Below, piece by piece: positions 1 through 35,774 of a DNA stretch of 35,774 nt; the first letter of the stretch is position 1; each line of letters opens with the position of its first letter. The DNA lies in the NCBI GenBank assembly GCA_905182785.1, contig CAJJDF010000069.1, forward strand, positions 1 to 35,774, in the 5' to 3' direction. The notes beneath the pieces are model-generated. The model saw only the letters and a program-made list of their open reading frames with translations, was not told where the DNA came from and made no database searches. The stretch is from an uncultured Flavobacteriales bacterium (GTDB lineage Bacteria > Bacteroidota > Bacteroidia > Flavobacteriales_D > CAJJDF01). The translations under genes and the position numbers were made by a program.

Positions 1-29
1 AAATACTTTCTATTTCTTAGAAAATTCCT

Positions 30-37
30 TACTTTTG
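30..37 (+). promoter_or_regulatory. -7 promoter box for purL
   Basis: TACTTTTG matches the Bacteroidota -7 consensus TAnnTTTG and lies 25 nt before the purL ATG. No convincing -33 TTTG is visible in the few bases upstream that the window contains. Confidence 0.55.
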
Positions 38-62
38 TACTTTAAAAATTCAACCCGAATCT

Positions 63-2300
63 ATGTCAAAAGCATCAACAAGAATTGCAACATTGGAACA
101 AGCTATGGAGCTTGGTTTACTTCCTGAGGAATTCGATAAAATCAAAGAGATTTTAGGTAGGACTCCAAACTTTACCGAAATGAGTATTTACTCGGTAATG
201 TGGAGTGAACACTGTTCTTACAAAAACTCTATTAAGTATTTGAAAACTCTTCCGAAAGAAGGAGATCACATGCTGGTAGAAGCTGGTGAAGAAAATGCTG
301 GATTGGTAGATATTGGAAATGGATTGGCTTGTGCTTTCAAAATAGAATCACATAATCACCCATCTGCTCTAGAACCTTACCAAGGAGCTGCAACTGGAGT
401 TGGAGGAATAAACAGAGATATTTTTACAATGGGTGCAAGACCAATTGCACAATTAAACTCATTGAGATTTGGAAACATAAAAGAAGACAGAACAAAATGG
501 TTGGTAAAAGGAGTTTCTAAAGGAATTGGAGATTACGGAAATGCTTTTGGGATTCCAATGGTAGGAGGTGAAGTATTCTTTGATGAATCTTATAACACAA
601 ACCCATTAGTAAATGCATTTTCTGCTGGAATAATGAAAGTAGGCGGAGTTATTTCTGCTACTTCATTTGGAGTAGGAAACCCTGTTTACATTGTTGGTTC
701 TGCAACTGGAAAAGATGGAATACATGGAGCAGCTTTTGCATCTAAAGATATAACAGAAGATTCTGTAAATGATTTACCAGCTGTACAAGTTGGAGACCCA
801 TTTCAAGAAAAATTATTATTAGAAGCAACTCTAGAATTAGCCGAAACGGATGCAATTGTAGGAATGCAAGATATGGGTGCTGCCGGAATTACTTGTTCTA
901 CTTCAGAGATGAGTGGAAAAGAAGGATACGGAATGGACATCTGGTTGGAAAAAGTGCCAACAAGACAAGAAAACATGCAGCCTTATGAAATTCTGTTATC
1001 AGAATCTCAAGAAAGAATGCTTGTTGTGGTTCATAAAGGAAAAGAAAAAGTAGTACAAGATATTTTTGACAAATGGGATTTGAACTGTGTTCAGATTGGA
1101 GAAGTAACAAAAGGAGGAACACTTAATTACTATGAAAATGGAGAATTAATTGCTTCTACTCCTGCCGAGCCTTTAATCTTAGGTGGAGGTGCTCCAGTTT
1201 ACGACAGAGAATTTAAAGAGCCAGCTTATTTTGAAGAATACAAGAAGTTTGACATTAATAACGTAGCGGAGCCAGAAGACTTAAAAGCAATTGCAATGAA
1301 ATTGGTAAGTATGCCAAATATAGCTTCTAAAAGATGGATATACGAGCAATACGATTCTATGGTAGGAACCAAGAATATGGGTACAAACTCTCCTTCTGAT
1401 GCTGCTATCGTAAATGTAAAAGGAACAAACACTGCTCTTGCAATGACAGTAGATTGTAACTCTAGGTATGTAAATGCAAATCCTGTAAAAGGAACTGAAA
1501 TTGCAGTATCGGAAGCAGCAAGAAACATTGTAATTTCTGGAGGAATACCTTCTGCTATTACAAACTGCCTAAACTTTGGTAATCCATACAATCCTGAATG
1601 TTTCTGGCAATTTAAAGGAGCAATTGAAGGAATGAGTAATGCTTGTAGAAAATTTAAAACTCCGGTAACAGGAGGAAACGTAAGTTTTTACAACCAAACA
1701 AAAATTGACGGAGTAGAAACTCCAGTTTTCCCAACTCCAACTATTGGAATGATTGGAATAGTACCAGACAAAACTAAAGTAATGACTTTGGATTTTAAAC
1801 AAACGGGAGATTCTATCTTCTTACTTGGAAAATCTGTAAACGACATTTCTTCTTCGGAGTATTTGGCAAATGTTTTAGGAATAAAAGAATCGCCTTCTCC
1901 TTATTTTGAGTTGGAAGAGGAATTTGAATTACAAGAAACAACCAAAGGATTAATTGAAAACGGATTAGTAAATGCCGCTCACGATTGTGCAGACGGAGGT
2001 CTTTTTGTAACGCTAAGTGAAATGGGATACCCAAACAACATTGGATTTGATGTTGCTACGGATAGCGAATTGAGAAAAGATGCTTTCCTTTTTGGAGAAG
2101 TTCAAAGTAGAATTGTAGTTTCTGTAACGGAACAGAATAAAGAGGAGTTTATTGAGTTTATGAGTGAATCCAACACGCCATTTAGCCTATTGGGTGAAAC
2201 AATAAACAAGGATATAAAAATTGATAATGAAAACTGGGGACCCCTTTCTGAGTTTGCTGAAACTTTTAACGACTCATTAGGAAACCACTTAAATAACTAA
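63..2300 (+). CDS. purL: Phosphoribosylformylglycinamidine synthase subunit PurL
   Basis: PurL carries out the ATP-dependent amidation of FGAR to FGAM, the fourth step of de novo purine synthesis, in the cytosol. The protein has 745 residues, the usual length of the small PurL that works with separate PurQ (glutaminase) and PurS; neither partner is in this window. Family landmarks are the N-terminal SEHCSYKNS block at residues 48-56 and the metal/nucleotide segment [20 protein letters not shown] at 94-113. Two AIRS-type halves follow, with GGNVSFYNQ in the second. The ATG lies 25 nt after a TAnnTTTG box. Only 4 nt separate its stop from the next gene, so the first FKBP gene is probably cotranscribed. 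Nothing is truncated. Confidence 0.97.
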
Positions 2301-2304
2301 TACA

Positions 2305-3201
2305 ATGAAAAGAAATATAATACTAGCTCTTTCTGCATCTATCGTTTTGGCATCTTGTGTGGTGTCCAAAAAAAAACTGACTTCAACTGTTTTGGCAAAA
2401 AACAATGAAATTACAGCTATGCAAGATTCAATGAATAATTTGACAAATTCAGTGAACAACAAATTGAATCAAAAAAACTTAGAGCTAACTGCTGCTGTTT
2501 CTAAAGCCGAAGCTTTTTCTGCTAAAAGCAAAAGACAAGACGAAATATTAAAATCAAAAAACGTACAAATAAAACAATTACAAAACCCAACATCAACAAT
2601 GAAATTAGATAACGAATTAGACAAAGTAAGTTACAGTTTAGGAGTAAACATTGCAAACAGCCTTAAATCTCAAGGATTAGAAAGCGTAAACTCAACTGCT
2701 TTTACAGCAGCATTGGACGCAACATTTAACGGGACTCCAATATTAATTGACATGGAAGCATCTCAAACTATATTACAGGAGTATTTTGGAAAAAAACAAG
2801 AAGAACTAACTAAAGTTGCAAGTGCTGAAGGAGAAAATTTCTTAAAAGAAAATGCGAGCAAAAAAGGAGTAATTACTACTGCTAGTGGATTGCAATACGA
2901 AGTAATGACAATGGGAACAGGTGCAAAGCCAGTTCTTACTGATAAAGTAAAAACTCATTACCACGGAACGTTATTAGACGGAACGGTTTTTGATAGTTCA
3001 GTTGACAGAGGAGAAGCAATTTCTTTTCCATTGAATGGAGTGATTAAAGGATGGACAGAAGCATTACAATTAATGCCAGTAGGATCTAAATTTAAATTGT
3101 TTATCCCTTCTGATTTGGCTTATGGAGCACAAGGACAAGGAACAATCAAACCTCATTCTGCACTTATATTTGAAGTAGAATTATTAGAAATTGAAAAATA
3201 A
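2305..3201 (+). CDS. FKBP-type peptidyl-prolyl isomerase lipoprotein with N-terminal coiled coil
   Basis: A predicted envelope prolyl cis-trans isomerase/chaperone of 298 residues. A lipoprotein signal ends in LASC (Cys18). A charged, Gln/Lys/Asn-rich stretch at about 25-95 looks like a coiled coil. One FKBP_N-type dimerisation segment follows (about 103-175, beginning LDKVSYSLGVNIANSL). The catalytic FKBP_C domain (about 205-298) contains the HYHGTLLDGTVFDSSVDRGE block and ends in ALIFEVELLEI, both typical of Mip/FkpA proteins. It starts 4 nt after purL and is followed 24 nt later by a paralogue. The substrate cannot be read from sequence; periplasmic or outer-membrane folding is the family expectation. 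Confidence 0.92.
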   Translation: MKRNIILALSASIVLASCVVSKKKLTSTVLAKNNEITAMQDSMNNLTNSVNNKLNQKNLELTAAVSKAEAFSAKSKRQDEILKSKNVQIKQLQNPTSTMKLDNELDKVSYSLGVNIANSLKSQGLESVNSTAFTAALDATFNGTPILIDMEASQTILQEYFGKKQEELTKVASAEGENFLKENASKKGVITTASGLQYEVMTMGTGAKPVLTDKVKTHYHGTLLDGTVFDSSVDRGEAISFPLNGVIKGWTEALQLMPVGSKFKLFIPSDLAYGAQGQGTIKPHSALIFEVELLEIEK

Positions 3202-3225
3202 AATAAACAACTAAAACAAAATGAA

Positions 3226-4185
3226 ATGAAAAAATTAATTATTTTATCTATTGCTGGAATTGCTGCTTTAGCATCTTGCAAAGGAACAAACGCTACCTCT
3301 GCACCAAGCTTTGATGCATTGAGCACTGAGAATGACTCTTTGAGTTATTTTTTAGGAACTGAAGTTGCTGGAAGTTTTATCCAATCAAAAATTGATAAAG
3401 CATTTGAACCAACTGCTTTTACAAAAGGATTACAAGATGGATTTAATGAAGCTGAGTACCTAGTGCAAGTAAAAGACATTGAACCTCAATTAAGGACTAA
3501 ATTCATGGCTCTTTACCAAGATACAACTACTACGGTTTATGTAGGGAAAGCAAGTGGAACGTTTGAATCATTAAAAAATATTAATGATACATTGAACTAT
3601 TACATTGGAACAGATGTTTCTTCAAGGTTAGCTAAAAATGGATTTAAAGAGTATTTTTCTGAAAATGCATACGTACAAGGGATTCATGATGTAATGTCTA
3701 AATTGCCATTGAAAATTGACTCTGACGCTATGAACTTGAGAGCAAAAGAAATTGTAGATGCACAAGGAAAAATTTTAGCAAAGGTTGGAGAAGCTTTTTT
3801 AGCTGAAAAAACTGCTAAAGAAGATGTAATTACTTTGCCAAGTGGATTGAGATACAAAATCCTTTCTGAAGGAACAGGAGCTAAACCACAAGATACTGAC
3901 AGAGTAAAAGCTCATTATCATGGAACACTAATTGATGGAACTGTATTTGATAGTTCTGTGGATAGAGGTGAGCCTTTGGAGATTGGTGTAAACCAAGTTA
4001 TTCCAGGTTGGACTGAAGCTTTACAATTAATGCCAGTGGGAAGTAAGTGGGAATTATATATTCCTTTCGATTTAGCTTACGGACCACAAGGTAGCCAAGC
4101 AATTCCTCCATATTCTGCACTTGTTTTTGAAGTAGAATTATTGGAGATTTTACCCGCAGCTCCACAAGGAACTACAGGAATTTAA
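3226..4185 (+). CDS. FKBP-type peptidyl-prolyl isomerase lipoprotein with duplicated N-terminal segment
   Basis: A second envelope FKBP of 319 residues. The lipoprotein signal ends in LASC (Cys18). There are two copies of the FKBP_N-like segment, beginning LSYFLGTEVAGSF (about residue 39) and LNYYIGTDVSSRL (about residue 122), each followed by a matching helix (AFTKGLQDGF, AYVQGIHDVM). The FKBP_C domain carries the HYHGTLIDGTVFDSSVDRGE block. The upstream ATG at 3221 is closed at once by TGA, so 3226 is the start. A strong hairpin follows the stop. The catalytic domain is close to that of the preceding gene, indicating tandem duplication. The doubled N-terminal segment may change dimer geometry (inference). 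Confidence 0.92.
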   Translation: MKKLIILSIAGIAALASCKGTNATSAPSFDALSTENDSLSYFLGTEVAGSFIQSKIDKAFEPTAFTKGLQDGFNEAEYLVQVKDIEPQLRTKFMALYQDTTTTVYVGKASGTFESLKNINDTLNYYIGTDVSSRLAKNGFKEYFSENAYVQGIHDVMSKLPLKIDSDAMNLRAKEIVDAQGKILAKVGEAFLAEKTAKEDVITLPSGLRYKILSEGTGAKPQDTDRVKAHYHGTLIDGTVFDSSVDRGEPLEIGVNQVIPGWTEALQLMPVGSKWELYIPFDLAYGPQGSQAIPPYSALVFEVELLEILPAAPQGTTGI

Positions 4186-4215
4186 TTGCTAAAATTCAAT
4201 TAACTAGTATTAATT

Positions 4216-4248
4216 AAAACCACCTCTTGCATTAGAGGTGGTTTTTTT
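4216..4248 (+). terminator. Intrinsic terminator after second FKBP gene
   Basis: AAACCACCTCT pairs with AGAGGTGGTTT around a six-base loop, followed by a run of seven T. It separates the purL-FKBP-FKBP transcript from the third FKBP gene 25 nt further on. Confidence 0.88.
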
Positions 4249-4273
4249 GTTTATTTATAAAAAATAACAACAC

Positions 4274-4732
4274 ATGAAAACAATTAAACTAACGCTTTTA
4301 GCAACTCTCACTTTCCTATTCTTCTCTTCTTTTGCAATAGCTCAAGATGTAAAAACAGACGGAGAAAACTTCTTAAAAGGTAAAACACTAGAAAAAGGAG
4401 TAATTACTTTACCAAGTGGATTAATGTATAAAGTAATCACAGAAGGAACTGGAAAAACTCCTACTATAGCTCAAAAAACTAAAATGCATTATCATGGAAC
4501 TTCTATTGATGGTAAAGTATTTGATAGTTCAATAGACAGAGGCACACCCTTGTCTTTTGCGCCAAACCAAGTAATAAAAGGATGGACAGAAGCTATGCAA
4601 TTAATGAAAGAAGGAAGTGTTTGGGAAGTTTATTTACCTTACCAATTAGCTTATGGAGCTAGAGGTGCTGGAGGATCAATTAAGCCTTACCAAGCTCTTG
4701 TTTTTAGAATGGAAATGATTAAAGTTCTTTAA
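4274..4732 (+). CDS. Small secreted FKBP-type peptidyl-prolyl isomerase
   Basis: A single-domain FKBP of 152 residues. A Sec signal peptide (about 1-23, ending FAIAQ) has no lipobox Cys, so the product should be soluble in the periplasm or secreted. The catalytic domain has HYHGTSIDGKVFDSSIDRGT, the WTEAMQLM strand and a C-terminal ALVFRMEMIKVL. It lacks the N-terminal dimerisation segments of its two upstream neighbours. It is preceded by a terminator, so it is read by readthrough or from its own promoter, which was not identified. It is the third of three tandem paralogues. Confidence 0.9.
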   Translation: MKTIKLTLLATLTFLFFSSFAIAQDVKTDGENFLKGKTLEKGVITLPSGLMYKVITEGTGKTPTIAQKTKMHYHGTSIDGKVFDSSIDRGTPLSFAPNQVIKGWTEAMQLMKEGSVWEVYLPYQLAYGARGAGGSIKPYQALVFRMEMIKVL

Positions 4733-4767
4733 TCATTCGAAATAAACTGACCTCTTAGGAGTTTTAG

Positions 4768-4810
4768 AAATAGAAAAACAAAATAATATTTTGTTTTTCT
4801 ATTTTTTTTT
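4768..4810. terminator. Bidirectional intrinsic terminator between FKBP gene and mgtE
   Basis: A perfect 17-bp stem, AAATAGAAAAACAAAAT with its complement, closes on a 3-base loop and runs into a T tract on the plus strand and an A-rich arm on the other. It lies between convergent genes and can serve both. Confidence 0.85.
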
Positions 4811-4834
4811 GAATAGTTGAATTTCTTTCTTCTA

Positions 4835-6190
4835 TTAAAAATAAAACAAATACCCAATATATAAATAAAGGAACAGCCCAATTACATCATTGGTTGTGGT
4901 AATAAAAGGACCTGTAGCTAGGGCAGGATCTATATTTCTTTTGTGTAATAACAAAGGAATTAATGTTCCAAAAATTCCTGCGAATATTATTACAGCTAAT
5001 AGCGACAAGCTAACTGTAAGCCCCAAGGTTAAATCTCCTTTTACTAAGAAAATGAAGAGTAAAATAATAATGGAACAAACGATTCCATTTAATAATGCTA
5101 CCCCCAATTCTTTCAGTAATCTTCCAGAAATTCCTGTTAAATCTATGTTGTTACTCGCAATACCTTGCACCACAATTGCCGAAGATTGTACTCCCACGTT
5201 TCCTGCCATTGCCGCAATTAGCGGAATGAACAATGCTATTTGAGGAAAATCACCCAATTGCTCTTCAAATAAACCAATTACCTCAGCTCCTAACACCCCT
5301 CCAATTAATCCTACGATTAACCAAGGCAGTCTTGCTCTTGTTAGGGCTAAAATACTATCCGAAGACTCTACATTGTCGGAAATACCACTTGCCATTTGGT
5401 AATCTTTTTCGGCTTCTTCTTGTATAATGTCTACCACATCATCAATGGTGATTCTTCCTATCAATATTTTATCTGGATTAAGAACTGGAAGTGCTACAAA
5501 ATCATATTTTTTCATCATTGAAGCGACTTCTTCTAAGCTTTCATAAGAATCTACGTAGCGTACATTTTCTATGTAAATGTCTTTTACTAAAGTTCCCTTT
5601 TTTGCAAATAACAGACTTTTTAAAGACAGCATCCCTGTTAACCTTTTTTGGTTATCTACCACATACACGGTATAGATATATTGAACATTTTCGGCTTGTT
5701 CTCGCATTTCTTCAATGCATTGGTCGGTAGTCCAATTTTCGTTTACACAAATAAGTTCCGTTCCCATTATTGCTCCAGCCGTATCTTCATCGTATTGCAT
5801 AAGAGCAGCAATATCAATAGCTTGTTGAGGATCTTCTATTTGTGAGATTACCTCTTCTTGTTTTTCCTCCGACATTTCTGCCATAATATCGGCAGCATCA
5901 TCAGAGTCCATGTTGTCCATTTGCTCTGCAATTTCCTTTGCCGAAAGAGCGTCAAGAAATTTTACTCTCACATCTTCTTCTAGCTCAACCAATACATCAG
6001 AAGCATTTTCATCTTCTAATAAGCGAAAAATATATTTCGCCTCTTCCATAGAAACTACATCTAAAATTTCGGCAATATCGGCTTCATGAAGAGTTGAAAT
6101 TGCGTTCAGAATCGCACCTCTATCATCATTAGAGACAAACTCTTGAATTTCTTCAATAAAGTCTTTTGATATTTTAAATTGTAAATCCAT
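4835..6190 (-). CDS. mgtE: Magnesium transporter MgtE
   Basis: An inner-membrane Mg2+ channel/transporter of 451 residues, the normal family length. The order is an acidic superhelical MgtE_N domain (about 1-135, rich in E/D), two CBS domains (about 140-200 and 205-258) that sense cytosolic Mg2+, a connecting helix, and five predicted membrane helices from about 287 to the end. The pore-lining segment with AAMAGNVGVQSSAIVV is typical. A TAnnTTTG box lies 22 nt upstream, so it probably has its own promoter despite following the polyprenyl synthase gene. No Mg2+-responsive leader was recognised. Confidence 0.96.
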   Translation of the reverse strand: MDLQFKISKDFIEEIQEFVSNDDRGAILNAISTLHEADIAEILDVVSMEEAKYIFRLLEDENASDVLVELEEDVRVKFLDALSAKEIAEQMDNMDSDDAADIMAEMSEEKQEEVISQIEDPQQAIDIAALMQYDEDTAGAIMGTELICVNENWTTDQCIEEMREQAENVQYIYTVYVVDNQKRLTGMLSLKSLLFAKKGTLVKDIYIENVRYVDSYESLEEVASMMKKYDFVALPVLNPDKILIGRITIDDVVDIIQEEAEKDYQMASGISDNVESSDSILALTRARLPWLIVGLIGGVLGAEVIGLFEEQLGDFPQIALFIPLIAAMAGNVGVQSSAIVVQGIASNNIDLTGISGRLLKELGVALLNGIVCSIIILLFIFLVKGDLTLGLTVSLSLLAVIIFAGIFGTLIPLLLHKRNIDPALATGPFITTTNDVIGLFLYLYIGYLFYF

Positions 6191-6211
6191 CCTTTGTTGT
6201 GCTTAGAATAA

Positions 6212-6219
6212 CAAATATA
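6212..6219 (-). promoter_or_regulatory. -7 promoter box for mgtE
   Basis: On the minus strand this reads TATATTTG, an exact TAnnTTTG, 21 nt before the mgtE ATG, within the 84-bp gap after the polyprenyl synthase gene. Confidence 0.5.
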
Positions 6220-6274
6220 CAGTATTAGAAAATAAATTCCGAATGGAATTAACTAATACTCAATCCGACTATTT

Positions 6275-7222
6275 TTAATGCTTTCTTTGCATCAATTGCT
6301 CAGCAAAAACCTGTATTGAAGTTAGGTCAAAACCTTCTATCGAGTTTAAACTTCGAGCTGATAATTGAAAATATTCTTCTATCATTTTCTCCGTCTTTTC
6401 TTTTACTTCAATTTGCTCAAATACCGTTTTTAGTTTTTCTATTCTATCTTGGTCTTGGCTGTTAATCAACTCTTTTATCTTTTGCTTTATTCCTGGTGTG
6501 GACTCTTGCATAGCAAGTAAATAAGGAATCGATTTCTTTTTATTTATTAAATCTCCTCCTACTATTTTTCCCATTGCAGCACTTTTTGGATATAAATCCA
6601 GGTAATCATCTTGCAACTGAAAGGCCAATCCTAAATTGATTCCAAAATCATAAATTTTATCTTGAATTTCTTGAGATACCTTTCCTAAAATTGCTCCAGT
6701 CTCAAAACAGAACCCTATCAGAACCGAAGTTTTATTTTTAATCATTTCAAGGTATTGAGGAATTGAAACTGTTTCTTTTTCCTCAAACTCCATGTCGTCT
6801 TGTTGTCCTTCACACAACCAAAGTGCCATTTTATTAAATGCCTTATATATTTTTGGCTGAAACTCTTCTGGAATATTTTCAATTAATTGATAGGCAAGAA
6901 TCATCATTGCATCTCCTGAGAGAATAGCGCAATTTACATCCCATTTTATATGAACGGTTTCATTCCCTCTTCTTAGCGAGGAAGCATCCATGATGTCGTC
7001 ATGCATCAATGTGAAATTATGAAAAACCTCAACAGCAAGAGCCAAGGGCATAGCGTCTTTCGGATTTCCTCCAAATAATTTGACAGCATCCAATAATACC
7101 GAAGGCCTTATTCTTTTCCCTCCAATATTCAAGATGTATTTTATCGGTTCGTAAAGCGAGTGAGAATTTAGCGTTTTAAGGTAATTCTCAATTTCTACTT
7201 CAATTAATTCTTTATTATTCAT
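6275..7222 (-). CDS. Polyprenyl diphosphate synthase (short-chain trans-isoprenyl type)
   Basis: Condenses isopentenyl diphosphate with allylic diphosphates for quinone, carotenoid or membrane isoprenoids. It has 315 residues. Visible motifs are GGKRIRP (34-40), the first Asp-rich motif DDIMD (75-79) followed by LRRG, GQ-QDDMEF (about 139-146), and the second Asp-rich motif DDYLD (205-209). An aromatic residue (Phe70) five positions before the first Asp motif, without the two-residue insertion of bacterial FPP synthases, favours a C15-C20 product; the exact chain length is inferred. It starts 6 nt after rfbA, so the two are probably cotranscribed. Confidence 0.93.
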   Translation of the reverse strand: MNNKELIEVEIENYLKTLNSHSLYEPIKYILNIGGKRIRPSVLLDAVKLFGGNPKDAMPLALAVEVFHNFTLMHDDIMDASSLRRGNETVHIKWDVNCAILSGDAMMILAYQLIENIPEEFQPKIYKAFNKMALWLCEGQQDDMEFEEKETVSIPQYLEMIKNKTSVLIGFCFETGAILGKVSQEIQDKIYDFGINLGLAFQLQDDYLDLYPKSAAMGKIVGGDLINKKKSIPYLLAMQESTPGIKQKIKELINSQDQDRIEKLKTVFEQIEVKEKTEKMIEEYFQLSARSLNSIEGFDLTSIQVFAEQLMQRKH

Positions 7223-7228
7223 TTCCCT

Positions 7229-8101
7229 CTAATTTTCTTCTTCTTCGATTAACGTCATTAAAAAATCTCCATATCCACTTTTTAATAATGGAGTTGCAAT
7301 TTTTCTTAATTGATGTGCATCAATAAATCCTCTTGCAAAAGCTACAGCTTCAATGCATCCTATTTTTAATCCTTGTCTTTCTTCTACAACTTGCACAAAC
7401 TGACTCGCTTGAATTAAAGAATGAAATGTTCCTGTATCTAACCAAGCAGTTCCTCTATCAAGAATAGAAACACTCAATTTTCCTTGTTTAAGGTATTCAT
7501 TATTTACATCTGTAATTTCGTATTCCCCTCTTGCACTTGGCTCTATATTTTTTGCAATTTCTACTACCGAATTGTCATAAAAATACAACCCTGGAACTGC
7601 ATAATTAGATTTTGGTTTCTGAGGTTTTTCCTCAATTGAAATTGCATTCATTTCTTCATCAAATTCTACAACTCCATATCGTTCTGGATCGGAAACATGG
7701 TAAGCAAAAACTACTCCGCCTTCTGGATTTACTTGTTGTTTCAGGTTGTCGGATAATCCTCCTCCATAAAAAATATTATCTCCCAAAATAAGTGCAACAC
7801 TGTCCTCTCCAATAAATTCCTCTCCCAAAACAAAAGCTTGAGCCAGCCCATTTGGAATTTCTTGTACTTTATAAGAGAATTTACATCCGATTTGACTTCC
7901 ATCTCCCAATAGTTTTTCAAAATTTGGTAAATCTTGCGGAGTAGAAATAATTAATATTTCTCTTATCCCTGAGCTCATCAAAGTAGCTAACGGATAATAA
8001 ATCATGGGTTTGTTGTAAACAGGCATTAGTTGTTTACTCACTGCCAATGTTAATGGGTGGAGCCTTGTCCCTGAACCTCCTGCTAGAATTATTCCTTTCA
8101 T
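7229..8101 (-). CDS. rfbA: Glucose-1-phosphate thymidylyltransferase
   Basis: Makes dTDP-glucose from dTTP and glucose 1-phosphate, the first step toward dTDP-rhamnose and related surface sugars (RmlA). It has 290 residues, full length. The nucleotide-binding signature GGSGTRLHP is at 8-16, the [17 protein letters not shown] segment follows, and GDNIFYG at 107-113 carries the catalytic Asp. No rfbB, C or D gene is adjacent. Its partner in the transcript is the polyprenyl synthase 6 nt downstream. A TAnnTTTG box lies about 69 nt upstream. Confidence 0.96.
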
Positions 8102-8169
8102 TATAAAATGATTTATTGGGTTTTAAAATCTAAATCGAGCACTAAAATAGGGTTTCTAAAGAGTAATTA

Positions 8170-8177
8170 CAAAAATA
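8170..8177 (-). promoter_or_regulatory. Possible -7 promoter box for rfbA operon
   Basis: The minus strand reads TATTTTTG, matching TAnnTTTG, about 69 nt before the rfbA ATG. It is the only exact match on that strand in the divergent gap. Confidence 0.35.
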
Positions 8178-8228
8178 CGTTCTAATCTCTTTTGTGAATC
8201 TTCATTCTTCTAAAATAAATTTATCGGT

Positions 8229-8712
8229 ATGGTTAAAAAATACAAAGTAAGTTATTCCTCTTTTATTGATTTTATCTTGTGTGCTTTTCTAATCGTTTTT
8301 GTGTGGCGCTTTTTTATGGATATTACATTTTGTGCCCTTTCACCATCATGGGAACTTGGTCTCATGAAATGGGTCATGGTATTATTTCTTTGCTTGTTGG
8401 AGGTGATTTTGAGTACCTAAAAATTTTCGGAAATGGTTCGGAACTTACTCATAGTAGTTATCCCGATTTTTATTTTAATAAAAATAGTGCGCTTTCAATG
8501 GTAACAGAAGCAAGGTTTTTATTTATTACTTCCAAAGAAAAACCAATCTTTATACAACTTATAGTTAAGGTTATTGAAGATGTTGCCCGTATCAATACTG
8601 ATGTGTAAATTGGCTATTTGTATACAAAAAAAGTGGGTTTGGGAGGTGTTATGATAGATTGTCAGATAATGCTTCTATTGCTTCCAGGTTAGGAATGACT
8701 TATTCCTTTTGA
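8229..8712 (+). pseudogene. Broken M50-type membrane zinc metalloprotease
   Basis: The start (MVKKYKVSYSSFIDFILCAFLIVFVWRFF) reads in one frame. The continuation YGYYILCPFTIMGTWSHEMGHG reads in another, and the two join cleanly if one T is added to the six-T run at 8310-8315. The second frame holds the zinc motif HEMGH followed by LLVGG and NGSE, as in M50B-like peptidases. It then becomes unrecognisable and stops at 8606-8608. A third frame at about 8655-8710 (LSDNASIASRLGM) resembles the C-terminal part of such proteins. Frameshift plus loss of the middle implies decay, not only a read error. The family assignment rests on the HExxH context. Confidence 0.6.
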
Positions 8713-8776
8713 AAAATTTTAATTCTGATTGTTAGTTTTCTGATACTAGTTTCTATTTAATAAATACAACCAAAGT

Positions 8777-9457
8777 TTAAGCTTCTATAGCTACAAATTT
8801 ATACCCAACTCCTTTTACTGTTTTGATATAATCTTCGCCTATTTTTTCTCTTAATTTTCTGATGTGAACATCAATTGTTCTGTCTCCTACTACGACATCA
8901 TCTCCCCAAACTGAGGTAAAGATCTTGTCTCTTGTAAAAACATTGTTAGGTCTAGACATTAAAAGCGACAGCAACTCAAATTCTTTTTTTGGAAGCGAAA
9001 TTTCGATATCGTTTTGCATCACCACATACTTTTCTCTATCTACAAACATGCTAGAATTAGCCTCAACCTTTTTAAATTCTTGAGAATTCCTTCTTAATAA
9101 CCCTCTGATTTTACTAAATAAAACTTTTGGTTTAATTGGTTTAGTAATGTAATCATCTGCTCCTGCATCAAACCCTGCAATTTGAGAATAATCTTCACTC
9201 CTTGCAGTCAAAAAAGTAATGATTGTATTAGACAACAAAGGGTTTTGTCTAATTTCTGCACATGCTTCAATTCCATCCATTTCTGGCATCATTACATCCA
9301 TAATGATTAAGTCAGGTATAAAAGTATTGGCTTTTTCCACAGCTAACTTCCCGTTCTTAGCAGTTTCCACCGAATACCCTTCTTTAGTTAAATTATATTC
9401 CAGTAAATCTAGGATATCCTCATCATCATCTACTAATAATATTTTGTGTGAAGTCAT
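8777..9457 (-). CDS. OmpR/PhoB-type response regulator, probable phosphate regulator
   Basis: A DNA-binding response regulator of 226 residues. The receiver domain has acidic pocket D10-D12, phospho-acceptor D54 in IIMDVMMPEMDG, T84 and K106. The C-terminal winged helix (about 130-226) ends in GVGYKFV. The ATG at 9457 (MTSHKILLVDDD) was chosen because the receiver domain begins at once; a longer reading to 9565 adds 36 residues unlike any receiver domain and crosses a promoter region. No sensor kinase is adjacent. Neighbouring porin, TonB receptor and Na/Pi transporter, with Pho-box-like heptamers in front of them, suggest PhoB function (inference). Confidence 0.9.
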   Translation of the reverse strand: MTSHKILLVDDDEDILDLLEYNLTKEGYSVETAKNGKLAVEKANTFIPDLIIMDVMMPEMDGIEACAEIRQNPLLSNTIITFLTARSEDYSQIAGFDAGADDYITKPIKPKVLFSKIRGLLRRNSQEFKKVEANSSMFVDREKYVVMQNDIEISLPKKEFELLSLLMSRPNNVFTRDKIFTSVWGDDVVVGDRTIDVHIRKLREKIGEDYIKTVKGVGYKFVAIEA

Positions 9458-9534
9458 AGTTAATTTAAAATTCCTTAACAAAGGAAACCAATTTTTTTCA
9501 AGGAATCTTCTGTTTTTATAAAAATAATGTAGGC

Positions 9535-9552
9535 TTAACATTGAGTTAATAT
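9535..9552 (+). promoter_or_regulatory. Pho-box-like direct repeat near the regulator gene
   Basis: TTAACAT, four bases, TTAATAT: a 7-4-7 arrangement with 11-bp period like those at 9608 and 15181. It lies 78 bp upstream of the regulator start but is oriented toward the lipoprotein gene. No matching -7 box in the usual register was found, so its target is uncertain. Confidence 0.4.
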
Positions 9553-9596
9553 TAAAGATGTTCATTTGAAAAGTATATGTAAACTGGGTTTTACAC

Positions 9597-9625
9597 TTTA
9601 CGATTACTTAACATAAAGTTAGTTT
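9597..9625 (+). promoter_or_regulatory. Candidate Pho box for the lipoprotein-receptor genes
   Basis: Heptamers TTTACGA, TTAACAT (9608-9614) and TTAGTTT (9619-9625) begin 11 bp apart with 4-bp spacers, the geometry known for PhoB sites. The last heptamer ends 30 nt before the -7 box, where a -33 element would otherwise sit. Confidence 0.55.
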
Positions 9626-9655
9626 TAAGGTAAACCCCTTTCCTAAAATCACCTA

Positions 9656-9663
9656 TACATTTG
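9656..9663 (+). promoter_or_regulatory. -7 promoter box for lipoprotein gene
   Basis: TACATTTG matches TAnnTTTG and lies 27 nt before the ATG at 9691. It overlaps a possible TTG start at 9661, which argues against that upstream start. Confidence 0.6.
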
Positions 9664-9690
9664 CATAAACAAAAACGAAAAAAACGAAAA

Positions 9691-10881
9691 ATGAAATTAA
9701 TACATTTAACAATCGCAACTGCAATTCTTGCACTTACTGTTTCTTCTTGTAAGAAGGACGAGCCTATTACTCCTACTCCTACTCCAGAAACTGGAAATAT
9801 AGTTGTAACTTCTAACGTAACTGTAAACACAACTTGGACAAATGATAATATATATCAATTGGGAGGGAGAATTACAGTAACTAATGGAATTACATTAACA
9901 ATTGAGGCTGGAACAGTAATAAAAGGAGAAGCTGGAACTGGAGCAAATGCTACAGCATTACTAGTTGCTAGAGGAGGAAAACTAATGGCAAACGGAACTG
10001 CAACATTGCCTATTGTATTTACTTCAGTAGCGGATGAAATTACATCAGCAGATTTAGTCGCAGGCAATTTTGGGAGTCCAAACTTAGCTTCTGATGTAGA
10101 TGGATTATGGGGAGGAATTATTGTATTAGGAAAAGCACCAATTTCTGCTTCAAACTCTGGATCGGATTTAGCACAAGTACAAATAGAAGGAATTCCAACA
10201 TCTGATGCAAATGGATTATATGGAGGAACGGATGCAACTGACAATTCTGGTTCTATTACTTATGTTTCTATTCGTCATGGAGGAACAAACATTGGTTCTG
10301 GAAACGAAATTAACGGATTAACTCTTGGAGGAGTTGGTTCTGGGACAACAGTAGAAAACATTGAAATCGTAGCGAACCAAGATGACGGAATAGAATGGTT
10401 TGGAGGGACTGTAAACGTAACAAACGTAGTATCTTGGAATTGCAATGATGATGCGCTTGATACGGACCAAGCTTGGGCAGGAACTTTAGATAATTTTGTC
10501 GTTATTTCACCTGCAGGTCACTGTTTTGAATTGGATGGACCTGAAGGAACAATGACCGCAACTCACACAATAAAAAACGGAACAGTAATCGCAAGTGACG
10601 GAACAAGAAATGCACAAGACTTAATAAATGTTGATGCAAACTCTATGGTTAACCTAACTAACATTCACATTACAGGAATCCAAACAGGACAACAAGTGAA
10701 TAGAGTAACAGCTTCAGGAGTTGTATTCTCAGGAATTACAATGGATGTTCTTTCAGCAGATTTAGCTAGTCATGTAAATGGAACTGTCCCAGCAGGAATT
10801 ACTGTTGGAGGATCTACATCTCCACAAGCAGATTTAACAAGATTCTCTTGGACTTGGGCTGCAGAAGCAGGAAAATTATAA
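9691..10881 (+). CDS. Beta-helix-type surface lipoprotein, probable phosphate-island partner of TonB receptor
   Basis: A lipoprotein of 396 residues with signal ending VSSC (Cys20), then a Pro/Thr linker (ITPTPTPETG). The body is rich in Gly, Asn and Thr and in short repeated strands (LTIEAGTVIKG, GGTNIGSGNEINGLTLGGVG), suggesting a right-handed beta-helix. Bacteroidota relatives are often misnamed multidrug transporters; no membrane segments are present here. The ATG at 9691 was preferred over TTG at 9661 because it gives a clean signal peptide and leaves the -7 box outside the gene. It lies directly upstream of a TonB-dependent receptor, as expected for a surface-exposed binding partner. 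The ligand is unknown; phosphate-containing compounds are inferred from context only. Confidence 0.8.
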   Translation: MKLIHLTIATAILALTVSSCKKDEPITPTPTPETGNIVVTSNVTVNTTWTNDNIYQLGGRITVTNGITLTIEAGTVIKGEAGTGANATALLVARGGKLMANGTATLPIVFTSVADEITSADLVAGNFGSPNLASDVDGLWGGIIVLGKAPISASNSGSDLAQVQIEGIPTSDANGLYGGTDATDNSGSITYVSIRHGGTNIGSGNEINGLTLGGVGSGTTVENIEIVANQDDGIEWFGGTVNVTNVVSWNCNDDALDTDQAWAGTLDNFVVISPAGHCFELDGPEGTMTATHTIKNGTVIASDGTRNAQDLINVDANSMVNLTNIHITGIQTGQQVNRVTASGVVFSGITMDVLSADLASHVNGTVPAGITVGGSTSPQADLTRFSWTWAAEAGKL

Positions 10882-10894
10882 AAATAAAACTATA

Positions 10895-10932
10895 AAAAAA
10901 CAGCCTTGAAAATCCAGGGCTGTTTTTTGCTT
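10895..10932 (+). terminator. Intrinsic terminator or attenuator between lipoprotein and receptor genes
   Basis: A 14-bp stem, AAAAAACAGCCTTG with GGCTGTTTTTT closing it (10895-10908 with 10915-10928, one G-T pair), loop AAAATC, and the right arm running into T-rich sequence. It ends about 28 nt before the receptor ATG. Confidence 0.8.
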
Positions 10933-10956
10933 TTTCAAGAATTAATAAAATACCAA

Positions 10957-13839
10957 ATGAAAAAACTTTACTTTATTGCATTATTGCTAACATCTTCTTT
11001 GGTTTATTCGCAAGGAACAATAAGTGGGACTGTCTTTGATGGCGAAACAGGTGAAACAATTATTAATGCTACGGTACAAGTTCTAGGTACTAGTAAAGGT
11101 GCGGTAACAGATTTTGACGGTAATTTTTCTTTCAAATTAAAATCTGACACTTACGACTTAAAAATTTCTTTCATTTCTTATGAGACAATTCTTGTAAAAA
11201 AAGTTTTTGTTGCAAACAATGAAACAACAATCTTAGAGGAAATTAAGATTGATCAAAAATCGGAAGAAATGGCTGTATTTACAGTTGTTGGCGAACAAGT
11301 AAGAAATACCGAAGGGGCTCTTGATATTATAAAAATGAATGATGTAAAAATGCTGGATGGAATTACATCGGATAAAATAAAACTTACCGGAGACGGAACT
11401 GCAGGAGAAGCTGCAAAAAGAATTACAGGTGTTTCTGTAGATGGAGGAAAATACATTTATGTAAGAGGGCTTGGGGATCGATATACAAAAACAACTCTGA
11501 ATGGGGTTTCTATTCCTGGATTAGATCCTGATAGAAATTCATTGCAAATGGATATTTTTCCTTCCAATTTAATCAGTAACATAATCGTAAGTAAAAACTT
11601 TACTGCCGATTTATCTCCAGACTTTGCCGGAGGCGCTATCAATATTGAAACAACTGCTTTTCCAGATAAAAAAGTATTTGATGTTTCTTTCGGGATGTCT
11701 TACAATCCACAAATGCATTTCAATAATGAGTTTTTATCCTATGAGGGAGGAAATACAGATTTTTTAGGATTTGATAATGGAACTAGAAGTTTACCCACAA
11801 ATGCAAACTCTAATAATATTCCAACTCCAATTAGTGGAGCTTCAAAAGAGGAGGTTTATGATTTTGTAACTAGTTTTGATAAAGAATTGGGGGCAAAACA
11901 ACAAACTAGCCTTACGGATTATAGCTTGGCATTAACTTTTGGAAACCAATTTGATTTAAAAAATCAAAAGTCAAAAAGAATTAGTTATATAATGTCAGCT
12001 TCTTACAAATCAGAATATAAGTTTTATGACAATGTAACTTATGGGGAATACCAAAAAAGTTTAGAGTCTAGCGATACCGAATTGAAATATGCGACTGTAC
12101 AAAACGGACAAATTGGGGAAAGACAATTCTTAATCGGATTATTAGGAGGAATTGCCTATAAAACAAATGAAGACCAACTGAAATTTACTGCTATGCATTT
12201 ACAAAATGCAGAAAAAAGAGCAGCTCAGTTTAATATAGATAACAATGGCGAGGCGGTTGGACAATCTGGTTACATTGCTAGTTCAGATAACTTAGAATTT
12301 AACCAAAGAGGATTGACAAATTTTTTATTAGAAGGGGAGCATATTAGAGAAAAGTCTAATTGGGAAATAAACTGGAAATTGTCACCCACATTTTCATCTT
12401 CTGAAGATCCAGATATTAGGAAAACAGCTTTTACTAATGCTCCTTTAGATACTTTTTTTAGTGCTGGAGCTGGAGGAAATCCAACACGTATTTGGAGAAA
12501 CTTAAACGAAATGAACTTGGCTGCTAAAGTTGATTTAACTAAAAAATATAGTTTTAGAGAGAAAGAAGGAAAACTGAAATTTGGTTTTAGTGAAATATAT
12601 AAATCAAGAGATTACGAAATCTTATTTTTTGATGTGCAGTTTTTTGGTGGACAAAATTGGACAAACTCAAATCCAAATAAAGTATTGGACCAAGAAAATT
12701 TATACACCCAAGGAGGAAACAATATTTATTTTCAATCTGGGAACAAAAATCCAAATCCAAACTCATATGAATCCAGTGTAAATAACATAGGATTATATGT
12801 ATCCAATGAGTACATGCTTTCTAAGAAACTCAATACTATAGTTGGATTAAGAGCAGAAAATTATGTGCAAAGGCATACAGGAAGAGATCAACTATATGCA
12901 AGTGGAGACGAATTTAACGGAACAAATTTGGAGGATGAAAAAGTATTAGAGTCGTTTGATTTATTCCCAAGTGTAAATTTAATCTACAAAGTAAAAGAAA
13001 AGCAAAACTTGCGTTTTTCTTACGGTAGAACTATTGCAAGACCTTCTTTCAAAGAGTTATCCTTTGCCCAAATATTAGATCCTATTTCTAATAGAATATT
13101 TAACGGAAGTTTATTCAAATATGCGGATTGGGACGGAAACTTACAAGAAACAAGAATTGATAACCTTGATGTGAGGTGGGAATTATACAAAAAAGTAGGA
13201 CAGATGATTTCGGTTAGTGGTTTTTACAAATTTTTTGATAAACCAATTGAACTAGTAAGAATTCCTGAGCAACAAACTAGTACAGAGTATCAACCAAGAA
13301 ACGTGGGAGATGGAATGGTGTTAGGATTAGAATTTGAGTTTAAGACAAACATTGAAATGATTTCTAGCGAGAAAAATATATTCAGTTTAAGCGGAAATCT
13401 TATTCTTGTAAATTCACAAATTACAATGACGGATGCGGAGTACAATTCACGTAATGGATACATAAAAAAAGGAGAATCTATAACTAACAAAAGACAAATG
13501 GCAGGCCAATCTCCATTTGTAGTAAACTGTGGAATCATGTTTACCAACAAAGAGAGCGAAATCCAATCTGGATTATTTTATAACGTTAAAGGACCAACTC
13601 TTTATATTGTGGGGGCAGGTTTATTCCCAGATATCTATACAGATCCGTTTCACAGTTTAAATTTCTCTATCAATAAGAAAATAGGAAAAGACAAAAGAAC
13701 TAAAATCGATTTTAAAGTAAGTAATCTCTTAGGTGATAATAATTACAATTACTACTCTTCTTTCGAAGCAGAAAATCAACCTTATTCAGAATTTAATATA
13801 GGACGAACAGTTAGTGTGGGAGTGAGTCATAAATTTTAA
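10957..13839 (+). CDS. TonB-dependent outer-membrane receptor with carboxypeptidase-regulatory-like domain
   Basis: An energised outer-membrane uptake channel of 960 residues. In order: signal peptide (about 1-19, ending VYSQ); a CarboxypepD_reg-like Ig domain (about 20-105, beginning GTISGTVFDGETGE); a plug domain containing RITGVSVDGGKYIYVRGLGD; and a long beta barrel ending in a C-terminal Phe (VSVGVSHKF). The ATG at 10957 starts the signal peptide; the 17 extra codons back to 10906 translate the terminator hairpin and were rejected. It forms a pair with the preceding lipoprotein and lies in the phosphate-type cluster. The substrate is not known; it differs from classical SusC by the absence of a downstream SusD. 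Confidence 0.9.
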   Translation: MKKLYFIALLLTSSLVYSQGTISGTVFDGETGETIINATVQVLGTSKGAVTDFDGNFSFKLKSDTYDLKISFISYETILVKKVFVANNETTILEEIKIDQKSEEMAVFTVVGEQVRNTEGALDIIKMNDVKMLDGITSDKIKLTGDGTAGEAAKRITGVSVDGGKYIYVRGLGDRYTKTTLNGVSIPGLDPDRNSLQMDIFPSNLISNIIVSKNFTADLSPDFAGGAINIETTAFPDKKVFDVSFGMSYNPQMHFNNEFLSYEGGNTDFLGFDNGTRSLPTNANSNNIPTPISGASKEEVYDFVTSFDKELGAKQQTSLTDYSLALTFGNQFDLKNQKSKRISYIMSASYKSEYKFYDNVTYGEYQKSLESSDTELKYATVQNGQIGERQFLIGLLGGIAYKTNEDQLKFTAMHLQNAEKRAAQFNIDNNGEAVGQSGYIASSDNLEFNQRGLTNFLLEGEHIREKSNWEINWKLSPTFSSSEDPDIRKTAFTNAPLDTFFSAGAGGNPTRIWRNLNEMNLAAKVDLTKKYSFREKEGKLKFGFSEIYKSRDYEILFFDVQFFGGQNWTNSNPNKVLDQENLYTQGGNNIYFQSGNKNPNPNSYESSVNNIGLYVSNEYMLSKKLNTIVGLRAENYVQRHTGRDQLYASGDEFNGTNLEDEKVLESFDLFPSVNLIYKVKEKQNLRFSYGRTIARPSFKELSFAQILDPISNRIFNGSLFKYADWDGNLQETRIDNLDVRWELYKKVGQMISVSGFYKFFDKPIELVRIPEQQTSTEYQPRNVGDGMVLGLEFEFKTNIEMISSEKNIFSLSGNLILVNSQITMTDAEYNSRNGYIKKGESITNKRQMAGQSPFVVNCGIMFTNKESEIQSGLFYNVKGPTLYIVGAGLFPDIYTDPFHSLNFSINKKIGKDKRTKIDFKVSNLLGDNNYNYYSSFEAENQPYSEFNIGRTVSVGVSHKF

Positions 13840-13869
13840 CTCTCCCTTTTTAATAACCGTTAAACTCTG

Positions 13870-15069
13870 CTAGAAATGCAAATCAAATTGTAGTCTATAA
13901 AGCAATACATCATCACTACCTCCTATTTCTCTATAGCTGATATCCGACTGAACTTTTAGTTTATGTCCCACAATGTATTTTGAAACACCTAAAGTAAATT
14001 CATTTTCTTTGTTGGATGAGGTTGGCGAAATGTGTGTAAATCTTAAAACCGGCTGCCAGTCACTTTTAAATAAATAACTTACTTGAATATTGGCTGCTTC
14101 CCCTGTGTAATAAGTTCCCAAAATAACATTAGATGTTGCATCATACACATTATTGTCTCCTCCAGAAACTGTTTTGTTCGCATATTCACCCATCAGAGAA
14201 AAACCTTTGTATTTGTAAACAAAGTCACCAAAAAATCCAATCAATCTTTTTAATTGAGATTCATCTGCAACTATAAAATCTCCTCCCTGCCCTCTTTCTC
14301 TTCCTGCTCTATCATTAATGTCATAGGTTAATCCTATAGCTAACTTTGGTTTTTCTTCTCTTTTCAAATCTCCTCCTTTATAATCTCCTTTAGATGTAAA
14401 ATTCCCCATAGGCAACATCTCTAATCTAAAAGTATAGTCATGGCCACCAATGTTTCCACTAGTGATATTTCTACCTTCTCCTTGAGAAAAAGAAAAAGCT
14501 TCTTTTATTATTAATTGCTCTCCTACTTTCATTTTATGATGCAATTGAACCCCCATATCACGATCTATGTTGAACTTGCTATTTAATCTACTTCTATCAA
14601 CTGTTTCCATATTCCCAGAAGAAATTACCCTTTCTCTGTTTCCTGGTAATTTTGTTTGTCCGGCCCAAAGCGTAAAGTTTTTATAAAAATTCCATTTTAT
14701 AACCGCATCCAAAATTAACCTTGAAGAACCACTGTAATTAGCAGTACCTCCACCACTCATATCTCTGTTAGTCAGTCCAAATTCCATTTTATATTGAATT
14801 TTTGGATTGTGCACAAACCCTTTAAATTTAAGTCTTGATCTTCTTAGTAAAAAATTTGAAGTGGGGTTCGCAATATCACCTAGTTCATCCTCTCTCACAT
14901 CCCAGTTATTAGTATATAGAGATTGAAATCTCATTCCTATGTTCATAGAAAAAGAAGAGTCTTTTCCTACAACATCAAAACCTTTTCCGAATTTATTAGT
15001 CTTTACTTGACCATTTACCTGATTGGAAAATAAGGCAACCAAACCCAAACATATAATAATTTTTTTCAT
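13870..15069 (-). CDS. OprO/OprP-family phosphate-selective-type porin
   Basis: An outer-membrane beta-barrel protein of 399 residues. The signal peptide is about 1-20 (cleavage before QVKTN). The rest is alternating strands with Arg/Lys-rich turns (SNFLLRRSRLKFKG, LPGNRERVISSG) and a C-terminal aromatic strand ending FDLHF. These are features of the phosphate-selective porin O/P family; family members are not all phosphate-selective. It is divergent from the Na/Pi cotransporter gene across a 190-bp regulatory gap and tail to tail with the TonB receptor. Confidence 0.85.
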   Translation of the reverse strand: MKKIIICLGLVALFSNQVNGQVKTNKFGKGFDVVGKDSSFSMNIGMRFQSLYTNNWDVREDELGDIANPTSNFLLRRSRLKFKGFVHNPKIQYKMEFGLTNRDMSGGGTANYSGSSRLILDAVIKWNFYKNFTLWAGQTKLPGNRERVISSGNMETVDRSRLNSKFNIDRDMGVQLHHKMKVGEQLIIKEAFSFSQGEGRNITSGNIGGHDYTFRLEMLPMGNFTSKGDYKGGDLKREEKPKLAIGLTYDINDRAGRERGQGGDFIVADESQLKRLIGFFGDFVYKYKGFSLMGEYANKTVSGGDNNVYDATSNVILGTYYTGEAANIQVSYLFKSDWQPVLRFTHISPTSSNKENEFTLGVSKYIVGHKLKVQSDISYREIGGSDDVLLYRLQFDLHF

Positions 15070-15114
15070 AAAATTGTTTAAAATAACATTAACAAATCTT
15101 TATTTTTTGATGGT

Positions 15115-15122
15115 CAAAAGTA
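15115..15122 (-). promoter_or_regulatory. -7 promoter box for porin gene
   Basis: The minus strand reads TACTTTTG, an exact TAnnTTTG and identical to the box of the divergent Na/Pi transporter, 45 nt before the porin ATG. Confidence 0.55.
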
Positions 15123-15129
15123 ATAATAT

Positions 15130-15147
15130 TTAACATTCAGTTTACTT
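15130..15147 (+). promoter_or_regulatory. Pho-box-like repeat next to the porin promoter
   Basis: TTAACAT, four bases, TTTACTT: a 7-4-7 direct repeat. It begins 8 nt beyond the porin -7 box but points toward the transporter gene, so its role is unclear. Confidence 0.35.
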
Positions 15148-15158
15148 AAAAATTTAAT

Positions 15159-15198
15159 TTGACTTTATTTTAATATACATTTAACATTAAATTAACGT
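15159..15198 (+). promoter_or_regulatory. Candidate Pho box array for Na/Pi cotransporter
   Basis: Four heptamers at exact 11-bp period: TTGACTT, TTAATAT, TTAACAT and TTAACGT, separated by 4-bp spacers. The last ends 30 nt before the -7 box, the same register as at 9625/9656. Confidence 0.6.
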
Positions 15199-15228
15199 TG
15201 AACTCTATTTGGTTTAAATGTTATCAAT

Positions 15229-15236
15229 TACTTTTG
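15229..15236 (+). promoter_or_regulatory. -7 promoter box for Na/Pi cotransporter
   Basis: TACTTTTG matches TAnnTTTG, 23 nt before the ATG at 15260. Confidence 0.6.
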
Positions 15237-15259
15237 ACCAAAATTATTCTTAAACAGAC

Positions 15260-17389
15260 ATGAAAAAATTTACACTTCTATTATTATTAGTTTCTTTATT
15301 CAACTTTGGTTTTTCTAACCAAGATTCTATTCAAGGAACTGCTACTACTGTGCAGGTTGAGACTGTAAAACTGACAAATAATATTCTTCATAATATTTTT
15401 GCAAAGGAAAAAGAAGCTGCTGCTGACATAAGCTGGTTAATTGATTATTCTGCAATGCCACAACTTCAGGCAGAAGGGTATACGATTACAATTAAGTATA
15501 ACACAGATATTGGAGCAAAAAGAAACAAAAAAGGATTTGATAATTCGGATTGGACAGAATTAAATAATATTCCTTTAGCAACTACTCATTACAAATTAGA
15601 AGGATTAACAGGAGGAGCGAAATATGTATATAAAGTTGGAATTGAAAAAGGAGATGATCATATATTCTCTTCTAAACAAAAGTTTAAAACAGAAAGAGAA
15701 TGGGGGTTATTTAGAATTCTAGTCTTAATTGGAGCATTGGGATTGTTCATCTACGGAATGAAAGTAATGAGTGAGGGATTACAGCAAGCTGCTGGGTCAA
15801 GGTTAAGAAAAATGTTGGGAGCAATTACTTCCAATAGATTTAAAGGTGTTCTTACCGGGTTTGGAATCACCTCTATTGTACAATCCTCCTCTGTAACAAC
15901 AGTGATGACAGTAAGTTTTGTAAATGCTGGACTTCTTACTCTGATGCAATCTGCAGGAGTAATGATGGGAGCAAATATCGGAACTACAATTACTGCTTGG
16001 TTAATAAACTGGTTTGGATTTAAAGTAAGTATGGCTTCTTATGCCTACATTATTATTGCAATAGGAGCACCTCTTTTATTCTTTGGAAAATCAAAATTCA
16101 AAGCTTGGGCAAGTACAATAATTGGATTTGCTTTATTATTCATGGGATTAGGAGCACTTAAGGGAGCCGTGCCAGGATTAGATGCTGACTCAGCCATTGT
16201 ACAATTCTTTACAGCCTACAACAATGGAGGAATATTAAGTAACTTGATGTTTGTAGGGTTGGGAACAATTGCTACAGTTGTAATTCAATCTTCTTCGGCA
16301 GCAATGGCACTTACAATGACTTTAGTGGCTGCTGGTGTTATTCCTTTTGAAGTTGCAGCAGCAATGATTCTTGGAGAGAACATAGGAACAACTATAACTG
16401 CAGAGCTTGCTTCTTTAATTGGAAATGTTCATGCAAAACGTTCTGCTCGTATCCACTCTATATTTAATGTTATTGGGGTAACATGGGCAATTTTATTCCT
16501 TCCCTTTTTACTACAAGGAATTCAATATTTGATGAATTACACTGGAGGAGGAGATCCTTTTTTAGATACAAAAGAAGCTGCAAATACAGGCCTAGCATTA
16601 TTTCATACGATATTCAATTTAATGAACGTATTACTATTAATTGGATTTGTACCTCTATTGGTTAAATTGGCTGAAAGAACAGTGAAATCTAAAGGAGAAG
16701 AAGATGAAGAATTTCACTTAGAATTTATTAGTACTGGAATAATGGCTACGCCAGATTTATCTATTTCTGAAGCTAAGAAAGAAATTGAAAAATTTGGAAA
16801 AATTACTCAAAAAATGAATGGTTTTATCAGTAGCTTATTGGTAGAAAAAGAAGGTAAACAAATTAATAAACTGCTTAAGAAATCTAAAAAATATGAAGAA
16901 ATTACCGACAGAATTGAACTAGAGGTTGCGGATTATTTAGCAAAAGTATCGCAAGGAGAAATGAGTTCAGAAACTGCAGTTCGAATTAGAGGAATGCTGA
17001 GTATGATTGGTGACTTGGAAAGAATTGGGGATATCTATTACCAAATTTCTAAAACGATTGAATCAAAGAACGAGAAGAAAATTTGGTTTACACCTCAGTT
17101 TAGAGAATTATTGGTTGAAATGGCAGATAAAATTGATGAAGCATTTATAATAATGAATGAAAACTTAAGTGCTGATTATAATTCAGTAACAATAGAGTCT
17201 GCACTTGAAAAAGAAAAAGAAATCAATACCTTGAGAGATAAAATCAGAAAGAAACACTTGAAAGAAATTGGATCTGTTGATTACGACACGGTTACTGCAA
17301 CTATTTACAGCAATATCTTCCACTCATTTGAAAAAGTAGGAGATCATATTATCAATGTTACCGAAGGTCTTGTAGGAAACATGGATTAA
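15260..17389 (+). CDS. Na/Pi cotransporter family protein with PhoU-like tail
   Basis: Predicted Na+-coupled phosphate uptake protein of the inner membrane, 709 residues. A signal-like N-terminus (about 1-20) is followed by an extracytoplasmic fibronectin-like region (about 50-145) with a TTHYKLEGLTGGAKYVYKVG strand pattern. The Na_Pi_cotrans core comes next, with inverted repeats bearing QSSS at 208-211 and 343-346 and GxNIGTTIT at 237-245 and 372-380. The C-terminal PhoU-like helical domain spans about 500-705. PhoU-tailed members can transport or act as regulators of phosphate signalling, so transport itself is inferred. Expression is probably phosphate controlled through the upstream 11-bp repeats. 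A strong terminator follows. Confidence 0.92.
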   Translation: MKKFTLLLLLVSLFNFGFSNQDSIQGTATTVQVETVKLTNNILHNIFAKEKEAAADISWLIDYSAMPQLQAEGYTITIKYNTDIGAKRNKKGFDNSDWTELNNIPLATTHYKLEGLTGGAKYVYKVGIEKGDDHIFSSKQKFKTEREWGLFRILVLIGALGLFIYGMKVMSEGLQQAAGSRLRKMLGAITSNRFKGVLTGFGITSIVQSSSVTTVMTVSFVNAGLLTLMQSAGVMMGANIGTTITAWLINWFGFKVSMASYAYIIIAIGAPLLFFGKSKFKAWASTIIGFALLFMGLGALKGAVPGLDADSAIVQFFTAYNNGGILSNLMFVGLGTIATVVIQSSSAAMALTMTLVAAGVIPFEVAAAMILGENIGTTITAELASLIGNVHAKRSARIHSIFNVIGVTWAILFLPFLLQGIQYLMNYTGGGDPFLDTKEAANTGLALFHTIFNLMNVLLLIGFVPLLVKLAERTVKSKGEEDEEFHLEFISTGIMATPDLSISEAKKEIEKFGKITQKMNGFISSLLVEKEGKQINKLLKKSKKYEEITDRIELEVADYLAKVSQGEMSSETAVRIRGMLSMIGDLERIGDIYYQISKTIESKNEKKIWFTPQFRELLVEMADKIDEAFIIMNENLSADYNSVTIESALEKEKEINTLRDKIRKKHLKEIGSVDYDTVTATIYSNIFHSFEKVGDHIINVTEGLVGNMD

Positions 17390-17410
17390 TCCAATTCTAA
17401 TATCAACTAA

Positions 17411-17448
17411 AAAAGCCACTTTTCTTCATTGAAAAGTGGCTTTTGTTT
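17411..17448. terminator. Bidirectional intrinsic terminator between Na/Pi transporter and ruvC
   Basis: AAAAGCCACTTTTC pairs perfectly with GAAAAGTGGCTTTT around a six-base loop. T-rich sequence follows on the plus strand and A-rich sequence precedes, so it can serve both convergent genes. Confidence 0.88.
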
Positions 17449-17465
17449 TGAGTCAAAAAGTGTCT

Positions 17466-18017
17466 CTATTTTATTCTTTTAGGATTCTTAGTTACAAACG
17501 ACTCCCAGCCCGTGTAACTTTCTCCTGTTGGGGAAGATTCTCCTTGAAAAAAATGACACACTGCAGCTGCCAATCCATCTGTTGCGTCCAATCGCTTTGG
17601 TAGTGTCTTTATCTTTAGTAAGGTTTGTAACATTGCCGCTACTTGTTCTTTACTTGCGTTTCCACTTCCTGTTACCGATTGTTTTATTTTCTTGGGTAAA
17701 TACTCTGTAATTGGAATGTCTCGGTACAGTCCTGCAGCCATTGCAACTCCTTGCGCCCTTCCCAACTTAAGCATAGATTGAACGTTTTTACCAAAAAAAG
17801 GGGCTTCAATTGCCAATTCATCTGGGTGATATTCATCAATTATTCCTAAAGTACGTTCAAATATTTTTTTTAATTTAAGTGCATGCGTTTCATATTTGGT
17901 CAATATGATTTCACCAAAAGTGATTAAGGTAATTTTATTCCCTACACATTTGATAATCCCATACCCCATCACTTGGGTTCCTGGGTCAATTCCTAATATG
18001 ATTCTTTCTTTAGCCAA
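17466..18017 (-). CDS. ruvC: Holliday junction resolvase RuvC
   Basis: Structure-selective endonuclease that cuts Holliday junctions made by RuvAB, 183 residues. The acidic catalytic tetrad is visible: D11 (GIDPGT), E71 (AIEAPFF), D144 and D147 (RLDATDGLA). The start appears to be TTG at 18017 (reading [13 protein letters not shown]); no ATG lies just upstream in frame. A TAnnTTTG box lies 20 nt before it. About 20 residues follow the last helix and look poorly conserved. ruvA and ruvB are not adjacent. Confidence 0.95.
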
Positions 18018-18037
18018 AAATTGATTTTTTATTCAAT

Positions 18038-18045
18038 CAAAGATA
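18038..18045 (-). promoter_or_regulatory. -7 promoter box for ruvC
   Basis: The minus strand reads TATCTTTG, an exact TAnnTTTG, 20 nt before the TTG start. Its position supports that start codon. Confidence 0.5.
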
Positions 18046-18150
18046 AAGAAATTTATAATCTCATTTTGATTATTAAATCATTCTAAGGAAAATAAGGAAA
18101 CCTCCAAAAAAACCACTAATTTTACCTTTCAATAAAATAAAACACAATAC

Positions 18151-19680
18151 ATGTCAGACGATTTACTAAAAAAAGTAATTTCTCACGCCAAAGAATACGG
18201 CTTTGTTTTCCCTTCCTCAGAGATTTATGATGGATTAAGCGCAACTTACGATTACGGTCAAAACGGTTCTGAGCTTAAAAACAACATAAAAAACTACTGG
18301 TGGACTGCCATGGTAAAGATGCACGAAAATATTGTGGGAATTGACGCTTCTATTTTTATGCACCCAGCTACTTGGAAAGCTTCTGGACATGTAGATGCAT
18401 TTAACGATCCTTTGATTGACAACAAAGACTCGAAAAAAAGATACCGTGCTGATGTTTTGATTGAAGATCACATTGAAAAAATAAGAGGTAAAATAAACAA
18501 AGAAGTTGCTAAAGGATTTAAACGATTTGGAGATGATTTTGACGAAGTAGAATTTCGTAAAACAAACCCAAATGTGTTAAGAAATGTAGTGAAAATTGAA
18601 GAAATTGAGCAAAAATTCAAAGATTCTTTAGGAAAAGATGATTTACCAGCTGTAAAAGCACTAATTGAAGAATTGGAAATTGCTTGTCCTATTTCTGGTT
18701 CAAAAAACTGGACAGAAGTTCGCCAATTCAACTTGATGTTTAGTACCGAAATGGGTTCTGTTGCCGAAGGTGCAAACACAATTTATTTACGTCCAGAAAC
18801 GGCTCAAGGTATATTTGTAAACTTCCTAAACGTTCAAAAAACTGGAAGAATGAAAATTCCTTTTGGTATTGCACAAATAGGAAAAGCATTCCGTAACGAG
18901 ATTATTGCTCGTCAGTTTATATTCCGAATGAGAGAATTTGAACAAATGGAAATGCAATTTTTTGTGAAGCCGGGAACACAAAAAGAATGGTTTGAGTATT
19001 GGAAAAAAACAAGAATAGAATGGCATAACTCTTTAGGATTGGGAGAAGAAAATTACCGTTTTCATGATCATTTAAAAATGGCTCATTATGCAGATGCTGC
19101 TACTGATATCGAATTCAATTTCCCAATGGGATTCAAAGAGCTTGAAGGAATTCATTCTCGTACTGATTTTGATTTGAAAGCTCACGAAGAGCACTCAGGT
19201 AAAAAACTACAATATTTTGATCCACAAGAGAACAAAAGTTACGTTCCTTTCGTGGTCGAAACTTCTATTGGGTTGGATAGAATGTTTTTGGCAATACTTT
19301 CTAATTCATTGAAGGAAGAAAAACTAGAAAACGGAACTGAAAGAACTGTTTTGGCTCTTCCGGCTGCCCTTGCTCCTATCAAAGTAGCAATAATGCCACT
19401 TACTAAGAAAGACGGATTACCAGAGAAAGCTAAGGCAATATTTGACGATTTGAAACTTGATTTCAATTGTACCTATGATGAAAAAGATTCTCCAGGAAAA
19501 AGATACAGAAGACAAGATGCAATTGGAACACCTTTCTGTGTGATGGTAGATCACCAAACTTTGGAAGATAACACAGTAACGATTCGTGATAGAGATACCA
19601 TGAAAAGCGACAGAGTTGCTATTTCTGAATTAAGTGCAATTATTGGTGAGAAAGTGAGTTTTAAGAGTTTGATGAAGTAG
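18151..19680 (+). CDS. glyS: Glycyl-tRNA synthetase (alpha2 type)
   Basis: Charges tRNA-Gly; single-chain class II enzyme of the bacterial/eukaryotic dimeric type, 509 residues. It begins with the region containing the SHAKEYGFVFPSSEIYDG segment. The class II core carries RPETAQGIF at 214-222, FRNEI at 247-251, REFEQMEMQFF near 261-271 and ETSIGLDRM (motif 3). The C-terminal anticodon-binding domain (about 405-509) ends with VTIRDRDTMKSDRV. A near-consensus box TACCTTTC lies 20 nt upstream. It is divergent from ruvC. Confidence 0.96.
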   Translation: MSDDLLKKVISHAKEYGFVFPSSEIYDGLSATYDYGQNGSELKNNIKNYWWTAMVKMHENIVGIDASIFMHPATWKASGHVDAFNDPLIDNKDSKKRYRADVLIEDHIEKIRGKINKEVAKGFKRFGDDFDEVEFRKTNPNVLRNVVKIEEIEQKFKDSLGKDDLPAVKALIEELEIACPISGSKNWTEVRQFNLMFSTEMGSVAEGANTIYLRPETAQGIFVNFLNVQKTGRMKIPFGIAQIGKAFRNEIIARQFIFRMREFEQMEMQFFVKPGTQKEWFEYWKKTRIEWHNSLGLGEENYRFHDHLKMAHYADAATDIEFNFPMGFKELEGIHSRTDFDLKAHEEHSGKKLQYFDPQENKSYVPFVVETSIGLDRMFLAILSNSLKEEKLENGTERTVLALPAALAPIKVAIMPLTKKDGLPEKAKAIFDDLKLDFNCTYDEKDSPGKRYRRQDAIGTPFCVMVDHQTLEDNTVTIRDRDTMKSDRVAISELSAIIGEKVSFKSLMK

Positions 19681-19710
19681 TTCAGCTTTAAACTCACATC
19701 CAAAGCTAAC

Positions 19711-19736
19711 GTCATCCTGAATTTATTTCAGCATCT
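19711..19736 (+). repeat. Degenerate copy of intergenic palindromic repeat
   Basis: A 26-bp sequence beginning GTCATCCTGAA and ending CAGCATCT. It matches the reverse complement of the element at 24787-24814 with about four differences. It lies in the 109-bp gap after glyS. Confidence 0.5.
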
Positions 19737-19789
19737 TTATTCAAGAAAAACTTTAGATTTTGTATCTTCATTTATAAATATATTCATAA

Positions 19790-20533
19790 ATGAAAACAGC
19801 ATTAATTACAGGGGCAACTTCGGGAATTGGGAAATCTACAGCTATACTTTTTGCAAAAAAAGGATACAATCTAATCCTTTGTGGAAGAAGAGAAGAACGA
19901 TTAAATGTTCTCAAACAAACACTCAAAACTAAGGTTCATACTTTGACATTTGATGTGAGAGACAAAGAAGCTGTTTTTAATGCCATCAATTCTATTCCAG
20001 AAGAATTCAAAAACATTGATATCTTGCTAAATAACGCAGGAAATGCTCATGGAATGAGTAAAATCCAAGATGGAAACATAGACGATTGGGACGCTATGAT
20101 GGATGGAAACGTAAAAGGATTATTATACGTTACCAAAGCTGTATTGCCAACAATGATTGCCAACAACAGTGGATTTATTGTAAATATTGGCTCTGTAGCC
20201 GCCAAAGAAGTGTATCCTAATGGAAATGTATATTGTGCATCCAAACATGCTGTGGATGCTCTTAGCAAATCTATGCGAATAGATTTAGCAGGACACAACA
20301 TTAGAGTTTCTGCTATTCATCCTGGAGCTGTAGAAACTGAATTCTCTGAAGTAAGATTTAAAGGAGACAAAGAAAAAGCCGATACCGTGTACCAAGGGTT
20401 TGATGCTTTGCAAGCTCAAGACATTGCCGAAATTATAGAATTTGTAACTTCAAGACCTAGCCATGTCAATATTGAGGACTTAGTCGTTTATCCAACTGCA
20501 CAAGCAAACACCACCACTTTGGTAAAAAACTAA
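19790..20533 (+). CDS. SDR-family NADP-dependent oxidoreductase (YdfG-like)
   Basis: A classical short-chain dehydrogenase of 247 residues. Cofactor motif TGATSGIG is at 7-14, NNAG at 81-84, and catalytic Ser135, Tyr148 and Lys152 (YCASK). The segment CGRREERL after strand 2 favours NADP(H). Overall it resembles YdfG-type 3-hydroxy acid dehydrogenases (serine/malonic semialdehyde reductases); the substrate cannot be fixed from sequence. The next gene, a K+ channel, starts 6 nt after its stop, so the two share a transcript. Confidence 0.88.
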   Translation: MKTALITGATSGIGKSTAILFAKKGYNLILCGRREERLNVLKQTLKTKVHTLTFDVRDKEAVFNAINSIPEEFKNIDILLNNAGNAHGMSKIQDGNIDDWDAMMDGNVKGLLYVTKAVLPTMIANNSGFIVNIGSVAAKEVYPNGNVYCASKHAVDALSKSMRIDLAGHNIRVSAIHPGAVETEFSEVRFKGDKEKADTVYQGFDALQAQDIAEIIEFVTSRPSHVNIEDLVVYPTAQANTTTLVKN

Positions 20534-20539
20534 ACAACA

Positions 20540-21460
20540 ATGCCAGAAGAAGATTTAGGATTTGGAGACAAATATGACAAAAATGAAAAGCGCCTTTTTA
20601 ATAAAGATGGCTCTTTTAATGTGAAGAAAACGGGTGTATTAAGAGGTGTTCGAGACATCTATATCCACCTTATTGAAATCCCCTGGGGCAAGTTTATTTT
20701 TGGCCTGTTTGGAGTGTATTTTATTTTAAATTTATTTTTTGCTTTAATCTATTTTTCAATTGGAATAGATAATTTAAGTGGAGCTCAATCAGGAAGTCCT
20801 GCAGAAGATTTTATGAGTTGTTTTTATTTCAGCTCCCAAACATTTACTACCGTAGGTTACGGAACTATTTCCCCTTTAGGAATTGCAGTAAACCTTATTG
20901 CATCCATTGAAGCAATGATAGGATTATTAAGTTTTTCCCTAGCAACAGGGTTACTCTTTGGACGATTTTCTAGAGCCAATTTGAAATTGAAATTCAGTGA
21001 TAATATCCTTATTTCCGATTACGCAAAAAACGAAGGAAAAGGACTTATGTTTAGAGTCACAAACAGAAGAAATACTAACTTATTAGATACTTCGGCAGAA
21101 GTAATTACAACCACCTATCACATAGATGAAAACGGAGAAATGAAGAGAGATTATTCTACTTTGGAGCTCGAGTTAAGCGAAATAAAAATGTTCCCTTCGC
21201 TCTGGACAATAGTTCATCCGATAAATGAAGACAGTATTTTTGCTAAGAACTCTTTGGAAGAATTAAAACGAAGAAACCTTGAAATTCTTGTCCTCATAAA
21301 ATCTCATGACGAAACTTATGGGCAAATAGTTCATGCTAGAACTTCTTACAAAGGAAATGAAATTGTAGACAATGCCAATTTTTTAAAATCTAGTTTGTTA
21401 AACAAAGAGGGCGATATCAAATTAGATATTAATAAGATTGGAGAGTTTGTAAAGAAGTAA
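20540..21460 (+). CDS. Inward-rectifier potassium channel (KirBac type)
   Basis: A two-transmembrane K+ channel subunit of 306 residues. A slide-helix region precedes TM1 (about 52-76). A pore helix and selectivity filter TVGYG (104-108) follow, then TM2 (about 117-141). The cytoplasmic Ig-like Kir domain (about 148-300) contains LMFRVTNRRNTNLLD, the RxxN pattern of the family. This is the normal length for a KirBac. It is coupled to the preceding SDR gene with a 6-nt gap. Physiological role in this organism is unknown; no regulator is adjacent. Confidence 0.94.
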   Translation: MPEEDLGFGDKYDKNEKRLFNKDGSFNVKKTGVLRGVRDIYIHLIEIPWGKFIFGLFGVYFILNLFFALIYFSIGIDNLSGAQSGSPAEDFMSCFYFSSQTFTTVGYGTISPLGIAVNLIASIEAMIGLLSFSLATGLLFGRFSRANLKLKFSDNILISDYAKNEGKGLMFRVTNRRNTNLLDTSAEVITTTYHIDENGEMKRDYSTLELELSEIKMFPSLWTIVHPINEDSIFAKNSLEELKRRNLEILVLIKSHDETYGQIVHARTSYKGNEIVDNANFLKSSLLNKEGDIKLDINKIGEFVKK

Positions 21461-21503
21461 TAAAGACCTACTTATTTTCTAAAATCTAATTCAGCTGATA
21501 GTA

Positions 21504-22949
21504 CTAAGCTTTCAAAGGTATTGCCTTCAAAACCTCTAAAGTAAATTTCCAATATTTTTGAGCTGAAGAAATACTTGCTCTTTCATCAGGTGAGTGAGCT
21601 CCTTTGATTGTTGGACCAAAAGAAATCATGTCCATCTCTGGGTAATTTGTTCCCAAAATACCACACTCTAATCCTGCATGGCAAGCCATTACTCTTGGTT
21701 TTTCATTGAACAAAGTTTCGTATTTCTCTTCCAAAACTGTCAATATCTCTGAATCTCTATTTGGTTTCCATCCTGGGTAATCACCCCCCGTTTCTATTGA
21801 AAACCCTGCTAATTCGAAAGTAGAACTTAAGTTATTTGCCATGTTCCATTTTCCAGATTCTACCGAAGAACGAGTCAAACAAAGAACTTCTATTTTACCC
21901 TCTTTGGCTTCTACTCTTGCTACGTTATTAGATGTTTCAACTAAATCTTTAATGTCTGGTGACATTCTAAAAACTCCATTGTGAGCGGCATAAACCGCAC
22001 TAATAAATGCTTTTTGATCATTCCTAGACATTACAGCACTTGCATCCTCTGTTCCTTGTAATAAAATAACTAAGTCTGGCTCAATTGTTTTGAACTCAGC
22101 AATTATTTCATTTTTTATTCCCTCAAAAGCAGTATTAAAATTCTCTATGTCTTCAGTAACAATAACAGAATTACTTTCTCTAGGAATAGCATTTCTTAAT
22201 CCACCTCCCATTACTGTAGCAATTTGCATGTAGTTTTGAGTTGCGTGAAATACTCTATTCATTAGTTTATTTGCATTACCAAGTCCTTCGTGAATTTGCA
22301 TTCCCGAGTGACCTCCTTGTAATCCTTTTACCGTAATTTTTAAACTAATTCCGTTTATTTGCTCTTGAGTATAAGCTCTCGTTACAGTCATGTCAACACC
22401 TCCAGCACAACCAATGCTAAACTCATCATCATCTTCTGTATCTAGATTTAATAAAATTTCACCTGTCAAATATCCTCCTTGTAATCCCAAGGCACCAGTC
22501 ATTCCTGTTTCTTCGTCAATTGTAAATAAAGCTTCTATTGCTGGGTGAGGAATATCCGTAGACTCCAAAATAGCCATAATTGTAGCTACTCCCAAACCAT
22601 TATCAGCTCCCAAAGTTGTTCCTTCTGCTTTTACCCAGTCTCCTTCAATTTTCATTTTAATTCCTTCCGAATCAAAATCAAAATCTGTTTCGTTATTTTT
22701 TTGATGAACCATATCCAAATGCGATTGCATTACAATCGTTTTTCTATCTTCCATTCCAGCAGTTGCAGGCTTTTTTATAATTACATTTTGAACAGGATCT
22801 ATCACAACATCCAATCCTAAGTTTTTACCAAACTCTACCATAAAAGCAATGACTCTTTCTTCCTTTTTAGAAGGTCTTGGAACTGCATTTAAATCTGCAA
22901 ATTTATTCCATAATTGTTTTGGTTCTAGGTCTCTTACTGCTTGGCTCAT
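21504..22949 (-). CDS. pepD: Cytosol non-specific dipeptidase (aminoacyl-histidine dipeptidase)
   Basis: M20-family dizinc dipeptidase of 481 residues. Metal-ligand motifs are SHLDMV (His of the first site), LGADNGLG (bridging Asp) and DEETG (catalytic Glu and ligand), followed by the lid domain with GGHSG and a C-terminal GAHSPDERASI His motif. The ATG at 22949 (MSQAVRDLEPKQLW) begins the conserved domain. A longer reading to 23030 adds 27 Lys/Tyr-rich residues, crosses the -7 box and was rejected. It is divergent from the pseudouridine synthase gene. Confidence 0.94.
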   Translation of the reverse strand: MSQAVRDLEPKQLWNKFADLNAVPRPSKKEERVIAFMVEFGKNLGLDVVIDPVQNVIIKKPATAGMEDRKTIVMQSHLDMVHQKNNETDFDFDSEGIKMKIEGDWVKAEGTTLGADNGLGVATIMAILESTDIPHPAIEALFTIDEETGMTGALGLQGGYLTGEILLNLDTEDDDEFSIGCAGGVDMTVTRAYTQEQINGISLKITVKGLQGGHSGMQIHEGLGNANKLMNRVFHATQNYMQIATVMGGGLRNAIPRESNSVIVTEDIENFNTAFEGIKNEIIAEFKTIEPDLVILLQGTEDASAVMSRNDQKAFISAVYAAHNGVFRMSPDIKDLVETSNNVARVEAKEGKIEVLCLTRSSVESGKWNMANNLSSTFELAGFSIETGGDYPGWKPNRDSEILTVLEEKYETLFNEKPRVMACHAGLECGILGTNYPEMDMISFGPTIKGAHSPDERASISSAQKYWKFTLEVLKAIPLKA

Positions 22950-22971
22950 AATTGTCTTTTTTATTAAAGTA

Positions 22972-22979
22972 CAAAGGTA
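22972..22979 (-). promoter_or_regulatory. -7 promoter box for pepD
   Basis: The minus strand reads TACCTTTG, an exact TAnnTTTG, 22 nt before the chosen ATG. Confidence 0.55.
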
Positions 22980-23049
22980 AGAATAATTGAGATTTATATA
23001 GAGATTATGTACTTTCTTCTTCTTTTTCAATAAATCTTGATTTTTTTTG

Positions 23050-23080
23050 TTTCTTTTTTTGCGTCAAGGCAAAAAGAAGA
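23050..23080. other. Hairpin in the pepD-pseudouridine synthase gap
   Basis: TTTTTGC pairs with GCAAAAA around loop GTCAAG, extended imperfectly by T/A-rich arms. It lies between two divergent promoters, so its role is not clear. Confidence 0.35.
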
Positions 23081-23113
23081 AAATTGCTTAATAGTAAATC
23101 AAACTAAATAAAT

Positions 23114-23121
23114 TACCTTTG
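23114..23121 (+). promoter_or_regulatory. -7 promoter box immediately before the pseudouridine synthase start
   Basis: TACCTTTG ends only 4 nt before the ATG at 23126. Transcription would start at or next to the A of the start codon, implying a leaderless mRNA. Confidence 0.5.
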
Positions 23122-23125
23122 TACT

Positions 23126-24082
23126 ATGAAGAAGAGAACAACAAATAATCCTAGAGGCCGCAACAAGAATGTGGATGAGGATAGATCGAAGAAGAGCGGA
23201 TTTAAAACGAGTGGAAGTTTTTATAAAAGTTCAGGGAAACCTGGTGCTGGAAAACCAAGTGGAGGGAGGTCTGGTGACGGGAAGCCAAGTTTAGGAAAAC
23301 ACGGAAGTAAACCTTATACGAACAAAACGAATAGAACTGAAAGCAAAGCTCCAAAACGTTCGTTGGATGGAAAAATAAGATTGAATAGGTTTTTGGCTCA
23401 AGCTGGAATTTGTTCTAGAAGAGAAGCAGATGTTTTGATAGAGACAGGTGTGATTGAGGTAAACAACAAGATTGTAACCGAATTGGGAACAAAGATTGAT
23501 CCACAACAAGATGTGGTTCATTACGGTGGAGATAAGATAAAAGTGGAGAAATATCAATACGTGTTATTAAATAAACCTAAAGATTTTATTACAACATCTA
23601 AAGATCCTCAAAACCGTAAAACAGTTCTTGAATTGGTAAGTAATGCTTGTATTGAAAGAATTTACCCAGTAGGAAGATTGGATAGAAATACACTTGGATT
23701 GCTATTGTTTACAAATGACGGAATGTTAGCAGAAAAACTAACTCACCCAAGAAATGAAATTGCAAAAGTGTACCAAGTAGAGGTTGACCAAACCATACAA
23801 AAAGCACACATGCAAATGATGATTGATGGATTTGAGCTGGAAGATGGGTATGCTAAAGTAGATGACATTACTTTTGCTGATAATGGATCAAGTAAAACAA
23901 GTGCAGTCTTAACAATCCACTCTGGAAGAAACAGAATTGTAAGAAGAATATTTGAACATTTTGATTATAAAATTAAAAAACTTGACCGTATTCGTTTTGC
24001 GACTTTAGACAAGAAAGGATTGCAAAGAGGACACTGGAGACATCTTACCGAAGAGGAAGTTGGATTTTTAAAGACTATGTAA
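23126..24082 (+). CDS. rRNA pseudouridine synthase, RsuA/RluB family
   Basis: Converts a specific uridine in rRNA to pseudouridine; RluB-like by overall layout, though the target base cannot be proven. It has 318 residues. A basic, Gly/Ser/Lys-rich low-complexity extension covers 1-78. The S4 RNA-binding domain (about 84-130, RLNRFLAQAGICSRREAD) follows, then the catalytic domain with GRLDRNT at 183-189 (catalytic D186) and GRNRIVRR near the end. The -7 box lies 4 nt before this ATG. No other Met occurs until the catalytic domain, so the start is kept. DUF2480 gene follows after 3 nt. Confidence 0.92.
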   Translation: MKKRTTNNPRGRNKNVDEDRSKKSGFKTSGSFYKSSGKPGAGKPSGGRSGDGKPSLGKHGSKPYTNKTNRTESKAPKRSLDGKIRLNRFLAQAGICSRREADVLIETGVIEVNNKIVTELGTKIDPQQDVVHYGGDKIKVEKYQYVLLNKPKDFITTSKDPQNRKTVLELVSNACIERIYPVGRLDRNTLGLLLFTNDGMLAEKLTHPRNEIAKVYQVEVDQTIQKAHMQMMIDGFELEDGYAKVDDITFADNGSSKTSAVLTIHSGRNRIVRRIFEHFDYKIKKLDRIRFATLDKKGLQRGHWRHLTEEEVGFLKTM

Positions 24083-24085
24083 TAT

Positions 24086-24598
24086 ATGCAAAAAGAAATT
24101 ATAAATAAAGTAGCCAACAGTGGATTAATTAATCTCGATTTAGCAGAGTATTATCCAAAAGGAGAACGTGTTATTTATGACCTAAAACAAAACCTTTGGC
24201 AAGAATTTGTACTCAAAGAAAAAGACTTTAGGCTCTTTGTAAAAGAAAACGATTGGTCTGTTTATGAAGGGAAATATGTTGCTCTGCTCAATTCAGCAGA
24301 TGCAATTATCCCCTCTTGGGCTTACATGGTTTTGACTAATGCGCTAGAACCATTTGCACTGGATGTTATCTGTGGAAATTTAGATGCTTTGGAGTCTGTT
24401 ATCTTTTCTAAATCTCTAGAAAAAAACTTTAATCCTAACGATTATGCAGACCAAAGAGTCATAATCAAAGGATGTGGAGAAATTCCAATTCATAATTCTG
24501 CTTATGCCAAAGCCGTAAATTTACTGAAGCCAGTTGTAAAAAGTTTGATGTATGGTGAAGCTTGTTCGGCTGTGCCAGTTTATAAGAAAGGGAAATGA
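24086..24598 (+). CDS. DUF2480 family protein
   Basis: A 170-residue protein of a Bacteroidota family without known function (recognised by the pattern of GLINLDLAEYYPKGERVIYDL and SADAIIPSWAYMVL). There is no signal peptide or membrane segment, so it is cytosolic. Near the C-terminus a DQRVIIKGCGE segment contains a Cys. It starts 3 nt after the pseudouridine synthase gene and is probably cotranslated with it, which suggests a link to RNA or ribosome maturation by context only. A repeat element follows its stop. Confidence 0.8.
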   Translation: MQKEIINKVANSGLINLDLAEYYPKGERVIYDLKQNLWQEFVLKEKDFRLFVKENDWSVYEGKYVALLNSADAIIPSWAYMVLTNALEPFALDVICGNLDALESVIFSKSLEKNFNPNDYADQRVIIKGCGEIPIHNSAYAKAVNLLKPVVKSLMYGEACSAVPVYKKGK

Positions 24599-24601
24599 CA
24601 C

Positions 24602-24814
24602 CTGTCATGCTGAACTCGTTTCAGTATCTTTCTTTATTGAAATATTACGTGAAAAACACCCTTCGATTCTCTCCCTATCGGTCAAACTCAGGGTTCAGTT
24701 CAGCACAATTAGCGGGCTGAGGGTTTTCCACAAGAAAAAAGTCTCGAAGGCCAACTTATGAAATGCAATGTGAAATGTTCTTCACTAGATCCTGAATCAA
24801 GTTCAGGATGACAG
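24602..24814. repeat. Degenerate intergenic repeat with inverted ends
   Basis: The left end at 24602-24629 (CTGTCATGCTGAACT...) and right end at 24787-24814 (...AAGTTCAGGATGACAG) are 28-bp imperfect inverted repeats with four differences. Each is itself a palindrome around CTGAA/TTCAG. The interior holds further Bacteroidota-like palindromic pieces (CCCTTCGA, TCGAAGG, CTCAGGGTTCAG). No protein coding is credible. It fills the gap between DUF2480 and the aldehyde dehydrogenase and resembles a decayed MITE or REP-like element. Confidence 0.6.
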
Positions 24815-24877
24815 ATGGATATGTGTTTAAATTTTTCGTTTCTCTTCTCTTTTTTCTATTTTAAAAAAACTAATCAT

Positions 24878-24885
24878 TAAATTTG
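24878..24885 (+). promoter_or_regulatory. -7 promoter box immediately before the aldehyde dehydrogenase start
   Basis: TAAATTTG matches TAnnTTTG and ends 3 nt before the ATG at 24889, suggesting a leaderless mRNA. It overlaps the alternative TTG start at 24883. Confidence 0.45.
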
Positions 24886-24888
24886 AGA

Positions 24889-26328
24889 ATGATTACAATC
24901 GAAAACTACATAAACGGAGAATTAGTTGCCCCATTTGAAGGAAAATACATAGATAATTACAATCCATCTAAAGGAGAAGTTTACAGCCAAATACCTAATT
25001 CGCAGAAAGAAGATGTGGATTTAGCTGCAAAAGCGGCTTCAGATGCTTTTCCGGGTTGGAGTAAAACGCCAAAGAATAAAAGGTCCGAAATTTTGGTTCG
25101 TTTGGCAGACTTAATTGACAAAAACTTAGATGAATTAGCAAGAGCAGAAGCTTTAGATAACGGAAAACCATATAAATTAGCAACTCGAGTAGATATTCCA
25201 AGAGCAAGTGCTAACATTCGATTCTTTGCAACAGCAATTCTTCATGATGCCTCTCAATCGCATCACATGGAAGAAGGATTTACAAACTACACATTAAATC
25301 ACCCTTTGGGAGTTGTAGGTGCAATTTCACCTTGGAATTTACCTCTTTATTTATTCACTTGGAAAATTGCTCCAGCAATTGCATCTGGATGTACTGTAAT
25401 TGCAAAACCATCAGAAGTTACTCCAATGACAGCTTATTTGTTTTCTAAATTATGCATTGAAGCGGGTTTACCAAAAGGAGTATTGAATATTGTTCACGGA
25501 TTGGGAGCTCACGCAGGAGATGCGATTGTTTCTCACCCAAAAGTGAAAGCAATTTCATTTACTGGAGGAACAGCAACTGGAAGAATCATTGGAAGAAAAG
25601 CTGCCGAATCTTTCAAAAAAACCTCTTTGGAATTAGGTGGGAAAAACCCAAATATCATTTTTGCTGATTGTGATTTTGATGCCATGCTCAACACAACTTT
25701 GCATTCCTCTTTTGCTAATCAAGGGCAAATTTGCTTGTGTGGATCTCGTATTTTCATTCAAAAGCCAATTTACGAAAAGTTTAAAAAAGCATTTCTGGCA
25801 AAACTAGCAAATCATACCGTTGGTAATCCTTTTGATGAAGGAACAAAAATGGGAGCTCTTGTCTCTAAAGATCATTTAGAGAAAGTCTTGGGATACGTAA
25901 AACTAGCTCAAGAAGAAGGTGGAAAAGTCCTATTTGGAGGAAACCAACTTACAGTTGAAGGAAGTGAAAATGGATATTACATGGAGCCAACTGTGATAGA
26001 AGGATTAGATTTTAATTGCAGAACAAACCAAGAAGAGATTTTTGGACCTGTAGTGACATTAACTCCTTTTGAAACAGAAGAAGAAGTGCTTGAATACGCC
26101 AACTCAACTGAATATGGCTTAGCTGCCACAGTGTGGACAGAAAACTTAACTACAGCACAAAGAATGTCGCAAGAGTTAGAGTCTGGAATTGTTTGGATAA
26201 ACTGCTGGCTAGTTCGTGATTTAAGAACTCCGTTTGGTGGTGTAAAAAACTCTGGGCTGGGCCGTGAAGGTGGTTTTAGAGCTTTGGAATTCTTTACTGA
26301 ACCTAAGAATGTGTGTATAAAGTATTAG
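24889..26328 (+). CDS. NAD(P)-dependent aldehyde dehydrogenase (muconic-semialdehyde type)
   Basis: Oxidises an aldehyde to the acid; 479 residues. Oxyanion Asn150 lies in SPWN, the nucleotide loop FTGGTATG at 224-231, general base Glu248 in ELGGKNP and catalytic Cys282 in GQICLC. It most resembles 2-hydroxy- or 2-aminomuconic semialdehyde dehydrogenases (kynurenine or aromatic degradation), but no other pathway gene is adjacent, so the substrate is uncertain. The ATG at 24889 (MITIENYING) is preferred over TTG at 24883, which lies inside the -7 box. The gene is alone on its strand, flanked by a repeat upstream and convergent genes downstream. Confidence 0.92.
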   Translation: MITIENYINGELVAPFEGKYIDNYNPSKGEVYSQIPNSQKEDVDLAAKAASDAFPGWSKTPKNKRSEILVRLADLIDKNLDELARAEALDNGKPYKLATRVDIPRASANIRFFATAILHDASQSHHMEEGFTNYTLNHPLGVVGAISPWNLPLYLFTWKIAPAIASGCTVIAKPSEVTPMTAYLFSKLCIEAGLPKGVLNIVHGLGAHAGDAIVSHPKVKAISFTGGTATGRIIGRKAAESFKKTSLELGGKNPNIIFADCDFDAMLNTTLHSSFANQGQICLCGSRIFIQKPIYEKFKKAFLAKLANHTVGNPFDEGTKMGALVSKDHLEKVLGYVKLAQEEGGKVLFGGNQLTVEGSENGYYMEPTVIEGLDFNCRTNQEEIFGPVVTLTPFETEEEVLEYANSTEYGLAATVWTENLTTAQRMSQELESGIVWINCWLVRDLRTPFGGVKNSGLGREGGFRALEFFTEPKNVCIKY

Positions 26329-26335
26329 TTGTCAC

Positions 26336-26355
26336 AAACAATAAGCAAATTGTTT
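26336..26355. terminator. Weak bidirectional hairpin between convergent genes
   Basis: AAACAAT pairs perfectly with ATTGTTT around loop AAGCAA. The stem is AT-rich and the T run is short, so termination is plausible but weak. Confidence 0.4.
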
Positions 26356-26365
26356 CGCCTAGCTT

Positions 26366-26857
26366 TTATGAAGTTTGAAACTTCTTTATCAACTCTTGTA
26401 TTGAAACTTCCTCCGACTCATTAATATCGAATTTTTTGCCAATAATTCCGAAAACTCTTGCTTTTAACCTCCCTTTTACTCTAAAAGTTATCGTTTTCTT
26501 AGAAAATGCTTTTTTTAACAATGGAATTATTGAGCTTTTAAGCTCACTTTCTTGCAAAGCCAAGTTCAAAGTGTATTCGCCTTCTTTCTTTTTTATTATT
26601 TTCAAATCTTCTAGCATTCTTGCACTTCCAAGCTTATCATTATCAAGAAAAATCTCGAAATCAGATTGCTTTAATTTGATAGAGTAAACATTAGGGTTAT
26701 TAATCTTGAAAGTGATGGAGGCTTTTATTTGCGAACCTTCCATTTGCTCAAAACTATAGTTTTGAACTCCCAAAAACTCTACATCTTCATACAAAGAACA
26801 AGACGAAAGAGTAAAAATAATTAAAACGAATCCCCAAATATTAAGTCTCTTTCTCAT
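26366..26857 (-). CDS. LEA type 2 (WHy domain) lipoprotein
   Basis: A 163-residue lipoprotein with signal ending LSSC (Cys20). A single beta-sandwich LEA_2/WHy-like domain follows (about 35-150), with the typical ITFKINNPNVYSIKLKQSDF strand pair and a DKLG turn. Function is unknown; family members are envelope or stress proteins. Its ATG overlaps the pheS stop codon (TAATG), so translation is probably coupled to pheS. It is the last gene of the cyclophilin-pheS-LEA2 operon. Confidence 0.8.
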   Translation of the reverse strand: MRKRLNIWGFVLIIFTLSSCSLYEDVEFLGVQNYSFEQMEGSQIKASITFKINNPNVYSIKLKQSDFEIFLDNDKLGSARMLEDLKIIKKKEGEYTLNLALQESELKSSIIPLLKKAFSKKTITFRVKGRLKARVFGIIGKKFDINESEEVSIQELIKKFQTS

Positions 26858-27873
26858 TATATCGTACTTTTAAATTGTTTTAAAAAACGAATGTCATTCT
26901 CAAAAAACAACCTCAAATCATTAATTTGATATTTAAGCATGGCTATTCTTTCAACTCCCATTCCAAATGCAAACCCTGAATAAACTGTAGAATCAATTCC
27001 ACAATTTTCCAATACAGCAGGATCTACCATTCCACAACCTAAAATCTCTAAATATCCTGTGTGTTTACAAACATTACATCCTTTTCCGGCACAAATATTA
27101 CAACTCACATCTACCTCAGCACTGGGCTCTGTAAATGGGAAATAAGACGGTCTTAATCTAATCTCCGTTTTTTCTCCAAACATTTCTTTAGCAAAATAAA
27201 GTAACGTTTGTTTCAAATCTGCGAACGATACATTTTTATCAATGTACAATCCTTCTACTTGGTGAAAAATACAATGTGCACGTGCAGAAATTGCTTCATT
27301 TCTAAACACTCTTCCTGGAGATATTGTGCGAATTGGTGGAGTAGAATTTTCCATCACTCTCACTTGTACACTTGAGGTGTGAGTCCTTAAAGCACTTTCT
27401 TTATCAATAAAAAAAGTATCCTGCATGTCTCTTGCTGGGTGTTCTTTTGGGAAATTAAGTGCAGAGAAATTATGCCAATCGTCTTCAATTTCTGGTCCTT
27501 CAGATATGGAATAACCTATTCTTGAAAAAATATCAATAATTTCATTCTTTACAATAGACAAAGGATGCCTTGACCCTAAATTTTCATCCGATATTGGAAG
27601 TGATAAATCTAAATTTCCATCTGTAGAATCTTCTTTTTGGGCAAAACTTGAAGTTAGCTCAATAATTTTTTCTTGAGTTTTGCTTTGTAATTGATTAAGC
27701 AATTGACCCACTTCCTTTTTTTGGTCGTTAGCTACTTCCTTAAAAGAAGCGAACAAACTCTTTAATTCCCCTTTTTTACCCAGTATTTTTATCCTCAATT
27801 GTTCTACCTCTTCCAATTTGGAAGCAGAGAATTTATTTACCTCTTCTAGTAATTGCTCTATCTTTTCTTTCAT
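26857..27873 (-). CDS. pheS: Phenylalanyl-tRNA synthetase alpha subunit
   Basis: Catalytic alpha subunit of the (alpha-beta)2 PheRS, 338 residues, full length. An N-terminal coiled coil (about 1-90) binds tRNA-Phe. Class II motifs follow: HPARDMQDTFFID, FRNEAISARAH, FHQVEGLYID, and motif 3 in GFAFGMGVERIAML. A four-Cys segment (CNICAGKGCNVCKHTG), common in bacterial PheS, precedes LEILGCGMV. It lies 23 nt after the cyclophilin gene; its stop overlaps the LEA2 start. pheT is not in the window. Confidence 0.96.
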   Translation of the reverse strand: MKEKIEQLLEEVNKFSASKLEEVEQLRIKILGKKGELKSLFASFKEVANDQKKEVGQLLNQLQSKTQEKIIELTSSFAQKEDSTDGNLDLSLPISDENLGSRHPLSIVKNEIIDIFSRIGYSISEGPEIEDDWHNFSALNFPKEHPARDMQDTFFIDKESALRTHTSSVQVRVMENSTPPIRTISPGRVFRNEAISARAHCIFHQVEGLYIDKNVSFADLKQTLLYFAKEMFGEKTEIRLRPSYFPFTEPSAEVDVSCNICAGKGCNVCKHTGYLEILGCGMVDPAVLENCGIDSTVYSGFAFGMGVERIAMLKYQINDLRLFFENDIRFLKQFKSTI

Positions 27874-27896
27874 TGATTCTTTGATTTATTTGAACC

Positions 27897-28634
27897 TTAC
27901 TCATCTAATAATTTTGCTTTCTCCTTAGCTGTCAATTGCAATACTTCCATTTTCATCCTCAAGTTCACTTTGGGTCTACTTCTTTTATTCACAGGAATAT
28001 TTGCAATTTTATCTACCGTTTCCATTCCTTTTATAACTTGACCATAAACCGTGTAGAGTTGATCTAGAAATGGAGTTCCTCCAACTGTTGTATAGTCTGT
28101 AATTTGAGTTTGTGTAAACTTAAAGCCTGGAATTCTTCTTTTCATCCCTTTTTCCATCAACATTATTTCGCTTTCGGTATATACTTTACCTTGTACAATA
28201 TAAAATTGAGAACCAGAAGATTCTTTTTCAGGGTTTATGCCATCTGGCTGTCTTGCAGCAGCTAATGCTCCTTTTCTATGATATAAAGTTGTGTCAAATA
28301 AAGCTGGAATTGTATAGTCAGGACCTCCATTTCCTAAGGGTGTTCCTGCTTTTGAATTCTTAGACCATGGATCACCTCCTTGTATCATAAACCCTTTCAT
28401 TACTCTATGGAATAAAAGGCTATCATAAAACCCTTCTTTTGCCAATTTGATAAAATTTGCCTTGTGTTTTGGAGCTTTATCCGACAATTGTATATATATT
28501 TCTCCTTCAGATGTTGTAACTTTAACAATAGTTTCTGCTAGTTCTACTGTGTTTTTGTCTGTATTTCGCAACCCTGAACAAGCAAATAACGTAGTAACAA
28601 TGGAAAACAATGCAATATTTCTTATTAATCTCAT
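27897..28634 (-). CDS. Cyclophilin-type peptidyl-prolyl isomerase lipoprotein
   Basis: An envelope prolyl isomerase of 245 residues. The lipoprotein signal ends LFAC (Cys19). The cyclophilin domain covers about 38-230 and contains FHRVMKGFMIQGGDPWS, GALAAARQPDGINPEKESSGSQFYI and VYGQVIKGMETVDKI. The catalytic Arg and the QGGD and SSGSQFYI signatures are intact. An insertion around residues 150-185 (ESEIMLMEKGMKRRIPGF) is typical of Bacteroidota members. It is the first gene of the operon with pheS. It adds a cyclophilin to the three FKBPs in this window. Confidence 0.93.
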   Translation of the reverse strand: MRLIRNIALFSIVTTLFACSGLRNTDKNTVELAETIVKVTTSEGEIYIQLSDKAPKHKANFIKLAKEGFYDSLLFHRVMKGFMIQGGDPWSKNSKAGTPLGNGGPDYTIPALFDTTLYHRKGALAAARQPDGINPEKESSGSQFYIVQGKVYTESEIMLMEKGMKRRIPGFKFTQTQITDYTTVGGTPFLDQLYTVYGQVIKGMETVDKIANIPVNKRSRPKVNLRMKMEVLQLTAKEKAKLLDE

Positions 28635-28643
28635 ATTTATTAT

Positions 28644-28651
28644 TATTTTTG
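28644..28651 (+). promoter_or_regulatory. Possible -7 box for the small lipoprotein gene
   Basis: TATTTTTG matches TAnnTTTG, 63 nt before the ATG at 28715, in the divergent gap with the cyclophilin gene. Confidence 0.3.
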
Positions 28652-28714
28652 AAAGTGTAAAAATACTAAATTAGAGGTACAATCTTTTATAATAGAAGTA
28701 CAAAAACAAATAAA

Positions 28715-29119
28715 ATGAAAAAATTCATCTTAGTGCTACTCGTCACAATCCTGGCATTTTCTTTCTCAAGCTGTAGAAAAGAAAAAGATACAATTGCCAC
28801 TGTGCTGATTGTAGACTCTGCTAACAACCCAAAAGCAGGTGTATTTGTAAGGGTATATTGTCCAGACGCAACTTGTTCTGGAGGTACTTTAGGGGATAAT
28901 ACTAATCGTACAGCTACAACAGGAGCAAACGGGAAGGTTACTTTTAACTATACGGAAGATTTTCAATTAGGTCAAGCAGGTTTTGCTGTATTAGATGTAG
29001 CAGTGTACTTAACTGAAATTGACATGGAAGATTACACCAACACTCAAACTTCAGGTGTTATTAAAATTGAAGAAGAAGTAGAAAATGAGCAAACTATCAT
29101 TTGCCAGTCTTGTCCTTAA
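28715..29119 (+). CDS. Small lipoprotein with Ig-like regulatory fold
   Basis: A 134-residue protein with signal ending FSSC (Cys20). The remainder reads as one beta-sandwich domain, with a VLIVDSANNPKAGVFVRVY start and a GANGKVTFNYT strand. This pattern is that of carboxypeptidase-regulatory-like or CNA_B-type domains found as envelope adaptors. Four further Cys (CPDATC and CQSC) could form disulfides. Its partner and function are unknown. It is monocistronic, closed by a terminator. Confidence 0.75.
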   Translation: MKKFILVLLVTILAFSFSSCRKEKDTIATVLIVDSANNPKAGVFVRVYCPDATCSGGTLGDNTNRTATTGANGKVTFNYTEDFQLGQAGFAVLDVAVYLTEIDMEDYTNTQTSGVIKIEEEVENEQTIICQSCP

Positions 29120-29147
29120 GAGTGAAAAATTGATTTTATAAATTACT

Positions 29148-29179
29148 AATCCTATTGTTAAACCGATAGGATTTTTTTA
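29148..29179 (+). terminator. Intrinsic terminator after the small lipoprotein gene
   Basis: AATCCTATTG pairs with CGATAGGATT (one G-T pair) around a six-base loop, followed by a T run. It overlaps the stop codon region of the convergent gene. Confidence 0.82.
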
Positions 29180-29512
29180 TTGCTCTTTTTCGAAATACTC
29201 TATAATTACTTTTTTCATAAACGTTTCTTGCTCGATAGGCTGAAGCACAGGAAGTTCTTTTTCTAAACTAAAGTGTGGCCATCCGTCATCATCATGGCCT
29301 GTATAGGAATAATAACCGTAAGGTTCCAATAATACGCAAATTGCAATGTGCATTACATCTAATTTCTGATTTTTACTTAGTTTGACATACCCTTGGTTCA
29401 ACTCCTGAACACCAATCATAAAAATAAGAGATTGCATATCTAGGGGCTCATCCATTTCTTTGGATACCTCCACTAATAAATCACGCCATTTTTTTTCAAA
29501 CTCAAAATCCAT
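29177..29512 (-). CDS. Conserved hypothetical protein
   Basis: A 111-residue acidic cytosolic protein without signal peptide or membrane segment. Helical N-terminus (MQSLIFMIGVQEL) and a central GYYSYTGHDDDGWPHF segment with several Asp and His are the most distinctive features. I do not recognise a named domain; similar small proteins appear in Bacteroidota. The gene seems real because an exact TAnnTTTG box precedes its ATG by 4 nt and a terminator lies at its 3' end. Confidence 0.65.
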   Translation of the reverse strand: MDFEFEKKWRDLLVEVSKEMDEPLDMQSLIFMIGVQELNQGYVKLSKNQKLDVMHIAICVLLEPYGYYSYTGHDDDGWPHFSLEKELPVLQPIEQETFMKKVIIEYFEKEQ

Positions 29513-29516
29513 GCGA

Positions 29517-29524
29517 CAAAAGTA
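29517..29524 (-). promoter_or_regulatory. -7 promoter box immediately before the hypothetical gene start
   Basis: The minus strand reads TACTTTTG, an exact TAnnTTTG, ending 4 nt before the ATG at 29512. This predicts a leaderless transcript. Confidence 0.5.
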
Positions 29525-29655
29525 ATTTAAATTTCAGTATTTAATTACTCAATTCTATATCTTTTGAATTTTTATCCTGTAATAAGAAAATTTCTTTCTT
29601 TGCAATTCCAATAATAATCCCATAAACGACCCTTGTTTCTTTGTGTATTCTGTTG

Positions 29656-29686
29656 AAAAACAACACACCAAAGTACTTGTTGTTTT
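29656..29686 (-). terminator. Terminator of the GbsR-epimerase-DCC operon
   Basis: AAAACAACA and TGTTGTTTT form a 9-bp stem with a 12-base loop, 45 nt beyond the DCC gene stop, and on the minus strand it is followed by five T. Confidence 0.55.
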
Positions 29687-29730
29687 ACTTACTATAAAAC
29701 TTACAATCGCCTACTGTTATATTGTAATAA

Positions 29731-30102
29731 TTAATGTATCTCACAGTCATTTTTGGTAGTAAAAAATCTATGTCTGTTTTTTGCAATAAAGTCATAACAC
29801 CAATCTCTTAATTTTTTTGGTACAATCCAAAAAATCAGTAATCCTTTCCATAAAAATCGAAATTGTTTAATAATTTGAAAAGCAGCATCTGATTTTATAT
29901 GCCCCTTATTTTTCCAAATAAACACAATAGAATCTATGGATGGGTTTATGTTAAATTCAGCCAAAAGTGATTTCCCTTTTTCTGATTGTAAAGGAATGAA
30001 TTCAAACCGGTTTTTTGGTTTTCTTTTTTGAATAAATTGCACCCAGAAATTACAGATTTTGCAATCTCCATCAAATAGTAATATAGGGTTTTGTTTGTTC
30101 AT
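29731..30102 (-). CDS. DCC-family thiol-disulfide oxidoreductase-like protein (DUF393)
   Basis: A 123-residue protein named for its DxxCxxC-type motif, here DGDCKIC at 11-17 with Cys14 and Cys17. The thioredoxin-like fold is inferred from family knowledge. IPLQSEKG and AAFQIIKQF match the family. The start ATG overlaps the stop of the epimerase gene by 4 nt (ATGA), so translation is coupled. It is the last gene of the GbsR/MarR-epimerase-DCC operon. The redox partner is not known. Confidence 0.88.
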   Translation of the reverse strand: MNKQNPILLFDGDCKICNFWVQFIQKRKPKNRFEFIPLQSEKGKSLLAEFNINPSIDSIVFIWKNKGHIKSDAAFQIIKQFRFLWKGLLIFWIVPKKLRDWCYDFIAKNRHRFFTTKNDCEIH

Positions 30103-30992
30103 TTTAATTCTTCAAGTGCTTTGTCTAGCGAAGGGTATTTAAAATTATACCTAAATTTACCCAGCTTTTTGGAACTCACCCATCTGCTTTTCAAAATCAA
30201 TTCAGGTTCTGTTCCAATTAATTTAGCTCCCAGTTTTAGCAAAAAAACAGGAATTGGAAATCCAAGTGAGAGAACATTTTTTTTTCTCAATTTTCGCATA
30301 AAATCTTCATTAGTTATAGGCTCAGGAGAAGAACAGTTTATCACCCCGCTTACCCATTGGTTTTTTATAGATAACTCTATAATATTGAGTAAATCATGAA
30401 TATGGATCCAACTAATATATTGGTTTCCCTTCCCTTGTTTCCCTCCCATTCCAAATTTTGCAAGGGTATTCAGCATTGGAAAAGCACCTCCATTTTTACC
30501 CAGTACAATTGTCATTCTCAAGGTAACTTTTTTTGTTTCTAAAGAAACTTCATCAAATATCTTTTCCCATTTTTTAGCTACTTCAACCGAAAAACTTTCA
30601 CCAATTATTCCTTCATATTCGTTATTTGGTTTTTCATACTCATCCCTGTAAATAGTTGCTGTTGCTGCTTGAATCCAAGTTTTTGGTGTTTCTCCTATTT
30701 CGTTAAATGCCTTTTCTAGCACTTTAATCGAGTTTGTTCTAGAATCAAAAATCTCTTCTTTATTCTTTTCTGTATACCTACAGTCTACCGATTTCCCTGT
30801 AAGGTTTATCAAAACATCTGTTCCTTTAAGTTCGTTTTTCCAATTCCCTAAACTTTCCCCATCCCAAATAATTACTTTGGGATTGTTGTTTTTATTTCTC
30901 CCTAATACTTTTACTTGGTGGTTTTGTTTTTCGAAATGCTTACCTAATTCACGTCCAATGAAACCAGTTCCTCCTGCAATTACTATGTTCAT
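30099..30992 (-). CDS. TIGR01777 family (SDR39U1-like) epimerase
   Basis: An extended SDR protein of 297 residues. The Rossmann motif GGTGFIG is at about 6-12, a NLTGKSVDCRYTEKNKEEI segment follows, and the C-terminal DUF1731-like tail covers about 245-297. These match the TIGR01777 family. The usual catalytic YxxxK is reduced, so the reaction is unknown. The ATG at 30992 starts the Rossmann strand (MNIVIAGG); nine extra codons to 31019 were rejected. It lies between a GbsR/MarR regulator and the DCC gene, a recurrent Bacteroidota cluster. Confidence 0.88.
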   Translation of the reverse strand: MNIVIAGGTGFIGRELGKHFEKQNHQVKVLGRNKNNNPKVIIWDGESLGNWKNELKGTDVLINLTGKSVDCRYTEKNKEEIFDSRTNSIKVLEKAFNEIGETPKTWIQAATATIYRDEYEKPNNEYEGIIGESFSVEVAKKWEKIFDEVSLETKKVTLRMTIVLGKNGGAFPMLNTLAKFGMGGKQGKGNQYISWIHIHDLLNIIELSIKNQWVSGVINCSSPEPITNEDFMRKLRKKNVLSLGFPIPVFLLKLGAKLIGTEPELILKSRWVSSKKLGKFRYNFKYPSLDKALEELK

Positions 30993-31048
30993 GACTGTTG
31001 TTTCTTTTCGTATTTTCAATAATTTATGAAAGCTTTAGCTTAAAAAAA

Positions 31049-31552
31049 TTATTTTATTAGTTTAGTCAAAGCTTTCAAGAACCAATTTTTATCCGACTTA
31101 GATGCCATTTCAATCAACCCATCAAATTTACTAATGATAGCGTCTATATCTTTCGTTACTTTTTTGAATTCTTTTCCTTCAGCTGTATTCTCAATTTCAG
31201 CTATAGAAACTTCTTTCAAGACTTCTCTAATTGGAACAATTTCCCTCTTCCTTCTCTCTTTGGCAATTTGCTTCATCACATTCCACAAATCCTTTTCTGC
31301 ATAAAAATATTCCTTCCTTTCTCCTGGTTTATATTCTTTATAAACTAATCCCCAATCAATCAATGCTCGCATATTCATGTTTGCATTTCCTCTCGATATT
31401 TTTAATGCTTCCATCACTTCGTCCGTAGTTTTACTTTCTGGAGATAACATTAAAAAAGCATGAATTTGAGCCATTGCGCGGTTTATTCCCCAAGTACTTC
31501 CCAGCACTCCCCATTCTTGAATAAACTTATATTTTGCTTCCTCTAAATTCAT
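31049..31552 (-). CDS. GbsR/MarR family transcriptional regulator
   Basis: A 167-residue winged-helix regulator. The DNA-binding region is about 15-90, with helix-turn-helix LMLSPESKTTDEVMEALKISRGNANMNM and wing EYKPGERKEYFYAE. Helical C-terminal part probably dimerises. There is no obvious sensor domain. It leads the operon with the epimerase and DCC genes, and probably controls it. An 18-bp palindrome lies 43 bp upstream as a candidate operator. Confidence 0.9.
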   Translation of the reverse strand: MNLEEAKYKFIQEWGVLGSTWGINRAMAQIHAFLMLSPESKTTDEVMEALKISRGNANMNMRALIDWGLVYKEYKPGERKEYFYAEKDLWNVMKQIAKERRKREIVPIREVLKEVSIAEIENTAEGKEFKKVTKDIDAIISKFDGLIEMASKSDKNWFLKALTKLIK

Positions 31553-31594
31553 TGATTCTTTAATTCATTACTAAAGTAACTTAATTTTTTAAAC

Positions 31595-31612
31595 TTTCAA
31601 AACTTTTTGAAA
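31595..31612. promoter_or_regulatory. Palindrome upstream of GbsR/MarR gene, candidate operator
   Basis: TTTCAAA, four bases, TTTGAAA is a perfect inverted repeat of the size usual for MarR-type sites, placed 43 bp before the regulator start. Confidence 0.4.
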
Positions 31613-31716
31613 ATAAAATAACTAGCGCATCTATGTTTTAAGGTTGTTAAAAAACCTCAAAATCATTGATAGTTAAACAAAAAATTGTATTTTTACTATT
31701 CAAAATCAATTTCAAG

Positions 31717-32148
31717 ATGAAACAACTAATTTTAGTTATAACAATAATTGCTTTCCTAACGGGCTGTAGCTCTTCAGTAAAAGAAACTATTCAGGCCAAT
31801 GCAAACACTACTTTGGCAATAGAAGGGATGACATGTGAAACTGGATGCGCTAAAAGAATTGAGCAAAAAATTACTAAAATGGAAGGTGTGAAATCTTGTG
31901 AAGTTAATTTTGAAAAGAAGCTTGCTACAGTAATTTATGACGATAAAAAAGTAGTATCAACACAGTTTGTTGATTTGGTTCAAGGTCTTAACGACAGCCA
32001 ATACAAAGTTTCGAATATTAAAACAGAAAAAATAAATAATTCAAATTCTAAATCTTCTTCCAAAGGTGGAGATGAAACAGGAAGCGTTTTGTCTAGCCCT
32101 TCTTTTGAATTGCCAAACATAATGGAATACTTAAGAAATATAATCTAG
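31717..32148 (+). CDS. Heavy-metal-associated domain lipoprotein
   Basis: A 143-residue lipoprotein with signal ending LTGC (Cys17), followed by an HMA ferredoxin-like domain (about 31-100). The metal loop reads GMTCETGC, with Cys40 and Cys44 in a CxxxC variant of the usual CxxC. A Ser/Asn-rich tail (about 105-130) ends the protein. Family members bind Cu(I), Zn or other soft metals; envelope location is inferred from the lipobox. The ATG at 31717 was chosen because it gives the signal peptide. It lies just upstream of the SAM riboswitch and may be transcribed separately. Confidence 0.82.
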   Translation: MKQLILVITIIAFLTGCSSSVKETIQANANTTLAIEGMTCETGCAKRIEQKITKMEGVKSCEVNFEKKLATVIYDDKKVVSTQFVDLVQGLNDSQYKVSNIKTEKINNSNSKSSSKGGDETGSVLSSPSFELPNIMEYLRNII

Positions 32149-32173
32149 TTCATACCAGTCTTTAACTAGACTA

Positions 32174-32282
32174 AACTTATAAAGAAAGGTGGAGGGAAAA
32201 GGCCCTACGAAACCTTAGCAACCGTTCCAATTTATTGGTAAAAGGTGCTAAATCCTTCTCTAGAAATAGGGAAATATAAGTT
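32174..32282 (+). ncRNA. SAM-I (S-box) riboswitch upstream of metH
   Basis: The P1 helix AACTTATA (32174-32181) pairs perfectly with TATAAGTT (32275-32282). Inside, the S-box core is recognisable: GGTGGAGGGA, GGCCCTACGAAACC, TTAGCAACC and GGTGCTAA in the right order. A strong terminator follows 18 nt later, and the gene controlled is methionine synthase, the known target class. Confidence 0.88.
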
Positions 32283-32300
32283 GCATAAAAGGAAATTTAA

Positions 32301-32335
32301 AACCCCTTTCTGCAAATTGCAGAAAGGGGTTTTTT
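32301..32335 (+). terminator. Riboswitch-controlled intrinsic terminator before metH
   Basis: AACCCCTTTCTGCA pairs perfectly with its complement (32318-32331) around a 3-base loop, followed by T. The segment 32281-32292 (TTGCATAAAAGG) can pair with 32304-32315 (10 of 12 positions) as an antiterminator, and it shares TT with P1. Confidence 0.88.
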
Positions 32336-32356
32336 CGTTTAAAAAAAAGAAGAAAA

Positions 32357-33355
32357 GTGAGTAACATAAAAGAAGAATTAAAAAAGAGAATCTTAGTCTT
32401 GGATGGAGCAATGGGAACCATGATTCAACAGTATCAATTGAGCGAAGACGATTTTAGAAAAGGATGGTTTGAAGACAGTACATTTCCTTTGAAAGGGAAT
32501 AATGATTTATTGTCGCTCACTAGGCCTGATATCATAAAAGCAATTCATGCAAAGTATTACGAAGCAGGTGCAGATATTGTTGAAACCAACACATTTAGTG
32601 GAACTACCATTGCTCAAGAGGATTATGGCACACAAGATAAAGTGTATGAAATCAACTATCATTCGGCAAAAATTGCAAGAGAAATAGCTGATGAATTTAC
32701 AGCCAAAGAACCAAACAAGCCAAGATTTGTAGCCGGTTCGATTGGTCCAACAAACAAAACTGCTTCTATTTCTCCTGTGATAAACGATCCAGGGTTTAGG
32801 GCTATTTCATTTGATGAATTGGTCTCTGCATTTAAACTACAAACTGAAGCTCTAATTGAGGGTGGAGTTGATATATTACTGGTAGAAACAGTAATTGACA
32901 CACTAAATGCAAAAGCGGCCTTGTTCGCTATAGAACAAGTTTTTCAGGAAAAAGGGGTAGAAATTCCAATTATGGTTTCGGGAACAATAACCGACCAAAG
33001 CGGGAGAACACTTTCTGGGCAAACCACAGAAGCTTTTTTAATCTCAACCGAGCATGCCCCAATCACAAGCATTGGACTTAATTGTGCTTTGGGAGCAAAA
33101 GATTTACGCCCTTATTTACAAGTAATGTCCAAAAAATCGGCCTTTCTTGTCAGTGCACATCCTAATGCTGGCTTACCCAATGAGTTTGGGGAATATGACG
33201 AAACGCCAGAAATGATGGCAGAACAAATAAAGGTTTTCTTAGAAGAAGGATTACTAAATATTGTCGGAGGTTGTTGCGGTACAACTCCTGCTCACATAAA
33301 AGCAATTGCTGATTTAGCCAGTAACTATAAGCCTCGAGAAATTAATCAGGATTAA
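32357..33355 (+). CDS. metH: Methionine synthase, homocysteine-binding half (split MetH)
   Basis: Provides the homocysteine-binding barrel of B12-dependent methionine synthase, 332 residues, corresponding to the N-terminal module of full MetH. Seen are DGAMGTMIQ at the start, [15 protein letters not shown] and the zinc ligands GGCCGT near the C-terminus. The start is GTG at 32357 after AGAAGAAAA. The remaining modules are in the gene at 34123. It is controlled by the upstream SAM riboswitch. A QueF-like gene follows after 97 nt. Confidence 0.95.
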
Positions 33356-33452
33356 CAATAACAAAACTAACAACATTGTCATTCCCTTGAAAAAGGAAAT
33401 ATATAACCCAAGAATCAGGCGAATGTCAAATATTAAAAAAACATAAATAAAA

Positions 33453-33893
33453 ATGGCTACACCTAAACTATACAAAGAAATTGATAAAACAATTTTGGAA
33501 GCAATTCCAAACCCTTCGAGACAAGCGTATGAGATTAAAATTAAAATACCTGAGTTTACCTTCTTGGGAGTAAAAGAACAACCAGACTTTGCTACGATAT
33601 TTTTGACTATGTATCCAAACAAAAAGATTATTGAATTAAAATCATTGAAAATGTATTCGTTTCACTTGAGAGATATTGTGGTTTCTTACGAAAGATTAAT
33701 TAATATTTTTTACGATCACTTGATGGAGGTATACGAACCGGACAGAATGAGAATAGAAATGATTTGTAACCCAAGAGGAGGAATATCTGCAAAACTTGCA
33801 ATTGATTCGGATTGGGCTGCAAGAGGGGGGGAAGAAAAATACAAAGATTGGATGAATAGCTCAGGAATGGACAACTGGAGTGTGGTGATGTAG
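33453..33893 (+). CDS. QueF-like T-fold protein lacking the catalytic cysteine
   Basis: A 146-residue protein aligned to QueF (preQ0 reductase) by QPDFATIF (43-50), ELKSLKMY (61-68) and PRGGIS (107-112). In QueF the loop before QPDFAT reads FTxLCP, its Cys forming the thioimide with preQ0. Here it reads FTFLGVKE, with Gly39 in the Cys position and one residue fewer. The His of the HE pair is replaced by Tyr79, while Asp45, Glu61 and Glu80 remain. The only Cys (105) lies elsewhere. A purine- or pterin-binding T-fold without preQ0 reduction is inferred. It lies between the two metH halves. Confidence 0.8.
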   Translation: MATPKLYKEIDKTILEAIPNPSRQAYEIKIKIPEFTFLGVKEQPDFATIFLTMYPNKKIIELKSLKMYSFHLRDIVVSYERLINIFYDHLMEVYEPDRMRIEMICNPRGGISAKLAIDSDWAARGGEEKYKDWMNSSGMDNWSVVM

Positions 33894-34122
33894 ACGTTTG
33901 CTCGTTTTATAAAGAAAAAAAATAGAAGGTTCGAAGAGTTTTGAAAAAATTTATTTCTACAGAATTACTTGTGGCTTCAGTTGTAAAGGTCTAGATAGAT
34001 GATGCAAGAAAAATGAAAAGGCTACATTCTTTAATCAATGACTTTTTAGAACTAACTATAAAATCTGGCTTAAATCATAGTGATGTAAAGTCAAGCATCA
34101 TAAAAAATTGGTAAAAAAGAAA
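33894..34122 (+). other. Gap between QueF-like and second metH gene
   Basis: No gene is assured in these 229 bp. A short frame of 33 codons (34013-34114, MKRLHSLINDFLEL...) has no recognisable match and may be a gene remnant. No terminator hairpin and no exact TAnnTTTG box in the plus orientation were seen, so the second metH gene is probably read from upstream. Confidence 0.3.
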
Positions 34123-35774
34123 ATGAAAAAGTATACCCTAAAACTAAGTGGACTAGAGCCATTAATCGTTACACCAGAAACCAATTTTGTAAATATTGGG
34201 GAAAGAACTAATGTAACAGGTTCTCGTAAATTTTTACGATTAATAAAAGAAGAACGATTTGATGAAGCACTTGATGTTGCTCGGGACCAAGTGGAAGGTG
34301 GTGCGCAAATCTTAGATGTAAACATGGACGAAGGGATGTTGGATGGAAAAGAAGCCATGGTTAAGTTTTTAAACTTAATCGCTTCTGAGCCAGACATTGC
34401 TCGTATTCCTGTAATGATTGATTCCAGTAAATGGGAAATCATAGAAGCTGGACTTAAATGCATTCAAGGTAAAGGAGTTGTAAATTCAATTAGTTTAAAA
34501 GAAGGGGAAGAAAAATTCATTGAACAAGCAAGAAAAGTAAAAATGTATGGTGCCGCAACTATTGTTATGGCATTTGATGAAAGTGGACAAGCAGACAGCT
34601 ACGAACGAAGAATTGAAATTTGTAAACGCTCTTACGACATCTTGGTGGACAAAGTAAAATTTCCGCCTCAAAACATTATTTTTGATCCTAATATCTTTCC
34701 TGTTGCTACAGGAATTCCTGAGCATAATAATTATGCTGTCGATTTTTTTAATGCAACAAAATGGATAAAAGAAAACTTGCCTGGAGCTAGAATTAGTGGA
34801 GGCGTGAGTAATGTTTCATTTTCGTTTAGAGGAAATAATAAAGTAAGAGAAGCCATGCATTCTGCATTTTTGTATCACGCTATACAACACGGAATGGACA
34901 TGGGAATTGTAAACCCAACTATGTTGGAGATTTACGATCAAATCCCGAAAGAGTTATTGGATAAAGTAGAGGATGTATTGTTGAACAGAAATGACAATGC
35001 AACTGAAGTTTTATTGGAATATGCAGAAAGTGTAAAAGGTGACGGAAAGAAAAAAGAGAGGGATTTAACTTGGAGAGAAACGGATGTGAAATCTCGAATT
35101 ACGCACGCACTAGTTAAAGGAATAACTGAGTTCATTGTTGAAGATACCGAAGAATGTCGTTTGTTATTTGACCAACCTATTGAAGTAATTGAAGGTCCTT
35201 TGATGGATGGGATGAATGTGGTGGGAGATTTATTTGGGTCAGGTAAAATGTTTTTGCCTCAGGTAGTAAAATCTGCTAGAGTAATGAAACAAGCGGTAGC
35301 TTATTTAAATCCATTTATTGAAGAAGCAAAAAACGGAGAAGTAAAACCTAACGGAAAAGTATTGATGGCGACCGTAAAAGGAGACGTTCATGATATTGGA
35401 AAAAACATTGTGGGTGTGGTTTTGGGTTGTAATAATTATGACATTGTAGATTTGGGTGTAATGGTTCCTACCCAAGATATTATTAAAAAAGCAATAGAAG
35501 AAAACGTAGATGTAATTGGACTTAGTGGTTTAATTACACCTTCTTTGGATGAAATGATTACAGTTGCCGAAGAAATGGAAAAAGCAGGATTAACTATTCC
35601 ATTATTGATTGGTGGAGCTACAACTTCTAGAGTTCATACAGCTGTGAAAATTGAAGAAAGCTACACCAAAGGACAAACTATTCATGTGTTGGATGCTTCT
35701 CGTTCTGTAACAGTAGTTGAGAAATTACTGGGAAATTCTTCCAAAGAATTTGTGGCAGATATTAAAACCGAATA
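34123..35774 (+). CDS. metH: Methionine synthase, folate- and cobalamin-binding half (split MetH), partial
   Basis: Carries the remaining MetH modules. The open frame of 550 codons runs off the window end. Visible are the pterin-binding barrel (about 20-290, beginning [17 protein letters not shown], with VNMDEGM and MIDSSKWE), the cobalamin cap (about 300-395) and the B12-binding domain with DVHDIG (His423 is the lower axial ligand), ending near residue 545. The reactivation (SAM-binding) domain should follow beyond the window. The ATG at 34123 precedes the family start. Methyl transfer runs from 5-methyl-THF to B12 to homocysteine on the partner protein. Confidence 0.96.

Follow-up and report, generated by a model that had tools for sequence, protein, structure and literature searches.

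What would a relative of QueF that lacks the defining cysteine of that enzyme do inside a methionine synthase operon? The question was raised by an open reading frame in the window (the whole 35,774-nucleotide stretch of DNA analyzed) lying between the two halves of a split metH. The original prediction had described its product as a Cys-less QueF-like protein between metH genes behind a SAM riboswitch, and this was confirmed by the open reading frame, by its profile matches and by the alignment of its Gly39 with Cys55 of QueF. The operon order in the window was riboswitch-metH1-QueF-like gene-metH2, with the following features:

32174 to 32282, plus strand: SAM riboswitch aptamer (RF00162) at the head of the operon, 86 bits, E 3e-19, matching the full model (1-108)
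32299 to 32333, plus strand: terminator hairpin of 16 pairs, belonging to the expression platform of the riboswitch
32357 to 33355, plus strand: metH1, the homocysteine S-methyltransferase half of MetH (PF02574, 336.6 bits)
33453 to 33893, plus strand: QueF-like gene, 146 amino acids, with Pfam QueF (PF14489) as its sole Pfam match
34108 to 35774, plus strand: metH2, the pterin-binding and B12-binding half of MetH, with a likely ATG at 34123 and continuing past the end of the window

The region of the riboswitch and terminator (32174-32340) had a fold z-score of -5.87. The QueF-like protein matched Pfam QueF with 60.2 bits (cut-off 27.3) and the NCBIfam QueF-II model TIGR03139 with 88.6 bits (cut-off 86.9). 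Since both cut-offs were passed, automatic pipelines would call it a preQ(1) synthase.

A scan of GTDB genomes identified 80 loci encoding homologues with glycine in place of the cysteine (hereafter Gly-type), comprising 78 distinct sequences. The residues that were compared, with their conservation among these sequences where counted, were encoded as follows:

33567 to 33569, plus strand: codon GGA of Gly39, at the site of the QueF thioimide cysteine in the alignment; glycine in 78 of 78
33585 to 33587, plus strand: codon of Asp45, matching Asp62 of QueF; aspartate in 78 of 78
33633 to 33656, plus strand: ELKSLKMY (residues 61-68), matching the NADPH-binding QueF motif in the alignment (motif definition, PMC5372742)
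33687 to 33692, plus strand: codons of Tyr79-Glu80, with Glu80 matching the substrate-anchoring Glu97 of QueF; tyrosine in 78 of 78, glutamate in 77 of 78 and X in the remaining one
33804 to 33890, plus strand: C-terminal tail DSDW..RGGEE..DW.....W.V, with Trp121, Trp133 and Trp142 invariant in the homologue alignment

These assignments were made by alignment to B. subtilis QueF, in which Tyr79-Glu80 corresponded to His96-Glu97. The QueF motif, which binds NADPH in QueF, is defined as E(S/L)K(S/A)hK(L/Y)(Y/F/W) (PMC5372742), and ELKSLKMY fitted it except at residue 67, which is Met here and Gln, Glu, His or Leu in relatives. The claim that the ligand-binding Glu and Asp are kept was upheld. 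The tyrosine in place of histidine, which had been taken as a sign of lost function, proved not to be distinctive: in the majority of the phylum's unimodular QueFs that have the cysteine, this site is likewise Phe or Tyr (IYFE, IFYE). The glycine was another matter: its invariance, one of the points on which the original prediction had been staked, indicated that the loss of the cysteine was not a chance event. The thioimide cysteine (Cys55/194) is a defining QueF residue, and a survey classed sequences without Cys55 as non-QueF (PMC5372742).

The Gly-type sequences grouped in a single clade (SH-aLRT 98), separated from Cys-type QueF by a long branch, and their C-terminal tail (DSDW..RGG.E...DW...D.W.V) was nearly invariant across the 78 homologues and not seen in QueF. 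A family profile run over 148 genomes of the phylum scored the window at 283 bits and all others at 76 bits or less, with none between. A separate Cys-to-Gly QueF, with EFTTLGPVNRQPDF and FYEH, was encoded in genome G150 (L208, 8241-8756, minus strand). This protein grouped with the Cys-type QueFs, which indicated that the cysteine has been lost at least twice; its scanned neighbors were a glycosyltransferase and two open reading frames without Pfam matches, with no folate or methionine gene among them.

The AlphaFold model of the QueF-like protein (pLDDT 81.7, with low confidence for residues 136-146) was a T-fold (tunnelling fold) whose closest structure was QueF 4fgc (Z 14.5, rmsd 3.2, 131 residues), followed by QueF-L and then FolE. 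Unimodular QueF (the NADPH-dependent preQ0 nitrile reductase, TIGR03139; B. subtilis 4fgc, 4f8b) resembles the protein in this fold, in about 30% identity and in the Asp62, Glu97 and motif positions, whereas the Gly-type protein has no thioimide cysteine, belongs to a separate clade, has its own C-terminal tail and stands in a methionine context in a genome with no preQ0. The archaeosine synthase QueF-L (5jyx, 5k0p; Z 13.9) is also a QueF-derived T-fold with a new function, but it retains the cysteine where the Gly-type protein has glycine and acts on preQ0-tRNA (PMC5485725). GTP cyclohydrolase I (FolE) shares the T-fold (Z 11-13.7) with only about 8-14% identity.

MetH requires methyl-THF. 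MetF, described in the literature as the sole known route to methyl-THF (PMC7857596), was missing from the genome that carries the window, as no PF02219 match was found in this 2.32 Mb, 100% complete genome. Several marine Bacteroidota groups have MetH without MetF and so a hole in their methionine pathway. MetF was missing from 20 of the 46 genomes bearing the Gly-type gene, which argues for replacement. The original prediction had left the ligand at a pterin, folate or purine, and the absence of MetF indicated a specific step that it had not seen. We consider it fairly probable that the QueF-derived family replaces MetF, acting as an NADPH-dependent, flavin-free T-fold 5,10-methylene-THF reductase that supplies 5-methyl-THF to MetH.

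The co-occurrence data showed a strong association that pointed the same way. Among 60 relatives in the order, MetF was found in none of the seven bearing genomes compared to 48 of 53 non-bearing ones (missing in 7/7 versus 5/53; Fisher p 2e-6), and in the Crocinitomix family (150 genomes) it was missing from 10 of 13 bearing versus 8 of 137 non-bearing genomes (p 9e-9). Both p values precede any correction for relatedness and are inflated by it; a phylogenetically corrected test on the MetH2 tree gave 3-5 independent contrasts, none opposing the prediction, and was not significant, which counts against the proposal. Each of the 13 bearing genomes in the Crocinitomix family had MetH, whereas seven of the eight non-bearing genomes without MetF lacked it, so that these seven need no methyl-THF for MetH; they (G029, G263, G311, G339, G346, G361 and G376) are probably methionine auxotrophs or MetE users. 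The eighth, G366, had MetH and neither MetF nor the Gly-type gene, and as such is an exception that speaks against replacement; it is a MAG of 92% completeness made up of 500 contigs. In favor of replacement, G265 and G274, which fall inside the bearing clade of the MetH2 tree, were without the Gly-type gene and had MetF.

Gene order lent further support. In the non-bearing relatives L228-L231 the operon was riboswitch-metH1-metH2-metF, as against riboswitch-metH1-X-metH2 here, X being the Gly-type gene. The metH linkage, whose recurrence the original prediction had made a matter for checking, did recur: the Gly-type gene lay between metH1 and metH2 in Crocinitomicaceae, Cyclobacteriaceae, Flammeovirgaceae and Marinoscillum, and a distant MAG without MetF (L084) had riboswitch-metH-Gly-type gene with a single-chain metH. 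In Chitinophagaceae the order was riboswitch, Cys/Met PLP enzyme, Gly-type gene and homoserine dehydrogenase. All three operon types, namely those with split metH, with the single-chain metH of L084 and that of Chitinophagaceae, were headed by a SAM riboswitch, and we count the last two among the evidence for the replacement of MetF. The gene stood alone in Marinilabiliaceae and the Kangiella group and after thyX in Deltaproteobacteria, and no riboswitch was seen at the copies in these three groups. The thyX neighbor favors the proposal, as its product works on the same substrate. In the seven Deltaproteobacterial carriers L065, L071, L074, L078, L079, L085 and L092, ThyX was present, QueC was found in six, and neither FolA nor a B12-binding_2 MetH was detected. 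That these bacteria carry the gene without such a MetH counts against the replacement of MetF, which alone does not explain it.

MetF was also present in 26 of the 46 bearing genomes and, in Marinoscillum, in the same operon as the Gly-type gene. These cases weigh against the proposal and ruled out strict exclusion between the two genes; the pattern would suggest that the Gly-type gene makes MetF dispensable rather than that the two are mutually exclusive. MetF/MTHFR (PF02219), an FAD-dependent TIM barrel, would share with the Gly-type protein the proposed reaction, and it shares the operon slot beside metH2 and the SAM riboswitch control. The two are unrelated in fold and sequence, as the QueF-like protein had no PF02219 match and its model was not a TIM barrel.

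For the reaction, the cofactor, the roles of the residues and the binding of folate by the Gly-type protein, we infer the following from the conserved residues and from known enzymes. The cysteine of QueF makes a nitrile reducible by converting it to a thioimide. Since an iminium can be reduced as it stands, a nucleophilic cysteine would be dispensable, and the glycine would leave room. The pterin would be held in the former pocket for the preQ0 head with Glu80 as its anchor, an acid (Asp45 or Glu80) may help methylene-THF to open to the N5=CH2+ iminium, and NADPH on the kept ELKSLK motif would pass one hydride directly to the iminium carbon. The Gly-type protein has lost only the nucleophile and retains two carboxylates, one of them the anchor, together with the greater part of the NADPH motif, a pattern that would suit direct reduction of an iminium and that, at the level of sequence, favors the replacement of MetF.

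Known enzymes offer an analogy that would favor this route as well, since methylene-tetrahydropterin reductases transfer a hydride to an N5 iminium and use a glutamate to donate the proton; the hydride is passed on directly, by NADH in Mfr and by F420H2 in Mer (PMC11094777). The flavin-free mycobacterial methylene-THF reductase Mfr and Mer would thus resemble the Gly-type protein in the proposed flavin-free direct hydride transfer and differ from it in fold and, as to Mfr and Mer, in reductant. The methylene-tetrahydropterin reductases known so far all have the TIM-barrel fold (PMC11094777), which tells against a T-fold enzyme of this kind. On balance we lean toward regarding the family as a fourth independently evolved methylene-tetrahydropterin reductase and the first that is not a TIM barrel. 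With about 145 amino acids, it would use NADPH without a flavin, would have arisen from QueF when the thioimide cysteine was lost, would supply MetH in Bacteroidota that lack MetF and in at least one distant lineage, and would at present be misannotated as preQ(1) synthase. If this is correct, it would be a clean non-homologous replacement within core one-carbon metabolism, in which an enzyme of covalent catalysis became a simple hydride-transfer enzyme through loss of its nucleophile, and a systematic misannotation would be corrected. Our literature search, with preprints and most subscription journals outside it, found no work linking QueF with methylenetetrahydrofolate reductase or the tunneling fold with methylenetetrahydrofolate.

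The alternative that survives best, though we regard it as rather unlikely, is that the protein is another folate or pterin reductase or binder (for dihydrofolate, another dihydropterin or folate sensing) serving methionine and thymidylate synthesis, which makes no methyl-THF itself, the loss of MetF being covered by an unseen enzyme. T-fold proteins bind pterins, the Deltaproteobacterial carriers next to thyX all lack FolA, the chemistry of reducing the N5=C6 bond in dihydrofolate is similar, and the coexistence with MetF noted above would fit. However, the genome of the window has both FolA and FolE, and this alternative leaves the absence of MetF unexplained in genomes that carry the gene and retain MetH. 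Separately, replacement of DHFR in the window's organism was ruled out by the FolA match (180.8 bits) and replacement of FolE by a separate FolE on contig C44.

We also considered an accessory, scaffold or reactivation partner of MetH that joins the split halves without folate catalysis. The position between metH1 and metH2 would suit such a role, as would that in L084, downstream of a MetH without an activation domain, but the idea is disfavored and appears improbable: a split MetH often occurs where the gene is absent, the gene also follows an unsplit MetH and lies outside the metH neighborhood in many genomes, Deltaproteobacteria have it without a B12-binding_2 MetH, and the loss of MetF goes unexplained.

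The original prediction had asked whether a canonical QueF exists elsewhere in the same genomes. In the window's genome no second QueF was found, its other T-fold match being FolE as judged by sequence; no QueC was found at E 1e-3, which indicated that the organism makes no preQ0. In ten Marinilabiliaceae genomes with QueC, a bimodular Cys-type QueF (NCK.T.QPDW, HFHE) adjoined queC and was present besides the Gly-type protein. The QueF-like protein is therefore not the QueF of its genome. The idea that it serves this organism as QueF, or is a degenerate QueF being lost, is close to refuted and hardly credible, since the defining cysteine is missing (PMC5372742), there is no preQ0 to reduce, the queC-linked enzyme of Marinilabiliaceae is a separate one and invariance over 78 sequences is not decay, even though the TIGR03139 cut-off was exceeded by 1.7 bits and the Deltaproteobacterial carriers have QueC and, in those inspected, showed no Cys-type QueF next to queC. 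Overall, the view that the protein is not a QueF, that it takes part in folate/B12-dependent methionine synthesis and that it is, with high probability, a repurposed T-fold protein was supported; of the interpretation first offered, the significance given to the His-to-Tyr change was not.

Several further open reading frames were observed around the Gly-type gene. In the window, the spacer from this gene to metH2 (33894-34122, plus strand) was unusually long and without an open frame; at the same spot, L047 had a 140-amino-acid open reading frame whose product looks like a four-helix-bundle protein. In L043 a different open reading frame, of 172 amino acids, lay between metH1 and the Gly-type gene. 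Directly upstream of the riboswitch, a putative lipoprotein with a heavy-metal-associated domain was encoded at 31666-32148 (plus strand), and related open reading frames occupied the same position in L032, L033, L034, L043 and L044.
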